Source: Sedimenticola thiotaurini
Lineage (GTDB): Bacteria; Pseudomonadota; Gammaproteobacteria; Chromatiales; Chromatiaceae
Direction of reading: 5' to 3'
Length of the DNA: 64,000 nucleotides
Assembly: GCA_007713595.1 (NCBI GenBank)
Contig: VMRY01000041.1
Coordinates: 62,001 to 126,000, forward strand
The notes under the pieces were generated by a model. That model had not been told where the DNA came from, ran no database searches, and saw only the letters and a list, made by a program, of their open reading frames with translations. Below, piece by piece: positions 1 through 64,000 of this stretch. Each line of letters begins with the position of its first letter. Position 1 is the stretch's first letter. The position numbers and the translations under genes are program-made.

Positions 1-147
1 CTGATTGTTCCACGCACTCATTCGCAGCGCCTCGCCCACGCCTTCCCGGATAAGCAGGTGCGTGTTGAGGTGATCAAAGGCTCGGATCATAATTCACTCT
101 CGCTCTCTCCCCGCTACCATGTTTTATTACAGCAGTTTCTGAAGTAG
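1..147 (+). CDS. C-terminal end of an alpha/beta hydrolase (partial)
   Basis: The first 48 codons form an open frame that enters from the left edge and stops at TAG 145-147. The sequence contains GSDHNSLS followed by a hydrophobic helix and QQFLK. This resembles the last strand and helix of alpha/beta hydrolases, where a His in such a loop completes the Ser-Asp-His triad. The nucleophile region lies outside the window, so the family is an inference from the end alone. Confidence 0.55.
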   Translation: MIVPRTHSQRLAHAFPDKQVRVEVIKGSDHNSLSLSPRYHVLLQQFLK

Positions 148-242
148 TGCATTAGCGGTGATCGTAGCTGAAAATAATCGGTTAACATGGCACTGGCTGA
201 GGCTGGAGAGAATCATTCGAAGGATTGATAGGAGAGAGAAAG

Positions 243-689
243 ATGCGCTATTTAATCGGTTTATTGATGCTGCTGGTCCCGCTGATTGCGATGAACGCAG
301 AGATCTATAAGTGGACGGATGAACAGGGCAAGGTGCATTTCAGTGACAGCAAGCCGGCTACCCGATCAGTCGAGCAGGTTGAGCTGAAGATTAACAGCTA
401 CACCCATGTCACCTACGAATCGTCCCCATCAACATTTGCAGGCGCTGTCAGCAAGGGGGCTAAAAGCGTGATCATGTACAGCACTGAGTGGTGTACTTAC
501 TGCAAAAAGGCCCGGCGCTTCTTCAAGGCAAAAGGGATCGCCTTCACCGAATATGATATTGAGAAATCCACCGCGGCCAAAAGGGCCTATGACAAGTTGG
601 GTGGTCGTGGAGTTCCTGTCATTCTGATCGACAAAACCCGCATGAATGGTTTTTCCGAACAGGGTTTTCTGAAGCTATACGAAGGCTAG
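243..689 (+). CDS. Exported DUF4124-glutaredoxin fusion protein
   Basis: A 148-residue protein. Residues 1 to about 19 form a signal peptide or membrane anchor. A DUF4124-like segment follows (IYKWTDEQGKVHFSD), then a glutaredoxin domain from about residue 78 with the redox motif WCTYC and the cis-Pro loop GVPV. The ATG at 243 is chosen over the upstream TTG at 225 because GGAGAG lies about 8 bases before it. The family is expected to carry out thiol-disulfide chemistry in the cell envelope; the substrate is unknown. Its TAG overlaps the stop of the convergent zinc-finger gene within a GGCTAGCC palindrome. Confidence 0.85.
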   Translation: MRYLIGLLMLLVPLIAMNAEIYKWTDEQGKVHFSDSKPATRSVEQVELKINSYTHVTYESSPSTFAGAVSKGAKSVIMYSTEWCTYCKKARRFFKAKGIAFTEYDIEKSTAAKRAYDKLGGRGVPVILIDKTRMNGFSEQGFLKLYEG

Positions 690-883
690 CCTTCGACCTG
701 ATAACGCGTACGGCAATAGCGACAGCTTGCTGTATCCCCTGGATTTTTCAATGGCAGGAAGACACGGGGATGCAGCTCTGAGGCGCTGTCTGTTTCCCGC
801 GGGCATGCGAGTGGCAGATCAGACTTTTTAACCTTGACCAGATTCGGGGGTATGGAGTCTGTCTCTGTAGTTGGTTCTGTCAT
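686..883 (-). CDS. CHCC-type zinc-finger domain protein
   Basis: A 65-residue protein. C27, H38, C54 and C57 form a CHCC zinc site of the zf-CHCC family, the domain also found in the mitochondrial complex I subunit NDUFS6. The region HPRVFLPL and the CRYCRTRY end are characteristic. GGAGAG lies a few bases before the ATG. It is convergent with the glutaredoxin gene, with overlapping stop codons. Its cellular role in bacteria is not established; zinc binding is inferred from the spacing of the ligands. Confidence 0.82.
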   Translation of the reverse strand: MTEPTTETDSIPPNLVKVKKSDLPLACPRETDSASELHPRVFLPLKNPGDTASCRYCRTRYQVEG

Positions 884-924
884 GGTCTCTCCAAAGCGTT
901 AAGTTTGTGGATCTGTTGCGACTG

Positions 925-1419
925 TCAGTGATGCTTGGTTTTGTTGTCGAGCAGGCCCATAGCGACGGCCGAGACGACGAAGGTCAGATGGATAAGTACA
1001 TACCACATGAGCTTGTTGTCGGGGATATTGATGGCATTCATAAAGACCTTCAGTAGATGAATAGAGGAGATCGCCACGATGGAGGCGGCTACCTTGTTCT
1101 TCAGACTACTGGTGTCGAGTTTGCCCAGCCAGGATAGTTTCTCCGTGTCTTCAGCGACGTCGAGCGCGGAAACAAAGTTCTCATAGCCGGAGAACATCAC
1201 CATTACCAGTAGTCCACCGACCAAGGCCATGTCGATCAGGGAGAGCACCACCAGGACCAGATCAGTCTCGGTCACCGTGAAGATAATGGTAAGCAGGTGA
1301 AACACCTCTTTAAAGAACATAATGCCAAGGGCTACCAGGGCGAGGCTGAGACCCATATAAATGGGTGCCAGAACCCAGCGTGTGGCATACATCCCCCGCT
1401 CAAGCGTTTTCTCAATCAT
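925..1419 (-). CDS. UPF0114 (YqhA-like) inner-membrane protein
   Basis: A 164-residue protein with about four transmembrane segments: near residues 15-40, 50-75, 105-130 and 135-158. The opening [19 protein letters not shown] and the GLLDNK end are typical of the UPF0114/YqhA family, a widespread small membrane family without an assigned activity. It lies downstream of the SLC13 permease on the same strand, about 75 bases away, so co-transcription is possible. Confidence 0.85.
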
Positions 1420-1493
1420 GAAAAGTCCTTTATTTTTAATAGTCTGTATTCGGAAAAGTGCTTCACCCCATGATGGGGGCAGGAGGCCTCTTT

Positions 1494-3332
1494 TTAAAGA
1501 TCATACATCATGATCAGCATGCTCAGTAGGCCGAGCCACATGATCAGTGTTAATGGGATGCCGACCCGCAGAAAGTCGGAGAATTTATAGCCCCCGGCGC
1601 TGTATATCAACAGGTTGGTCTGGTAGCCCATTGGTGTGGCATAACTCATATTGGCTCCGAACAGTACCGCGAGAACAAAAGGTTCAGGTGGCAGGCCGAG
1701 CTGGGCCGCAATGCTGGCGGCGATAGGGGTGCCGATGACGGCCGCGGCGTTATTGGAGACCACGTTGGTGAGCAGTGCAATCAGCAGCATCAAACCGCCC
1801 AGTATGGCGCTGATAGGTAACCCAGTGGATACGGCCACATAGAGACTGGCAATATACTCCGCACCACCGGTCTGCATCAATGCCAGGCCCAGTGCCAAAC
1901 TCACCACGACAATCAGGATAACCCGGGTGCTGAGGGCCGAGGCGGCGTCTTCCCAGTCCAGGCAGCGTGTGAGCAGCATCAGTCCAACACCGCACAGGGC
2001 ACTGGTGGCGATAGGCAGCATGCCGGTCGCTGCGAAGGCTACAACGGCCGCCATGATCAGCAGGGCCAATCGAGCACGACTTGTCTCTGGCAGGTAGACC
2101 GAGGCATCCAATACCAGAAGTTTGCCGCTGCTCTTAAGTTCCTTGATCCGCTCTGCCGCTCCCTGCATTAATAGCACATCACCATTTTCCAGTCGGACAT
2201 CCCCCATACCGCTACGGAGGGTTCGATTGGCTTGGGAATGAGAGCGATGGATGGCCAGGATTACCACATTGTTATGTTCAGCAAAGCGCAGCTCTTTGAG
2301 TGTTTTACGATAGAGCAGTGAGCCTTCTGTAACAACCACTTCGGCCATGAGTTGACCTTCGGAAGAGAGTGGGTGCTCTTCATCAATCGGATTTTCGATG
2401 TCAGAGGCGTTGTAAAGCGTGGCGCCAAGCAGCGTCTCATACTCTTTCAGCAGTTCCGGGGTGTCACGTACCAGCAAGCGGTCACCTTCACGTAATACGG
2501 CCGTCGGTAGCCGGGTGACATTGAGTCCTTCACCGCGGTGGATGCGATCCACTTTCATGCGCCGTTCGGTTTTTTCCAGTACTTCTGCCAGCGTTTTGCC
2601 ATTGGCGAAACTTTCACTGTTGATATAAAGCACGGCATCGAATACCCGGGGTGAGGTGTCGGACAGCAGAGCTTGACGCTTGGGTAACAGGCGAGGTGCA
2701 ATCAACCATAGATAGAGTAAACCCGCGCTTCCCGCGACAATTACCGGTAGTGCGAAATCAAACATACCAAAACTGCGCATGCCGAGATCAGAAGCGATGG
2801 CGACCACCAGCAGGTTGGTCGATGTCCCGATAGTGGTAGCCATGCCTCCCAAAAGCGTAGCCAGACCCATCGGCATCAAGATCTCAGATGATGATTGTTT
2901 GTTGCGGATAGAGACGCTGATCAGGATCGGCAGCAGCATCACTACAATCGGCGTATTGTTAAGGAAGGCGCTGAGAATGGCAGCCGAAAGCAGGGTAATC
3001 AGAAAGGAGAGGAGGGGCCAGTTCGACCAGTGCTTTGATAGCATGGTGGCCAGTGGTCGCAACGCGCCAGTTGTCTCAAGACCTTGTCCGACAATCATCA
3101 GGGCGCAGATCGCCACCAATGCCTCATTTCCAAATCCGGTGAAAAAATCACCGGGTTGTAATGTGATTCCATTGCGGGTGTAAGGAAATACCTGAAAGCC
3201 CACTACCAGTGTGACCAGTATCAGCAGTGATGATGTCTCCAGTGGTATGTAGTCACGGGTAAACAGGATCAGAGCGACTACAATCAGGAGTAGTACAGCA
3301 ATCGCATGGGGGTCAGGTAGGGGTGGCAGCAT
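1494..3332 (-). CDS. SLC13-family permease with two RCK_C (TrkA-C) domains
   Basis: About 612 residues from the ATG at 3332. An in-frame GTG at 3413 would add 27 residues, and neither start has a strong ribosome site. The chain has N-terminal transmembrane helices, two soluble TrkA-C type regulatory domains (about residues 220-400) and a second helical half. The motifs [11 protein letters not shown] and [12 protein letters not shown] are the conserved inverted-repeat SNT-like signatures of the divalent anion/Na+ symporter superfamily. The substrate (sulfate, dicarboxylate or other anion) cannot be read from the sequence. A second protein of the same architecture lies at 20254-22236. Confidence 0.88.
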
Positions 3333-3507
3333 AGAATCGCGTTGTCTCTGGAATGTCTGTCGAGTGTAGTAAATTATGTCGTACAAAATAACAGTATAAC
3401 GGTTATCTTTCACGCTGCTTACATGGAAAAGTTTTCTAAAAACAAGTACTTTTGAATACAGTAATGGTGTAATGCTTGTGTGAGGAATTCTGGGTTGTAG
3501 AGATACT

Positions 3508-5805
3508 ATGCAAAAAAAAATAGCGGGCTATTGCGCACTCTGCATTTCACGCTGTGGCATCCTATCCACGGTTCGTGATGGCGTTCTGGTGGCAGTAGAG
3601 CCTGATCCTTCCCATCCAACCGGCGAGCATCTCTGCATAAAGGGGCGGACAGCTCCTGAGTGGGTGCATAGCCCTGATCGTATCCTGACGCCGCTGAGAC
3701 GAACGCGACCCAAGGGTGATGATGATCCCGGCTGGGAGGCGATCTCCTGGGCGCAGGCCTTCGAGACAATAGCTGATCGACTAAATCAGCAGGCCAGGAC
3801 TCTTGGGCCAGAGAGTGTTGCCTTCTCGGTAACAACGCCTAGCGGCACGGCCGTGGCTGACAGCTTTGCCTGGATCAATCGATTGGCCCACGCTTATGGT
3901 TCGCCGAATACGGTATTTGCTACAGAGAACTGTAATTGGCACAAAGACTTTACACCGATGCACACCACCGGTGCTGGGATCGGCATGCCGGACTATGCCC
4001 AAACGGGTTGTATCATCCTGTGGGGGTTTAATCCCACGGCCACATGGCTGGCACAGGCGACACATATCAGTAACGCAAAAAAACGTGGCGCCAAATTGGT
4101 TGTGATTGATTGTCGTAAGGTCGGTCTGGCCTCAAAGGCGGATCAGTGGCTGAATGTGCGTCCGGGTAGTGACGGCATACTGGCCATGTCACTGGCCCAG
4201 GTGATGATAAAACAGGGTTGGTTTGACAGGCCGTTTATCCGTGACTGGAGTAATGGTTCTTATCTGGTACGTCTGGATACAGGCGCTCTGTTAACGGATG
4301 CGGATATTCAACTGGACGGTTCCACTACGCGTTACCTGCAGTGGGATGAGGGCAGCGGCGAAATTATCCATGCAGAGTCAGAGGCGAAGCCTGGTTTAGC
4401 GGGCGGTGCTTTACCTGCCCTGTTTGGCAGGTACCAGGTGACTACTTTGCAGGGAGTGATTACTTGCTCTCCTGCGTTTCAATGCTATGCCGATCGTTGT
4501 GAGGCGTATGCACCGGAGCTGCAGGCTGAGACTACCGGTGTGAGTGCAGAGCAGGTATACGCAACGGCCCGGCTGCTGCATGAGTCAGGGCCGGTCAGCT
4601 ATTTTACCTGGACCGGAACGGCTCAGCAGCCACAGGCGAGCCAGACCTCCAGGGCTCTATCCCTACTCTATGCCCTTACTGGCTATCTGGATGCCCCAGG
4701 GGGTAACGTCTGGTTTGAAAAGCCAGCTATTAACAATGTTTTTGGCCTTGAACTGCTGAGTCAGGGGCAACGTAGTCAGGCACTGGGATTGGCTGAGCGA
4801 CCGATGGGGCCGGGTACCATGGGGTGGATTAATTCCAAGGACCTGAACCGAGCCATAGTCCATGGTGAGCCCTATCCCGTTAAAACATTGATCAGTTTTG
4901 GTGCTAACCCGCAGCTCACCAAACCGCCTACAGAAGATACCGATGCCGCATTTAAACAACTAGATCTGTATGTGCATGCAGATCTGTTCATGAATCCAAC
5001 GGCTCAGTATGCGGATATCTTTTTACCCGTTGCATCACCCTGGGAGCGTGCCGGGCTTTATCCCGGATTTAATGTGACGCAACAGGCGGAGGCACATCTA
5101 CAGCTACGCCCTGCTGTGATTGAACCTCTTGGCGAGTCAAAAAGTGATCTCTGGATTGTGTTTCAGCTGGCAACAAAGCTGGGACTGGGTGAGCACTTTT
5201 TTGCGGGTGATATGAAGCAGGCCCTTGCCCATGTTCTATCTCCCAGTGGTATCTCGCTTGAGGCGTTGGAAGCCCACCCGCAAGGTATCACTCTTCCTTT
5301 AAAAACCTGTTACCGAAAATATTTGGAAAATGGGTTTTCAACGGCAACGGGGCGCCTTGAAATTTATGCCACGGCATTACAGGAACATGGCTATGATCCG
5401 CTACCTGCTTTTTCTTCAGGCAGGGTGCAAGATAGTGTTTATCCTCTGCTGCTAACCTCAGCCAAGTGGGTACAGTATTGCCATAGTCAGCAGCGCAATG
5501 TCCCGTCATTACTTAAGCGTATGCCCGATCCGTTGGTGGAGCTGCATCCGCAAACAGCCGGTGCATACAATATTGCTGAAGGTGACTGGGTGCGGATTAC
5601 TACTGCACACGATGGTATTCAGGCTCGTGCGCGTCTTAATAAGTCGCTGCAACCTGATGTGGCCTGTGCACAGTATGGTTGGTGGATGTGTGATGAGCTG
5701 GGCCAGGGTCACCACTATAACAGCCTGGTTGATCCGGATGTGATTGATCCAATAGGGAGTTCAAATAGCCTGCGACAGGTTTATTGTAATATTCAAAAAA
5801 AGTGA
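3508..5805 (+). CDS. Molybdopterin-dependent oxidoreductase, DMSO-reductase family
   Basis: A 765-residue protein. C9-x2-C12-x3-C16-x26-C43 binds an N-terminal [4Fe-4S] cluster. C142, in the context TENCNWHKD, is the likely Mo ligand. The C-terminal quarter is the molydop-binding beta-barrel (VELHPQTAGAYNIAEGDWV). There is no twin-arginine signal, so it should be cytoplasmic. No electron-transfer or membrane subunit lies beside it, which leaves substrate and partner open. Families of this kind include formate, nitrate, thiosulfate and polysulfide enzymes, and no specific match is claimed. The ATG follows a weak Shine-Dalgarno region (TGTAGAG). Confidence 0.85.
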   Translation: MQKKIAGYCALCISRCGILSTVRDGVLVAVEPDPSHPTGEHLCIKGRTAPEWVHSPDRILTPLRRTRPKGDDDPGWEAISWAQAFETIADRLNQQARTLGPESVAFSVTTPSGTAVADSFAWINRLAHAYGSPNTVFATENCNWHKDFTPMHTTGAGIGMPDYAQTGCIILWGFNPTATWLAQATHISNAKKRGAKLVVIDCRKVGLASKADQWLNVRPGSDGILAMSLAQVMIKQGWFDRPFIRDWSNGSYLVRLDTGALLTDADIQLDGSTTRYLQWDEGSGEIIHAESEAKPGLAGGALPALFGRYQVTTLQGVITCSPAFQCYADRCEAYAPELQAETTGVSAEQVYATARLLHESGPVSYFTWTGTAQQPQASQTSRALSLLYALTGYLDAPGGNVWFEKPAINNVFGLELLSQGQRSQALGLAERPMGPGTMGWINSKDLNRAIVHGEPYPVKTLISFGANPQLTKPPTEDTDAAFKQLDLYVHADLFMNPTAQYADIFLPVASPWERAGLYPGFNVTQQAEAHLQLRPAVIEPLGESKSDLWIVFQLATKLGLGEHFFAGDMKQALAHVLSPSGISLEALEAHPQGITLPLKTCYRKYLENGFSTATGRLEIYATALQEHGYDPLPAFSSGRVQDSVYPLLLTSAKWVQYCHSQQRNVPSLLKRMPDPLVELHPQTAGAYNIAEGDWVRITTAHDGIQARARLNKSLQPDVACAQYGWWMCDELGQGHHYNSLVDPDVIDPIGSSNSLRQVYCNIQKK

Positions 5806-5938
5806 GAAGTTATTTGTAAAGTAATGGAATGAGCGTTCGGTTGCTGAACGAATAATGACTGAGTTGGCAAGCGTTAACCTGAAATCTGATTACAGATTCC
5901 AGCATTGCATTCACAACATTTTATCAGGGCGAAAAGAT

Positions 5939-5958
5939 AGGGCTCTCTCTCGAGCCCT
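5939..5958 (-). terminator. Hairpin terminator after the small Cys-rich gene
   Basis: AGGGCTC (5939-5945) pairs perfectly with GAGCCCT (5952-5958) across a 6-base loop. On the minus strand it is followed by ATCTTTT. It lies 12 bases after the stop of the minus-strand gene at 5970 and may also help stop the convergent oxidoreductase gene. Confidence 0.6.
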
Positions 5959-5969
5959 GTCAAAAATGC

Positions 5970-6164
5970 TCAATCAATACTGCGTATTGCGTCAGTCTCA
6001 TGTTTCAGTGGTGTGGGCACCAGGAGTAGACGACTTCGCTGTTGTTTAGGTTTTTCTGGCGCTATGTAGGGACACTCATCCATGGGACGCCAGTCGCAGG
6101 CGACTCCCGTGACCAGTTCGTGGGGGCAGCTGTTGCAGATATGGATGTCCAGTTTCTTCAGCAT
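5970..6164 (-). CDS. Small Cys-rich protein of unknown function
   Basis: A 64-residue protein that I do not recognise. Four cysteines lie in the first half (HICNSCPHE, VACDWRP, DECPYIAP), a spacing compatible with a metal or Fe-S site, followed by a basic, Pro-rich tail. It is supported as a real gene by GAGGAGAA placed 6 bases before the ATG, by a terminator just after its stop, and by an AT-rich control region with three palindromes upstream. It is convergent with the molybdopterin oxidoreductase. A function is not proposed. Confidence 0.6.
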   Translation of the reverse strand: MLKKLDIHICNSCPHELVTGVACDWRPMDECPYIAPEKPKQQRSRLLLVPTPLKHETDAIRSID

Positions 6165-6205
6165 AGCGTCTTCTCCTCGTCATATAATTTTAAAAATAGC
6201 GTAAT

Positions 6206-6274
6206 ATCATATGATTGCAATAATTATTTAATAAATAATTTAAAAACCCGGTGTAAAGTGTGAGATATATCTCA
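6206..6274 (-). promoter_or_regulatory. AT-rich control region with three palindromes
   Basis: Three exact palindromes lie in 69 bases upstream of the small gene at 5970-6164. They are ATCATATGAT (6206-6215), AATTATTTA-A-TAAATAATT (6222-6240) and TGAGATATATCTCA (6261-6274). The last has the 14-base, two-half-site geometry of Crp/Fnr-type operators, but its half-site (TGAGA) is not the FNR one. Promoter-like hexamers on the minus strand lie between them (TTTACA, TTGCAA, TATTTT). The regulator is unknown. Confidence 0.4.
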
Positions 6275-6303
6275 GCATATCTGTGAACAAATCGATAAAT
6301 AAA

Positions 6304-6327
6304 AAAGGCGATCCGAAGATCGCCTTT
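6304..6327 (-). terminator. Strong intrinsic terminator of the DUF3617 gene
   Basis: AAAGGCGATC (6304-6313) pairs with GATCGCCTTT (6318-6327). On the minus strand the loop is the stable TTCG tetraloop and the stem is followed by a T-rich run (TTTTTTATTTAT). It is placed about 24 bases after the stop at 6351. Confidence 0.9.
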
Positions 6328-6350
6328 GAATGTGTACGTGCTGGGGTGCT

Positions 6351-6767
6351 CTATTTGCAGGCGCCGAGCCGCTTGCCGTTCCATTTGGTTTGAATCTTCA
6401 ATGCTTGGCCATTCATGTTCATGGCCATATCCATGCTGCCATTCATCTGGCTACCAGCCGAAGTAAAATGTCCGGTGCCGGCCATTTCTCCGCCATGATT
6501 TTTGCAGACCATATTCCAGGTGAGATCGCTACTGGTTGATTTTACGTCGGAGACCTTGCAGTTGCCTGAATCCTTCATCAATTCTGCGGGAGAGAGTTGA
6601 TCAGCAGTAATGCACTCTTCCATGGTTTTGGTCATCGGCTGAGGCATCATTGACATGGTCGAGGTCAACTGGATCTGCCATTTTCCAGGGGTGATTTTGA
6701 TACCTTCTGCCTGGGCGTTAAAGGCCATTAAAAGCAATATAGACGTTAAGGTGTAGCGGTATCGCAT
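6351..6767 (-). CDS. DUF3617 family exported protein
   Basis: A 138-residue protein. A cleavable signal peptide (about residues 1-20, ending FNAQA) precedes a domain with GKWQIQL, an ECIT motif and paired cysteines (C52, C70, C87 and C137 region). It is rich in Met (MDMAMNMN). This pattern fits DUF3617, a periplasmic family of unknown function in proteobacteria. GGAGAGA precedes the ATG and a strong terminator follows the stop, so it is a single-gene unit. Confidence 0.82.
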   Translation of the reverse strand: MRYRYTLTSILLLMAFNAQAEGIKITPGKWQIQLTSTMSMMPQPMTKTMEECITADQLSPAELMKDSGNCKVSDVKSTSSDLTWNMVCKNHGGEMAGTGHFTSAGSQMNGSMDMAMNMNGQALKIQTKWNGKRLGACK

Positions 6768-6992
6768 TGATCTCTCCTTTCATTTTAGGCAGATTCCTAT
6801 TGGATCATTTTGACAGAGTGAGCGGAGTTCGTCGATTACTCCAGCACCTTTTTATTATGGAAGCTCTGATCTCTCTTGGCTCGGGTGACTGGTGCTCTCC
6901 CTTGTAATTCAGGCGCTGGGAACTGAATCCGGTTAGCGGTATCATCGCACTCTGTTTTTCCATTTCAGCTAAATGATTTTACGGATCGCAAT

Positions 6993-8051
6993 ATGAATCG
7001 TTTTTGGAGTTCGGTGGTTCACACGCTCACGCCCTATGTGCCGGGTGAGCAACCCAAGCAGACTGATCTGGTCAAACTCAATACCAATGAAAATCCCTAT
7101 CCGCCATCGCCAAAGGCACTGCTGGCGATGTCAAAAGAGGCAGCAGATACCCTGCGCCTCTATCCAGATCCCAATGCCGACCGACTCAAGCAGACGCTCG
7201 CATCCTATTATGGCGTCAAGTCAGAGCAGGTCTTTGTCGGCAATGGTTCAGACGAAGTGCTGGCGCACACCTTTTTGGCTCTGCTGAAGCACGATTTACC
7301 ACTGCTGTTCCCGGATATCTCTTACAGTTTTTATCCGGTGTATTGCGGCCTTTATGATATTACCTATCAGACAGTGCCACTGAACAGTCAGTTTGAGATT
7401 GACCCGGCCGATTACCAGCTGCCTAACGGGGCGATCATCTTTCCCAATCCGAATGCGCCTACGGGACGACTGCTGCCACTCTCTGTGGTTGAGTCGATGG
7501 TGCAGCAACAGAGCAACTCGGTGGTGGTTGTGGATGAGGCCTATATTGATTTCGGTGGTGAGTCAGCTATTGCTCTGGTAGATAAGTATCCAAATCTGCT
7601 GGTTATTCAAACACTGTCTAAATCCCGTTCTCTCGCCGGGTTACGGGTGGGCTTTGCGATTGGTCATGTGGAGTTGATTGAGGCGCTGGAGCGTGTAAAA
7701 AACAGCTTCAACTCCTATCCGCTGGATCGTTTTGCAATCAGCGGCGCAGTGGCGGCGTTCGAAGACAAGGCCTATTTTACTGAAACCTGTCAACGGGTGA
7801 TGACCACACGGGAGCGACTGGCTGATCGGTTGACCCAGATGGGATTTCAGGTATTGCCCTCGGCCGCGAATTTTCTCTTTGTCAGTCACCCTGACAGGGA
7901 TGCAGCGGAGCTGGCTGCCCTGTTACGGGAGAAGGCGATCATCGTAAGGCACTTCAAACAGACGCGGATTGAACAATACCTGCGTATTAGTATCGGCACA
8001 GATGAGCAGACAGAGCGTCTCCTGAATGCATTGAGCGCGATATTCAATTAG
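6993..8051 (+). CDS. hisC: Histidinol-phosphate aminotransferase
   Basis: A 352-residue, full-length class I/II PLP aminotransferase. It converts histidinol phosphate and 2-oxoglutarate to imidazole acetol phosphate and glutamate (histidine biosynthesis) in the cytoplasm. [12 protein letters not shown] near the N-terminus, the PNPNAPTG segment at about 151-158, DEAYIDF and the PLP lysine K210 in [15 protein letters not shown] identify the HisC branch. No other his gene is nearby, so it stands apart from a histidine operon. A role with tyrosine or phenylalanine precursors is possible for this subfamily but less likely. Confidence 0.92.
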
Positions 8052-8202
8052 CCGAATAGCCGATGCGGTAACATAAATTACCTTGTTTTTACTGCTCTTA
8101 AGCACTTGTTCTGTGCATGCAGGTGTCTCTGTTGGTGCAATGACACGGTATGTGGCTGCACTGATTGGTCCGCTTGGCCTCTCTGTCCAAGGCTTTGCTA
8201 GC

Positions 8203-8218
8203 TGGCATACTCTTTGCT
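8203..8218 (+). promoter_or_regulatory. Sigma-54 (-24/-12) promoter of nasA
   Basis: TGGCATACTCTTTGCT has GG at 8204-8205 and GC at 8216-8217, separated by exactly 10 bases. This is the invariant spacing of sigma-54 promoters (consensus TGGCAC-N5-TTGCW). It lies about 108 bases before the nasA start. Nitrogen assimilation genes are classic NtrC/sigma-54 targets. Upstream, TGCACTGATTGGTCC (8155-8169) is only a partial NtrC-like element with imperfect spacing. Confidence 0.72.
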
Positions 8219-8325
8219 CTATGACTTGGCAAAAGTGGAGTAATGCCAATGTCACGCAACAATCGCCCGATTTCTAATTATCATCTTCTGAATTACGCCC
8301 CCACATCTGCCTGGAGGCGTAGCTG

Positions 8326-10980
8326 ATGTCCCGTATAACCAGGACAACCTGCCCCTATTGCGGTGTTGGTTGTGGTGTCATTGCGACAGTGGCTGAAAAT
8401 GGCGCTGTAGCGATTGCTGGAGATCCTGATCATCCATCAAACTTTGGGCGTCTCTGCTCAAAAGGCAGCGCACTCGCTGAGACGTTGGAGCACGAGGGTC
8501 GATTGCTTACCCCCCTGATTAATGGTCAGCCCAGTGATTGGGGGCAGGCGCTTGATAAAGTGGCGCACGGTCTACAGTCAATCATCCGTCAACATGGTCC
8601 AGATTCAGTCGCCTTTTATGTCTCCGGGCAGTTGATGACGGAGGACTACTATGTTGCCAACAAACTGATGAAAGGCTTTATTGGTTCGGCCAACATCGAT
8701 ACCAACTCGCGTCTCTGCATGTCTTCGGCTGTGGTGGCACACAAGCGTGCCTTTGGTGCAGATGCGATGCCGTGCAGTTATGAGGACCTGGAGCGGGCCA
8801 AGTTGATTGTGCTCGCGGGTTCCAATGCGGCGTGGTGTCATCCGGTGCTGTATCAGCGGATCATGGAGAGCAAGCGACAAAACCCGGATCTGCAGATTGT
8901 GGCCATTGATCCACGGGCGACGCCAACGGCAGAAACGGCGGATCTTCACCTGCCAATCAAGCCAGGAACCGATGCCCTGCTGTTTAATGGCCTGCTGGTC
9001 TATCTTGAACAGCACGGAGAGTGTAATAACCTCTTCGTCAAGCAGGTGACCCGGGGGTGTGAGGCCGTCTTGTCTGCGGCCCAGGCTGATGCCGGAACCG
9101 TTGAACAGGTCGCTCTGGGCTGCGGATTGACAGTGGAGGCAGTGGAACGTTTCTATCGGCTGTTTGCCCGGACAGAGCGGGTCGTTACGGCCTATTCCCA
9201 GGGCATTAATCAGTCCACGAGCGGTGTGGATAAGATCAATGCCATTATCAACTGTCATCTGCTAACCGGACGGCTGGGCAGGCCAGGGATGGGGCCGTTT
9301 TCACTTACCGGTCAGCCAAACGCCATGGGTGGAAGAGAGGTGGGTGGATTGGCTAACCAGCTGGCTGCCCATATGGAGATTGAGTCACCATCCGACAGAG
9401 AACGGGTAAGAAAATTCTGGAATGCACCGGCGATTCCACAACAGGGCGGCTTGAAGGCGGTGGATCTGTTTCAGGCGATTGAGTCCGGCAAGGTCAAGGC
9501 GTTGTGGGTGATGGCGACCAACCCGGCGGTCACGCTGCCAGATTCAGATCAGGTGCGTCGTGCTTTGGAAAAGTGTGAGCTGGTGATCCTATCGGATTGC
9601 ATGGCACGTACTGATACGGCCCGGTTTGCCCATGTTCAACTGCCTGCAACAACCTGGGGCGAGCGCAGTGGTATGGTCACCAGTTCTGAGCGGCGCTTGT
9701 CCCGTCAACGTGCCTTTCTGGATGCACCGGGTCTTGCTAAGCCGGATTGGTGGATTATCAGCCAGGTGGCCCGGCGTATGGGCTTCGAGGCTGCCTTTGA
9801 CTACACAACCACCAGCCAGATATTTCGTGAGCATGCGGCACTCTCCGGGTTTGAGAACAGCGGTTCCAGGGCCTTTGATATCAGTCTTCTGGCGGACCTG
9901 GATGAGCAAGGATATGAGCAGTTTACAACCGCCCAGTGGCCGCTGATACAAACAGCTAAAGAGGGTACATCACGCCTGTTTGGTGACGGGGTTTTCTTTA
10001 CCCCAGACCAGAAGGCGCGTTTTGTACCAGTAACCCATCTCCTGCCCAGTTCACAGGCGGATACGCGTTATCCGTTGACCCTGAATACTGGCCGGGTAAG
10101 GGATCACTGGCACACCATGAGTCGAACCGGGCTGTCGCCCAGACTGGCCAGTCATACCATTGAGCCCTATGTTGAAATTCATCCGCAGGATGCGCGCACC
10201 TATGCGGTGGCCAACGGCGCCTTGGCACAGGTAAAGAGTGACCTGGGTGCTGTTATCGTGCGTGTGAAGGTGACTCCGAGTCAGCAGCTTGGGAGTCTGT
10301 TTATTCCGATGCACTGGAATGATCAGTTTGCCGAAACCGGGCGAGTCAACGCACTGCTGCCTAGTGTGGTGGATCCACTCTCAGGACAACCGGAATTCAA
10401 GCAGACGCCGGCGATCATTCAGGAACGCTCCTTTGCCTGGCATGGGTTTCTGCTCTCCCGACGACAGCTCCAACCCGGTGGGGCTGTCTATTGGGCGTGC
10501 TCCCGAGGGGCAGGTTTCTGGCGTTATGAGATTGCCGGTGACACAACACCTGACAACTGGGCTGAAATGGCCCGTTCCTATCTCTGCAGTAAGGGGGATG
10601 ATGTGGGCTGGATGGAGTACTCCGACAGGGCGGTAAATCGTTATCGTGCAGCGCGTTTTGAAAACAGTAGCCTGGAGAGTTGTCTTTTTATCGGGCCGAA
10701 TTTGCTATTACCCCCAAGGGATTGGATTGCAGCGCTATTCAGCAAGATAACCCTGGATGCCGCAGAGCGGGCCAGTCTACTCTCGGGGCATGCCCCGGAT
10801 GACAGAGTCGATGTGGGTAGGACCATATGCGCCTGCCATGGTGTAGGTGAGAAACGCATTCTGGAAGGTATTCGTATACAGGGTCTAAACAGCGTGGAGG
10901 CGATTGCTGAGCAGCTTAAGGCCGGCAGTGGCTGTGGTTCCTGTGTGCCGGAGATTCGGGCGATGCTGGTCGCTGGCTGA
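8326..10980 (+). CDS. nasA: Assimilatory nitrate reductase, catalytic subunit
   Basis: An 884-residue cytoplasmic enzyme reducing nitrate to nitrite. The N-terminal [4Fe-4S] site is C9-x2-C12-x3-C16-x27-C44, and the Mo ligand is C131 in NSRLCMSS. The molydop-binding domain is near 640-770. A C-terminal BFD-like [2Fe-2S] domain (about 830-880) carries CACHGVGEKR and GSGCGSC, as in the longer NasA proteins that take electrons from a diaphorase subunit or ferredoxin. GGAGGC precedes the ATG. Neither a nitrite reductase nor a nitrate transporter lies alongside. Expression is expected to follow nitrogen status through the sigma-54 promoter at 8203-8218. Confidence 0.93.
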   Translation: MSRITRTTCPYCGVGCGVIATVAENGAVAIAGDPDHPSNFGRLCSKGSALAETLEHEGRLLTPLINGQPSDWGQALDKVAHGLQSIIRQHGPDSVAFYVSGQLMTEDYYVANKLMKGFIGSANIDTNSRLCMSSAVVAHKRAFGADAMPCSYEDLERAKLIVLAGSNAAWCHPVLYQRIMESKRQNPDLQIVAIDPRATPTAETADLHLPIKPGTDALLFNGLLVYLEQHGECNNLFVKQVTRGCEAVLSAAQADAGTVEQVALGCGLTVEAVERFYRLFARTERVVTAYSQGINQSTSGVDKINAIINCHLLTGRLGRPGMGPFSLTGQPNAMGGREVGGLANQLAAHMEIESPSDRERVRKFWNAPAIPQQGGLKAVDLFQAIESGKVKALWVMATNPAVTLPDSDQVRRALEKCELVILSDCMARTDTARFAHVQLPATTWGERSGMVTSSERRLSRQRAFLDAPGLAKPDWWIISQVARRMGFEAAFDYTTTSQIFREHAALSGFENSGSRAFDISLLADLDEQGYEQFTTAQWPLIQTAKEGTSRLFGDGVFFTPDQKARFVPVTHLLPSSQADTRYPLTLNTGRVRDHWHTMSRTGLSPRLASHTIEPYVEIHPQDARTYAVANGALAQVKSDLGAVIVRVKVTPSQQLGSLFIPMHWNDQFAETGRVNALLPSVVDPLSGQPEFKQTPAIIQERSFAWHGFLLSRRQLQPGGAVYWACSRGAGFWRYEIAGDTTPDNWAEMARSYLCSKGDDVGWMEYSDRAVNRYRAARFENSSLESCLFIGPNLLLPPRDWIAALFSKITLDAAERASLLSGHAPDDRVDVGRTICACHGVGEKRILEGIRIQGLNSVEAIAEQLKAGSGCGSCVPEIRAMLVAG

Positions 10981-11000
10981 TTTAAGTTTGGTGGAAAAAG

Positions 11001-11028
11001 AAAACCCCGCAACCGATAGCGGGGTTTT
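11001..11028. terminator. Bidirectional terminator between nasA and cbbM
   Basis: AAAACCCCGC (11001-11010) pairs perfectly with GCGGGGTTTT (11019-11028) around an 8-base loop. There is a T tract on one strand and an A tract on the other, so it serves both convergent genes. Confidence 0.9.
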
Positions 11029-11050
11029 CTGTTCTGAGCTGCTGTCCAGA

Positions 11051-12436
11051 TTACTTGTGTACGCCCAGACGGTCTCTCCAGCCAGGGAAGATCTGATCTG
11101 CATCCTGTGGGAACGACTCGAAGGCGCGGGCAAACTCTTTGTGCTCTTTGGCATACTCGACAGGGTCAGCACCCTCTTTCCAGCATTCGTAGGCCTGACG
11201 CAGTGATATGGCGCCGGCAGCCGGGCTGTCGATATGACCGTAAGAACCACCACCCGAGGTGTTGATGACGTTACCGTGGCCCAGGTTCTCAAAGAAGCCG
11301 GGCAGACGCAGTGCGTTCATGCCGCCAGAGATGATTGGGGTGGTGGGTTTCATGCCATACCACTCCTGGTGATAGAAAGGACCATCACAGCTGTCGCGCT
11401 CGATCATATAAGCGATGATCTTGTCGTCCTGCGAGCCTTCCATCTTGCCGTAGCCCATGGTGCCAACGTGGATACCTGATGCACCCTGCAGACGTGCCAT
11501 CTTGGCCAGAACAAAGGCGGTGTAGCCGCGTTTGGATGAGGGTGAGGTCACGGCACCATGGCCGGCACGATGGTAGTGCAGGTACTGGTTTGGATACTGG
11601 CGACGGGCGGTGGTAATCATACCCGGGCCACCAACATAACCGTCGACCAGGAAGGCGACATGTGAAGCATTTTCACCAAATGTCTCAAGTACATAGTCAG
11701 CACGCGCCAGCATTTCGTAGTGATCATCAGCGGTAATGTTGGCCGAGAAGAGTTTGGCCTCACCGGTCTCATCCTGGGCGCGTTTCATCGCGTCAGCAAC
11801 CAGTGGTATGACCTTCTTCATCGGGCAGAAGACCTGATTACCTTGGGGTTCATCATTCTTAATGAAGTCACCGCCGAGCCAGAACTGATAGGCCGCTTCA
11901 GCGAAGGGCTCAGGGCGTAGACCCAGTTTTGGCTTGATGATAGTACCGGCGATGTAGCCGCCATTCTCAACCGGGCGTCCCAGGATGCGCCACATATCGC
12001 TGATATCTTTTGCAGGACCATCGAACAGTTGCAGCATTTTGGGTGGCACGTAGAAGTCCTGCATCTGGGCGTTCTTTACGTCGCCCATGCCTTGGTTGTT
12101 ACCAATGGCGAGGGTGAGGAAAGAGACCAGCATGATGCGACCATCTGTTACGTTGCGATCGAATAGCTCGTTCGGATAGGCGATCTTCATGATGCCGCGG
12201 GCTTCGTCAATCTCGTAAACCAGTGCATCAACACCCTTGGTGAAGTCGTCAGTGGTGCAGACTTCAACGTTGGTGCCGGTTGATGATTCAGCCGCAAAGT
12301 GAGCAGCGGTAGAAAGGTAGCCGTAACCTGCAGCGGGCTCCATGGTGTAAGCAACCAGAATATGGTTACCATCAGCGATCAGCTTGTCTTCGTTCAGACT
12401 CAGGTCGGCATAGCGACTGGTTTGGTCAAGGGCCAT
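11051..12436 (-). CDS. cbbM: Ribulose-1,5-bisphosphate carboxylase/oxygenase, form II
   Basis: A 461-residue protein, the usual form II length. It fixes CO2 onto ribulose bisphosphate as a homodimer or oligomer of large subunits only. Catalytic K168 lies in [10 protein letters not shown]193, carbamylated, lies with Mg ligands D195 and E196 in [16 protein letters not shown]. The HRAGHGA segment carries the active-site His. No small-subunit gene is present, as expected for form II. It is transcribed away from cbbR, and the terminator at 11001-11028 makes it a single-gene unit. Form II suits low-O2, high-CO2 settings. Confidence 0.97.
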
Positions 12437-12578
12437 CTGTTGTTACCTCACTACTCTCTATTATGATTGGCGTGTTTGCATACAGTGCAATATATAAAAA
12501 TCCGGTTCTCCCGCAGGAGTTGAGGTGACTATAGCCACGGATGACTATAAATAAAACTCAAAGTTTCTGATTGTTGTG

Positions 12579-12594
12579 ATAAGGTTAGGCTTAT
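12579..12594. promoter_or_regulatory. Possible CbbR operator in the cbbM-cbbR intergenic region
   Basis: ATAAG (12579-12583) and CTTAT (12590-12594) form an interrupted palindrome 24 bases before cbbR, in the 181-base divergent intergenic region. LysR-type regulators bind such dyads, classically T-N11-A. Here the mirrored T and A are 12 bases apart, so the fit is only approximate. Confidence 0.3.
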
Positions 12595-12617
12595 AACATG
12601 ATAGGGGATATAGCGTC

Positions 12618-13526
12618 ATGAATTTCACTGTTCGTCAGCTAAAAGTGTTCGAGGCCGTGGCCACCCATTTGAGTTTTACAAGAGCCGCAGATGAACTCTA
12701 TCTTAGTCAGCCTGCCGTCTCTATGCAAATCAAACAGTTAGAGGAGAATGTAGGTCTCCCTCTGTTTGAGAAGCTGGGCAAGAAGATTCACCTGACCGAG
12801 GCTGGACGAGAGCTGCACACCTACGGCAAGGCGATCTTCCGCCAACTGGAGGAGATGGAAGAGGTGATGGAGGCCCAGAAGGGCTTGAGCCGGGGCCGCC
12901 TCGACATCGCTGTAGCCAGTACGGTCAACTACTTTGCCCCCCGGGCCCTGGGTGCGTTTTCCCGGCATTATCCTGGTGTCCGCCTCAGTCTTTCGGTGAA
13001 TAACCGCAAGGAGCTGATGCGTATGCTGGAGCAGAACGAGAAGGATCTGGTGCTAATGGGGCAGCCGCCAGAAGTACTTGATCTGGAGTTCGAGGAGTTT
13101 ATGGACAACCCGCTGGTGGTCATCGCTCCACCGGACCACCCGCTGGTCGGTAAGCCAGCCATACCGCTTAAAAAACTGGCCCAGGAGACCTTCTTAATGC
13201 GTGAGCCCGGTTCCGGTACACGCCTGGCACTGGAACGCTTTTTTCAGGAAAAAGAGCTTGAGCTGATCTGCGGTATGGAGATGAACGGCGGCGAAGCGAT
13301 CAAGCAAGCGGTCAGGGCCGGGCTTGGTCTGGCCGTGGTTTCTGCACATACCATTGAGCTGGAACTGGAAACCCAACGCTTGGTGACGCTGGATGTGGCG
13401 GGTTTTCCGTTGCTGAAAAAGTGGTTCATGGTGCATCGCCGGGGCAAGCGTCTCTCTCCCTCCGCTAAAGCGTTCCATGACTTTTTGTTGGGTGATGGTT
13501 TAGACGAGATTAAGAAAATTAGATAG
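12618..13526 (+). CDS. cbbR: LysR-family regulator of RuBisCO genes
   Basis: A 302-residue protein. An N-terminal winged helix-turn-helix (about residues 1-60, LSFTRAADELYLSQPAVSMQIKQLEE) is followed by a two-lobed effector-binding domain (about 90-295). Divergent placement from cbbM and the LysR fold identify it as CbbR, which senses Calvin-cycle metabolites and activates cbb transcription in other autotrophs. Naming rests partly on context. ATG with GGGGATA upstream. Confidence 0.88.
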   Translation: MNFTVRQLKVFEAVATHLSFTRAADELYLSQPAVSMQIKQLEENVGLPLFEKLGKKIHLTEAGRELHTYGKAIFRQLEEMEEVMEAQKGLSRGRLDIAVASTVNYFAPRALGAFSRHYPGVRLSLSVNNRKELMRMLEQNEKDLVLMGQPPEVLDLEFEEFMDNPLVVIAPPDHPLVGKPAIPLKKLAQETFLMREPGSGTRLALERFFQEKELELICGMEMNGGEAIKQAVRAGLGLAVVSAHTIELELETQRLVTLDVAGFPLLKKWFMVHRRGKRLSPSAKAFHDFLLGDGLDEIKKIR

Positions 13527-13606
13527 GGACTTGTTAATGGCAGTTAGGCTAAAATGCTCGGTTTCGCCTAGCAAGAGCGGTTAATTCAGTAGAATCTGGC
13601 AGTAAC

Positions 13607-13627
13607 TCCCATCGACAAAGGATGGGA
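13607..13627. repeat. Short hairpin between cbbR and dxs
   Basis: TCCCATC (13607-13613) and GATGGGA (13621-13627) pair perfectly around a 7-base loop, 66 bases before the dxs ATG. There is no T tract, so it is not a convincing terminator. TATACT at 13641-13646 just after it may be a -10 element for dxs. Confidence 0.3.
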
Positions 13628-13692
13628 ATTCCTCCATCGCTATACTTTACAATAGCTTGTGGGCCTCCAGACAGAAGAGAACGGAAAAGGGT

Positions 13693-15603
13693 ATGTCAGA
13701 GCGGCAACAGAGCAGCGAAACAGGATCAACGGGCCAATTCAGGCTGCTGAACAGCATTGAATGTCCGAAGGATCTGCGCCTCTTGCCAGCTGAAAGACTG
13801 CCGGTTCTTGCCGATGAGTTACGCCGTTTTCTGATCGACACAGTTTCCCGCACCGGCGGACATCTTGCCGCCGGTCTGGGGGTCGTTGAACTGACTATTG
13901 CCCTGCACTATGTTCTGAATACCCCGGAGGATCGTCTACTCTGGGATGTCGGTCACCAAGCCTATCCACATAAAATTCTTACCGGTCGGCGTGATCGTAT
14001 GGGAAGCCTTCGTCAACAGGATGGTATCTCAGGCTTTCCGCGTCGGGATGAGAGTGAGTACGATACCTTTGGTACCGGTCACTCCAGCACCTCGATTGGT
14101 GCTGCCCTCGGCATGGCGGCGGCGGCCAAGCGACTGGGCGTCAAACGTGAGGTAGTGGCGGTTATCGGGGATGCGGCCATGGGTGCTGGAATGGCGTTTG
14201 AGGCGTTGAATCACGCCGGTGCCCTTGATCTGGATATGCTGGTGGTGCTGAATGACAATGACATGTCTATATCGGACCCTGTCGGTGCTTTCAGGAACCA
14301 CTTGGCCAGACTCCTCTCCAGCAAGTTCTATACCCGGGTCAGGGAGGGTGGCAAATCAGCTCTCAGCAGTCTGCCCCATATCTCCGATCTGGTAGGGCGC
14401 TGGGAAGAGCATATGAAGGGCATGGTGATGCCTGGAACCTTGTTCGAAGAGTTGGGCTTCAACTATATCGGTCCAATCGATGGGCATGATCTCGAGACCC
14501 TGACGGCTACACTGCAGAATATGAAGTTGATGCACGGTCCCCGCCTGTTGCATGTGGTAACCCAGAAAGGTCGGGGTTACAAACCTGCTGAAGGTGATCC
14601 ACTGGTCTATCATGGCGTCACGCCGTTTGACCCAAAGACCGGCAAGATGGATAAGAAGACAGCCTCCGGCCCCAGCTACACCGAGATTTTTGGCGGTTGG
14701 TTGTGTGATGCGGCGGCGGCTGACAAGCGCCTGGTTGCCATTACACCGGCCATGTGTGCCGGTTCCGGTATGGAGCGCTACGCCAAGCTGTTCCCCGATC
14801 GCTATTACGATGTAGGTATTGCTGAGCAGCATGCCGTCACCTTTGCTGCCGGCCTGGCCTGTGATGGCGTCAAGCCTGTAGTGGCGATCTACTCTACGTT
14901 TCTGCAGCGTGCCTATGATCAGCTGATCCATGATGTGGCGCTACAAAATCTGGATGTCACATTCGCCGTTGATCGGGCTGGTCAGGTGGGAGCAGACGGG
15001 GCAACCCATGCCGGCAGTTTTGATTTGAGCTACGCGCGCTGTATTCCCAACATGGTGGTGATCGCTCCAGCGGATGAGAATGAGTGCCGCAAGCTGTTGC
15101 AGACGGCTTATCAACATGAAGGGCCGGCACTGGTGCGTTATCCCCGAGGTTCTGGCTGTGGCGCTGCGGTAGCGGATGATCTGGCGATGTTACCTATTGG
15201 GAAAGGCGAGATTCGACGCCAAGGACAGCAGATTGCGATTCTGGCCTTTGGCAGTCTGTTGGATAGTGCACTGGAGGTTGCGGATCGGGTGGATGCAACG
15301 GTGGCCAATATGCGTTTTGTGAAGCCGTTGGATGAGGCACTGATTCAGCAGTTGGCCAATACCCATAACTTGCTGGTAACCCTGGAAGAGAATGTCATAC
15401 AAGGTGGCGCGGGTTCAGCCGTTAATGAGTATCTTGCAGCGATTCAGCATTCAGCACGTGCCATTAATCTTGGACTCCCCGACCACTTTATTGAGCATGC
15501 AACACCTGCGCAGCAGATGAAAGAGGCCGGTCTTGATGTGGAGAGTATTCTTCAGGTTATCAATCAGGCTGTGAAGCAACAGAGTGGCTTGGCAGCGGGT
15601 TAA
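13693..15603 (+). CDS. dxs: 1-deoxy-D-xylulose-5-phosphate synthase
   Basis: 636 residues from the ATG at 13693. A TTG at 13657 would add 12 residues with no better ribosome site. The enzyme condenses pyruvate and glyceraldehyde 3-phosphate, the first step of the MEP isoprenoid pathway, using thiamine diphosphate. [40 protein letters not shown] and the transketolase C-terminal half ([25 protein letters not shown]) are all present. The usual GDG of the thiamine-diphosphate motif reads GDA at residues 159-161 ([18 protein letters not shown]). The following LNDNDMSIS is normal. Confidence 0.93.
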
Positions 15604-15779
15604 GTCAAGGCCTGTGGCTACTGCAATTTAGTGACCCAATCTCCAATATTCGTCTCTTCCTGCAGCGCGCAAACCCACTGGGTGTGCGCCTCCTGTTACT
15701 ATGCCCGGAGTGGCAGGGTGCAGCGGATTGAGCCCCTGGATAAATCTATAACTAAACGGATCGGATAAGAGAGGATTCT

Positions 15780-17174
15780 ATGAAGCGTTTTTTGGCCCTG
15801 TTTGTCTTGTTGGGAGCTGGCCTACTGGGGGCACCCGGCATTATTGGCTATCAGGTAGAAACGTATTACCAGGGAATGGTGAGTCAGTTCACCAAGGCTG
15901 GATTAGAGATTGTTAGCCAGGACTATAACCGGGGCTGGTTTGGTGCTGAGAGCGAAACACAGTTTCTGCTGAAGTTGCCTGTTGGGCCTGATCGTACAGA
16001 GACTGAAGAGTTTAGATTTACGGTGATCAGTCATATCGATCATGGACCGCTGACCGGTGATGGGATCGGTCTGGCTACAATTAAGAGTGAAATTAACAGT
16101 GACGGAGAGGCGATTCTACCCAAGGATTATCAGGCCGAAATCAACACATTGATTGATATCAGTGGACAGGGTGTTACGCGAGTTCATCTACCGGCAACAC
16201 AGTTCGAGGCAGAGGGGGATAGGCCTGCTGGTCATTTCGAAGGAATGGATGGGGAGATGCAGTTTGATTCAGCATTTGAGCAGATCACAATGCAGTTATC
16301 CTTACCGGCGTTAACCTTGACCGAGAACTCTGAGCCGCTGTTGGAGGTCAAGGGCGTTACTCTCCACTCCAATTCCCACAAAGGAGTCTCCGGTCTAATG
16401 CTTGGGGGAGGGGAGTTCAGTATTGATCGGATTGCCGTGCAGGATCGGGAGAGTGGTACCCGCATCGAGATGGCTCAGCTTGGGATTGATGCTGAGAGCC
16501 GAGCCGAGGCGGATGCCGTCTCTGCCTATGTCCGCTACCGCCTGGAAAAGGTGCAGGTGGATGATCAGACATACGGCCCAGCGGAGCTTAAAGTGGGTCT
16601 TGGTAATCTGCCGGCTTCGGTTCTGCTGCAGATCCAGACGTCTGTAGAAGAGATCAACGCGCAACAGCTTTCGGATGAGAAAAAGGGTATGGCGCTGTTG
16701 AGTGTGCTGATGGGCAATGCATCGGGACTGCTCAAGGGTGATCCGATTGTTACTATCGATAAGCTGTCAGTTCAGACACCGGATGGTCTGATAGCGGGCA
16801 AGTTATCAGTTCAAGCAGTCGGCCTGGAGTGGAAAGAGATCACTAATGCCTCTGCCGTGCTGAATAAACTGGTCGGTGATGCCGCCTTTCAGATGCCAGA
16901 GAAACTGTTTCGAATGTTACTGTTACAGAAGGTGCAAACGGAACTGTTGCGCCAGTTTGAACAGCGCCAATTGCTCAGTCCGGACAGTGAGATGCCGACA
17001 GCTGAGCAGCTGGATGAGATGTCTCAGTCAGTGGTAGAGCAGCAACTGGTTGTGATGCTTGGGCAAGAGTTTATTGTTAAAGAGGGTGATTCGATCTTTA
17101 CCAATGCCAAGCTTGCAGATGGTCTTCTAAGTGTTAATGGAAAGACCATTCCTCTTCCTGTGCAGCCGCAATAA
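15780..17174 (+). CDS. DUF945 (YdgA-like) family protein
   Basis: A 464-residue protein. One N-terminal hydrophobic segment (about 4-26) acts as a signal or anchor. A long beta-rich domain follows, with the NRGWFGAESET element early on, typical of DUF945/YdgA proteins of gammaproteobacteria. The bulk is expected in the periplasm. No catalytic motif is visible and the function of the family is unclear. GAGAGGA precedes the ATG and a perfect bidirectional terminator follows. Confidence 0.82.
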   Translation: MKRFLALFVLLGAGLLGAPGIIGYQVETYYQGMVSQFTKAGLEIVSQDYNRGWFGAESETQFLLKLPVGPDRTETEEFRFTVISHIDHGPLTGDGIGLATIKSEINSDGEAILPKDYQAEINTLIDISGQGVTRVHLPATQFEAEGDRPAGHFEGMDGEMQFDSAFEQITMQLSLPALTLTENSEPLLEVKGVTLHSNSHKGVSGLMLGGGEFSIDRIAVQDRESGTRIEMAQLGIDAESRAEADAVSAYVRYRLEKVQVDDQTYGPAELKVGLGNLPASVLLQIQTSVEEINAQQLSDEKKGMALLSVLMGNASGLLKGDPIVTIDKLSVQTPDGLIAGKLSVQAVGLEWKEITNASAVLNKLVGDAAFQMPEKLFRMLLLQKVQTELLRQFEQRQLLSPDSEMPTAEQLDEMSQSVVEQQLVVMLGQEFIVKEGDSIFTNAKLADGLLSVNGKTIPLPVQPQ

Positions 17175-17186
17175 CATTTCAAGCAG

Positions 17187-17223
17187 CCATAAAAAATGCC
17201 GCATCAAGCGGCATTTTTTATGG
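17187..17223. terminator. Bidirectional terminator between the DUF945 gene and prk
   Basis: A perfect 16-base-pair stem (17187-17202 with 17208-17223) with a 5-base loop. The stem holds TGCCGC flanked by A6 on one side and T6 on the other, so it works in both directions between convergent genes. Confidence 0.93.
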
Positions 17224-17234
17224 GGCATGTTTTT

Positions 17235-18125
17235 TCAGGCGATACGGTCATCCATCATTTTTTCAATGATGGGCGTCAGGATAATCTCCATCGCCAGCCC
17301 CATCTTTCCGCCGGGTACAACCAGAACATTGCGCCGAGACATGAAGGAGTCATGCAGCATGGCGAGCAGATAAGGGAAGTCGATATTAAACTTCTTCGGA
17401 TCCCTGAAGCGAATAACAACAAAGCTTTCGTCTGGGCTGGGAATATCACGCGCAATAAACGGATTTGAAGTATCCACCGTTGAGACGCGCTGGAAGTTGA
17501 TGTCGGTACGCGAGAATTGCGGCGTGATGTAATTGATATAGTCCGGCATACGACGCAGGATAGTGTCAACGATGGCCTCAGCAGAATAGCCGCGTTCGGA
17601 GTTGTCGCGGTGGATCTTCTGTATCCACTCCAGGTTAACGATGGGAACCACGCCGATCAGCAGATCGACAAACTGGGCGACATTCGCATCATCGGTGACT
17701 ACACCGCCATGCAGGCCCTCATAAAACAGCAGATCAGTTTCGCTGGGCAGGTCTTCCCACGGGGTGAACTCTCCTGGGTTGAGGTTGGTGGCCAGGCGTT
17801 CATTGTGTTCAATGGCCTCTTCTTCACTATGCAGATAGTAGCGTTTCTTGCCAGTGCCAGTCTCACTGTAGCTTTTAAACAGGTTTTCCAGATCGCCAAA
17901 CAGATTGGAGTCGGGGCCGAAGTGGCTCAGGTTCTGTCCCCGTTTCGACGCCTCCGCTACAGCTTCGCGCATGGCTACACGGTCATAGCGATGATAACTA
18001 TCACCTTCAATAATCGCCGGGGTGACACCATCCCGATAGAATATATGTTCAAAGGCACGCTTGACCGTGGAGGTCCCTGCGCCTGAAGAGCCGGTAACGG
18101 CAACGATCGGATGTTGTTTGGACAT
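17235..18125 (-). CDS. cbbP: Phosphoribulokinase
   Basis: A 296-residue protein, the length of bacterial type I phosphoribulokinase. It phosphorylates ribulose 5-phosphate to ribulose 1,5-bisphosphate, the substrate of the CbbM encoded 5 kb away. The P-loop GSSGAGTST is at residues 12-20. EGDSYHRYDR and the LFYEGLHGG region hold the expected catalytic acidic and substrate-binding residues. It is separated from cbbM and cbbR by dxs and the DUF945 gene. The next minus-strand gene upstream is a SulP anion transporter, with a 193-base gap. Confidence 0.95.
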   Translation of the reverse strand: MSKQHPIVAVTGSSGAGTSTVKRAFEHIFYRDGVTPAIIEGDSYHRYDRVAMREAVAEASKRGQNLSHFGPDSNLFGDLENLFKSYSETGTGKKRYYLHSEEEAIEHNERLATNLNPGEFTPWEDLPSETDLLFYEGLHGGVVTDDANVAQFVDLLIGVVPIVNLEWIQKIHRDNSERGYSAEAIVDTILRRMPDYINYITPQFSRTDINFQRVSTVDTSNPFIARDIPSPDESFVVIRFRDPKKFNIDFPYLLAMLHDSFMSRRNVLVVPGGKMGLAMEIILTPIIEKMMDDRIA

Positions 18126-18318
18126 GTTAAACCCCTGAATCTAGAAACTTCTTTTCCAAGTATCGGCAATTCTGACAGTGGTGAACCTTAAGGAGAAGTA
18201 ACAATATTTTTCCTTATCCATAAGCTATCATTATGTTGCGTGCTGTTTTTATCAGTCCTTTGTAGTGCACGTTTGAGTCTGGGAGTATGTATTCAGACCT
18301 GTTGAATTGCAATCTGCC

Positions 18319-20004
18319 TCAGGTGGATTGGTTGTTGCTGTTAATATTGTTTGCCGCGTGGCGTAGGGCGTTTAATCGATCATTGTGCCTGTGCCCATTC
18401 TCCAGTCGATCCAATACACCCTGCTTCTCCAGCATGTGATAGACCTGTGGACGACCGCCAACCAGAAATACCTGTCTACCGGTACTTTGTGCATCGTATA
18501 TCATGTCATCGATGGCTCGGCTGGAGGTGTAATCCACTCTTGGTACATCACTTAAATCAAGTACCAGGGCCCGATAATGGTCGAATTGCGCTAATCGTCT
18601 GGACATCTCTTTGGCCGCACCAAAACTCATCGGGCCGGCCAGATGATAGAGCAGAATATCGCCCTTGGCGGCTTTCATAATGGCTTTTTCGTCTGCTGAA
18701 AGCGGGGTCTCTGTTCTGTCAGGGTCAGTGATCGTATTTATATTTTGTAGTTGAAGATCAACCATCTCTTTCATAAACAGCAGACTGGCCATTACCATTC
18801 CGGTGGCTACCGCAGTGATCAGATCGACAAATACCGTCAGCAGCAACACCACCAGCATCTTTATGATGCCACTGATTGGGACATGCCGAATTCGTTTGAA
18901 GTAATCCCAATCGATAATGTCCGTACCTACCTTTATCAGGATGCCCGCCAGTACGGCCTTGGGAATGTGACTGGCGATTGATCCGGCCCCTAAAATAATG
19001 GCGAGAAGAATCAGTGCGTGGAGCGCCCCTGAGATAGGGGTTTTTCCACCTGCCTTGATGTTGACTACGGTGCGCATGGTAGCGCCGGCCCCGGGTAGTC
19101 CGCCAAACAGGCCGGCAATGGTGTTGCCAATGCCCTGACCTACCAGTTCACGATCCGATTTATGGTGTGTATGCGTGATGTTGTCTGCGACCAATGAAGT
19201 CAGCAGTGAATCAATGGCCCCCAGGGCTGCCAGAGTGAGGGCAGATTTGATCATCCCGGGTAGCAAGTGAAGATCAAATGCTGGAAATTGGATTGTCGGG
19301 ATACCGGTGGGGATATCTCCAAGTATCGGTGCGTTGCTGTCGGGTAACAGTAGTAGCAGGGTCAGAGTGCCTACAAGCAGCGCCAACAGGGGGGCAGGTA
19401 TCAGCTTGTTGAATTTCGGGAGAAGGGTGGGTACTGCATAGACAATCACCAGGGTGATCAGTCCCAGTGTTGTTGCATCAGGTTGCAGTCTGCTTATGAA
19501 ATCAGGGATTGCCTGCATGGCAAGCAGCGGTCTTGCCGGGCTGTCCAGGCCGAGCAGAGGGCCTATCTGCAATAGTATGATAATAATGCCAATGCCGCTC
19601 ATGAACCCTGAGATGACCGGATGGGGAACCAGCTCAATAAATTTCCCAACTCGTAGCAAGCCGAGGCCAATCTGGAAAAGCCCGCCCAGCATGACGACAG
19701 TGAATGCCAGTGCGGCTCCTTGGGCCGGGTTGTCTGGGAACATGGCGGTGTATTGAGTGAAGATCATCGCCATTACTACGGTCATCGGGCCTGTCGGTCC
19801 AGATACCTGTGAGGGTGTTCCGCCAAAAAGGGCGGCGAAAAAGCCTACGCAAATAGCACCGTAGACCCCGGCAATTGGGCCTGCACCGGAAGAGACGCCC
19901 ATGGCCAGTGCCAAAGGGAGTGCCACCACTGCAGCGGTTAGACCACCATAAATATCGCCTTGCAGATTACGAAAATGCAGTCCATTAACAATTGACATTG
20001 GCAC
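18319..20004 (-). CDS. SulP-family inorganic anion transporter with STAS domain
   Basis: A 561-residue protein. About 10-14 membrane segments span residues 20-415, with LQGDIYGGLTAAVVALPLALAMGVSSG near the start and the SulP signature GLFGGLPGAGATMRTVVN. A cytoplasmic STAS domain occupies about 440-545 (VLDLSDVPRVDYTSSRAIDD). SulP proteins move sulfate, bicarbonate or other anions. The location next to phosphoribulokinase suggests bicarbonate uptake or sulfate exchange, which is inference from context. The start is GTG at 20004 or ATG at 19998; both are close to an ordinary leader. Confidence 0.9.
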   Translation of the reverse strand: MPMSIVNGLHFRNLQGDIYGGLTAAVVALPLALAMGVSSGAGPIAGVYGAICVGFFAALFGGTPSQVSGPTGPMTVVMAMIFTQYTAMFPDNPAQGAALAFTVVMLGGLFQIGLGLLRVGKFIELVPHPVISGFMSGIGIIIILLQIGPLLGLDSPARPLLAMQAIPDFISRLQPDATTLGLITLVIVYAVPTLLPKFNKLIPAPLLALLVGTLTLLLLLPDSNAPILGDIPTGIPTIQFPAFDLHLLPGMIKSALTLAALGAIDSLLTSLVADNITHTHHKSDRELVGQGIGNTIAGLFGGLPGAGATMRTVVNIKAGGKTPISGALHALILLAIILGAGSIASHIPKAVLAGILIKVGTDIIDWDYFKRIRHVPISGIIKMLVVLLLTVFVDLITAVATGMVMASLLFMKEMVDLQLQNINTITDPDRTETPLSADEKAIMKAAKGDILLYHLAGPMSFGAAKEMSRRLAQFDHYRALVLDLSDVPRVDYTSSRAIDDMIYDAQSTGRQVFLVGGRPQVYHMLEKQGVLDRLENGHRHNDRLNALRHAANNINSNNQST

Positions 20005-20253
20005 AACCGATAGACAATTAGTAAGAGCTGAAGATTAGCATATTTGGCACTAGCGGTAGCGGGCGTTAAATTCAGCCGTTTTTTTATAGGCGCATCAATG
20101 AATCGATAATGAATAGTCTATCTACAAGGATAGGACCTTGTGCTATCTTGATACCTATTAGATTTGACTGATACACTTTTGCGCCTCTGCCTCAATGGGC
20201 TTTGAGAACGCCGAAGTATAAATAATTAGAAGAGTACGTTTGGGGTATAACCG

Positions 20254-22236
20254 TTGATCGAGTCTGCAATTGCTCTGGAAAAAAAGGAGCCTGCTACGCT
20301 TAATATCAAAAAAATAGTGGCGGCGGTGCTTTTCACATTGGTGGCTATTGGTCTTGCAACTGTAGTTCCAACCCTGCAGATTGCATGGGTCACCGCCTTG
20401 CTGATCCTCACCATCTATCTCTTTGCGTTCGAGGTGGTCGGTGTCGATGTGGCCGCTATGACTGTGATGGTACTGCTGGGTCTGACAAGTCTGCTCGCAC
20501 CCTTGATGGGGCTCTCTGAAGGGCTGGTGTCTACTAATCACCTGTTTGACGGTTTTTCGAGTAATGCCGTTGTTTCCATTATTGCAGTTATGATTATCGG
20601 TGCGGGTCTGGATAAGACTGGCCTGATGAGCAAGGTGGCAGCCTTTATCCTGGACGTGGGTGGCAGCACTGAAAAACGGATAATCCCAATCATCTCGGGT
20701 ACGGTTGCGTTTATATCCTCGTTTATGCAGAACGTCGGGGCAGCTGCACTCTTCCTTCCTGTTGTCAGTCGAATCTCAGCCCGTTCCGGATTACCGATGT
20801 CCCGTCTACTTATGCCGATGGGGTTCTGTGCCATTCTGGGTGGCACTGTCACAATGGTCGGCTCTTCGCCCCTGATTCTACTCAATGACCTCATCCTGAC
20901 ATCCAATCGTGCGTTGCCGGATAATCAGCAGATGGATGTCTGGTCACTCTTCTCTGTGACCCCTGTTGGCGTGGCACTGGTAGCGACAGGCATTATCTAC
21001 TTTGTTGTTGCAGGTCGTTTTGTCCTGCCCGGAGGCGGCAGCGAAAATGGTACGACGGGAACGAACTCCATGGAGTACTTCCATCGCATATATGACATCG
21101 ACTATGCGTTGTTTGAAGTGGTGGTTCCGCCAGAGAGTGAACTTGTTGGCAAGCACCTGGACGATGTTGAGACCGAGCATCGGGTTCGTATGATAGCGAT
21201 AAAGGGCTCTGACGGTCGTGTGCGTATCGGGCGAGGTGACCTGGCGCGTGATTTTACTATTGAGGGAAATATGGTGCTGGGTGTGCTGGCATCGCCTAAG
21301 TGTCTGGCCAGTTTTGTTGAAACCTTTAGTTTACGGTTACGTAATGGGCTGAAATCATTTGCAGAATCACTGGCCTCCACCAAGGCGGGTATTGCAGAGA
21401 TCGTTATTCCACCGGGTTCCCAATTAATTGGCAAGAGTGCGCGCGACGTCTGGTTGAGGAAGGTTTATGGTCTCTCCATGGTAGCGCTTCACCGGGACGG
21501 TGAAACCCTGCAGGAAGGTGATCATATCCGTGATCTGCCGCTGAAGGCGGGCGATACGCTGGTAGTACATACGACCTGGGAATCACTGGTGCGTCTGGAG
21601 TCGGATCGAAACTTTGTGGTGGTGACAACGGAGTACCCTCATGAAGAGACTCGGCCACAGAAAGTGGGCTGGGCGGGTTTGTTCTTTTCGATTGCCCTGG
21701 TGATGGTTCTGTTTACAGATATCAGGCTGTCGATTGCCTTGTTGACAGGTGCCATAGGTATGGTGCTCTCGGGTGTTCTGAAAATAGAAGAGGCCTACAC
21801 AGCTGTCTCCTGGAAGACTGTATTTCTACTGGCCAGTCTGATCCCACTGGGTCTGGCGGTGGAGACCAGTGGTACTGCCAAGTGGATTGCCGAGCAGACC
21901 ATTTCGGTGGTTGGGGAGATGCCGATATGGGTGATTCAGTCAGCGGTTGCGATCTTGGCTACCTTCTTTACGTTGGTTATGTCCAATGTGGGGGCTACCG
22001 TGCTGCTGGTTCCGTTGGCCGTAAACATCGCCATTGGGGTCGGTGCTGATCCTGCCGTGTTTGCGCTGACTGTAGCTATAGCGACTTCAAACTCATTTCT
22101 TATTCCGACCCACCAGGTGAATGCCCTGATTATGGGGCCAGCCGGTTATAGGGTGCCCGATTTTATGCGCGCTGGCGGCATCATGACCATACTTTTTCTG
22201 GTGGTCTTGATCCCGATGATGAATTTGATTTTTTGA
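20254..22236 (+). CDS. SLC13-family permease with two RCK_C domains
   Basis: A 660-residue protein. The only plausible start near the N-terminus is TTG 20254, directly after an in-frame TAA. Helices at about 20-240 precede two TrkA-C domains (about 275-350 and 375-450), each with the VPPESELVGK or IPPGSQLIGK opening, and then the second helical half. SFMQNVGAAALFLPV and TLVMSNVGATVLLVP are the inverted-repeat signatures of the superfamily. It is a Na+-coupled anion transporter by family; the substrate is not evident. Same architecture as 1494-3332. Confidence 0.87.
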   Translation: MIESAIALEKKEPATLNIKKIVAAVLFTLVAIGLATVVPTLQIAWVTALLILTIYLFAFEVVGVDVAAMTVMVLLGLTSLLAPLMGLSEGLVSTNHLFDGFSSNAVVSIIAVMIIGAGLDKTGLMSKVAAFILDVGGSTEKRIIPIISGTVAFISSFMQNVGAAALFLPVVSRISARSGLPMSRLLMPMGFCAILGGTVTMVGSSPLILLNDLILTSNRALPDNQQMDVWSLFSVTPVGVALVATGIIYFVVAGRFVLPGGGSENGTTGTNSMEYFHRIYDIDYALFEVVVPPESELVGKHLDDVETEHRVRMIAIKGSDGRVRIGRGDLARDFTIEGNMVLGVLASPKCLASFVETFSLRLRNGLKSFAESLASTKAGIAEIVIPPGSQLIGKSARDVWLRKVYGLSMVALHRDGETLQEGDHIRDLPLKAGDTLVVHTTWESLVRLESDRNFVVVTTEYPHEETRPQKVGWAGLFFSIALVMVLFTDIRLSIALLTGAIGMVLSGVLKIEEAYTAVSWKTVFLLASLIPLGLAVETSGTAKWIAEQTISVVGEMPIWVIQSAVAILATFFTLVMSNVGATVLLVPLAVNIAIGVGADPAVFALTVAIATSNSFLIPTHQVNALIMGPAGYRVPDFMRAGGIMTILFLVVLIPMMNLIF

Positions 22237-22302
22237 TCGACAACGCCTGACCTCTATCAAGCTGCAATCTTTTAGGTGGTAACTGGTTGTTTGGGGTGCT
22301 GA

Positions 22303-23754
22303 TCAAAAGAGCTTTGCATTCAACCATAAATGCACAAGTATGCTAATGACATAAGCCAGGAGTATTACTGGCGTCCACTTGAGGTGGCTGAAAAAGGTGT
22401 ATTGACCTTTTGATTCTCCCATCAGTGCGATACCTGCTGCCGAACCTATAGCCAGCAGTGATCCCCCTGTTCCAACGCTCATGGTGACGAGCAGCCACTC
22501 ACCTTGTGACATGTTGGGCATCATTCCCAGCACACCATACATGGTAGGTACATTCTCAATTACTGATGACGCCAGCCCTACAGCGATGTTGGCGTATGTA
22601 GCTCCCCACTGGCTGTAAATCAGATCAGATGCCGTTGTCAGATAGCCAATGTAGTTCAGGCCGCCGACCGAAAGCGCAATACCGTAGATAAACAGCAGGG
22701 AGTCCCACTCGATACGGGCTACCCTGGTAAACACATCGAAAGGGCTCTTGCTATCGATAGGTATTGGAAAAGCCAGTTGCTCGGTATCCAGAATCCCCTC
22801 GTCCTGAGGGCGGTGCGATATCTTCAGATAATAACCAAAGAGCTGTAGATAGGAGAGTCCTGTCAGCATGCCGATTACAGCAGGTAGGTATAAAACACCC
22901 TGAAAGAATACGGCTGTAGCGATGGCGCAGAGAAACAGCACTATGATTCGGCGCGCACCTCTACGTAAAAGAATTTTTTCACAATGGGGTTTCAGTGAGC
23001 CTTTGGGCAGTGCAAAGTGCATAGCAGCAGCTGGGATCAGATAACTGAGTAAAGATGGGATGAAGAGATTGAAAAAAGACCAAAATCCGAGCGTTCCATT
23101 TGTTGTCTCGATATTCTGCTGCCAAACCATCAATGTAGTGATATCACCAAATGGGCTGAATGCACCGCCAGCGTTGGCCGCTACCACGACGTTGATGCAA
23201 CCAATGCTAATAAATCGGCGATTGTCAGGCTCGATCACAAGTATCAATGCACCGACGAGCAGTGCGCTGGAGAGGTTATCGAGAAAGGGGGAGAGAAAAA
23301 AGGTGGCTATCCCTGTACTCCAGAATAACCCTCTGTAGCTTAAACCTCGATTGCAGAGCCAGCTGCGCAGTGCAATGAATACCTGGCGCTCGCCCATTGC
23401 ATTGATATAGGTCATTACCACCAGGATCAACAGCATCAGCTCTGCATAGTGCAGTAGCGTAATACGCACAGCCTGCTCAGCACTCTGAGTGGTGTTTGTC
23501 TGTACGGCCATCCAGCCAATGAGTCCCCAGATGAGACCGGCAGCCAGCAAGACTGGTTTGGACTTACGTAAATTGATCCGTTCTTCAAAACTGACTAACA
23601 GAATGGCTATGATAAAGATTGCCAGGGAGATCAGGCCGCTCCAGTGGTTAGCCATGAAATGGCTGCTAGTCTCTAACTCAGCCGCAAAGAGATTCTCGCT
23701 GGTCAGAAACAAAACCAGAAAAATTATGTAAAGAGTGTTTTTGACTTTATGCAT
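22303..23754 (-). CDS. nhaD: NhaD-type Na+/H+ antiporter (second of a tandem pair)
   Basis: About 483 residues from the ATG at 23754. A longer open frame to 24048 runs back into the neighbouring antiporter gene and lacks antiporter-like sequence, so it is not used. An ATG at 23787 is also possible. A signal-like first helix is followed by 11 to 12 further membrane segments. PFLDNLSSALLVG, NVVVAANAGGAFSPFGDITTLMVW and SSVIENVPTMYG are the NhaD/IT-superfamily motifs with the conserved acidic residues. The family exports Na+ or Li+ in exchange for H+ and suits saline habitats. It is closely related to the gene at 23853-25301. Confidence 0.87.
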   Translation of the reverse strand: MHKVKNTLYIIFLVLFLTSENLFAAELETSSHFMANHWSGLISLAIFIIAILLVSFEERINLRKSKPVLLAAGLIWGLIGWMAVQTNTTQSAEQAVRITLLHYAELMLLILVVMTYINAMGERQVFIALRSWLCNRGLSYRGLFWSTGIATFFLSPFLDNLSSALLVGALILVIEPDNRRFISIGCINVVVAANAGGAFSPFGDITTLMVWQQNIETTNGTLGFWSFFNLFIPSLLSYLIPAAAMHFALPKGSLKPHCEKILLRRGARRIIVLFLCAIATAVFFQGVLYLPAVIGMLTGLSYLQLFGYYLKISHRPQDEGILDTEQLAFPIPIDSKSPFDVFTRVARIEWDSLLFIYGIALSVGGLNYIGYLTTASDLIYSQWGATYANIAVGLASSVIENVPTMYGVLGMMPNMSQGEWLLVTMSVGTGGSLLAIGSAAGIALMGESKGQYTFFSHLKWTPVILLAYVISILVHLWLNAKLF

Positions 23755-23812
23755 ATCGCTGCTGAATGCCTGAGAGCCAGCGAACATGATAACGGAAACA
23801 GGTGGGTTGTAA

Positions 23813-23838
23813 CCACCGGCAGCTGCTACTGCCGGTGG
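23813..23838. repeat. Hairpin between the two nhaD genes
   Basis: CCACCGGCAG (23813-23822) pairs perfectly with CTGCCGGTGG (23829-23838). In the minus direction no T tract follows, so it is more likely an mRNA processing or stability element, or an attenuator between the two nhaD genes, than a full terminator. A T-rich run occurs only on the plus-strand side. Confidence 0.55.
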
Positions 23839-23852
23839 CGATGTCTGTTTTT

Positions 23853-25301
23853 TTAGAAGAGTGTCGAGTTGATCCACATATGGGTATAGATGCTGGCGGC
23901 ATAACCCAGGGCAATGACAGGAGCCCATTTTAGATGACCGAAGAAGGTGTAACGGCCGCGTGCCTGACCCATCAGTGCCACGCCGGCAGCGGAACCAATT
24001 GAGAGCAGGGAGCCGCCTACGCCCGCTGTCAGGGTAACCAATAGCCACTGGCCCATGGACATATCCGGCGACATGGTTAATACGGCGAACATTACGGGGA
24101 TGTTATCCACGATGGCGGAGAGAACGCCGACAATGATATTTGCGGTGGTGGGGCCCAACTGCACATACATCAGTTCAGAGGTGAGCGTGAGGTAACCAAT
24201 GAAGCCCAGGCCACCTACGCAGAGAACAACACCATAGAAGAAGAGCAGGGTATCCCACTCGGCTCGGGCCACTTTATTGAAAACATCAAAGGCAACAAAA
24301 TCACCCATCTGTCCGTCGTGCTCCAGCTCTGTGGCTACCTCTCCATTGGTTGCGCTGCGCTCACGGTGATAGGTTTTTTTCAGGTAGAAACCGAAGAACT
24401 GCAGATAGGCCAATCCAGTTAACATGCCAATGACTGGTGGCATATGCAGAAAATTATGGAAACTGACGGCTGTTACAATGGTCAACAGAAACAGCACGAT
24501 AATGCGTCTTGCACCCCGCTTCATGGAAACAGACTTGCCACCCGCAGAAGGCTGCTCATGTGGCACGGCAAAATGCATAATGGCAGCAGGCACCAGCCAG
24601 TTCACCAGTGAAGGGATGAAAAGTGCAAAAAAGGAGCCGAAGGCTACAACGCCTTGTGGTGTAGAAATGGCCTTCTGCCACACCATCAAGGTGGTGATAT
24701 CGCCAAACGGGCTGAAGGCGCCACCGGCGTTAGCGGCTATTACAATATTAATACAGGCCAACAGGACGAATTTGTTATTGCTGCCACCTACTGCCAGTAC
24801 TACAGCACACATCAGTAGGGCAGTGGTGAGGTTGTCTGCTACTGGGGAGATAAAGAAGGCCAATACCCCGGTAATCCAGAACAGCTGACGGAAGCCAAAC
24901 CCCTTGGCAACGAGCCAGGAGCGCAGGGCCTCGAAAACATTTCGCTCATCCATGGCATTGATATAGGTCATCGCTACCAGCAGGAACAGCATCAGTTCCG
25001 CATATTCCAACAGATTGTGTCGGACAGCAGCCTCTGCTTCATGGGTAATGCCGTGGCTGGCGTAATACCAAGCGATAATTGCCCAGATGAGGCCGGCGGC
25101 CAGAATCACCGGTTTGGATTTGCGTAAATGGGTAAACTCTTCAGCCATTACCAGCAGATAGGCAACGGTAAATATTCCGATGGCGGTATAACCAACCCAG
25201 TGATTGGTCAGGTCAATGTAGTTCCCGCCGGTTGTTGCCGCAAGCGCCATTCCCGGCAGGGCAGCCAGCAAAATAAAAAGGATTTGAAAAAGTTTACACA
25301 C
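23853..25301 (-). CDS. nhaD: NhaD-type Na+/H+ antiporter (first of a tandem pair)
   Basis: About 482 residues from the GTG at 25301, chosen because GGAG lies 8 bases before it and the product then opens with a signal-like segment (KLFQILFILLAALPGMALA). A TTG at 25361 would add 20 residues. The conserved blocks are FFISPVADNLTTALLMC, NIVIAANAGGAFSPFGDITTLMVW and SAIVDNIPVMFAVL. The Asp in PVADNLTT and the Asp in SAIVDNIP match key transport residues of the family. It precedes its paralogue 22303-23754 on the same strand. Confidence 0.9.
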   Translation of the reverse strand: MCKLFQILFILLAALPGMALAATTGGNYIDLTNHWVGYTAIGIFTVAYLLVMAEEFTHLRKSKPVILAAGLIWAIIAWYYASHGITHEAEAAVRHNLLEYAELMLFLLVAMTYINAMDERNVFEALRSWLVAKGFGFRQLFWITGVLAFFISPVADNLTTALLMCAVVLAVGGSNNKFVLLACINIVIAANAGGAFSPFGDITTLMVWQKAISTPQGVVAFGSFFALFIPSLVNWLVPAAIMHFAVPHEQPSAGGKSVSMKRGARRIIVLFLLTIVTAVSFHNFLHMPPVIGMLTGLAYLQFFGFYLKKTYHRERSATNGEVATELEHDGQMGDFVAFDVFNKVARAEWDTLLFFYGVVLCVGGLGFIGYLTLTSELMYVQLGPTTANIIVGVLSAIVDNIPVMFAVLTMSPDMSMGQWLLVTLTAGVGGSLLSIGSAAGVALMGQARGRYTFFGHLKWAPVIALGYAASIYTHMWINSTLF

Positions 25302-25576
25302 AACAGATGCTCCAAAAAACGAGTGCAGTACCAGCGCGTGCTGGTAATTCGGCCAATTCAATTCAGCGAGATAGTATAGATGTCGACTATTGATTGGAAC
25401 GGATTTATACCATTTTAGTCACGGGGTGTGGAGTCATAAGGAGCAATTAATCGGCATTTTGTCTTGAGCCAGTTGCTATTGGCTGAAACAGCGTTTTTCA
25501 TAAAAGGCACTTGTCTGCAGACCTGAATTGTCTGTGCGTATGGCAATCATCCGTGATCGGTTAAGTATGTCCGGGT

Positions 25577-26995
25577 TCATTGTGGGTCATCGGGCAAGGC
25601 CTTACCGGGATTGAGAATGCCCTGTGGATCAAACTGCCTCTTGATGGCATTCATCAGGCGCAAGGTGGCGGGTTCTATCTCTCGAGCGACATAATCCCGC
25701 TTTTCAAGTCCTACCCCGTGTTCGCCGGAGAGGGTGCCGCCGAGTCTAAGCACCAGGTCAAAGGTCTGGTTCAGACACTCATGCGCACGCTGCATCATGG
25801 CGGGTTCATCCGGGTCAGTCAGCAGGTTGACATGGATATTGCCATTGCCAGCATGACCAAAGTTGACAATCTGTATGTCGAAATGCTTGGAGAGCGATTC
25901 CAGCCCGGAAATGAGATCAGGGATGCGGGATACGGGAACCACTACATCTTCGTTGATCTTTTTTGGGGCTATGTTTCGCAAGGCGGGGGAGAGCGCCTTG
26001 CGGGTCCGCCAGAGCTTTTCTACTTCGGCCTCAGTTTCTGCTGTCTCAATAGCGACAATCCCTTCTACCCGAGCTGCGGCGATAACAGCGGCGGTGGATT
26101 CGGCGAGGCCATGTTTAGGTCCATCCACTTCGATCATGAGCAGGGCACCAACACTTTCTGGCAGGTCGAGATCTGAATAACTCCGTACCATATTGATTGC
26201 GGTGCCATCCATAAATTCCAGGGCGCAGGGAGTGATAGGCTGGGCCATGATGGCTGAGACCGCCCGGGCCGCTGCATGCATATCCACATAAGTGGCCTGA
26301 AAAGTAGCCTTTGCCTCCGGCAGGGGAGTCAGCTTCAAGACTGCCTCTGTAATGATGGCAAGCGTGCCTTCAGAGCCGATCAGCAGGCGGGTCAGGTCAT
26401 AGCCGACTACACCTTTTGTGGTACTGACCCCGGTCTTTATCTCTTCGCCAGCGCCAGTGATGGCACGTAAACCAAGGGTGTTTTCACGGGGGGTGTTATA
26501 TTTAACAGCCCGGGGGCCAGCAGAGTTATAAGCGAGATTACCACCTATCGTGCAGACGGCGGCACTGGTTGGGTCGGGTGGCCAGAAAAAGCCATACGGT
26601 TTGAGTGCCTGCTGCAGCTCGAGGTTTGTAACGCCAGGTTCAACTCGAGCAATACGATTGGCTGGGTCGATCTCAAGAATTCGGTTCATCCGTTCCAGAG
26701 CGAGCACAATACCACCCCGATCCGGGACGGTCGCCCCGGTGGTACCGGTGCCCTTACCTCTGGCAATCAGATTAATCTGCTGCCCTTGGCAGAGTTGGAC
26801 AATCTCCCTGACCTGGTCATGGGTGGTTGCGAATACCACGGCATGCGGCAGGGCGTGTCGGCGGCTGTTATCGTACCCATAGGGCCAGCAGTCAGCCGGT
26901 TGGGTCAATACTGCCTGATCACCTACTATGCCGGCCAATGCCGTACGGATGGTCTCTGTGATCGGGTTTTTAATCTCTTGTTCAGAGATACTCAA
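25577..26995 (-). CDS. FAD-linked oxidase, glycolate oxidase GlcD / D-lactate dehydrogenase family
   Basis: A 472-residue protein. An FAD-binding_4 (PCMH) domain (about residues 35-215, with ARGKGTGTTGATVPDRGGIVLAL) precedes the FAD-oxidase C-domain (about 220-465), which ends VNFGHAGNGNIHVN, GGTLSGEHGVGLEKR and FDPQGILNPGK. Family members oxidise 2-hydroxy acids such as glycolate or D-lactate. In an autotroph with RuBisCO, glycolate from oxygenation is a plausible substrate. The start is TTG 26995 with AAAGG upstream, overlapping the end of dolP by 14 bases, which suggests translational coupling. No glcE or glcF lies alongside. Confidence 0.85.
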   Translation of the reverse strand: MSISEQEIKNPITETIRTALAGIVGDQAVLTQPADCWPYGYDNSRRHALPHAVVFATTHDQVREIVQLCQGQQINLIARGKGTGTTGATVPDRGGIVLALERMNRILEIDPANRIARVEPGVTNLELQQALKPYGFFWPPDPTSAAVCTIGGNLAYNSAGPRAVKYNTPRENTLGLRAITGAGEEIKTGVSTTKGVVGYDLTRLLIGSEGTLAIITEAVLKLTPLPEAKATFQATYVDMHAAARAVSAIMAQPITPCALEFMDGTAINMVRSYSDLDLPESVGALLMIEVDGPKHGLAESTAAVIAAARVEGIVAIETAETEAEVEKLWRTRKALSPALRNIAPKKINEDVVVPVSRIPDLISGLESLSKHFDIQIVNFGHAGNGNIHVNLLTDPDEPAMMQRAHECLNQTFDLVLRLGGTLSGEHGVGLEKRDYVAREIEPATLRLMNAIKRQFDPQGILNPGKALPDDPQ

Positions 26996-27563
26996 AGACC
27001 TTTACCACTTTTTTTACCCCATTCAGATAGCGAATTTTCTCCACCACGGCAGTCGATTCTTCAGGCGTCACCATGCCCATCAGGTAGACCACACCCTTTT
27101 CGGTGATTACCTTCACCCGGGTAGGATCGAATCCTGGGAGGTCAATGCTGAACAGCTCAACCTTCGCCTTTGATGTGATCCAGCTGTCTTTACTCTGCTC
27201 TGTCAGGGTCGCATTTGGCCCGACCTGTACTTCGTTTACCGTGCGTTTGACCATTGGTGTACGGGCTGCAATCTGTTCAAATTGAGCGCGGTAGCTTTCA
27301 CTTTCGGCCTGGCCGGTCAGTAGGACCAGTTGGTTGTAGCTGGTGGCGCTCATGCTGCTGTGTTCACGCAGTTCAGGTTGCTGGAGTAGCTCATTCATTA
27401 TCTTCACGGTAATGGTTTTATCATCCAGCACAGTCCCGGCAGAGCGTCGGTCGTGGATGACGGAAACGCCGGTGGCAGCACCGCCGACTACGGCAGTAGC
27501 GCAGCCTTGAAGCAGGCTTACACTCAGTGAAGCAAGCAGTATCAGTGGTAATGTTCTACGCAT
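26982..27563 (-). CDS. dolP: Outer-membrane lipoprotein with two BON domains
   Basis: A 193-residue protein. The signal peptide ends in a lipobox (LLQGC) near residue 21. Two BON domains follow (about 45-115 and 125-190), each with the ITVKIMNELL or ITSKAKVELF helix and VYLMGMVT-like strands. BON lipoproteins bind anionic phospholipids and maintain the outer membrane; the E. coli member is DolP (YraP). Gene order diaA-dolP after yraN matches the enterobacterial lpoA-yraN-diaA-dolP locus. It ends inside the start of the FAD oxidase gene. Confidence 0.9.
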   Translation of the reverse strand: MRRTLPLILLASLSVSLLQGCATAVVGGAATGVSVIHDRRSAGTVLDDKTITVKIMNELLQQPELREHSSMSATSYNQLVLLTGQAESESYRAQFEQIAARTPMVKRTVNEVQVGPNATLTEQSKDSWITSKAKVELFSIDLPGFDPTRVKVITEKGVVYLMGMVTPEESTAVVEKIRYLNGVKKVVKVFEYL

Positions 27564-27583
27564 GGGTTTCTCCGTTATTCCCT

Positions 27584-28171
27584 TTAATTTCCAAGGAGTT
27601 GTTTGTCTATTAGATCACACAGGCAGTGGATGATGAGGAGATGGGCTTCAAGAATCCGTGCACTGGAGTCACTTGGAATGCAGATCTCTTCATCCCCCTC
27701 CAGCAGTAAACTTGATAGGCGACCACCATCTCGTCCATTCAGTGCGATAACCAGCATCTTACGCTCATGTGCCGCCTGGATGGCGGCATTAATGTTTTCC
27801 GAATTGCCACTGGTTGTGAATACCAGCAGCAGATCGCCCGGATGTCCCAGTGTCCGGACCTGCTTTGCAAATACCTCATCAAAGTCATAATCGTTGGCAA
27901 TCCCTGTCAGCGTTGATGAGTCGGCCGTTAGTGCAATCGCCGGCAGGCCTGGCCTTTCGCGCTCAAATCGGTTTAGCATAATCGAAGAGAAGTGCTGGGC
28001 ATTTCCGGCGCAACCCCCATTGCCGCAAGTCAGAATTTTGCCTCCCTCCAGAAGTCTGCTGACGATCAGTTCGGCGCAGGTGGCAATCGGTTGTGCCATT
28101 GCCGATAGGGAATCCATCTGCACCTGGACACTCTGGCTGTAGGTGTTGTTGATGTGTTCGATCAGATTCAT
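27584..28171 (-). CDS. diaA: SIS-domain protein, DiaA-like (GmhA paralogue)
   Basis: A 195-residue single SIS domain with GGKILTCGNGGCAGNAQHF and FTTSGNSENI phosphosugar-binding loops. The fold is that of sedoheptulose 7-phosphate isomerase GmhA. The location between yraN and dolP points to DiaA, the tetrameric DnaA-binding initiation factor. Sequence alone does not exclude GmhA activity, and true GmhA is usually elsewhere. The gene abuts yraN with no gap (stop and start adjacent at 28172). Confidence 0.85.
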   Translation of the reverse strand: MNLIEHINNTYSQSVQVQMDSLSAMAQPIATCAELIVSRLLEGGKILTCGNGGCAGNAQHFSSIMLNRFERERPGLPAIALTADSSTLTGIANDYDFDEVFAKQVRTLGHPGDLLLVFTTSGNSENINAAIQAAHERKMLVIALNGRDGGRLSSLLLEGDEEICIPSDSSARILEAHLLIIHCLCDLIDKQLLGN

Positions 28172-28546
28172 TTAAACAAGTTCCAGCTGAAATGCGTTGG
28201 GTATCCATTCAATGCGTTCGCTCTCTGCTCCAGAGATTGCCAGTACATCAAATCGACAGGCTGCGTTGTGCTGATGATGGGCCTGTAGATAATGGTAAGC
28301 CGCACGAATGATCTTTTTCTGTTTGGTTGTTGTAACGCTCTCCGCGGCGGAGCCGAAGGCGTTCTGCTTACGATACCTGACTTCAACAAAGACCAGTGAA
28401 TCCTGATCTTTCATGATGATGTCGATCTCACCCATTTTGCAGCGATAGTTTCGCTCCAGGGTACGCAGGCCACGCTGTTCCAGATAGCGTTGGGCAAGCT
28501 GTTCAGCCTCGTTGCCTTTTTTCCCTGTCTGGAAAAGACGGCGCAT
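28172..28546 (-). CDS. yraN: YraN family protein (UPF0102), nuclease-like fold
   Basis: A 124-residue protein. GNEAEQLAQRYLEQRGL, RNYRCKMGEIDIIMKD and LVFVEVRYRK are the UPF0102 signature, with the Glu-Asp-Glu pattern of Holliday-resolvase-like nuclease folds. No activity has been settled for the family. It lies 3 bases after lpoA and directly before diaA, the standard gammaproteobacterial order. Confidence 0.9.
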   Translation of the reverse strand: MRRLFQTGKKGNEAEQLAQRYLEQRGLRTLERNYRCKMGEIDIIMKDQDSLVFVEVRYRKQNAFGSAAESVTTTKQKKIIRAAYHYLQAHHQHNAACRFDVLAISGAESERIEWIPNAFQLELV

Positions 28547-28549
28547 GGT

Positions 28550-30547
28550 TTATTCAGCGGCTTTAATCTGGGTCTTATCTGATTCGGATTCAGCCGGTTT
28601 CTGTTCAGCTTCCGGTGCCGTTTCCTCTATTATGATGGGTCCCTTTGTTGTTGCAAGTTCTTCCATTTCATCTGCCAATGTGGCCATACGCGGGGCATAG
28701 CCAATTGCCCGTGGCTTTCCTTTGACCATCTCAGCCCAGACCAGTTGGCGATGAACCTGCCGGATACTGTCCAGATAGAGGTTGCCGGTTTTTCCGTCAA
28801 TGGTCTCTCGGGAGGAGGATTGCAGTCGTCCAAGATGGGGAAGCAGTCTGAAGCTGTCGATACCCATGGCATACAGACGTCTGAGCGCCCCCTGGCTCCC
28901 AGGCAGAGTCTGCGCCAGGTTTTCCAATGACAGCGGGCTATCACCTTCATTCATCAGGAGCCAAGGTATGTCGGGGAATTTAATCCCATCCAGATCCTGG
29001 TCTGCATCCGGTGATGGAGATCCTGAATAGATACTGGAGGTGGCATAGATAGGCATATCGGCCGCATGGTGAAACTGGAATTGTGGTCGGATCTGGCGTG
29101 CCTTAAGTGGATTGGCCGCCAGGAATATGAAATCGGCATCCTCCCTGCGGCGGGGCTCAAACTCCAGATTCTGCCGAAGAATCTGTTGCAGACGGCTGCG
29201 TCTGGACTGGCTCTCATCGAGATTAAGCAGCGATTGTATGGCGGCTGAAAAATCGTTGTCCCTGGCATCGTAGCGCTGTTGCTCGCTGAGTGTGCCACCC
29301 AGTCGCTCCCAGCGGTTCCTGAAGGCATTCAGGACCCGGTCACCCCAGTCACCCTTGGGTGTAAAGGCGATGGCCCGGGTATGTCCATCCAGCCAGGCAC
29401 GCTCAGCTACCTGGCGCGCCTCATCTTCGGGGGACAGGCCAAACTGGAACAGCGTCACCGGCGGTGTTGTCTCAGGCGGTACCTGATTGAGTGCCAGTAC
29501 CGGGATCTCCAGTTCGCCCGCCCGGGCTAGCTGGGAGACGCCTTCTTTGGTTAGTGGGCCGATGACCATGTCGGCACCACTCTCTACCGCCTGGCGATAG
29601 AGTGGCCAGGTGTCGGCGCTATCGCTATCGTCATAAAAGACCAGTCGGGGTCGACTTTCAGTCGGTTGCTGGTAATAGGCGGCCATAAAACCATCCCGCA
29701 ATGCGCGTGCCGCATTGGCGTATGGCCCACTCTTTGGCAGCATGATTGCGATATGGTTTGGACGCTGGTATTGACTACCCAACTTCTCAAAGTAACCCTC
29801 CAGCAGACCAGGAATGGCGGGATGGCTGGGGAATTTTTCACGCCAGAGCTCGATCTGTTTCTGGATCTGCTGGGTATCACCCGTGTGACCCTTGATGATG
29901 CGTGCCAGTGACATCCAGCCGCCTTGAATCCCGGGTGGATTTGGTTGCAGTAGATCAAGAGCTGTATCCGTGAGGGCCGAGAGGGTCTGGATGATCAGCA
30001 GCTGATTCTGCAGGCGCTTGTCCATATCCGTGATCAGCAGGTCGAGTTCACCCAGTTCCCGGGCACTCTCCAGCAGGTTTCCGGCAAGCCTGAAGCTCTC
30101 GGCCTTGACTGAGTGGTAGCGCTGTTGCAGGTCGATTGGCGTTTCAGTGGGTATGCCGTCTGTAAGCAGGCTCATTGCCTCGTCGGGACGGTTTCTGCTG
30201 AGCGCCAGTTCAGCAACTAATAGTCGTTTCTGGAAATCAAGTGAGGGTATGGTGGCGGTATTGATCCTTTCCAACAGCGCCGTTGCCTGCTCAGGCTCGT
30301 CAGCATGGAGATAATTTTCGGCCGCTCGCAACAACAGCGCCTGATCGCCTGGTGGCAAGGTCTGATTAGCCAGCTCCTCAAACAGGCGTGCCGCCGCGGC
30401 ATAATCACCAGCGGTCTCCAGTGCTATGGCCTGCTCTTTGATCGGATTTGTTGTGTCGCCATCCTTGATTGCAGGTAGTTGGGCGCAGCCTATTAAAAGC
30501 AGCAGGAGGAGGAGCGAAAACAGAAATTTAGTATGTCTAGGTTGCAT
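28550..30547 (-). CDS. lpoA: Penicillin-binding protein activator lipoprotein
   Basis: About 665 residues from the ATG at 30547; upstream codons to 30640 run into the divergent rsmI leader. A lipobox LLLIGC near residue 22 marks an outer-membrane lipoprotein. The N-terminal half is helical with TPR-like repeats (about 40-260). The C-terminal half is a periplasmic-binding-like fold (about 270-600, with IAIMLPKSGPYANAARALRDGF). LpoA activates the peptidoglycan synthase PBP1A from outside. An acidic Glu/Pro-rich tail ends the protein. First gene of the lpoA-yraN-diaA-dolP unit. Confidence 0.9.
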   Translation of the reverse strand: MQPRHTKFLFSLLLLLLLIGCAQLPAIKDGDTTNPIKEQAIALETAGDYAAAARLFEELANQTLPPGDQALLLRAAENYLHADEPEQATALLERINTATIPSLDFQKRLLVAELALSRNRPDEAMSLLTDGIPTETPIDLQQRYHSVKAESFRLAGNLLESARELGELDLLITDMDKRLQNQLLIIQTLSALTDTALDLLQPNPPGIQGGWMSLARIIKGHTGDTQQIQKQIELWREKFPSHPAIPGLLEGYFEKLGSQYQRPNHIAIMLPKSGPYANAARALRDGFMAAYYQQPTESRPRLVFYDDSDSADTWPLYRQAVESGADMVIGPLTKEGVSQLARAGELEIPVLALNQVPPETTPPVTLFQFGLSPEDEARQVAERAWLDGHTRAIAFTPKGDWGDRVLNAFRNRWERLGGTLSEQQRYDARDNDFSAAIQSLLNLDESQSRRSRLQQILRQNLEFEPRRREDADFIFLAANPLKARQIRPQFQFHHAADMPIYATSSIYSGSPSPDADQDLDGIKFPDIPWLLMNEGDSPLSLENLAQTLPGSQGALRRLYAMGIDSFRLLPHLGRLQSSSRETIDGKTGNLYLDSIRQVHRQLVWAEMVKGKPRAIGYAPRMATLADEMEELATTKGPIIIEETAPEAEQKPAESESDKTQIKAAE

Positions 30548-30603
30548 GGTCGCTTTAGGGCAGGCAGGATTGAGCAAGACAGTATCTTTTTTTGGGGTGT
30601 GCC

Positions 30604-31449
30604 GTGTCAATGGATAAGGGGGTGTTATATATCGTTGCAATGCCGATTGGTAACCGTGCAGACATCACAGATCGGGCAAAAGAGGTGTTGTCCGCGGTAG
30701 ATTGCATTGCGGTGGAGGATACCCGACACAGCCGGCCGTTGCTACAGACGCTGGGTATCTCTACTCCGTTGCTGGCACTTCATGAACACAATGAGACGAA
30801 GTTGGTCTCCCGCCTTGTCGAGAGGCTGGAGGCGGGGGAGAGATTGGCGTTGATTTCTGATGCAGGTACGCCGCTGATCAGCGATCCCGGGTTTCCATTG
30901 GTTAGGGCCTGTCAACAGGCAGGTATCCGGGTTTCCCCCATTCCTGGTGCCAGTGCGGCGATTTGTGCGCTATCTGCTGCCGGATTACCGACGGATCGGT
31001 TTCTGTTTGAGGGGTTTCCTGCGCGGACTTCCAGTGCCCGGTGTGAGCAGTTTGGCCGGTTAAAAAACGAGCGCATGACGCTGATCTTCTATGAATCCAG
31101 TCACCGTATTGTTGACTCCCTGGCGGATATGACAAAGGTGTTCGGTGAGGATCGCCTGGCAGTGATAGCCCGTGAGCTGACTAAATTGCATGAGACTATC
31201 CTCTCCCAACCGCTTGGAAAGCTCTGTCAGATTCTGCAAGAGGATGCCAACCAGCGCCGGGGTGAATTTGTGGTCTTGATTGCAGGGGCAGTACGAAATG
31301 AGGATGAGATTGACCCAGAATCCCAACGTATTGTGGAAATACTATTGGCAGAGATGCCAACCAGGAAAGCGGCAGCAATCGCATCGAAAATAACCGGCAT
31401 CAAGAAAAATCGTATCTATCAGCTGGCATTAACGCTGAAAGGTGAATAG
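30604..31449 (+). CDS. rsmI: 16S rRNA 2'-O-ribose C1402 methyltransferase
   Basis: 281 residues from the GTG at 30604 (an ATG at 30610 is also possible). A tetrapyrrole-methylase-type SAM fold (about residues 5-230), with LYIVAMPIGNRADITDRAKEVL, CIAVEDTRHS, LISDAGTPLISDPGF and PIPGASAA, identifies RsmI (YraL). It acts with RsmH on the decoding-site cytidine. It is divergent from lpoA with only 56 bases between the two starts, so their promoters must overlap. Confidence 0.93.
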   Translation: MSMDKGVLYIVAMPIGNRADITDRAKEVLSAVDCIAVEDTRHSRPLLQTLGISTPLLALHEHNETKLVSRLVERLEAGERLALISDAGTPLISDPGFPLVRACQQAGIRVSPIPGASAAICALSAAGLPTDRFLFEGFPARTSSARCEQFGRLKNERMTLIFYESSHRIVDSLADMTKVFGEDRLAVIARELTKLHETILSQPLGKLCQILQEDANQRRGEFVVLIAGAVRNEDEIDPESQRIVEILLAEMPTRKAAAIASKITGIKKNRIYQLALTLKGE

Positions 31450-31451
31450 TG

Positions 31452-31481
31452 GTCGCCCCGGGGAGGGTGTCCCGGGACGAC
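31452..31481. terminator. GC-rich hairpin between rsmI and the small heat-shock gene
   Basis: GTCGCCCCGGG (31452-31462) pairs with CCCGGGACGAC (31471-31481) with one wobble position. It sits between convergent stops. There is no clear T tract, so termination efficiency is uncertain. Confidence 0.55.
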
Positions 31482-31497
31482 TGAATGTCAGTGCCTG

Positions 31498-31950
31498 TTA
31501 ACTCCCCCGCTTCGGCTGAATCTCAATCTTTTTCGATCGTTTCGCCTCTACCTTGGGGATGATCACCTCAAGAACGCCATCTTTCCCACTCGCCTTGATC
31601 AGTTCAGGATCGGTATTGTCTGGCAGGCTGAAGCGGCGGTAGAAGCTGCCGTATGAGCGCTCCACCCGTTTGTAACCCTCCTTGTTTTCTGTTACCTCAT
31701 GGCGCTTTTCGCCCTTGATGGTCAGCATCCCATCTTCCATAGAGAGTTCTATCTTTTCGGGTTCCACGCCAGGAATATCGGCATGCAGAACATAACGATC
31801 TTCCTCTTCTTTAATATCGATAGCGGGTGTCCAGTCACCACCCAGAACATTGGATTCATCCCTTTGGGCAAGGTGAGTGCGTGTGCCGCGGCTCAGATCA
31901 TCCTGCCAAAGCCTCATCAGCTGCCAGGGATCAGATGTCATGCGTGTCAT
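31498..31950 (-). CDS. Small heat-shock protein, Hsp20/alpha-crystallin family
   Basis: A 150-residue protein. The alpha-crystallin domain spans about 45-140 (PAIDIKEEEDRYVLHADIPGVEPEKIEL, then GEKRHEV and YGSFYRRFSLP), closing with the VIIPK element at about residue 135. It is an ATP-independent holdase for unfolding cytoplasmic proteins. AGGAGG precedes the ATG, and a sigma-32-type promoter lies 38 bases upstream, consistent with heat induction. Confidence 0.93.
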   Translation of the reverse strand: MTRMTSDPWQLMRLWQDDLSRGTRTHLAQRDESNVLGGDWTPAIDIKEEEDRYVLHADIPGVEPEKIELSMEDGMLTIKGEKRHEVTENKEGYKRVERSYGSFYRRFSLPDNTDPELIKASGKDGVLEVIIPKVEAKRSKKIEIQPKRGS

Positions 31951-31987
31951 TTGAAGCCTCCTGTTGAATTAGCTATTCCCATTCAGA

Positions 31988-32015
31988 ATATAGGGTGGTT
32001 TTGGTTGAATTCAAG
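31988..32015 (-). promoter_or_regulatory. Sigma-32 (RpoH) promoter of the hsp20 gene
   Basis: On the minus strand CTTGAA (32010-32015) and CCCTATAT (31988-31995) are separated by 14 bases. The RpoH consensus is CTTGAA-N13/15-CCCCATNT, so the -35 is exact and the -10 differs at one specified position. The expected start lies near 31981, giving a short leader. Confidence 0.75.
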
Positions 32016-32045
32016 GGGGCTTACTTAAGCGGATAGGTGGAGTTT

Positions 32046-32075
32046 CCCCCTCTTCTCAACGGCGAGAAGAGGGGG
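32046..32075. terminator. Terminator-like hairpin after sodB
   Basis: CCCCCTCTTCTC (32046-32057) pairs perfectly with GAGAAGAGGGGG (32064-32075) with a 6-base loop, starting 16 bases after the sodB stop. The minus-strand exit side reads AAACTCC and not a T tract. It may terminate weakly or protect the 3' end. It also lies just upstream of the hsp20 promoter. Confidence 0.55.
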
Positions 32076-32090
32076 GACTGAAGTGGGTGA

Positions 32091-32669
32091 TTAGCCAGCG
32101 AAATTGGCTGAAACGGCTTCCCAGTTGACAATGCCCCAGATCGATTCGAGGTATTTTGGACGGGCGTTACGGTAATCAATGTAATAGGCGTGTTCCCATA
32201 CATCAATGGTCAGTAACGGGGTCTTGCCGTCTGTCATCGGGTTGCCCGCGTTGGATGTGTTGACGATCTCCAGCCCGCCGGCGCTGTTCTTGACCAGCCA
32301 GGTCCAGCCTGAGCCAAAGTTGCCTGCTGCTGAAGCAGAAAACTGTTTTTTGAACTCATCCATTGATCCGAAAGTGCTGTCTATTGCGCCAGCCAGTGCC
32401 GCGTCAGGCGCAGAGCCACCCGGGCAGAGGCAGTTCCAGTAGAAGGTGTGGTTCCAGATTTGAGCGGCATTATTGAACAGTCCGCCGGATGATTTCTGGA
32501 TAATATCTTCCAGTGAGGCGCCCTCAAAATCAGTACCCTTCACGAGGTTGTTCAGGTTGGTAACATAGGTCTGGTGATGCTTGCCGTAATGGAACTCCAG
32601 GGTCTCTTTAGTCAGGACAGGTTCCAGTGCATCCATACCATAGGGTAAAGGGGGGAGTTCGTAGGTCAT
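32091..32669 (-). CDS. sodB: Superoxide dismutase, Fe type
   Basis: A 192-residue protein, standard length. Metal ligands are H27, H74, D156 and H160 (DVWEHAYY). Q70 in NNAAQIWNH is the outer-sphere Gln position typical of FeSOD. It converts superoxide to O2 and H2O2 in the cytoplasm. No signal peptide. AGGAAG precedes the ATG. A good sigma-70 promoter lies at 32739-32768. Confidence 0.95.
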
Positions 32670-32738
32670 GTTATATCTTCCTTAGTCGAGTTAGATGATT
32701 GAAAATCAAAAATGTAATAACATAGTATTTTACTTGGT

Positions 32739-32768
32739 ATTATAATGCCAGCCTTAATTTTCATTCAA
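32739..32768 (-). promoter_or_regulatory. Sigma-70 promoter of sodB
   Basis: On the minus strand TTGAAT (32763-32768) and a perfect TATAAT (32739-32744) are separated by 18 bases, about 70 bases before the sodB start. No recognisable Fur box overlaps it. Confidence 0.55.
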
Positions 32769-32894
32769 GATTGTCCCTTGTATTAACTACCTATAGTGTG
32801 TAGATGCCTTCAAGGCAAGGCTATAATGAACTGATTTAGCAGCACTCCGGGGCTTGATTTCGGGGTAGTGTGTGTTTTTAAAGCAGGATTTGAT

Positions 32895-34676
32895 ATGTGC
32901 GGTATATGTGGTGAGTTGCGTCTGGATGGTGAACGGCCTGATCTTGAGGCGATAGCGCGCATGACGCGACGTTTGGCCCCACGCGGGCCGGATCATGAAG
33001 GGAGTTACAGTGACGGGCCACTGGGGTTTGGTCATCGCCGTCTGGCGATTATTGATCTCTCCGAGAGGGCCAATCAGCCGATGGTCGATCAGGAGCTGGG
33101 GCTGGCTCTGGTGTTCAATGGCACCATTTATAACTACCCGACCTTGCGCCAGACGCTGAAGGATAAGGGTTACCACTTCTTCTCCGAGGGTGACAGTGAG
33201 GTCATCATCAAGGCGTGGCACGCCTGGGGGGAGCAGTGTGTGGATCATCTGCAGGGGATGTTTGCCTTTGCGATCTGGGATCAGCACAAGAAACAGCTGT
33301 TCATGGCACGCGATCGGCTTGGTATCAAGCCGCTCTACTACATGCAGACGGGTGATCTGTTTCGTTTTGCATCCAATGTTCAGGCACTTCTAGCAGCCGG
33401 GGGTGTTGATACCTCTCTTGACCCCGTGGCGTTGCATCACCAGTTTACCCTGCATGCCGTTGTTCCAGCTCCCCGTACGGTGCTCAACGGTGTGCGCAAG
33501 CTGGCTCCCGGTCACTGCATGCTGATTGATTCAGATGGCCGGGTAACTGAGCGTCGCTATTGGCAGTTGCAGGCTTCCAGACCAGGAACGCCCCCTAGTG
33601 ATGGTGAGTGGCTGGAGGCCATTCATGACACTCTGCGCCAGGCTGTGCAGAAACGAAATGAGATATCTGATGTCCCGGTGGGTGTGCTGCTCTCTGGTGG
33701 CCTGGATTCCAGCCTGCTGGTAGCCCTGCTGGCTGAAGCGGGGGTGACGGATCTGCGCACGTTTTCTGTTGGGTTTGAAGATCATCCCGATGAAAAGGGC
33801 AGTGAATTTGAGTTTTCCGACCAGGTGGTGGAGCACTATTCGACCAATCACCACAAATACCTGATTCCGAATGATGAGGTGCTGAAACGGCTGCCGGAGG
33901 CGGTGGATGCCATGGCCGAACCGATGTTTGGGCAGGATGCGGTGGCCTTCTATCTGCTCTCCGAACAGGTATCAAAGCAGATCAAGGTGGTTCAGTCAGG
34001 GCAGGGGGCCGATGAGGTATTTGGCGGTTATTTCTGGTATCCCAGGATGCAGGATGAGCAGCAGGGCACCCCTGTTGAGCGTTTCGCCCGGCACTATTTT
34101 GATCGTGATCATGAAGAGTTTCTGCGTATGGTCACCCCGGAATTCAGGGGGCAGGACTATACCTCGCAAAAGATAGCTGAACTGCTGGATGAACCAGGTG
34201 CGGATAGCTTTATGGATGCGGTGCTACGCATGGACACCACGACCCTGATTGTGGATGATCCAGTAAAGCGGGTAGATAACATGACCATGGCCTGGGGCTT
34301 GGAAGCACGTGTGCCGTTCCTGGACCAGCAGCTCGTTGAGTTGGCAGCGCAATGCCCGCCGGAACTGAAACTGCGTGAGGGAGGGAAATATCCGCTGAAG
34401 GCGATGGCCCGAGGCATCCTGCCTGATTCAGTAATTGACCGGCCCAAGGGTTATTTCCCGATGCCGGCACTAAAATATGTGCGCGGGGATTTTCTGCACT
34501 TCATGCGGGATATTCTGGAATCTCGCGCCTGTCGTGAGCGCGGGCTCTACTCTCGCGCCTATATCGATCTACTGCTGTCTGCGCCGGAGATGCATCATAC
34601 CCGGCTGCTGGGTAGTAAATTGTGGCATATCTCCCTGCTGGAGTACTGGCTGCAACGGAATGTGGACGGACACTAG
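32895..34676 (+). CDS. asnO: Asparagine-synthase-like amidotransferase, N-acetylglutaminylglutamine amide (NAGGN) type
   Basis: 593 residues from ATG 32895, so that Cys2 becomes the glutaminase nucleophile (MCGICGELR). The N-terminal Ntn-glutaminase domain (about 2-200) carries RGPDHEG and the oxyanion Asn-Gly. The synthetase domain (about 215-560) has the PP-loop LLSGGLDSS. The opening and the long C-terminal region with DRPKGYFPMPALKYVRG resemble the asnO group, which makes the osmoprotectant NAGGN together with the acetyltransferase/ligase Ngg. No ngg gene lies within the window. Ordinary AsnB activity remains an alternative. Confidence 0.82.
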   Translation: MCGICGELRLDGERPDLEAIARMTRRLAPRGPDHEGSYSDGPLGFGHRRLAIIDLSERANQPMVDQELGLALVFNGTIYNYPTLRQTLKDKGYHFFSEGDSEVIIKAWHAWGEQCVDHLQGMFAFAIWDQHKKQLFMARDRLGIKPLYYMQTGDLFRFASNVQALLAAGGVDTSLDPVALHHQFTLHAVVPAPRTVLNGVRKLAPGHCMLIDSDGRVTERRYWQLQASRPGTPPSDGEWLEAIHDTLRQAVQKRNEISDVPVGVLLSGGLDSSLLVALLAEAGVTDLRTFSVGFEDHPDEKGSEFEFSDQVVEHYSTNHHKYLIPNDEVLKRLPEAVDAMAEPMFGQDAVAFYLLSEQVSKQIKVVQSGQGADEVFGGYFWYPRMQDEQQGTPVERFARHYFDRDHEEFLRMVTPEFRGQDYTSQKIAELLDEPGADSFMDAVLRMDTTTLIVDDPVKRVDNMTMAWGLEARVPFLDQQLVELAAQCPPELKLREGGKYPLKAMARGILPDSVIDRPKGYFPMPALKYVRGDFLHFMRDILESRACRERGLYSRAYIDLLLSAPEMHHTRLLGSKLWHISLLEYWLQRNVDGH

Positions 34677-34724
34677 CCTGTTCATATTAATAATAATCGG
34701 CTGTTTAAACAGAAGGAGTTCGTT

Positions 34725-35174
34725 ATGTTATCAGCTTATATAACCCTGCATTTGCTGGGTGTTATTGTCTGGGTGGGCGGCATGTTTTTTGCCCATATGG
34801 CCCTTCGCCCCGCCGCCGTTGAGGTACTCGAGCCACCCCAGAGACTGCCGCTGATGAAGCGTACACTGGATCGTTTCTTTCCCTGGGTATGGGTGGCTAT
34901 TGGGCTGATTTTACTCAGCGGCTATGCCATTTTGATTGGCATTCTTGGTGCGAAGGCGGGTGTTTATGTGCACATCATGCACAGTATCGCCCTGATTATG
35001 GTGGCCCTATTTTGCTATATCTATTTTCTACCCTACAAACAGATGGGGCGGCACCTGCAGGGAGGCGATTTACCCGCTGCCGGCGCGCAGCTGTTGATTA
35101 TTCGCAGAATGATCGGTATCAATCTTGTCCTGGGTCTGGTGACCACTGTGATAGGTGCAGCCAAGCCTTTTTAA
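34725..35174 (+). CDS. CopD-like four-helix membrane protein
   Basis: A 149-residue protein with four transmembrane segments, near 3-25, 50-72, 82-104 and 125-147. The first helix contains HLLGVIVWVGGMFF, and the third contains HIMHSIALIMVA. These His-bearing helices resemble the CopD/YcnJ-type and related b-haem-like membrane families. It follows asnO by 48 bases with AAGGAG before its ATG, so it may be co-transcribed. Function is unassigned. Confidence 0.7.
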   Translation: MLSAYITLHLLGVIVWVGGMFFAHMALRPAAVEVLEPPQRLPLMKRTLDRFFPWVWVAIGLILLSGYAILIGILGAKAGVYVHIMHSIALIMVALFCYIYFLPYKQMGRHLQGGDLPAAGAQLLIIRRMIGINLVLGLVTTVIGAAKPF

Positions 35175-35279
35175 CGTTTCTGTTGGGAGAATGTCGGTAT
35201 AATCTGCTGATGTGAACTTGAAATCAGATTCGAATGGCTCAATATGGCAACATATTCTGTGTAAATTTAGAGGTGAGTG

Positions 35280-35597
35280 ATGGACGTCTTAGAGCGAATT
35301 AAAGAACAGGTTGAGAATAACCCAATCGTACTCTATATGAAGGGGACACCCCAGTTTCCCCAGTGTGGATTCTCTTCCCGTACTGCTGCAGCCTTGCAGG
35401 ATTGCGGTGTCGAATTCGCTTATGTCAACGTATTGGGTGATCCGGAGATTTTTGAGAATCTGCCCCGTTACGCTGACTGGCCAACATTTCCACAACTCTA
35501 TATCAAGGGTGAGTTGATCGGTGGTTGCGATATCACTCTGGAACTTCATCAGACTGGTGAGTTGCAGAAGATGACGGCTGAAGCAGCGGCTAAATAA
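35280..35597 (+). CDS. grxD: Monothiol glutaredoxin, Grx4 type
   Basis: 105 residues from the ATG at 35280 (GTG 35277 immediately before). The CGFS active site holds C29, and the WPTFPQLYIKGELIGGCDI block binds glutathione. Grx4 proteins carry [2Fe-2S] clusters bridged by glutathione, pass them to apo-proteins and work with BolA in iron sensing. AGGTGAG lies before the start. A strong terminator follows, so it is a one-gene unit. Confidence 0.94.
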   Translation: MDVLERIKEQVENNPIVLYMKGTPQFPQCGFSSRTAAALQDCGVEFAYVNVLGDPEIFENLPRYADWPTFPQLYIKGELIGGCDITLELHQTGELQKMTAEAAAK

Positions 35598-35613
35598 CCC
35601 GGTAAACGCTTTA

Positions 35614-35652
35614 AAAAAGCCGGCGGCATGGATTAAGTGCCGCCGGCTTTTT
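35614..35652. terminator. Bidirectional terminator between grxD and rnt
   Basis: A 15-base-pair perfect stem: AAAAAGCCGGCGGCA (35614-35628) with TGCCGCCGGCTTTTT (35638-35652), 9-base loop. It has T tracts on both strands and serves the two convergent genes. Confidence 0.93.
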
Positions 35653-35671
35653 ATCATCCATGTAACGCGAG

Positions 35672-36319
35672 TTATCCTGAAACTGTCAGGCCAGAAAAAC
35701 CGCCATTACTTCTCTGCCACTGATTCACAATTGTACAAAACAGTTCGGCAGTCCTCTCCGTGTCATAAATGGCAGAGTGCGCTTCATTGTTATCCCAGTC
35801 CAGGCCTGCGGCCAGAGCTGCCTTGGCCAGCACAGTCTGACCATAGGCCAGTCCTGCAAGTGATACCGTATCGAATGTACTGAAAGGGTGAAATGGATTT
35901 CGTTTGATGCCTGTTCGTGCAACAGCGGCATTCAGAAATCCCAGATCAAAAAAGGCATTGTGTCCGACCAGTATTGCCCGATTACACTCGCTCTCCTTTA
36001 CTGCTTTGCGTATCGGTGCAAACAGGTTTGTGAGCGCCTCCTTCTCTGATAGTGCATTGCGAAAAGGGTGATCCGGGTCAATGCCATTAAACTCAAGTGC
36101 CTTTGGTTCCAGGTTGGCACCTGGAAAGGGAGCAACGTGGCAGGCATGACAGGGTGTTGGATGTAAAAATCCGGCATCGTCCATGGTGAGTATAACTGCC
36201 GCAATTTCAAGCAGGGCATCCGTTCCCGCGTTAAAGCCGGCAGTTTCTACATCGACAACTACGGGGAGGAATCCACGGAAGCGCTGCGCGATGGCAGGGT
36301 TGTAAGGGTAATCAGTCAT
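35672..36319 (-). CDS. rnt: Ribonuclease T
   Basis: 215 residues from ATG 36319, matching the family length; the 70 extra upstream codons to 36529 overlap the divergent traB-like leader and look non-coding. A DEDDh exonuclease: [21 protein letters not shown] holds the first Asp and Glu, [11 protein letters not shown] the second Asp region, and [13 protein letters not shown] the His and last Asp. RNase T trims the 3' ends of tRNA and other stable RNAs as a dimer. Confidence 0.93.
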
Positions 36320-36452
36320 AGCCGCACAGGATAAAGGAATCGACAGCTGTTTTCGATCAGAACATCGTTTGTGGCAGAAATCCCCAGAGAGAATGTTGCG
36401 ATGTGTTAGTCTTTTTGAAAACAAGGATTGAGTTAAAAGTTTGGAGACTATG

Positions 36453-37343
36453 ATGAAAACAGTTCGCCGCTTGTTCTGCGGTATTTTTGTTCTGACAGCT
36501 TTTTCGCTGGTTTGGCAGCACCGTGCCATGGCAGAGGATGCACCGTTTACCTACGGACTTCTGTTTAAGATTGAGCAGACGGGTACGCCGGCCAGTTATC
36601 TGTTTGGCACTATTCACTCAGAAGATGAGCGTGTGCTTGCGTTTCCGCGCGAGGTGAATGAGGCGTTTGAGGCAGCGGGCACGCTTTATGTTGAAGTGGA
36701 TATGGATCCGGTCAATCTATTGGCCTCCATGACCGCCATGTTCATTGATGATGGCAGGGAGTTATCCCAGATACTTGGCTCCTCCCTCTACCAGGAGACG
36801 GTCAATGCTGCCTCCACTCTGGGTTTGCCAGAGGTGGCTATCAGACACTACAAGCCCTGGGCGTTGGCCATGATGCTCAGTATGCCTCCAGCCAAGAGTG
36901 GCCAGTTCATGGATCTGGTTCTCTACCAGCGGGCCATTCAGATGAATAAAAAGGTAGCAGGACTGGAGACCGTCAGAGAGCAGTTGGACCTGTTTGATAA
37001 GTTAGATGAGGCTGATCAGGTCACTTTTTTACGTGAGACGCTAAATAATCTCGATCAACTGCCGACAATCTTCCAAGCCTTGCTGGAAAGTTACCTCAAG
37101 CGGGATCTGGGCGCCTTGATGGCGCTTAATGACCAGATGCTTCAAGAGGGGGACGCACAACTGGGCGAGAAGTTTCAGCTCGCTGTTGTTGATGAGCGAA
37201 ACCTGCGCATGGCCAATCGGCTGGAGGTTCCACTTGCACAGGGTGGCTTGTTCGTGGCGGTTGGGGCGCTGCATCTACCCGGTGAAAAGGGGCTTCTGAG
37301 ATTGCTCGAACAGCGGGGTTACCGGGTCGTCAGAATATACTGA
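36453..37343 (+). CDS. TraB/GumN family exported protein
   Basis: About 296 residues from ATG 36453 (ATG 36450 adjacent), with GGAG 7 bases upstream. The signal peptide ends near AMAED. The TraB/GumN (TIKI-like) fold has two GX2H-type motifs: [14 protein letters not shown] near residue 50, and [16 protein letters not shown] near the C-terminus. Distant relatives are metal-dependent proteases, but no activity is established for the bacterial proteins. It is a periplasmic or membrane-associated product. Confidence 0.85.
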
Positions 37344-37460
37344 TAATTCGCTTTTTGGGTGTACCGGATAGCCAAGTATGATAAATTCCGCCAGTCAACC
37401 GGGGAATAATTGACACATATTGGCTTAAACGCATACGTAGATCGTTAAGGATAAGAACAA

Positions 37461-38183
37461 ATGATGGGTGAACGTTTTAACAGGCAGTTGAGAGTCCTGC
37501 TGCTAACCTTGCTTGTGGTTGCATTGACGGGCTGTGCAAGCACAGGGGATTATCAGGATCCCCGTGATCCGGCTGAAGGCTTCAATCGGGCGATGTATTC
37601 ATTCAACGAAGGTTTGGATGACATGCTGATGAAACCCATCGCAAAAGGCTATAAAGCGATTACCCCGGCACCGGTTGATACTGGCATCAGCAACTTTTTC
37701 GGCAACCTCGCCGATGTAGGTTCTGCCATCAATAACCTGCTGCAGTTCAAGCTGGAACGTGCGGTTACTGATGTGGGTCGTGTACTGGTAAATTCCACAA
37801 TTGGTCTTTTAGGCTTCATTGATGTAGCCAGTAATATGAATATGCAGAAGTATGGTGAGGATTTCGGCCAGACCATGGGCGCATGGGGTATGGATCCGGG
37901 GCCTTATATCGTTTTGCCGTTCTTTGGTCCGAGTAGCGGCCGGGATACGGTTGGTCTGGTTGTTGACTGGTATACTGACCCTGTTCGTTACGTTAAACCC
38001 AATCATTGGCGTAATAGCCTGATTGGTCTGCGGGCCATTGACACCCGGGCAGATCTGCTAAGCGCCAGCCGGGTACTGGAAGAGGCGGCACTTGATCCCT
38101 ATGAGTTTCAGCGTGATGCCTATCTGCAGAAACGCCAAAATGATGTGTATGATGGCGCGCCACCGCCGGAACCCGCAGACTAA
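37461..38183 (+). CDS. mlaA: MlaA family outer-membrane lipoprotein
   Basis: A 240-residue protein. Lipobox ALTGC near residue 24. The MlaA core runs from DPAEGFNRAMYSFNEGLDD through NNLLQFK and LGFIDVAS to FFGPSSGRDT. MlaA is the outer-membrane part of the Mla system, which removes mislocalised phospholipids and returns them to the inner membrane with MlaC and the MlaFEDB transporter. None of those partners lies in the window. A terminator follows the gene. Confidence 0.93.
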   Translation: MMGERFNRQLRVLLLTLLVVALTGCASTGDYQDPRDPAEGFNRAMYSFNEGLDDMLMKPIAKGYKAITPAPVDTGISNFFGNLADVGSAINNLLQFKLERAVTDVGRVLVNSTIGLLGFIDVASNMNMQKYGEDFGQTMGAWGMDPGPYIVLPFFGPSSGRDTVGLVVDWYTDPVRYVKPNHWRNSLIGLRAIDTRADLLSASRVLEEAALDPYEFQRDAYLQKRQNDVYDGAPPPEPAD

Positions 38184-38203
38184 TAGCGCATTTGGTTAAT
38201 ACG

Positions 38204-38229
38204 AAACCCCTCCCATCGCGGAGGGGTTT
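38204..38229 (+). terminator. Terminator of mlaA
   Basis: AAACCCCTCC (38204-38213) pairs with GGAGGGGTTT (38220-38229) with a 6-base loop and is followed by TTC. It starts 20 bases after the mlaA stop. Confidence 0.85.
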
Positions 38230-38264
38230 TTCGTTGTGTCGCCAAAAGTAGCAAGCAGTCAAAT

Positions 38265-38281
38265 TATCAATAAAATTGATA
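38265..38281. promoter_or_regulatory. Inverted repeat upstream of the sulfur globule genes
   Basis: TATCAAT-AAA-ATTGATA is a perfect 7-3-7 dyad, about 126 bases before the first sulfur globule gene, in an AT-rich stretch. It has the shape of an operator. A possible -10 (TAATAT, 38322-38327) lies downstream. The binding protein is unknown. Confidence 0.4.
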
Positions 38282-38406
38282 TGCATATAGATAAATAGAA
38301 TTATACAGTTTAAGTAAATGCTAATATTCTTTAACGCAAGAAAGCAAAGCAGTATCCAGGCTTTCTCATTGGAATCAAGACAAATTAAATATTACGGAGA
38401 AATACT

Positions 38407-38739
38407 ATGAACAAATTTGTTAAAGCTGCAGCAATCGCCGCTCTTCTTGCTTCTTCCGCCTCTGCTTCTGCATGGTGGGGTGGTCCTTGGGGTGGTGGTC
38501 CTTGGAATGGCCTGGGTGATGGCTTTGGTGACGGTTCTGGCGACTTCAACATGAACTTCAGCGGTCGCAGCAACGTTTATGGAAATGGTAGAGGTTATGG
38601 TTATAACAACCCTTACTATGGCTATGGCGCACCTTACGGCTACGCCCCATACGGCGCTTATGGCGCACCATATGGCGCACCTTACGGTTACCCAGTAGCA
38701 CCAGTAGCCCCACAGGCTGCTCCTGCCCCTGCGAAGTAA
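38407..38739 (+). CDS. Sulfur globule protein, Gly/Tyr/Pro-rich
   Basis: A 110-residue protein. Cleavable signal peptide 1-22 (ending SASA), then the WWGGPW and [11 protein letters not shown] block, then a C-terminal region of Gly-Tyr-Pro repeats ([20 protein letters not shown]) and a Pro/Ala tail. This composition, small size and export signal match the structural sulfur globule proteins (SgpA/B/C type) that coat intracellular or periplasmic sulfur deposits. GGAG precedes the ATG. It shares its N-terminal block with the next gene, so the two are paralogues. Confidence 0.82.
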
Positions 38740-38866
38740 GTTAGGGTCAAATCAGATAGTCTCCCACGGAAGGGTTCGGTACAAGGATGTACCCGAATAC
38801 TCCAAATCGGTCCCTTGAAGTCAAGCCAGTACTCGGGGATTGGGAAAATAAGGTAAGGATATTATT

Positions 38867-39439
38867 ATGAAGAAGATTGCAACTCTAGTCGCAGCTGCGG
38901 CTCTTTCAACTGTTTCCATGACTGCCAGTGCTTGGTGGGGCGGTCCCTGGAATGGACTGGGTGATGGTTTTGGTGACGGAGTAGCTGATGGTTCATTCAG
39001 CATGAGCTTCAGCAGTCGCAGTCGTTTTTCAGGCTATGGCAATGGTTACGGTTATAACCAGCCTTACTATGGGTATCCCTATGGCGCTGCTTATGCACCA
39101 GTCGCCCCGCTGACAGAAGATCAGCAGAAGGCGTTGGAGGAACAGCAACAGGCCTTCGCTGAACAGCAGGTCAAAGCGATGCAGGATGCCGTAGAAGCAC
39201 AGCGTAAATTTGCCGAACAGTTCGCTGCACAGCCTCAGCCGCTGGTGAACGCAGTAGCTCGCCCATTTGAACTACCTGCTGATATCCAGGCTCGTCGGGA
39301 TGAAGCAGAGAAACAGATGCAGGCTCGCCGTGATGAGATGCTGAAGCGTGTTGAAGCTCAACGGGCATCGGCTAAAGAGCAGCAGGAAGCCATGCGCAAA
39401 GAGATCGAAGCGCGCCGTCAACAGCGCCGCGATATCTGA
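38867..39439 (+). CDS. Sulfur globule protein with a charged helical extension
   Basis: A 190-residue protein. Signal peptide 1-22 (ending TASA), then [16 protein letters not shown] as in the preceding gene and a short Gly/Tyr region to about residue 80. From about residue 82 to the end there is a long Glu/Gln/Arg/Ala-rich segment (EEQQQAFAEQQ, then QARRDEAEKQMQARRDE) that should form an extended helix or coiled coil. Classical sulfur globule proteins lack this tail. It lies 127 bases after its paralogue, with a hairpin between them (38775-38797), and may share a transcript. Confidence 0.78.
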   Translation: MKKIATLVAAAALSTVSMTASAWWGGPWNGLGDGFGDGVADGSFSMSFSSRSRFSGYGNGYGYNQPYYGYPYGAAYAPVAPLTEDQQKALEEQQQAFAEQQVKAMQDAVEAQRKFAEQFAAQPQPLVNAVARPFELPADIQARRDEAEKQMQARRDEMLKRVEAQRASAKEQQEAMRKEIEARRQQRRDI

Positions 39440-39450
39440 TCCAGCCTTGG

Positions 39451-39510
39451 CAGTGGGGTGTTCCCCACTGACTGATGTGAAACGCCTCAAGGTTTTGTCC
39501 TGAGGCGTTT
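39451..39510 (+). terminator. Tandem hairpins ending the sulfur globule unit
   Basis: CAGTGGGG/CCCCACTG (39451-39458 with 39463-39470) is followed by AAACGCCTCA/TGAGGCGTTT (39480-39489 with 39501-39510). The second ends in a T-rich run (TTTCTTTTAT), making it a good terminator 40 bases after the stop. Confidence 0.85.
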
Positions 39511-40059
39511 TTTCTTTTATTCGCCAGTAACTTTTCCATTTTCCAGATGCTTATTAGCTGCATCGCACCACTGTGCTGGCCAGTCCGCCCCTCGTTATCC
39601 ATCAATCAGTATGGAATAGCAGGGAGTCAGTGTGTGTCTGATACTGCCGTTTTTCCCATTGATCGGTTGGTAACAAACCCTGTTTAGATCGTCTGGTTCA
39701 CCAATCAGTGCCAGCGTGGCTTTGCTGGCGTCAGGTAGTTACTCTTTTATCAAGTGGGGGCTATTTCCCGGTAAATGGAGGATTTTTGGAAATTTATAAT
39801 TTCATTTTATTGGTGAATAGGCTACTCTTTGCATGTTTTACAAGAAAAAATTTAAATTAGTACAATTATCCAATTAATTATTTGTATTTTTAAAGGGTTT
39901 TTCTTTTTTTAGGTCATTTTTTAAAAAAAGACCTGTTGATGATAACGCGGATAGCCTGAGCGCCAATCTGTTGGACTGATCTTCCAGCACGAGTTAAGGA
40001 AGCAGAGGAACGATGGCCTATCCTGAATAGTGGAATTTGCAAAGGGTGAAGCAGACGAG
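39511..40059 (+). other. Gene-free AT-rich stretch before lpdA
   Basis: No protein gene is supported here. The region becomes strongly AT-rich from about 39770. It holds a promoter-like pair (39837-39866) and a palindrome AGGTC-ATTTTTT-AAAAAAA-GACCT (39911-39934). It also holds a 5-codon reading frame (ATG 40013 to TAG 40030, with AGAGGAA upstream) whose stop overlaps an in-frame GTG of lpdA. Together these look like a long regulated leader; an unrecognised small RNA is possible. Confidence 0.5.
39837..39866 (+). promoter_or_regulatory. Sigma-70 promoter for lpdA
   Basis: TTTACA (39837-39842) and TACAAT (39861-39866) are separated by 18 bases and each matches 5 of 6 consensus positions. The predicted start near 39873 gives a leader of almost 190 bases to the lpdA ATG. 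Confidence 0.5.
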
Positions 40060-41514
40060 ATGAAAAATGATTCCAGCTCCAATAGCGCACAGGGCGCAGT
40101 AGATATTCAGGCCGAAGTGGTGGTACTCGGTGCGGGACCCGGTGGCTATACCGCCGCATTTCGTGCAGCTGATCTGGGAAAAAAGGTTGTGTTGATTGAA
40201 AAACATGCCAGTCTTGGAGGAGTGTGTCTAAATGTCGGCTGTATTCCATCCAAGGCCCTGCTTCACTCCGCAGCCGTTATTAATGAGGCGGCAGAAATTG
40301 AACATATGGGTATCAGCTTCGGCAAGCCGAAGATTGACCTGGACAAGCTTCGCGCGGGTAAGGATAAGGTCGTTGGAAAATTGACCCAAGGTCTTGCGGC
40401 ACTTGCCAAGCAGCGCAAGGTGGATGTGGTCAACGGTTGGGGGCAGTTTGAGAGTCCCAATCAGATTACGGTAGATACCGCTGATGGTAAGGTTACTATC
40501 GGTTTTGATAATGCCATTATTGCCTGCGGATCCCGCCCGGTAGCAATACCCGGCTTTCCCAATGAGGATGCTCGCCTGATCAACTCCACTGGTGCCCTGG
40601 CCCTTGAAGACATTCCAAAAAAGATGCTGGTTGTCGGTGGTGGCATCATTGGCTTGGAGATGGGCACGGTCTATGCCACCCTCGGTAGTCAGATTGATGT
40701 GGTTGAACTACAGTCAAGTCTGATCCCCGGTTGTGACCCCGACCTGGTGCGTCCACTACAGAAACGGCTTAAAGATCAGTTTAGTGCCATCATGCTGGAC
40801 ACCAAGGTAACCGAGATTAAGGCTCAGAAAGGTGGTCTGAAGGTCTCCTTTGAGGGCAAGAATGCACCTGAAAAATCGATCGTTTATGACAAGGTGCTGG
40901 TAGCCGTCGGTCGTGTTCCGAATGGTAAATTGATCGGTGCTGACCTTGCCGGCGTGAATGTAGATGAGCGCGGCTTCATTCAGGTTGATCAGCATATGCG
41001 CACCAATGTGCCGAACATCTTTGCCATCGGTGATGTCGTTGGTAATCCCATGTTGGCACACAAGGCGACCCATGAAGCCAAGGTCGCGGCAGAGGTGATT
41101 GCAGGCCAGCATGCGCTGTTTGATCCACTGACTATTCCTTCCGTTGCCTATACTAATCCCGAGGTGGCCTGGATGGGTCTGACCGAGACAGAAGCAAAAG
41201 AGAAAGGTATTGCCTATGAGAAGGCCGCATTTCCTTGGGCGGCTTCCGGGCGTGCACTGGGTATCGGTCGTGAAGAGGGGTTGACCAAACTGCTGTTTGA
41301 TCCAGAGACAAAGCGGATTCTGGGTGCTGGTATTGTCGGTGTGAATGCCGGTGAACTAATTGGTGAGACCGTGCTAGCACTGGAGATGGGTGCTGATGCT
41401 GAAGATATCGGCCTTACCATCCATCCGCATCCGACGTTGAATGAGACTATCTGCTTTGCTGCGGAGATGGCGGAAGGATCCATTACCGATCTGATGCCAC
41501 CGAAAAAGCGTTAA
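40060..41514 (+). CDS. lpdA: Dihydrolipoyl dehydrogenase (E3)
   Basis: 484 residues from ATG 40060; an in-frame GTG at 40030 would add 10. The N-terminal FAD motif VVVLGAGPGGYTAA is followed by the redox disulfide GGVCLNVGCIPSKALL, the NAD motif VVGGGIIGLEMG, FAIGDVVG and the C-terminal HPHPTLNE with the catalytic His. It reoxidises lipoamide of 2-oxo acid dehydrogenases or the glycine cleavage system. In some sulfur oxidisers related enzymes pair with lipoate-binding proteins. No E1/E2 or lipoyl protein gene lies nearby, and no lipoyl domain is fused to it. Confidence 0.93.
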   Translation: MKNDSSSNSAQGAVDIQAEVVVLGAGPGGYTAAFRAADLGKKVVLIEKHASLGGVCLNVGCIPSKALLHSAAVINEAAEIEHMGISFGKPKIDLDKLRAGKDKVVGKLTQGLAALAKQRKVDVVNGWGQFESPNQITVDTADGKVTIGFDNAIIACGSRPVAIPGFPNEDARLINSTGALALEDIPKKMLVVGGGIIGLEMGTVYATLGSQIDVVELQSSLIPGCDPDLVRPLQKRLKDQFSAIMLDTKVTEIKAQKGGLKVSFEGKNAPEKSIVYDKVLVAVGRVPNGKLIGADLAGVNVDERGFIQVDQHMRTNVPNIFAIGDVVGNPMLAHKATHEAKVAAEVIAGQHALFDPLTIPSVAYTNPEVAWMGLTETEAKEKGIAYEKAAFPWAASGRALGIGREEGLTKLLFDPETKRILGAGIVGVNAGELIGETVLALEMGADAEDIGLTIHPHPTLNETICFAAEMAEGSITDLMPPKKR

Positions 41515-41530
41515 GGCGGTTTGCTCAATC

Positions 41531-41572
41531 GGCGCAGGACTGCGGGGGGAGCTTTCCCTGCAGTCCTGCGCC
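41531..41572 (+). terminator. Terminator of lpdA
   Basis: GGCGCAGGACTGC (41531-41543) pairs with GCAGTCCTGCGCC (41560-41572), and the stem can extend inward through GGG/CCC pairs. It starts 16 bases after the lpdA stop. Only a modest T run follows. Its position shows that the next gene starts after it. Confidence 0.75.
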
Positions 41573-41595
41573 GTTACTCTTTATGGCCGGAAAAA

Positions 41596-42378
41596 ATGAT
41601 GCGACTCAATTATCGGGAATATGGCAGCTATACCGATCAGCATCCGACGTTGATCTTACTGCATGGACTGCTCGGCTCCTCCTCCAACTGGCTGACCATC
41701 GCCAAGGGCCTGGCTGATCGTTTCCATGTATTAGTACCTGATCTGCGAAATCATGGCCGCTCCCCGCATGATGATGATGTTAGCTACGCTGCTCTGGCCC
41801 GGGACATTGAACAGCTGATTGATGAACAGGGCCTGGATTCGGCGCTGCTGATTGGTCACAGTATGGGCGGTAAGGCGGCCATGTGGCTGGCCCTTGAGCA
41901 ACCGGAACGTGTGACTGGCCTTGTTGTGGTTGATATTGCCCCGGTCGCCTATCCAAATCGTTTCGACCTGATCTATACCGCCCTGCATGCGGTTGATCAG
42001 GCGCAAGTGGGGAGTCGTACGGAAGCAGATTCTATTCTTGCGCAGTATATTGATGAGATCGGCTTGCGCCAGTTTCTGCTGCAGAATCTTCACAGCGTTG
42101 AGGGTTCCTGGGTCTGGCGGATGAACTTGACGGCATTGACCCAGGGTATGTCAGAGATTGTCGGCTTTTCACTGGAGAATCCAGTGAGCTACCGTGGACA
42201 GACGCTCTTTATATATGGCGGTAAATCGGACTATGTAGGACCCAATGCCAAGCCCATTATCAAACGCCTGTTTCCCCAAGCCCGCCTGGAAGTGATTCCG
42301 GCTGCAGGACATTGGGTATATGCCGAGCAGCCCAAGGCTTTTGTTCAACTGCTGATGAAATTTCTGAGCCACTTTTAA
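41596..42378 (+). CDS. Alpha/beta-fold hydrolase, YbfF-type esterase
   Basis: 260 residues from ATG 41596 (ATG 41599 adjacent). Earlier in-frame codons fall inside the lpdA terminator and are excluded. LHGLLGSSSNW forms the oxyanion region, GHSMGGKAAM carries the Ser nucleophile, PDLRNHGRS is typical, and GHWVYAEQP supplies the catalytic His. The resemblance is to E. coli YbfF, an acyl-CoA/ester thioesterase-like hydrolase. The natural substrate is not evident. Confidence 0.87.
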   Translation: MMRLNYREYGSYTDQHPTLILLHGLLGSSSNWLTIAKGLADRFHVLVPDLRNHGRSPHDDDVSYAALARDIEQLIDEQGLDSALLIGHSMGGKAAMWLALEQPERVTGLVVVDIAPVAYPNRFDLIYTALHAVDQAQVGSRTEADSILAQYIDEIGLRQFLLQNLHSVEGSWVWRMNLTALTQGMSEIVGFSLENPVSYRGQTLFIYGGKSDYVGPNAKPIIKRLFPQARLEVIPAAGHWVYAEQPKAFVQLLMKFLSHF

Positions 42379-42465
42379 TCATCAGTAGCAACGCTTCATT
42401 CCCCCGGATACGGCAAATATTCCTCTGGCAAACGCCGGCGTAATTGAGATTTCCTGTTTAATAAT

Positions 42466-42489
42466 TCACAACACGACGTGTTAATGTGA
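42466..42489. promoter_or_regulatory. Palindrome upstream of the HerA-type ATPase gene
   Basis: AACACG-A-CGTGTT (42470-42482) is a perfect 6-1-6 dyad, with TCACA (42466-42470) and TGTGA (42485-42489) as outer, slightly offset arms. It lies 74 bases before the ATPase gene and could be an operator; the regulator is unknown. Confidence 0.35.
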
Positions 42490-42562
42490 GGTATTCTTCA
42501 GAAACAGGTATAACCCGAGAATAAAAAATATACGTTGGATAACCAGGAATGGGTAAAAAACA

Positions 42563-44206
42563 ATGACGGCAAATACGGATACCCTGATCGGTAGAATTAC
42601 CGAAGTACGTGAAAATATCATGATCGCCGAACTCACGTTGATGGACGGCGATGATTTTCCCATGGTTACAGCGGGTGGCCATGAGATGGCTGTCGGGCAG
42701 CTGGGCACCTATATTATGGTCAAGCAACGTGGGATAGAGGTTGTGACCATGGTCATCGGTGCTGGCCAGGAGTATGCCGTCAACGCGGGTGGTGTACGGG
42801 GTGGCATGACACTGGTTCCGTTGGGAGAGCTGGATGAGAATCGCAGCTTCCATCGCGGCGTCATTCACTATCCGACGCCGGGTGCAGAGGTGCATGTTGT
42901 ACAGCTGGATGAGATCGATGTCCTGTTCAAGAAATTCCAGTCTACCGGTTTTGAACTGGGTTTTTTGCCCTCGATTCCCTCACTCGGTGTCTGCCTCAAT
43001 CCAACGGCGATGTTTGGGCGACATGCGGCGATACTGGGTCAATCCGGTGCCGGTAAGTCCTGGTCTGTGGCGAGCATTCTGCAGCGTACTGTCAAGGTGA
43101 TGCCGAAGGCGCATGTTATTCTGCTGGATCTGCATGGCGAGTATGTATGGAAAGAGGAAGATCGGGAACACTCGGCATTTCCTGAAGGAACCTACCGCTA
43201 TCTCGATGCACGTAATCTGGAGATACCCTACTGGTTGCTGACCTACGGTGAGCTGGTTGACCTGCTGATTGATCGGGATGATAGCAAATCATCGACCCAG
43301 ATGGCATTCCTGCGGGAAGTGCTGTTGATGTTGCGCCGTAAGGCGAACAAGGATATGGAAGATGCCCATATCTCCATTGATTCGCCAGTCTACTTTTCCC
43401 TGGCAGAGCTGTTTCAGCAGTTCAAGCGGGCCAATGAACAAGTTACAGACTTCGGTAAGGTAAAAGGCCCTCTGTACGGACAATTTGATGAATTTCTGAT
43501 CAAGTTACAGAGTCGCTTCAACGATGTCCGGTACGATTTTCTGTTTAAGCCGAAACGCCGCAAATCATCCGAAACTCTGGGTGATCTGTTGCGAGAGTTT
43601 GTCGGACTCGTCGAGCCGAGAAGGCAGATTACGGTGATTGATTTCAGCTCTGTGCCATTTGATGTCCGTCCCACTGTCTCTGCCCAGATAGGCCGGTTGG
43701 CCTTCGAGTTCAATTACTGGAATCCGCGATCCCGAGAATTTCCTATCCTACTGGTCTGCGAAGAGGCGCATAACTATATCCCCCGTGAGGCGGGTACCCA
43801 GTTTGAGGGGACGCGTCGATCGATGGAACGGATTGCCAAAGAGGGGCGTAAATACGGTGTAGGTTTGGTTGTGATCAGTCAGCGCCCCCACGAGTTATCT
43901 GAAACCGTACTCGCACAGTGCAGCAGTTTTATCTGCCTGCGAATCACCAACCCAGAAGATCAACAGTACATTCGGGACCTGGTCCCCGACGCCGAATCCA
44001 ATCTGGTCAATATCCTGGCATCCCTTGGTCGGGGTGAAGCGATGGCCCTGGGTGAAGCGGTGCCACTGCCCACGCGCTTTCAGTTCCATCGTCCCAATCC
44101 GGAACCAAACAGTAACGATATAGACTTCTTTAACATGTGGCGGGACGGCCCAGATACGATTGATGTTGAGGCCATCGTCAGGCGCTGGCGGCGTCAGGGC
44201 CGGTGA
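42563..44206 (+). CDS. herA: HerA-type ATPase (HAS barrel plus FtsK-like motor)
   Basis: A 547-residue protein. An N-terminal HAS-barrel-like domain (about 1-110) contains GGHEMAVGQLGTYIMVK. A RecA/FtsK-type ATPase domain has Walker A GQSGAGKS at 159-166, HVILLDLHGEYVW, and Walker B ILLVCEEAHNYIP near 395-405. The C-terminal RTRRSMERIAKEGRKYGVGLVVISQRP-like sensor is typical of HerA. HerA hexamers pump DNA and usually work with NurA, or with SIR2 or DUF4297 partners in phage defence. No such partner flanks it here (an esterase and argG do). Confidence 0.87.
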   Translation: MTANTDTLIGRITEVRENIMIAELTLMDGDDFPMVTAGGHEMAVGQLGTYIMVKQRGIEVVTMVIGAGQEYAVNAGGVRGGMTLVPLGELDENRSFHRGVIHYPTPGAEVHVVQLDEIDVLFKKFQSTGFELGFLPSIPSLGVCLNPTAMFGRHAAILGQSGAGKSWSVASILQRTVKVMPKAHVILLDLHGEYVWKEEDREHSAFPEGTYRYLDARNLEIPYWLLTYGELVDLLIDRDDSKSSTQMAFLREVLLMLRRKANKDMEDAHISIDSPVYFSLAELFQQFKRANEQVTDFGKVKGPLYGQFDEFLIKLQSRFNDVRYDFLFKPKRRKSSETLGDLLREFVGLVEPRRQITVIDFSSVPFDVRPTVSAQIGRLAFEFNYWNPRSREFPILLVCEEAHNYIPREAGTQFEGTRRSMERIAKEGRKYGVGLVVISQRPHELSETVLAQCSSFICLRITNPEDQQYIRDLVPDAESNLVNILASLGRGEAMALGEAVPLPTRFQFHRPNPEPNSNDIDFFNMWRDGPDTIDVEAIVRRWRRQGR

Positions 44207-44364
44207 TTCAGCATGGAGAAACGCCTCACGGTATCTGGGTATCACTATGTAATGGCAAAACCCACCCTGAAGGGTGGTAAAAAAGCCGGATAACTGCGCT
44301 ATAATACAGCGTTTATCTTGGCTGAATTGCCGTATTGTCGGCAGCATTTTACGGAGTTTTTCCC

Positions 44365-45591
44365 ATGTCAGCGTCTGGCGTTAAGAAGGTCGTACTCGCA
44401 TATTCAGGTGGGCTGGATACGTCCATCATCCTCAAATGGCTTAAGGAAGAGTACGATTGTGAGGTGGTTACATTCACCGCTGATATCGGTCAGGGTGAAG
44501 AACTGGAGCCTGCCCGCGCCAAGGCGGAGGCCGCAGGTGTCAAAGAGATCTACATCGATGATCTCACTGAGGAGTTTGCGCGCGATTTTGTCTTCCCTAT
44601 GTTCCGTGCCAACGCGATTTACGAGGGTGAATATCTACTGGGTACCTCCATTGCCCGTCCACTGATTGCCAAGAGATTGATCGAAATTGCCAATGAGACC
44701 GGTGCTGATGCCATCTCCCATGGGGCGACCGGTAAAGGTAACGATCAGGTCCGCTTTGAACTGGGTGCGTATGCCCTGAAACCAGATGTCCAGGTTATTG
44801 CACCCTGGCGTGAATGGGATCTGCTCTCCCGCGAGAAGCTGATGAAATACGCAGAAGATCACGGCATCCAGATCGACTATGTCAAGCAGGGTAAGAAGTC
44901 CCCCTACTCAATGGATGCCAATCTGTTACACATCTCGTATGAAGGCGACATTCTGGAAGATCCCTGGGCAGAACCTGAAGAGGATATGTGGCGCTGGACC
45001 GTCTCACCTGAGCAGGCCCCGGATGTACCAACTTACGTCGAACTGACCTACGAAAAGGGTGATATTGTCGCGATCGACGGCAAGCCGATGAGTGCTGCTG
45101 ATGTGATGGTTTACCTCAACAAGATTGGTGGTGAGAACGGTATCGGCCGGGATGATATCGTTGAAAATCGTTATGTAGGTATGAAATCCCGCGGCTGCTA
45201 TGAAACGCCAGCAGGTACCATCATGCTCAAGGCGCATCGTGCTATCGAGTCCCTGACACTGGATCGTGAGGCGGCCCATCTTAAGGATGAATTGATGCCC
45301 AAGTATGCCAGTATCGTCTATAACGGCTACTGGTGGAGCCCGGAACGTGAGGCACTGCAGGCACTTATTGATCATACACAACAAGTCGTAAACGGTGTGG
45401 TGCGCATGAAGCTCTACAAGGGTAACGTGATTGTCGCAGGTCGAAAGTCAGACACCAATAGCCTGTTTGACGCCACCATTGCCACCTTTGAAGATGATGA
45501 AGGGGCCTATGATCAGAAAGATGCCAGTGGTTTTATCAAGCTAAACGCCCTGCGTCTGCGTGTGGCTTCAAGACTTAAAAAGAACGGATAG
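44365..45591 (+). CDS. argG: Argininosuccinate synthase
   Basis: 408 residues from ATG 44365; an in-frame TTG at 44335 is not needed because ACGGAG precedes the ATG. It joins citrulline and aspartate with ATP in arginine synthesis. The P-loop [12 protein letters not shown] is near residues 9-20. [30 protein letters not shown] and [16 protein letters not shown] are diagnostic. TATAAT at 44300-44305 is a good -10 element, but the -35 region is weak. No other arg gene is adjacent. Confidence 0.95.
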
Positions 45592-45605
45592 GAGTTACTT
45601 GATTC

Positions 45606-45872
45606 ATGGCACCCTCAGCAGATAATCGGGTTCATCCACGTTTTTCGCTTCGATCGCATGTCAAACTGACTGATGCACAAGGGAATGTCCGAGAGGTTTA
45701 CACCCGTGACCTTTCACATGGAGGACTCTATCTGCTGGTCATGGATGCCCCGTTGCCGGCGGTGAATGACGAGGTAGAAGTTCAGGCCCTGGATATTGAA
45801 GACCCACTTCCACAGCGTGCGGTGGTCGTAAGAGTCGAGTCCGGTACAGGTGTTGCCATCAAGTTTCTCTGA
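45606..45872 (+). CDS. PilZ-domain protein
   Basis: An 88-residue single PilZ domain. RVHPRFSLR near residue 8 and the DLSHGG motif near residue 36 match the RxxxR and (D/N)xSxxG cyclic-di-GMP signature. It is likely a small c-di-GMP receptor in the cytoplasm. It lies 14 bases after argG and 10 before ispG, so the three may share a transcript despite unrelated roles. Confidence 0.85.
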   Translation: MAPSADNRVHPRFSLRSHVKLTDAQGNVREVYTRDLSHGGLYLLVMDAPLPAVNDEVEVQALDIEDPLPQRAVVVRVESGTGVAIKFL

Positions 45873-45882
45873 GTAACTGTTA

Positions 45883-47109
45883 ATGTCCAGCTCTTCAGTA
45901 AAGCGTGCTCCAACCGTTGCTGTTCGCGTCGGCGGCATAGTCGTGGGTGGTTCGGCCCCAGTGGTTGTGCAATCGATGACCAATACTGATACAGCAGACA
46001 TTGCAGCTACTGTCACACAGGTGGCACAACTGCACAGGGCCGGATCAGAGCTGGTAAGAATAACCGTAAACACAGAGCAGGCTGCTCAGGCAGTAGCAAA
46101 AATTCGTGAAGGCCTGGATAAGCAGGGCATTTCTGTTCCGCTGGTGGGGGATTTTCACTTCAATGGCCACAAACTGCTGCAGAAGTTTCCTGATTGTGCG
46201 GAGGCCCTGGCTAAATACCGTATCAATCCGGGTAATGTGGGACGTGGTGCCAATCGTGATGAAAAGTTCGCATCCATGATTGAGTTGGCCTGTCGTTATG
46301 ACAAGGCGGTTCGTATTGGTGTCAACTGGGGCAGTATGGATCAGGAGCTGGTGGTGCGAATGATGGATGAAAATGCCAGCTCCTTGCAGCCACTGGATAA
46401 TGATCAGATAACCCGGGAAATTATGGTTATCTCCGCACTGGAGAATGCCCGCCGGGCGGAAGAGTTGGGCCTGGGTCGTGATCGTATTATTCTCTCCTGC
46501 AAGATGAGTGGTGTTCAGGATCTGATAGGCGTCTACCGTGAACTCTCCAGCCGTTGTGATTATGCCCTGCATCTGGGATTGACCGAGGCAGGCATGGGCT
46601 CCAAGGGGATTGTCTCCTCGACGGCGGCACTGGCCGTCCTGTTGCAGGAGGGGATTGGCGATACCATCCGTATCTCCCTGACACCCGAACCGGGTGGCGC
46701 CCGTACCCAGGAGGTACAGGTGGCTCAGGAGATCCTGCAGACCATGGGAATGCGCTCCTTTACCCCGATGGTCATAGCCTGCCCCGGTTGTGGGCGTACC
46801 AGCAGCGTCTTCTTTCAACAACTTGCCCAGGAGATCCAGCAGTATCTGCGGGATCAGATGCCGCACTGGAGTGGTAAGTACCCTGGCGTTGAGGAGATGA
46901 GTGTGGCGGTGATGGGCTGCGTGGTGAATGGTCCAGGGGAGAGTAAACATGCCAATATCGGCATCAGTCTCCCTGGCAGTGGCGAGAGTCCGGTAGCTCC
47001 TGTCTACGAGGATGGTGAAAAGACCGTCACCCTAAAGGGCGAACATATTGCCCAGGAGTTCCAGGCACTGGTCGAACGCTATGTAGATCGCCATTATGGC
47101 GGGAAATGA
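45883..47109 (+). CDS. ispG: 4-hydroxy-3-methylbut-2-en-1-yl diphosphate synthase
   Basis: A 408-residue enzyme making HMBPP from MEcPP, the penultimate step of the MEP pathway. The TIM-barrel half opens with [22 protein letters not shown] and contains NPGNVGR. The [4Fe-4S] cluster uses the two Cys of [10 protein letters not shown] and that of [10 protein letters not shown]; the latter also supplies the catalytic Glu. It is slightly longer than E. coli IspG at the C-terminus. Dxs of the same pathway is encoded 30 kb away. Confidence 0.95.
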
Positions 47110-47158
47110 AGCGTTTTTTTCATCGGCAGGACAAATCGATACAACCCATTCCCCTAAT

Positions 47159-48517
47159 CTATTGAATATTCAACCGTCTCTTTAAGCGCCTGAATTCAGG
47201 GTGTTGAATAAGCAGGCGCTGCCCTGCCTGGATGAGTTTTTCTGCGCCGTTCTCTGGAAGATTAAAGTCAGTGGGTATGGTTGAGAGTGCCATGCCATTG
47301 AGCTGCTCAGTGGCATCTTCCAGATTGATATCAATAAAGAAGAGCTCCAGTTGGCAGCTGCTGGTGTCCTGGCAATCAGGTGAGTCATCATTCTGCTGTA
47401 ACCAGGTACTCATCTGACTGTGCAGATAATCCTTGGTTTCAAAATTATAGTTACGCAAAGGTGTGGTGCTCGCAGCATTGAGAATCACTGATTGAGGGGG
47501 GTGATCCGGTGCTTTTTCCCACTCTGTGGGCAGGCTGGCGGCCGCATCTATTTTGATCAACACAATACGTTGGATGCCACCCAACGCCTGACTTTTCAGA
47601 GTATTTACCAAGCCATCATGAATAATGACCTGGTCCATTATGGCCCTTAAGCCCAGGTTATCGGATAATCCGCCATCAAGTAGATGAATATAGGGATGCT
47701 CGGCCTGGTGGAGGTAGAGATCCCATGATCTGGCCAGTCGGTGACGACGGGGATTGACAGTTTTTTCTGCTAAACCTTGCTGGATCCATGTGGGCGTCGG
47801 ATAGTTACAGCTTCCAGCGCGGTTGTTTAAGATGATCGGTGTGAATATTAATGGGACTGCACTGGATGCGGCGACGGCACGCGCCACAGGGAACTGCTCG
47901 GTATCCGAGCAGATCAGTGAAAACAGCTCTGGAGTAAAGCCAAAACGGCTTCCTTTGAACAGATCAGTGGCATTTATGATTACTATAGGGCCCTGCTCAT
48001 CAAACAGCTCGCTGATCGGATGATCATCAAACAGCTTCTCTCTCAGGTACTCGTCCAATATATCGCCGGAACCAAATGTTGTAGAGGAGAGTCGAGAGAG
48101 ATTTTCCAGTGACAGCATACGTTCCCGCAACTCATCGCGAACATCCTGTTCGAGAAAATCCTCTCGAAAACCACTGAACAACTTGTCGCCATGCAGGCCG
48201 TAATACGCGGCGATAATGCTGCCGCCGGAGACCGCAGAGATCATATTGACCTTATCCAGCAGGGAAGGTGAGCCGGCCTGATCAGAGGCCGGGCTATTTC
48301 GCAGGGCCTCCAGTACGCCATAGGCGAATGCAGATGCACGGCTGCCGCCGCCGGAGATTGTCAGCAATAACAGCGTGGACTCAGACGCCTTTGGTAATAC
48401 TGCTGGTTTGGCTGTAACCAAAGGGGGGTTATCTGGAAAGCGTGCCGTACTGGCGCAGCCGCTTAACAGAAGTATAAAAGGGATCAACCAGGAGTAGCGC
48501 AGGCTTTGGAGCATCAT
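47159..48517 (-). CDS. Patatin-like phospholipase lipoprotein
   Basis: A 452-residue protein. Lipobox LLSGC with C21. The patatin core has the oxyanion loop ISGGGSRA (about 54-61), the nucleophile S97 in AVSGGS and the catalytic Asp in LLDGGLSDN. The usual first Gly of GxSxG is Ala here, a variation known among bacterial patatins. It probably hydrolyses phospholipids or other acyl esters at the inner face of the outer membrane or in the periplasm. It is the last gene of a minus-strand run from trpB2 through fnr. Confidence 0.85.
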   Translation of the reverse strand: MMLQSLRYSWLIPFILLLSGCASTARFPDNPPLVTAKPAVLPKASESTLLLLTISGGGSRASAFAYGVLEALRNSPASDQAGSPSLLDKVNMISAVSGGSIIAAYYGLHGDKLFSGFREDFLEQDVRDELRERMLSLENLSRLSSTTFGSGDILDEYLREKLFDDHPISELFDEQGPIVIINATDLFKGSRFGFTPELFSLICSDTEQFPVARAVAASSAVPLIFTPIILNNRAGSCNYPTPTWIQQGLAEKTVNPRRHRLARSWDLYLHQAEHPYIHLLDGGLSDNLGLRAIMDQVIIHDGLVNTLKSQALGGIQRIVLIKIDAAASLPTEWEKAPDHPPQSVILNAASTTPLRNYNFETKDYLHSQMSTWLQQNDDSPDCQDTSSCQLELFFIDINLEDATEQLNGMALSTIPTDFNLPENGAEKLIQAGQRLLIQHPEFRRLKRRLNIQ

Positions 48518-48574
48518 TTTATGGGTGTCGGGTAGCTTGGTGACGGCTAGTTTACCGCATACTGTTTACAAGCC

Positions 48575-48988
48575 CTAAGCTGATTCAGATTGCCTCTGTT
48601 TGTTGCAGAGTGATTGCGCCCAACTCTCCATAGCCGTATTGGCTACTGGCATAGGTGCCTCCATGAAGGTAATGAAGAAACTGTCCGGAAGCTCAACAAC
48701 ACCAATGGAACGCGGCCGAACGGCCATTACTTCCGGAGCGGGGAGGGCGAACCCAAAACAGAACAGGATATTCCGTGCCGCCAGTATATCCTCGTGAATC
48801 TGTCCGTTGGGCAGTCGACTGGTGTGGGCGTAGTGATCAAAGGTGGCAATATATTCCGCTGAAGGATCGTCCTCAATATGGGACATGAAGTGGTTGATGA
48901 TTTCGTCCACATTGCTGAGGTCTGTTTCTGATTTTCCAATCTCCAGCGAGAACAGAGAAAACTCTTCCCGCACAAGGGACTGCTGCAT
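48575..48988 (-). CDS. Unrecognised small protein behind an FNR-type promoter
   Basis: A 137-residue cytoplasmic protein that I do not recognise. It begins MQQSLVREEFSLFSLEIGKSET and has a central alpha/beta-like region (EYIATFDHYAHTSRL) with PNGQIHEDILAARNILFCFG, and a C-terminal helix. There is no membrane segment or known motif; Cys residues are at 77 and 129 only. GGAG lies before the ATG. The promoter at 49045-49087 suggests control by the FNR-type protein encoded just upstream, which points to a role in low-oxygen or redox adaptation. Function is not proposed. Confidence 0.72.
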   Translation of the reverse strand: MQQSLVREEFSLFSLEIGKSETDLSNVDEIINHFMSHIEDDPSAEYIATFDHYAHTSRLPNGQIHEDILAARNILFCFGFALPAPEVMAVRPRSIGVVELPDSFFITFMEAPMPVANTAMESWAQSLCNKQRQSESA

Positions 48989-49044
48989 GGGTAACTCCTG
49001 AGGGACTTTCCGTAACCCCGATTGCCGTTATCTTGATCTTATTT

Positions 49045-49087
49045 AAGATTACGGTTCCATAGGCGGCGCTGCATTGAAATATATCAA
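49045..49087 (-). promoter_or_regulatory. FNR-dependent promoter upstream of 48575-48988
   Basis: TTGAA-ATAT-ATCAA (49074-49087) matches 9 of 10 positions of the FNR site TTGAT-N4-ATCAA. A -10-like TAATCT lies on the minus strand at 49045-49050, placing the site about 41 bases upstream of a start near 49039, the class II activator position. A weaker half-site (TTGAT, 49033-49037) overlaps the predicted start. Confidence 0.62.
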
Positions 49088-49104
49088 TTCAAAGGGGGCG
49101 TTAC

Positions 49105-49809
49105 TCAATTATCGGCAATAAATTCAAGATTGCGGATATCCAGCAGGTATTTGTTAGGCTCGGTCTCAACCAGCAGGCTCTGGCGTTTGAATTCAGCAAT
49201 GGTACGACTGGTGGTTTCAGTGGTGATACCGAGCATGGCCCCCATATCTTCCCTTGGGAAAAGCTCGCATTCGCTTGTCTCCTGGTTACGCACCAGTCGT
49301 AATAACAGGCGGGCTACCCGCTGTTTGGCTGAACCAGTAGAGAGTTCCGTCAACCAGGCATCTGCCTCTTCCAGTGCCCGCTGCCAGCGTTTGAGCAGTT
49401 CATGGTGGAGTTTTGGGTTGGTTTGCGAGAGCGCCTGTACAACGCTGACCGGCAGGCTGCAAGCCTGAGTTGGTTGCAGTACCACCGCATCATGTTGGTA
49501 GGGTTGCCCTAGAAGGGCTTCCAGTCCGGTTACATCAGTTGATCGAATCAGTCGCACAATCCGCTGTGTTCCGTCGGGAAGGTATTGTATCAGCTTCAAT
49601 ACGCCGCTACGGATGGTGTAAAGACGATCTGCCTTGTCTCCTGCGCGATAAAGGGTTGAGCCGGCAGGGAGGGTGTAGAGGTCGATGGGTTGGTGGATTT
49701 TGTCAAAGTCACCCTCATCCAGACCGGAAAAAAGGACTGAATTACGCAGCGTACAGCTGATGCAGTCGGCAACGCCTTCCCAGGCCTCTTTATCACTTAG
49801 GGATTTCAT
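49105..49809 (-). CDS. Crp/Fnr-family transcriptional regulator
   Basis: 234 residues from ATG 49809; a TTG at 49845 lies inside the trpB2 hairpin and is not used. A cyclic-nucleotide-like beta-barrel (about 20-140) is followed by a C-terminal winged helix (about 155-225). The recognition helix reads TTETTSRTI, holding the E..SR residues with which FNR reads TTGAT. The N-terminal Cys motif is C16-x2-C19 only; the third N-terminal Cys of E. coli FNR is replaced by Val. C117 matches the distal cluster Cys. Sensing of O2 or NO is therefore uncertain. Confidence 0.88.
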   Translation of the reverse strand: MKSLSDKEAWEGVADCISCTLRNSVLFSGLDEGDFDKIHQPIDLYTLPAGSTLYRAGDKADRLYTIRSGVLKLIQYLPDGTQRIVRLIRSTDVTGLEALLGQPYQHDAVVLQPTQACSLPVSVVQALSQTNPKLHHELLKRWQRALEEADAWLTELSTGSAKQRVARLLLRLVRNQETSECELFPREDMGAMLGITTETTSRTIAEFKRQSLLVETEPNKYLLDIRNLEFIADN

Positions 49810-49832
49810 TAGTTCTCTTTTCAGTATCCGTA

Positions 49833-49857
49833 ACCCCTCCCACAAAACGGGAGGGGT
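49833..49857 (-). terminator. Hairpin between trpB2 and the fnr-type gene
   Basis: ACCCCTCCC (49833-49841) pairs perfectly with GGGAGGGGT (49849-49857). It lies 12 bases after the trpB2 stop. No T tract follows in the minus direction, so it may attenuate transcription rather than fully stop it. Confidence 0.5.
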
Positions 49858-49868
49858 ATTGCTATCTA

Positions 49869-51218
49869 TTAACCAACTTTTGGCAGATGGGCCAGAGACT
49901 CTTTGATCGCCTCTTCAGGGTAATCATAGTCTTCCAGCTCGCCAGCAAAGTAGCGGTCATAGGAGGTCATGTCAAAATGGCCATGACCGGACAGATTGAA
50001 CAGGAGGGTCTTTGCTTCACCGGTTTCTGCACAGCGTCTTGCCTCACGGATAGTGGCGGCAATGGCATGGGTTGATTCAGGTGCCGGCACAATACCTTCA
50101 CTCTTGGCAAACAGGATGCCGGCCTCAAATGTTTCGGTTTGTGGTACGGCGATAGCACTCAGGAGTCCTTCATTATAGAGTTGGCTGATTAGGGCTGAAT
50201 CGCCATGATAGCGCAGACCACCGGCATGAATGCCGGGAGGCATAAAGTCGTGACCCAATGTGTACATCTTCATCAGGGGCGTTAGACCAATAGCGTCACC
50301 AAAGTCATAGGCATAGGTGCCCTTTGTGAGTGTGGGACACGAGGTGGGTTCAACTGCCACCAGATCGATTTTTTTACCGGCGGCCTTGTCGGCAAAGAAG
50401 GGGAAGGCGATGCCCCCAAAGTTTGATCCGCCACCGCAGGGGGCGAAAATCATATCGGGATATTCACCCACCATGGCCAGCTGTTTTTTGGCCTCTTCAC
50501 CTATGATGGTCTGGTGTAATAATACATGATTGAGCACGGAGCCGAGGGCGTAGTTCGTGTCAGGACGGCTAGCGGCAATCTCGACCGCCTCGGAGATTGC
50601 GATACCGAGTGAGCCCTCGCTATTGGGGTCCTTGGCCAGGATTGATCGGCCGGATTCGGTCAGATTGGTCGGGCTGGCGTGTACCTGAGCACCCCATGTT
50701 CGCATCATGGTACGACGGTAAGGCTTCTGACCATAACTGATGTTAACCATGAATACCTCTACATCCAAACCAAACATCTGCCCGGCAAGGGCAATGGAGC
50801 AGCCCCATTGTCCTGCGCCGGTCTCGGTTGTCAGTTTCTTGATGCCGGCCTGTTTGTTGTAATAGGCTTGGGCTACAGCGGTATTCGGCTTGTGCGATCC
50901 AGCCGGGCTGACAGATTCATTCTTATAGAAGATCTTCGCCGGAGTATTCAGCATCTTCTCCAGACGATGGGCCCGATAGAGCGGGGAAGGGCGCCATAGA
51001 CGCAGCACCTCACGGACCTCATCCGGGATCTTGATCCAACGCTCGCCACTCATCTCCTGCTTGATCAGCTCCTCAGGAAAGATTGCCGCAAGTGCATCCG
51101 GACCCACTGGATTACCGTCCGGGCCCAGCGGTGGGGTGGGCGGATTTGGCATGTCGGCAATGACGTTGTACCAGTGAGTAGGCATTTCGGATTCTTTTAG
51201 TAGAATCTTGGTCTTCAT
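49869..51218 (-). CDS. trpB2: Tryptophan synthase beta-like enzyme, TrpB2 type
   Basis: A 449-residue protein. The PLP lysine is K110 in SPAGSHKPNTA, and the phosphate loop is CGGGSNFGG. The long N-terminal extension (ADMPNPPTPPLGPDG) and the length mark the TrpB2 subgroup, which does not depend on TrpA in the usual way and makes tryptophan from indole and serine. No trpA lies beside it. It may salvage indole or act as a serine-deaminase-like enzyme. GAAGG-type ribosome site before the ATG. Confidence 0.92.
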   Translation of the reverse strand: MKTKILLKESEMPTHWYNVIADMPNPPTPPLGPDGNPVGPDALAAIFPEELIKQEMSGERWIKIPDEVREVLRLWRPSPLYRAHRLEKMLNTPAKIFYKNESVSPAGSHKPNTAVAQAYYNKQAGIKKLTTETGAGQWGCSIALAGQMFGLDVEVFMVNISYGQKPYRRTMMRTWGAQVHASPTNLTESGRSILAKDPNSEGSLGIAISEAVEIAASRPDTNYALGSVLNHVLLHQTIIGEEAKKQLAMVGEYPDMIFAPCGGGSNFGGIAFPFFADKAAGKKIDLVAVEPTSCPTLTKGTYAYDFGDAIGLTPLMKMYTLGHDFMPPGIHAGGLRYHGDSALISQLYNEGLLSAIAVPQTETFEAGILFAKSEGIVPAPESTHAIAATIREARRCAETGEAKTLLFNLSGHGHFDMTSYDRYFAGELEDYDYPEEAIKESLAHLPKVG

Positions 51219-51497
51219 CTGAAGGCTTCTCCCGTCTGTTTTATGGAATCATACTGAAATTGTCAGGCTGGCCAGTTTAGCCACTCCTGCAATCTTCACA
51301 TATTAGGTGTGCCTTATGCTACCTGTTTAGCGGCGGCTTGACCCATATTGGTGCGCAGGAAGGTTTCCTTTGTAATTAAATGGCGGTAATAAACCGATTA
51401 TGGATTATGAGTGCTTTCAATTAAATAACAGGATTATCCTCCCCCCTAACCTGGGGTACAATCGGCGCCCTTGGATTAATTGGGTAATGGGTGAGCT

Positions 51498-53393
51498 ATG
51501 GCGCTGATCAATCTGCGCAAAATACAGCTGGGTTTTGGTGGTCCTTTGCTACTGGATGGACTGGATCTGGCGATAGAGCGAGGTGAGCGCATCTGTCTGC
51601 TCGGCCGAAACGGCGCTGGCAAGTCCACCCTGATGAAACTGCTTGCCGGGGAACTGCATGCGGATGACGGGGAGTTCTCGATACAGCAGGGGGCAGTGAT
51701 CACGCGGTTGACCCAGGAAGTGCCGGATGGGATTAGTGGGACAGTCTTCGATGTCGTGGCTACCGGCCTGGGTGAGTTGGGTGAGCTGGTGCGACGCTTC
51801 CATCATATTGTCCACCAACTGGAGACAGATGGCAGCGAGAAGTTGCTGGAGCAGTTATCCCGGGTTCAGCATGATCTGGAGGCCGCAGATGGCTGGCAGT
51901 CAGAACAGCGGGTAGAAACCGTTATTTCAAAACTGTCACTGGATTCGGATATCGCCTTTTCGGCGCTCTCAGGAGGGCTTAAGCGTCGCGTGTTACTAGC
52001 CCGTGCATTGGTTCAGGCACCGGATCTGCTGCTACTGGATGAACCGACCAACCACCTGGACATCGCCTCAATCGACTGGCTGGAAGAGTTTTTGCTCAAC
52101 TATGAAGGGACACTGCTGTTTGTCACCCATGATCGTATGTTCCTGCGCAAGCTGGCCACACGTATTATCGAACTGGACCGGGGGCGATTGACCGACTGGC
52201 CGGGTGATTATGAAAATTTCATGCGGCGTAAGGCGGAAATGCTCAATGCGGAAGAGAAAGCGAACGCCCGATTCGACAAAAAACTGGCCCAGGAGGAGGT
52301 GTGGATTCGCCAGGGCATCAAGGCACGTCGAACCCGTAACGAGGGACGGGTGAGGGCACTGCAGGCAATGCGGGCTGAGCGGGTACAGCGACGCGAGCGA
52401 TCCGGCAATGTCAACATGGCCCTGCAACAGGCTGAACGCTCCGGCAAGCTGGTGGTTGAAGTCGAAGGCATCAGCTATGCCTGGGATGGCGTGCCGATTG
52501 TAAAGAATTTTTCTACCACCATCATGCGCGGTGACCGGATTGGCATTATAGGCCCCAATGGTGCGGGAAAGACCACACTGCTGAATCTGCTGCTCGGTAA
52601 ACTACAACCAACCACTGGCACGGTTAAGCACGGTACCAAGCTGGAGGTGGCCTATTTCGACCAGCTGCGGGCACAGTTGGATGACGAAAAGTCAGTCATC
52701 GACAATGTGGCTGATGGCAGTGATAAAGTCGAAGTCAATGGCACCAGCAAGCATGTAATCAGCTATCTGCAGGATTTCCTGTTTGCCCCCGATCGGGTGA
52801 GACAACCGGTTAAAGCACTTTCAGGAGGAGAGCGAAACCGGCTACTGCTGGCCCGTCTGTTCACTAAAAGCGCGAATGTGCTGGTGATGGATGAGCCAAC
52901 CAATGATCTGGATGTTGAAACCCTGGAGCTGCTTGAAGAGCTGCTACTGGACTATAAGGGCACCCTGTTACTTGTCAGTCATGACCGTGTATTCCTGAAT
53001 AATGTTGTTACCAGTACCCTGGTATTTGAAGGCGAGGGAGAGGTCAATGAATATGTCGGTGGATACGATGACTGGCTTCATCAGCGTAAGACACCCGCTG
53101 TTGAATCCAACCGCAAAAAAACCTTGGTCAAGGCTGAAAAAACACCACCCCCAGCTATAGTTGAAGAGAATAAGCCGAAAAAACTCAGCTATAAGGATCA
53201 GCGTGAACTGGACGCTTTGCCCAAACTCATCGAACAACTGGAAGCTGAAATCGAGCAGTTGCAGCTAACAATCGCTGACCCGGCCTTTTACAAAGGCAGC
53301 AAGGATGAGATGTTGGCGGTGCAGAATAAGATGCAGGAAGCAGAGGCTGCTCTCACCAAGGCCTATGCGCGCTGGGAGATATTGGAGCCCTGA
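51498..53393 (+). CDS. uup: ABC-F family ATPase Uup
   Basis: A 631-residue protein. There are two ABC domains: Walker A GRNGAGKST near 38-46 with signature LSGGLKRR, and GPNGAGKTT near 350-358 with LSGGERNR. A basic linker rich in Arg joins them, and there are no membrane helices. The C-terminal 70 residues form a coiled-coil (ALPKLIEQLEAEIEQLQ), the mark of Uup, which binds DNA or ribosomes and affects precise excision and translation. Single-gene unit. Confidence 0.93.
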   Translation: MALINLRKIQLGFGGPLLLDGLDLAIERGERICLLGRNGAGKSTLMKLLAGELHADDGEFSIQQGAVITRLTQEVPDGISGTVFDVVATGLGELGELVRRFHHIVHQLETDGSEKLLEQLSRVQHDLEAADGWQSEQRVETVISKLSLDSDIAFSALSGGLKRRVLLARALVQAPDLLLLDEPTNHLDIASIDWLEEFLLNYEGTLLFVTHDRMFLRKLATRIIELDRGRLTDWPGDYENFMRRKAEMLNAEEKANARFDKKLAQEEVWIRQGIKARRTRNEGRVRALQAMRAERVQRRERSGNVNMALQQAERSGKLVVEVEGISYAWDGVPIVKNFSTTIMRGDRIGIIGPNGAGKTTLLNLLLGKLQPTTGTVKHGTKLEVAYFDQLRAQLDDEKSVIDNVADGSDKVEVNGTSKHVISYLQDFLFAPDRVRQPVKALSGGERNRLLLARLFTKSANVLVMDEPTNDLDVETLELLEELLLDYKGTLLLVSHDRVFLNNVVTSTLVFEGEGEVNEYVGGYDDWLHQRKTPAVESNRKKTLVKAEKTPPPAIVEENKPKKLSYKDQRELDALPKLIEQLEAEIEQLQLTIADPAFYKGSKDEMLAVQNKMQEAEAALTKAYARWEILEP

Positions 53394-53543
53394 ACCATCC
53401 AGGGCTCGTCTGGTTGTAACTCTTGGCGCCGGTAAGGCGGCGTGTTGAGATGAGGATTTATCACTTAATCCCTTGTTTTTTAAGTGGTAGGTGAGACCCT
53501 TGCCTGTTATTTGCTCGCTCCATAACCCTATAAACAGTCTGTT

Positions 53544-53603
53544 GTTGAAGTGGTAATGATTGGAATATTAGAATAAAATTAAATAGCAATCATTCTTTTC
53601 AAC
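53544..53603 (+). repeat. Long interrupted inverted repeat directly before soeA
   Basis: GTTGAA (53544-53549) pairs with TTCAAC (53598-53603), and AATGATTG (53555-53562) pairs with CAATCATT (53587-53594). A short internal loop lies between the two stems, and a 24-base A/T-rich loop closes the hairpin. The right arm ends 8 bases before the soeA ATG. It could be a DNA operator or an RNA hairpin that controls access to the ribosome site. Confidence 0.6.
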
Positions 53604-53611
53604 TGCTCGGG

Positions 53612-56533
53612 ATGTCGCCAATGCAAGATCCAACCACCCAATCTGATAATGATCTGGGGCGCGTCGAGGTCAAGACGACCACCTGCTACATGTGTGCCTG
53701 CCGTTGCGGTATCCGGGTAACCTTGCGGGATGGTGAGATACGCCATATAGAAGGCAACCCCAAGCATCCGCACAATCAGGGTGTGATTTGCGCGAAGGGT
53801 TCCTCGGGTATCATGAAACAGTATTCACCTGCCCGAATTACCAAGCCTCTGTTGCGTAAGCAGGGTGGAGAGCGGGGCACTTCCAGTTTTGAAGAGATCT
53901 CCTGGGAGCAAGCGTTCGATATCATTACCGAACGGTTGTCCCGGATTCGGGCTGAAGACCCGAAGAAATTTGCCCTGTTTACCGGGCGGGATCAGATGCA
54001 GGCCTTGACCGGTCTGTTCGCCAAGCAGTTTGGTACGCCAAACTATGCCGCCCATGGTGGTTTCTGCTCAGTGAATATGGCGGCCGGTATGATCTATACC
54101 ATCGGTGGCTCTTTCTGGGAGTTCGGTGGACCGGATCTGGAGCGGGCCAAACTGTTTGTGATGATAGGTACGGCGGAGGACCATGACTCCAACCCGCTGA
54201 AGATCCATATCTCCAAGTTCAAACGCCGGGGTGGCCGCTTTATCTCCATTAACCCGATTCGTTCAGGTTATTCAGCTATTGCGGATGAGTGGGTACCGAT
54301 TAAACCGGGAACGGACGGTGCGCTGATTCTGGCAATCAACCACGAACTGATCAAGCAGGGTTTGTTTGATCGGGAGTTTTTGACTCAATATTCCAATGCG
54401 GCTGAACTGGTGGTGGATGATCCCCGCCGGGATGATCATGGCCTGTTCAAGCGCTTTGAGATGCATGTGGAAGAGGGGTGTTTCGATCCCGAGAACAAGT
54501 TGTGGTGGGATCGGGATCTGGATAAAGAGATCTCTACCCACACCCCGGGTACTGAGCCTCGCCTGTTAGGCGAGTTCCGTCTGGAAGATGGCACGCACGT
54601 CAAACCCGCCTTTCAACTGTTGAAAGATCGTCTGGAGGAGTACACACCGGAGTGGGCCGAAGGGATTACCGGCATCCCCGCTGAAACTATCCGCCGCTTG
54701 GCCCATGAGATGGGTGTGACGGCCCGGGATCAGAAGATTGAACTACCGATCCAGTGGACCGATAGCTGGGAGAATGAGCACGAATCAATCACCGGAAACC
54801 CGGTGGCATTTCATGCCATGCGTGGCATTGCAGCCCACTCCAACGGTTTTCAGTCCATTCGTGCCCTGAGTATATTGATGACCCTGCTCGGAACCATCGA
54901 TCGTCCCGGTGGCTTCCGTCATAAAGCGCCCTTCCCGCGTCCCATTCCGCCCTGCCCCAAGCCTCCCAATAGCCCGGATGGGGTGAAGCCCAATACACCG
55001 CTAGATGGTATGCCACTCGGCTGGCCTTCCAAGCCGGAAGACCTGTTTGTCGATGAAGAAGGAGAAGCAGTGCGCCTGGACAAGGCATTCTCCTGGGAGT
55101 ACCCGCTGTCAGTGCATGGTCTGATGCATAACGCCATCACCAACGCCTGGCGCGGTGATCCCTATCCGATCGACACCATGCTGCTGTTCATGGCCAACAT
55201 GGCCTGGAACTCCTCTATGAACACGGAGCAGATCCGCCACATGCTGACAGACAAGGATAGTGAAGGTGAATACAAGATTCCTTTCCTGATTGTCTGCGAT
55301 GCCTTTCAGTCCGAGACGGTCGCCTTTGCTGATCTGGTGTTACCCGATACCACTTATCTTGAACGTTATGATGCGCTGTCGATGCTGGATCGGCCGATCT
55401 CGGAGTTTGAAGGACCGGTGGATTCAGTGCGTATCCCAGTGGTGCCGCCGACCGGTCAGTGCAAACCGTTCCAGGAGGTGTTGGTGGAGTTGGGCAGTCG
55501 CCTGAAACTGCCGGCATTTGTCACGGCAGCCGGTGATCGAAAGTATCGCGACTATCCTGATTTTATTACCAATTATGAGACCTCGCCTGGCTCCGGGATT
55601 GGCTTTCTGGCTGGTTGGCGCGGCAAGGGAGGGGAGAAGTTCCTCAAAGGTGAACCCAATCCGCGGCAGTGGGAGATGTATCAGAAAAATGACTGCTACT
55701 ACCACTACAAATTGCCCAAGTCTTACCAGTACATGCGTAACTGGAACAAAGGGTATCTGCACTGGGCGCGAAATCACGGCATGATTCGCTATGCGGAGCC
55801 GATCACCATTCATCTCTATTCCGAGGTGTTGCAGAAATTCCGCCTGGCAGCACAGGGCAAAGGCAAAGGGCGTAAGCCACCAGAGCGGCTGCGCAAGCGT
55901 GTTGAGATGCACTTTGATCCACTGCCATTTTACAGCGAACCGCTGTTATCACGGTTGGTGGATACCCATGAGTACCCGCTCAATGCCCTGACTCAGCGTC
56001 CGATGGCGATGTATCACTCCTGGGATTCACAAAACGTCTGGCTGCGGCAGATCCATACGCACAACTACCTGTTTGTGAATCCAATCGTAGCGCATGCTAA
56101 AGGGATTGATGATGGTGACTGGATCTGGGTGGAGTCTCCCACTGGCAAGGTGCGCTGCATGTGCCGATATTCCGAGGCCGTGGAGCCGGGCACTGTCTGG
56201 ACCTGGAACGCAATTGGCAAGGCAGCGGGGGCCTGGGGGCTTTCTCCCAAGGCGAATGAATCACAAAAAGGTTTCCTGCTGAACCACTTGATTCCGGAAG
56301 AGTTGCCTCCCTGTGAATCAGGCGACCATCTCTCGAATTCTGATCCGGTTACTGGGCAGGCGGCCTGGTTTGATGTACGGGTGAAGATTTATAAGGCGGC
56401 ACCTGAAGAGCCGGCTCAAACTCTACCCCAGTTCATTGCACAGAAACCGTTGCCAGGCCAGAAGAGCTACCGTGGACGCTGGCGCTCATTCTTTGCCGGT
56501 AAGCTCGGTAAATCAAAGGGGAGCAAGATATGA
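53612..56533 (+). CDS. soeA: Sulfite dehydrogenase (quinone), molybdopterin subunit
   Basis: A 973-residue protein. C25-x2-C28-x3-C32-x27-C60 binds an N-terminal [4Fe-4S] cluster; the likely Mo ligand is C152 in GGFCSVNMA. No twin-arginine signal, so the enzyme faces the cytoplasm, as in SoeABC of purple sulfur bacteria. It oxidises sulfite to sulfate and passes electrons through SoeB and SoeC to quinone. The length and the operon order with a ferredoxin-type subunit and a DmsC-like anchor support this over polysulfide reductase. It overlaps soeB by 4 bases (ATGA). Confidence 0.9.
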   Translation: MSPMQDPTTQSDNDLGRVEVKTTTCYMCACRCGIRVTLRDGEIRHIEGNPKHPHNQGVICAKGSSGIMKQYSPARITKPLLRKQGGERGTSSFEEISWEQAFDIITERLSRIRAEDPKKFALFTGRDQMQALTGLFAKQFGTPNYAAHGGFCSVNMAAGMIYTIGGSFWEFGGPDLERAKLFVMIGTAEDHDSNPLKIHISKFKRRGGRFISINPIRSGYSAIADEWVPIKPGTDGALILAINHELIKQGLFDREFLTQYSNAAELVVDDPRRDDHGLFKRFEMHVEEGCFDPENKLWWDRDLDKEISTHTPGTEPRLLGEFRLEDGTHVKPAFQLLKDRLEEYTPEWAEGITGIPAETIRRLAHEMGVTARDQKIELPIQWTDSWENEHESITGNPVAFHAMRGIAAHSNGFQSIRALSILMTLLGTIDRPGGFRHKAPFPRPIPPCPKPPNSPDGVKPNTPLDGMPLGWPSKPEDLFVDEEGEAVRLDKAFSWEYPLSVHGLMHNAITNAWRGDPYPIDTMLLFMANMAWNSSMNTEQIRHMLTDKDSEGEYKIPFLIVCDAFQSETVAFADLVLPDTTYLERYDALSMLDRPISEFEGPVDSVRIPVVPPTGQCKPFQEVLVELGSRLKLPAFVTAAGDRKYRDYPDFITNYETSPGSGIGFLAGWRGKGGEKFLKGEPNPRQWEMYQKNDCYYHYKLPKSYQYMRNWNKGYLHWARNHGMIRYAEPITIHLYSEVLQKFRLAAQGKGKGRKPPERLRKRVEMHFDPLPFYSEPLLSRLVDTHEYPLNALTQRPMAMYHSWDSQNVWLRQIHTHNYLFVNPIVAHAKGIDDGDWIWVESPTGKVRCMCRYSEAVEPGTVWTWNAIGKAAGAWGLSPKANESQKGFLLNHLIPEELPPCESGDHLSNSDPVTGQAAWFDVRVKIYKAAPEEPAQTLPQFIAQKPLPGQKSYRGRWRSFFAGKLGKSKGSKI

Positions 56534-57255
56534 CTCAGCTAGCCCTGGTTATCGACCTGAATGTCTGCGTTGGCTGTCACGCCTGCGTCACCAGTTGCAA
56601 AGAGTGGAACAGCTCTGGCTGGGCCGGTCCACTGCCTGATGAGCGGCCCTATGACGCTGACCCGAGCGGGGTCTTTTTCAATCGCGTGCAGACCTTTGAA
56701 GTGGGCTGTTTTCCTCATACCGAAACCGTGCACTTTCCCAAGTCCTGTCTGCATTGTGAAGATCCACCTTGCGTACCGGTCTGTCCCACGGGCGCAAGTT
56801 ATAAGCGTGAGGACAATGGCATTGTCCTGGTGGATTACGATAAGTGCATTGGTTGCAAATATTGCTCCTGGGCCTGTCCCTATGGTGCCCGGGAGATCGA
56901 TGCGAAAAACAAGGTGATGAAGAAGTGCACGCTGTGTATTGATCGCATTACAGATGAGTCGTTACCTGAATCGGAACGCAAGCCTGCCTGTGTGCTGGCC
57001 TGCCCAACCTCGGCACGCATCTTTGGTGATATCCATGATCCTGAATCATCGGCATCTGTAGCTATACGAGAGCAGGGTGGTTATCAGCTTCAGCCAGAGT
57101 GGGGTACCCAACCAGCCAATCACTATCTGCCGCGTCGAAGAAGCCAGATGCAGATCCATGAGGATGAGTTGATCCGGGCCGATAATCCACTGCGCAAGGA
57201 AGAGGTTGATATGCCGATCGAGCAGGGTGATACCCTGGATGATGTGGCCTGGTAA
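56530..57255 (+). CDS. soeB: Sulfite dehydrogenase, iron-sulfur subunit
   Basis: A 241-residue protein with four [4Fe-4S] motifs: CVGCHACVTSCKEWN (near residues 12-26), CLHCEDPPCVPVCP, CIGCKYCSWACP and CTLCIDRI...CVLACP. It shuttles electrons from SoeA to the membrane anchor. No signal peptide. The start codon overlaps the end of soeA (ATGA), and soeC follows after 41 bases. Confidence 0.93.
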   Translation: MTQLALVIDLNVCVGCHACVTSCKEWNSSGWAGPLPDERPYDADPSGVFFNRVQTFEVGCFPHTETVHFPKSCLHCEDPPCVPVCPTGASYKREDNGIVLVDYDKCIGCKYCSWACPYGAREIDAKNKVMKKCTLCIDRITDESLPESERKPACVLACPTSARIFGDIHDPESSASVAIREQGGYQLQPEWGTQPANHYLPRRRSQMQIHEDELIRADNPLRKEEVDMPIEQGDTLDDVAW

Positions 57256-57296
57256 GCAAAGTGCGTTTCAAGTGACATATTGAACAGGACAAAGCG

Positions 57297-58277
57297 ATGC
57301 ATCCGGCATTTTCTGTAATTTTTTTAACTACCCTGATTGGCATTGGCCAAGGGCTCTTTCTGGCACTCTATACCGGGCAGGTGTACGCGCTTGCCAACCT
57401 GATACCGGTACAGGAGAGTTTGGGTTTTTATGCCATTGGCAGCCTGATAGCACTGGTATTTTTGCTACTGGGGTTAATCTCTTCGGTGTTTCATCTTGGC
57501 AGGCCGGAACGTGCATGGCGCGCCGCTACGATGTGGCGGATTTCCTGGCTTTCCCGTGAAGTGATTGTATTGCCACTGTTTATGTTTCTGGTGTTTCTTT
57601 ACGGCATTACGCACTACTTTGGTTGGACTCAACCACTGTTTATGGTGGCTGATACCCTGGCCGTTGATCTGAGCCTTATTATTGGTTTGCTGGCGAGCAT
57701 CAGCGCGTTTGCTCTGTTTATCTGTACCGCAATGATCTATGCCAGTCTCAAGTTTTTACAGGAGTGGCATACACCATTGACGGTACTCAATTATAGCTTG
57801 TTAGGACTTGCCTCCGGTTTTATGTTCGCTGCAGCCTTTTCCGCCTATGCGAGTCTTGACCTGGTGTCGCTATTTGGTACCTGGGCTGTCATCTTTACTG
57901 TTCTTGGTGCTATATCCCGTGGTGCTTCACTGGTGCGTAATCGTAACTTACGCGACAAGTATGGTTTGCGCACTGCAATTGGTGTTCGTCACCCGACCCT
58001 TAAACAACTGAGTCAGGGTTTTATGGGTGGTGCATTCAATACCAAAGAGTTTTTTCATGGCCGTACGCCGGGTGCGCTGCGACTAATAAAACTTTTTTTT
58101 CTATTGGCCGTCTTTCCGGTGCCAATAGCAGTTTTAGCCACGGCCTATGTTATGGAGTCTTCATTGCTGCCGATTGCCGCCTTTGCTATCCAGTATCTCG
58201 GCCTCATAGCCGAACGCTGGTATTTTTTTGCCGAAGCCAAGCATCCACAGAATGTCTACTACCAATCAATGGCATGA
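57297..58277 (+). CDS. soeC: Sulfite dehydrogenase, DmsC-like membrane anchor
   Basis: A 326-residue protein with about eight transmembrane helices, beginning HPAFSVIFLTTLIGIGQGLFLALY. VFHLGRPERAWRA after the second helix is the family motif of DmsC/SoeC anchors. It holds SoeAB at the inner membrane and passes electrons to quinone. It completes the soeABC unit; the lipase gene starts 82 bases later. Confidence 0.92.
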   Translation: MHPAFSVIFLTTLIGIGQGLFLALYTGQVYALANLIPVQESLGFYAIGSLIALVFLLLGLISSVFHLGRPERAWRAATMWRISWLSREVIVLPLFMFLVFLYGITHYFGWTQPLFMVADTLAVDLSLIIGLLASISAFALFICTAMIYASLKFLQEWHTPLTVLNYSLLGLASGFMFAAAFSAYASLDLVSLFGTWAVIFTVLGAISRGASLVRNRNLRDKYGLRTAIGVRHPTLKQLSQGFMGGAFNTKEFFHGRTPGALRLIKLFFLLAVFPVPIAVLATAYVMESSLLPIAAFAIQYLGLIAERWYFFAEAKHPQNVYYQSMA

Positions 58278-58359
58278 GTCTTTAACGGTAATTCGTAATA
58301 GCTATTTGAGACTGGATCGGCACTGTCATTCCAGCTCAACGTATCAGAAGGAGAAAGAT

Positions 58360-59178
58360 ATGAAGATGTTAAAAACGCTATTTACTCTATTGATCCTGGT
58401 GGTTGCATCTCCCTGGGCTAAGGCTGATGTGGCCGTTTTGATTCACGGCTATCTGGGAAGCGCCTCTTCCTGGGAGAGCAGTGGTGTAAATGCTGTGCTG
58501 GTCGATAATGGCTGGAAACGTGCAGGCATCCTGCGTGCGTATCCCTATGGTGTGGAGCTGATCCCGGTTGTTGGGGATAAGGGCGAGAACACTGTCTATC
58601 AGGTTGAATTGCCTTCTTTGTCACCCATGATGGTTCAGGCTGATCTGTTACAGGCCATGTTGCGCCAGGTAACAAAATTACACCCTGAAGAGTCTGTGAC
58701 CCTCGTGGCGCACTCAGCTGGTGGCATAGTCGCCCGCATCGCACTTGTCAGAGGTGGTCTGAGTCATGCAAAAGGATTGATTACCATTGCATCGCCCCAT
58801 ATGGGCACAGGCCGAGCGATAGAGGCATTGGAGACAACGGATGTTCCCTATCCTTTCTGTCTGGTTCAGAATTTCTTTACCGGGGGTAAGACCCGCGTGC
58901 TACGTGAATCGCGCGGCGCGTTAATTGATCTGGTGCCCGCTCAACCAGGCAGCCTGCTGTTCTGGTTGAATGGCCAGCCGCATCCGGATATTGCCTACTA
59001 CTCAATTGTCCGACCTGGTCCCGTGGGGATGGGTGATGAACTGGTGCCCGTTTTTAGTCAGGATATGAACAGTGTTCAAGCTATACACGGCAAAGCAAAG
59101 GTAGTGGTGGTAAACAGCAGTCACATCCTCAATGTACAGGATGGTGTGGCTGTCGCCCGGATACTCAATCAGATTTAA
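58360..59178 (+). CDS. Exported lipase/esterase, alpha/beta hydrolase
   Basis: 272 residues from ATG 58360, with AGGAGAAAG just upstream; earlier in-frame codons overlap the end of soeC and are not used. The signal peptide ends near AKADV. VLIHGYLGSASSWE forms the oxyanion region, and VAHSAGGIVAR carries the nucleophile Ser. A later DELVPVFSQD and NSSHILN supply Asp and His. It resembles triacylglycerol lipases and GPI-inositol-deacylase-like esterases. Its place after soeABC may be incidental. Confidence 0.82.
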   Translation: MKMLKTLFTLLILVVASPWAKADVAVLIHGYLGSASSWESSGVNAVLVDNGWKRAGILRAYPYGVELIPVVGDKGENTVYQVELPSLSPMMVQADLLQAMLRQVTKLHPEESVTLVAHSAGGIVARIALVRGGLSHAKGLITIASPHMGTGRAIEALETTDVPYPFCLVQNFFTGGKTRVLRESRGALIDLVPAQPGSLLFWLNGQPHPDIAYYSIVRPGPVGMGDELVPVFSQDMNSVQAIHGKAKVVVVNSSHILNVQDGVAVARILNQI

Positions 59179-59188
59179 TCATCGTGCC

Positions 59189-59226
59189 GGCATTCGCACT
59201 GGAAGCTCAGTCTGCGTGCGAATGCC
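59189..59226 (+). terminator. Terminator of the soeABC-lipase unit
   Basis: GGCATTCGCAC (59189-59199) pairs perfectly with GTGCGAATGCC (59216-59226). It starts 10 bases after the lipase stop and is followed by AATTTC and further T-rich sequence. Loop of 16 bases. Confidence 0.65.
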
Positions 59227-59355
59227 AATTTCAAATGCTCTTTTATCCTGCTTTTTAAACTGGCTTTTTCATTCTATCTTTCACATTTAATCTTGTTACC
59301 AGAGGATAGTTAAACTATCTTCATAGTAATGAGGCGGTCATCTGTGAGAGTGGTA

Positions 59356-59895
59356 ATGGGCAATGTCGCTGATTTTTCCAAGTACAAGGCAAGGCGGGAT
59401 TATGTGCAGAATCTGCTCGATAAAGGCTGGATGCCTGATCGGGTTGATAAAGCGCTGAGTGATTCTATCTCAATCTATATCTACGATGATTACACCCAGC
59501 TGTTACTTTTCTCCAATGTTCAGCAAGCTAATCTGGAAAAGATAATTCAGCGCGTGACGAATGCGGAGGAGGAGAATTTACTCTCAGTTGCTGAAAATCT
59601 GAGTGCGCTGATATCCGATTTTGGGGTATTGCCGCCCTTTCAGGGTGATCGGCGACTCTCAGCAATTGCGCAAACGGCTGTCTGGTTTGCGGGTTTTTCC
59701 TTGTCCTTGATTAACGCCGAATCGATGAAGCGCGAGTCACTGGTTATATTCAGACTGGTGGATATTGAAAACTGTGCGAGTACCTTTCATCTTGCCCATC
59801 TGGCATGGCCTGAGGTTATGGAACGGGCAAGCGCCGAGTCATATCTTGCTGGCATGGCCAGGTCACTGCGCAGAGAGCTATTCGGGCATCGCTAG
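59356..59895 (+). CDS. Unrecognised cytoplasmic protein
   Basis: A 179-residue protein from ATG 59356 (GAGAG about 9 bases upstream; ATG 59329 and GTG 59344 are alternatives). It is not recognised. It appears soluble and mixed helical, opening MGNVADFSKYKARRDYVQNLLDKGW, with an Arg-rich C-terminal helix. No catalytic motif or signal peptide is visible. It lies between the soe unit and a convergent unrecognised gene. Confidence 0.65.
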   Translation: MGNVADFSKYKARRDYVQNLLDKGWMPDRVDKALSDSISIYIYDDYTQLLLFSNVQQANLEKIIQRVTNAEEENLLSVAENLSALISDFGVLPPFQGDRRLSAIAQTAVWFAGFSLSLINAESMKRESLVIFRLVDIENCASTFHLAHLAWPEVMERASAESYLAGMARSLRRELFGHR

Positions 59896-59919
59896 ACCCT
59901 GTTGACCACAGGTTTGGTT

Positions 59920-60879
59920 TTATTGTTGCTTTGTCTGCAGCCACAGCTTGTCGGTATCTGAAATATAAGCGTAGGGTTGCTCCCCGGTTACTGTTTTCTT
60001 AATCCAGGAGAGCAGGTTTTTATCTAGTAGCAAGTATCTGTTGAGTAGCTTGAAGTCCATGGTGAGATAGTCGCCGCTACTATTTATGATAACGTGTCCT
60101 GTCTTGCCGTCATGCAGTGTTGCTACACTGACGGCCTCCCACTCTATCTGATAACCAGCGTGTTGAGCGCGTTTAATCTGGCTGACAAATAACCGCAAGT
60201 CATTGGCGACAGTTTCACAAAATTTCTGTTTCTGTTCACGCTCATCTAAAGTGTGGAACATGAAGACCAGACCGTCGGGTGTCTCGTATCGGGTGTCACG
60301 CTTGTGGTTTATCTGCCATCTGCCACGGGCGATCTTTTGCGGGATGATTGATTCTTTGCTGGGTATATCATTGTATCGACTGCAGTCATGCAGGCGACAA
60401 TAACGGTTCGTAATGTTCTGTTCGATCTGGCTGGCTTTTACAATTTCAGGGCCGCTCAATACAACCGGATTGTTATTTATGTAGAGCGTAATTGGAATCG
60501 ATTCCTGGACAATGATATCAATCTGATCATCAAATTCCATGTTGTTTTGTAGTTCACTCAATTGGTCAATAAATGCCCCGAGTCCTCTTCTCCAACGGGC
60601 CAATTTGAGTTGTGCATGCTGTTCGGCAGGTTGCTCATTACTACTCTCCTGATAGCTTTTTTGGTAGGCCAGTATCAGTTCATTCAGTGCGATGGATACG
60701 AAGTCATAACGTTCCAGGGTGTCACCACTTGAAATTTTTAGTGCCAGTTTGTTGAACGCGCTCTGGGGTTTTATTTGTCCGTTAACTGCCGTGCCAGCCA
60801 GCCCCTGCTGCAGGCTGAAAGTGACTAACAAGAGTGCGGCATAAAAGGTCAGGTGACTTTTTGTTGCTATGGATAACAT
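59920..60879 (-). CDS. Unrecognised exported protein
   Basis: About 319 residues from ATG 60879; the longer frame to 60945 lacks a better site. A signal peptide covers about residues 1-29 (ending GLAGT). The mature part is polar and helical (ISSGDTLERYDFVSIALNELILAYQ), with a pair of cysteines in NRYCRLHDCSRY near residue 165 and a C-terminal alpha/beta region with GHVIINSSGDYL. I do not recognise the family. Likely periplasmic. Confidence 0.68.
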   Translation of the reverse strand: MLSIATKSHLTFYAALLLVTFSLQQGLAGTAVNGQIKPQSAFNKLALKISSGDTLERYDFVSIALNELILAYQKSYQESSNEQPAEQHAQLKLARWRRGLGAFIDQLSELQNNMEFDDQIDIIVQESIPITLYINNNPVVLSGPEIVKASQIEQNITNRYCRLHDCSRYNDIPSKESIIPQKIARGRWQINHKRDTRYETPDGLVFMFHTLDEREQKQKFCETVANDLRLFVSQIKRAQHAGYQIEWEAVSVATLHDGKTGHVIINSSGDYLTMDFKLLNRYLLLDKNLLSWIKKTVTGEQPYAYISDTDKLWLQTKQQ

Positions 60880-60968
60880 TAGATGCTGCTTTGCCTTGAA
60901 TAGGATCAGTATAGAGTAGTACCAGTAGCAATCTGTGATCGGCATAAAACTGCCTGGATGTGATCTCC

Positions 60969-61856
60969 TTAAGGTAGCTTTATTGGAGATGAAAGGAGTG
61001 CGAGTCTGCGTGATCTGGCTTGTCTTATCTCAATCAATGCCACGCCACCGATGGTCAATGCACCACCTAGAGCCTTGTAGAGCGTAAATGCTTCATCCAG
61101 AATCAAGATGCCTGCAGTAACCCCAATCATAGGTGCAAGCAGTGAAAAGGGAACCACCTGGTTGATGCTCAGGCGGGCCAGCAGCCTGTACCAGATGTAA
61201 TAGGCAAGGATCGAAGAGCCGATAACGATATAGGCGAGAGCCGCCCATGTAGTCCAACTGGCAGACTGTATGGCAGTCAGCTGGTTGCTTTCGAGAAAAT
61301 AGGAGGCAGCCGAAAGTGGTGCTATGGCCAACAGACTCATCCAGCCGATAATAGTCATAGAGTGGATGCTGCTGTACTGCTTAATCAGTATGTTGGCCCA
61401 GGCCCAGCAGAAGGCGGAAATAAGCAGTGCACCCAGCGCCAAAGGGGTAGCCCCTTGCGGCTCTCCTGCCAACAGTGCGGCACCGGTAAAGGCCAGGAGC
61501 ATTCCGACAACACGACCCCAGCCCAGTGAATCAGAAAACAGCAGCGTCGCCAGGATAACGCTGAAGGGAATGCCCAGTTGAATCATCAAAGCCGTGGTGG
61601 CGGCATCTGCACCCCTTAATCCAATAAACAGCATGCCGAAATGACCACAACCCAGGATCAGGGCAAGCCAGGCAATCTTTGGAAGTTGCTGCTTGGTTGG
61701 GCGAAAGAAAGGGGCGATCAGTAACGCGACAAAGGTAAAGCGGATAGCAGTTAATGCAAGCGGCGGTATCTCTGCAACGGCTGTCTTAATCACTACAAAG
61801 TTAAATCCCCAGATTATGACAACTATAATGGCCTGAATCAGATCTGAAGGTTTCAT
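60969..61856 (-). CDS. EamA/DMT-family transporter
   Basis: A 295-residue protein with ten transmembrane helices in two EamA repeats (about 5-135 and 145-280). It opens IQAIIVVIIWGFNFVVIKTAV, and the second repeat ends in VPFSLLAPMIGVTAGILILDE. Members export amino acids or metabolites; the resemblance is to the RhtA/EamA group. The substrate is not readable. Single-gene unit. Confidence 0.9.
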   Translation of the reverse strand: MKPSDLIQAIIVVIIWGFNFVVIKTAVAEIPPLALTAIRFTFVALLIAPFFRPTKQQLPKIAWLALILGCGHFGMLFIGLRGADAATTALMIQLGIPFSVILATLLFSDSLGWGRVVGMLLAFTGAALLAGEPQGATPLALGALLISAFCWAWANILIKQYSSIHSMTIIGWMSLLAIAPLSAASYFLESNQLTAIQSASWTTWAALAYIVIGSSILAYYIWYRLLARLSINQVVPFSLLAPMIGVTAGILILDEAFTLYKALGGALTIGGVALIEIRQARSRRLALLSSPIKLP

Positions 61857-62026
61857 GGATGACAGGCTCGATGTTCGACAGTGGAGGATTAATACAGCTT
61901 GGAATATCCGTAAAAGCCTGACATAGGCAGGATTACCTGTCTATAGTGAGTAAACCACTATTAATAAATGGTAAACGATCAGTTTGAGGGCAGGCCATAG
62001 GATGCAACTGCTTAGGAAGGTGAGTG

Positions 62027-62548
62027 TTAGCTGCAACTCTCGGCAGTGCGCCGGAAGGTCTCTTGCAGTATGAATGCATCGGTGCTGGCGCGATGCCGGG
62101 TGAGGTTTAACTCGGCAATGACCTGCTCTTTCGTCGGATGCCAGAGTGCCGCCTGCTGCTCTGTCATCAGACTTCTCAAGCTGTCCAGGGAAAAGAGTTG
62201 GGGTATTTCTGTTAACTCAAACAGTTTGCCAATCCAGGAGATATCATGACTCCAGGCATCGGTATAGATTTTTGTGCCGCGAAGCAGTTGATTGAGCTTG
62301 TCTGCCACTTCAACCGGCGGTTTGCCCTTCTCCAGCAGGAGTTCTCTGGAGATGCCGTGAACCTCCTCAGCCGCTTCATCCCAGTAGGTCCAGTGATCGG
62401 CGGGGCGGATGATATTGCAGAAACTTTTCTGGTCAGACAGGATGATGCCTACCTCGATGGGATAGCTATTACGCCCAAATCCTGAAGCTTCAATGTCGAT
62501 GATTGCTGGTAGCATATTGTTGTTTTTTCCTGCATCTATTGAAGTCAT
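62027..62548 (-). CDS. DEDD-type 3'-5' exonuclease-like protein
   Basis: A 173-residue single domain. IDIEASGFG holds D18 and E20, WSHDISWIG a further Asp, and HRASTDAFIL the His/Asp end, in line with DnaQ/RNase-T-like folds. It lacks any fused polymerase domain. It probably acts on RNA or DNA 3' ends. It is a second DEDD protein in the window besides RNase T. Start ATG 62548; an ATG at residue 12 is also possible. Confidence 0.78.
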   Translation of the reverse strand: MTSIDAGKNNNMLPAIIDIEASGFGRNSYPIEVGIILSDQKSFCNIIRPADHWTYWDEAAEEVHGISRELLLEKGKPPVEVADKLNQLLRGTKIYTDAWSHDISWIGKLFELTEIPQLFSLDSLRSLMTEQQAALWHPTKEQVIAELNLTRHRASTDAFILQETFRRTAESCS

Positions 62549-62585
62549 CGGCGGCGCGCAAGAATAATGAAGTTTTCCTAAACGC

Positions 62586-63410
62586 TCACCCTGCAGATTG
62601 GCACTGCGCGCAGCTATAACACGCCTGGCCCGATACAGTGGTTTTTATAATGGTCTGACTGCAGCGATAGCAGGGCAGACCGTCTCTTCTAAAGACCAGA
62701 AACCTGGCTTGTTCAAATGTGGAGCCGCTTGACATTAACGCTTTAGAGCGTAATACATCATTAGTAATCCCGGCTGTTTTGTATGATTGGCGGGCAAGTA
62801 TCAGCAGCGATTGCGCTAGCTTGGTCAGTTGTTCATCTGTGCAGTCGATTGGTCGTAATGACGGATGCAGTGAGGCATCAAATAGTGCTTCGCAACGCAA
62901 GTAGTTACCAAGGCCTGCCAGACAGGTTTGATCAGTCAGAAGATACCCCAGTCGTCGTTTTTTAAAGGCGGGGTTCTGAAGCTGTTGTAAAACTCGTTCA
63001 ACATCGGTTGATGCGTGCAGGACGTCAGGCCCCAGTTTGCTTAGGAAAGGGTGTTGCTGGATCTGTGCATCGGTTAGCAGCTCAATGGTGGACGCGCTAT
63101 AGAGCAGGGCGGCGCTATCCTTCGTTATCAGTGCTACGCGCAGTTTACGCTTGGTCCCTGGTCGCAGATCTGCATCACCAACATACCATCGCCCATAGAG
63201 CTGATTGTGGGTGTAGAGGGTAAGCCCGTTATCGAATCGGGTCAGCATGGCCTTCCCGTGCGTATCTATGGCGCTAACCCGATGGCCTTTCAGTTCTGCT
63301 GCAAAGGGGATTAAATGGTCCAGTCCAAATTCGACCCGAACCAATCTTTTGCCTTTCAGGGCCTGTTCAATCTGATCGGCAGCACGGCGAATTTCAGGAC
63401 CCTCTGGCAT
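62586..63410 (-). CDS. nei: Endonuclease VIII, DNA glycosylase/AP lyase
   Basis: A 274-residue Fpg/Nei protein. The N-terminus PEGPEIRRAA puts the catalytic Pro2 and Glu3 directly after the start Met. A helix-two-turn-helix follows (TCLAGLGNYLRCEALFDA). The C-terminal zinc finger has CYRC and CYSCAQC. It excises oxidised pyrimidines and cuts the abasic strand. MPEGPEIRRAA and the size favour Nei over MutM. Confidence 0.93.
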   Translation of the reverse strand: MPEGPEIRRAADQIEQALKGKRLVRVEFGLDHLIPFAAELKGHRVSAIDTHGKAMLTRFDNGLTLYTHNQLYGRWYVGDADLRPGTKRKLRVALITKDSAALLYSASTIELLTDAQIQQHPFLSKLGPDVLHASTDVERVLQQLQNPAFKKRRLGYLLTDQTCLAGLGNYLRCEALFDASLHPSLRPIDCTDEQLTKLAQSLLILARQSYKTAGITNDVLRSKALMSSGSTFEQARFLVFRRDGLPCYRCSQTIIKTTVSGQACYSCAQCQSAG

Positions 63411-63428
63411 GACGCTACTGCCGACTCG

Positions 63429-64000
63429 TTACACGAGGTGGCTGTGGATCTCCTCAATATCATCAAGTAACTGCCGAATATCATCCAGTGAGGTGAGGGG
63501 GTTCATAAAAACCAGCCGCAACCAGCGGATGTTACGATAGAGTGTAGATGAGATGTAGTAGTCGCCGTGCTCCAGCAGTTGTCGGCGAATCTCAAGCTGC
63601 TGGCTGTCATCATCACCCAGGCGAAAACAGACGATATTGGTTTCGGGTGTTATGGCGACTTCAAAACCCGCCCTATCCTGGATCAGTTTTGCCGCAGATC
63701 TGGCTTGCTCAACCAAACCTTCCACATGGGCGGCCAGGCCGGACTCGCCCATTGCGGCGACGGTCATAAACAGTCGTAACCCGAGTCCTGCCTTGGTGCA
63801 CTCGACCGTACGGGAGATAAAGTCAAAACCGGGCTGATCCTTGGCATGCAACAGATAACTCGCCTCCTGCTCAAAGGCGTGATCCAGATGGCGATGATCC
63901 CTGACAAGAACGGCAGCGCAGACCGTGGGTGTGCACATCATTTTATGGGCATCCCAGACAACCGAGTCAGCTAGTTCAATCCCCTTCAGCAGATGACGCA
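63429..64000 (-). CDS. PLP-dependent group II decarboxylase (partial, 5' end outside)
   Basis: The frame runs off the right edge; 190 codons are visible. VVWDAHKMMCTP near the window edge (63936-63965) contains the PLP lysine of the GadB/DDC-type decarboxylase family (His-Lys dyad). The rest is the C-terminal domain (FISRTVECTKAGLGLRLFM, NIVCFRL, RNIRWLRLVFMNPLTS). Candidate substrates are glutamate, aspartate or diaminobutyrate; the selectivity region lies outside the window. Confidence 0.85.
   Translation of the reverse strand, partial: RHLLKGIELADSVVWDAHKMMCTPTVCAAVLVRDHRHLDHAFEQEASYLLHAKDQPGFDFISRTVECTKAGLGLRLFMTVAAMGESGLAAHVEGLVEQARSAAKLIQDRAGFEVAITPETNIVCFRLGDDDSQQLEIRRQLLEHGDYYISSTLYRNIRWLRLVFMNPLTSLDDIRQLLDDIEEIHSHLV

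Follow-up and report, generated by a model that had tools for sequence, protein, structure and literature searches.

Results

Organization of the locus

The locus lies on the minus strand of a 64,000-nt stretch of Sedimenticola thiotaurini DNA (contig VMRY01000041.1, positions 62,001 to 126,000), referred to here as the window. In the direction of transcription, a TrpB-like PLP enzyme gene (51218-49869) is directly followed by the gene of a CRP/FNR-family regulator (49809-49105), a gap of 116 nt, a gene for a 137-aa protein (48988-48575), and a patatin-like phospholipase gene (48517-47159). The TrpB-like gene occupies the same position directly upstream of the regulator in Sedimenticola and in many relatives. 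A program-made listing begins the regulator ORF earlier, at TTG 49845; counted from the conserved ATG at 49809 to the stop at 49105, the protein has 234 aa. The ATG of the 137-aa gene is preceded by a ribosome-binding-like AGGAG, read directly at 48995-48999, and the patatin-like gene, which starts 57 nt further on in the same direction, is possibly co-transcribed with it. A gene for a SoeA-like molybdopterin oxidoreductase is located near the locus on the plus strand (53612-56533; see also L073).

The operator and its conservation

The gap between the regulator and the 137-aa gene contains the operator ATTGATATATTTCAATGC (minus strand, 49071-49088), whose 14-mer core at 49074-49087 reads TTGAAATATATCAA on the plus and TTGATATATTTCAA on the minus strand. 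In FNR class II promoters the site is centered at -41.5 (PMC3688515). A sequence-only reading had described the 14-mer as FNR-like, with 9 of 10 FNR positions, and as lying at the class II distance from a -10-like element. The coordinates and the match were correct on re-reading, and so was the distance, since TAATCT (minus strand, 49046-49051) begins 29.5 nt from the operator center (49080.5), as for a site at -41.5. The transcription start is predicted from the sequence to lie near 49039-49040. TAATCT is a weak -10, with 3 of 6 consensus positions and the TA...T positions present, and a sigma-70 promoter scan of the gap found no ordinary promoter.

Taken as sequence, a single match of this kind is unremarkable, and its significance comes from conservation. 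The window contains five 9/10 matches to the FNR site where 3.0 are expected, a number reached in 23 of 100 shuffles, and the match at one site is uninformative because the FNR pattern with one mismatch allowed occurs 332 times in the Sedimenticola genome. The form derived below from the aligned sites, ATTGM-N4-TTTCAATGC, matches exactly once in the source genome, at this operator, so that the circuit here looks local.

To follow the site among relatives, we analyzed the gaps between the regulator and its downstream gene. The pattern TTG(A/C)-N5-(A/T)TCAATG was present in 25 of 25 gaps whose remaining sequence has diverged, whereas shuffled or resampled gaps gave a mean of 0.009 over all 25 and a maximum of 1. 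A scan of named genomes, some of which overlap with the set of 55 relatives used below, covered 80 loci, with hosts that are mostly purple sulfur bacteria, Sedimenticola, Thiothrix, Halothiobacillus, Sulfurovum, and animal symbionts. The strict site was found in 46 of the 51 named regulator-adjacent loci and close variants in the other five, one of them the palindromic form TTGCGATTTCGCAATGC in L160; the Lamprocystis sites are degenerate. Absence of the site upstream of orthologues, which the sequence-only reading had named as counting against it, is thus not what these genomes display, and the site is in all likelihood real, conserved, and functional, as judged from the comparison.

The position of the -10 element relative to the site was determined in 59 sites that are <80% identical over 80 nt. 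In 54 of them the distance from the site center to TAnnnT is exactly 29.5 or 30.5 nt, while any other offset is represented by 0 to 3 sites; the binomial probability of this spacing treats the sites as independent, ignores shared ancestry, and is an indication only. The spacer between site and -10 holds almost no information. The -10 is mostly TAANCT, a weak form, and the sites share no conserved -35, which fits a promoter that depends on an activator. With a center ~41.5 nt from the predicted start and ~29.5 nt from the -10, the arrangement is that of a class II CRP/FNR-dependent promoter, and both the conserved site and the spacing support the proposal that the 137-aa gene has such a promoter, next to its probable regulator.

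The assignment to FNR itself fared differently. The aligned consensus is ATTG(A/C)-N4-TTTCAATGC, in which the left half may be TTGCG and the right half with its ATGC flank is nearly invariant; FNR sites do not require this flank. Because TTG, TCAATG, and A or T at +3 were required by the pattern used in the search, free information is confined to the flanking C, positions +1 to +3, and the -10. Position -3 is occupied by G (28), C (17), T (13), or A (1), and position +3 by T (53) or A (6), where the FNR site needs A. The T at -3 and A at +3 of the FNR site TTGATNNNNATCAA are therefore not kept among the orthologous sites, although the window site itself matches at 9/10, and a plain FNR site was rejected. 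Together with the flank and a regulator without the C29 ligand (see below), the predominance of T at +3 (53/59) and the lack of a fixed base at -3 leave the claimed FNR site, and the oxygen control that it implied, unsupported.

ATCAA is retained at other class II sites of the genus, such as TTGATAGTTATCAATG ahead of a different gene, so that two or more types of site seem to exist side by side. This second conserved site, TTGATAGTTATCAATG-N21-TAGATT, lies on the same contig outside the window (G000:C139:179186-179228; L229, L231) and precedes an ORF of ~100 aa followed by a permease-like gene; it occurs in seven Sedimenticola genomes, with the variants TTGACGGTTATCAATG and TTGATGGTTATCAATG, and is probably a canonical FNR target. 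In addition, TTGAGCTGGATCAATG with a correctly spaced -10 was found ahead of a conserved gene for a ~140-aa membrane protein (L237, L235; G000:C91:5103, also in G005, G006, and G008), and TTGCGAGTTATCAATG, spaced from a TACTAT as in class II promoters, ahead of a peroxiredoxin-like gene (L236; G004:C1:2425741-2425782), a possible extra regulon member.

The adjoining regulator

The regulator belongs to the CRP/FNR superfamily, as indicated by the profiles of a cNMP-binding-like sensor domain (PF00027, 64 bits, cut-off 27.5) and a Crp-type HTH (PF13545, 48.7 bits, cut-off 27). Its recognition helix is TTETTSRTIAEFKR, and the E..SR recognition residues ascribed to it earlier are indeed retained, with E198, S201, and R202 present in 67 of 67 homologues. 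The same 67 sequences have invariant cysteines at positions 16, 19, 117, and 181. C16, C19, and C117 align to FNR C20, C23, and C122, while the position of C29 holds V, A, or M in all 67, so the four-cysteine set of FNR (C20, C23, C29, C122) is incomplete. The score for the NCBI FNR subfamily NF008365 is 71.3 bits against a cut-off of 228, and none of the NCBIfam equivalog cut-offs was reached (FixK 61 of 300 bits, FnrL 63 of 300, FNR 71 of 228). Of the earlier description as an FNR-type regulator, family and recognition residues thus stand, but FNR proper does not.

A canonical four-cysteine FNR (L193) is also encoded in the source genome, as are two further FNR-like proteins (L192, L198), with ETVSR/ESLSR helices of the same recognition type as that of the regulator. 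With C29 missing, a score far below the FNR cut-off, and a separate true FNR in the genome, oxygen control through the standard FNR cluster is not supported; the regulator may hold an iron-sulfur cluster with another ligand.

Regulator and site were also compared across genomes. The gene for the 137-aa protein, identified below as DUF6858, is present in 27 of 55 relatives. A regulator orthologue was found in all 27, as against 4 of the 28 relatives without DUF6858, and it lies directly upstream (61-95% identity) in nearly all DUF6858-bearing relatives. Among the distant DUF6858 carriers tested, no site was detected in those without a regulator homologue (E<=1e-20), namely Halothiobacillus, Campylobacterota, Chlorobiaceae, and Neptunomonas. 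Thiothrix has the site and the -10 ahead of DUF6858, yet its regulators are only 33% identical.

The DUF6858 protein and its gene neighborhood

The 137-residue protein had been taken as unrecognized. It is in fact a member of Pfam PF21651 (DUF6858), a catalogued family with no described function, which it matches with 191.7 bits (cut-off 27) over nearly the full length of the profile (positions 1-128 of 129). C77, R91, P92, and R93 are invariant. A predicted model (pLDDT 91.6) gave three structure matches that clearly outscored all others: 1q9u (Z 12.5, rmsd 2.4 over 109 residues), 7tj1 (Z 12.4), and 1j3m (Z 10.9 over 105). Of these entries, 1q9u carries DUF302 in its title and 7tj1 is named after another protein; we take 7tj1 and 1j3m to have the same fold as 1q9u. 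The predicted fold is accordingly DUF302-like, resembling 1q9u and 1j3m over 105-109 residues at 6-10% sequence identity, and such a shared fold tells no function. At the level of sequence profiles, PF21651 alone was reported up to E = 1, which gives no membership in DUF302, and no sequence relatives of DUF6858 were found in the PDB. Within the literature library covered, no paper on DUF6858 or on the adjoining regulator was found.

The gene order behind the site varies among relatives. Many Chromatiaceae have the regulator followed by the site, DUF6858, a NifX-like gene, and cydA, and elsewhere a SLAC1/TDT channel gene comes first behind the site. A second copy of the module is present elsewhere in the genome in G002, G004, G011, and G017, with the site ahead of TDT, DUF6858, and NifX-like genes; in G004, soe-like genes lie just upstream of this second cluster, which continues into cydA. 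The site precedes a NifX-like gene alone in G014, and cydA in G016, where the regulator is present and DUF6858 is absent. A direct site before cydA as a general rule was rejected, as it was found in G016 only and was absent before stand-alone cydA genes elsewhere. The cydA genes start some hundred bases behind the NifX-like gene and may have their own promoters.

These neighbors, namely the SLAC1-type anion channel, the NifX-like and soeA-like genes, and in one genome a persulfide-dioxygenase-like gene, point to a putative role of DUF6858 in redox or sulfur chemistry. In G321 (L077:3787-4871), DUF6858 is directly followed by a metallo-beta-lactamase-fold gene resembling ETHE1 persulfide dioxygenase, with no regulator module nearby. 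An exclusive link between DUF6858 and dsrA was rejected: 11 relatives that lack DUF6858 have dsrA as well, so that only a general sulfur-oxidizer setting is supported. Several Sedimenticola keep a diverged DUF6858 paralogue without the site (L064 in G000:C48, L066, L067, L068), whose neighbors are a P-type ATPase gene, a NUDIX-like gene, and formate-dehydrogenase-like genes.

Discussion

The sequence comparisons establish that the site is conserved and has a fixed geometry, that it is linked to both regulator and target, and that the recognition residues are kept. We consider it likely that regulator and ATTGATATATTTCAATGC form a local circuit for class II activation of the DUF6858 gene. The regulator would bind ATTGATATATTTCAATGC as a dimer centered ~41.5 nt upstream of the start. 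At this promoter, whose -10 is weak and which lacks a -35, it would contact RNA polymerase as a class II activator and thereby induce DUF6858, perhaps together with the downstream patatin gene. The corresponding pair of regulator and site in relatives would drive SLAC1/TDT-DUF6858-NifX-like operons, often with cytochrome bd oxidase genes behind. That the adjoining regulator binds the operator, rather than canonical FNR, is suggested by the joint occurrence of site and regulator gene in the genomes compared (27/27 versus 4/28, and no site in the tested carriers without the regulator); the signal is presumably redox- or sulfur-related and would act through the four invariant cysteines.

The main competitor is a scheme in which the canonical oxygen-sensing FNR, or another FNR-like protein with the CxxCx5C motif, targets the site and the adjoining regulator is a mere neighbor or competitor. 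The canonical FNR and the two FNR-like proteins of this genome could all bind TTGA-N6-TCAA, the window site has 9 of 10 FNR positions, and Thiothrix carries the site without a close regulator orthologue. We nevertheless regard this scheme as unlikely, as the consensus departs from FNR sites at +3 (T in 53/59) and at -3 and has the nearly invariant ATGC flank, the site tracks the regulator gene and in most genomes lies directly behind it, and the sites of the genus that do keep ATCAA (TTGATAGTTATCAATG) speak for a separate type. Still less probable is a scheme in which the regulator acts through the site as a repressor of the DUF6858 promoter, or adjusts the read-through that comes from its own operon: the two genes are co-directional and close enough for read-through, but a distance of 29.5 or 30.5 nt to a weak -10 without a -35, kept in 54/59 sites, is the geometry of an activator. 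A chance match without any regulatory role, for which the five 9/10 matches in the window against 3.0 expected might be cited, has next to no probability, given that dozens of diverged gaps keep both the site and its distance to the -10, and is refuted as far as comparative data can do so.

The proposed circuit of regulator and operator is ordinary in principle, a CRP/FNR activator beside its target, and new in detail, with an undescribed regulator branch, operator, and target family. The regulator resembles E. coli FNR (PMC3688515) in its superfamily, its E..SR helix, and an operator with TTGA/TCAA half-sites, a 6-nt spacer, and a center at -41.5, and differs from it by the missing C29 ligand, the extra invariant C181, and an operator consensus with TTTCAATGC and no T/A at -3/+3. 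Unlike the global E. coli FNR, it appears to serve a local circuit with one exact site in the source genome. The cysteine set of the regulator differs from that of FNR/ANR. The TTGA-N6-TCAA core is common to the ANR/CydR, FixK, and DNR/NNR branches of the superfamily, of which CydR/ANR control cytochrome bd genes, and cytochrome bd genes are also found near the DUF6858 module in Chromatiaceae.

More speculatively, the regulator could represent a distinct CRP/FNR subfamily of sulfur-oxidizing bacteria in which C16, C19, C117, and C181 serve as sensors for a sulfur or redox cue (persulfide, sulfite, NO, or an iron-sulfur cluster with other ligands), with an extended GCATTGA/C-N6-TCAATGC operator and a compact regulon of DUF6858, SLAC1/TDT, NifX-like, and in places cytochrome bd genes; we hold this wider scheme to be possible but doubtful. 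The local circuit itself provides a handle on the function of DUF6858, which occurs mainly in sulfur bacteria. Expression of this family appears to be coupled to a dedicated activator, and also to an anion channel, to a NifX-like protein and, in some genomes, to a cytochrome bd oxidase. The circuit also defines a branch of the CRP/FNR superfamily whose cysteine set is altered and whose operator is extended.
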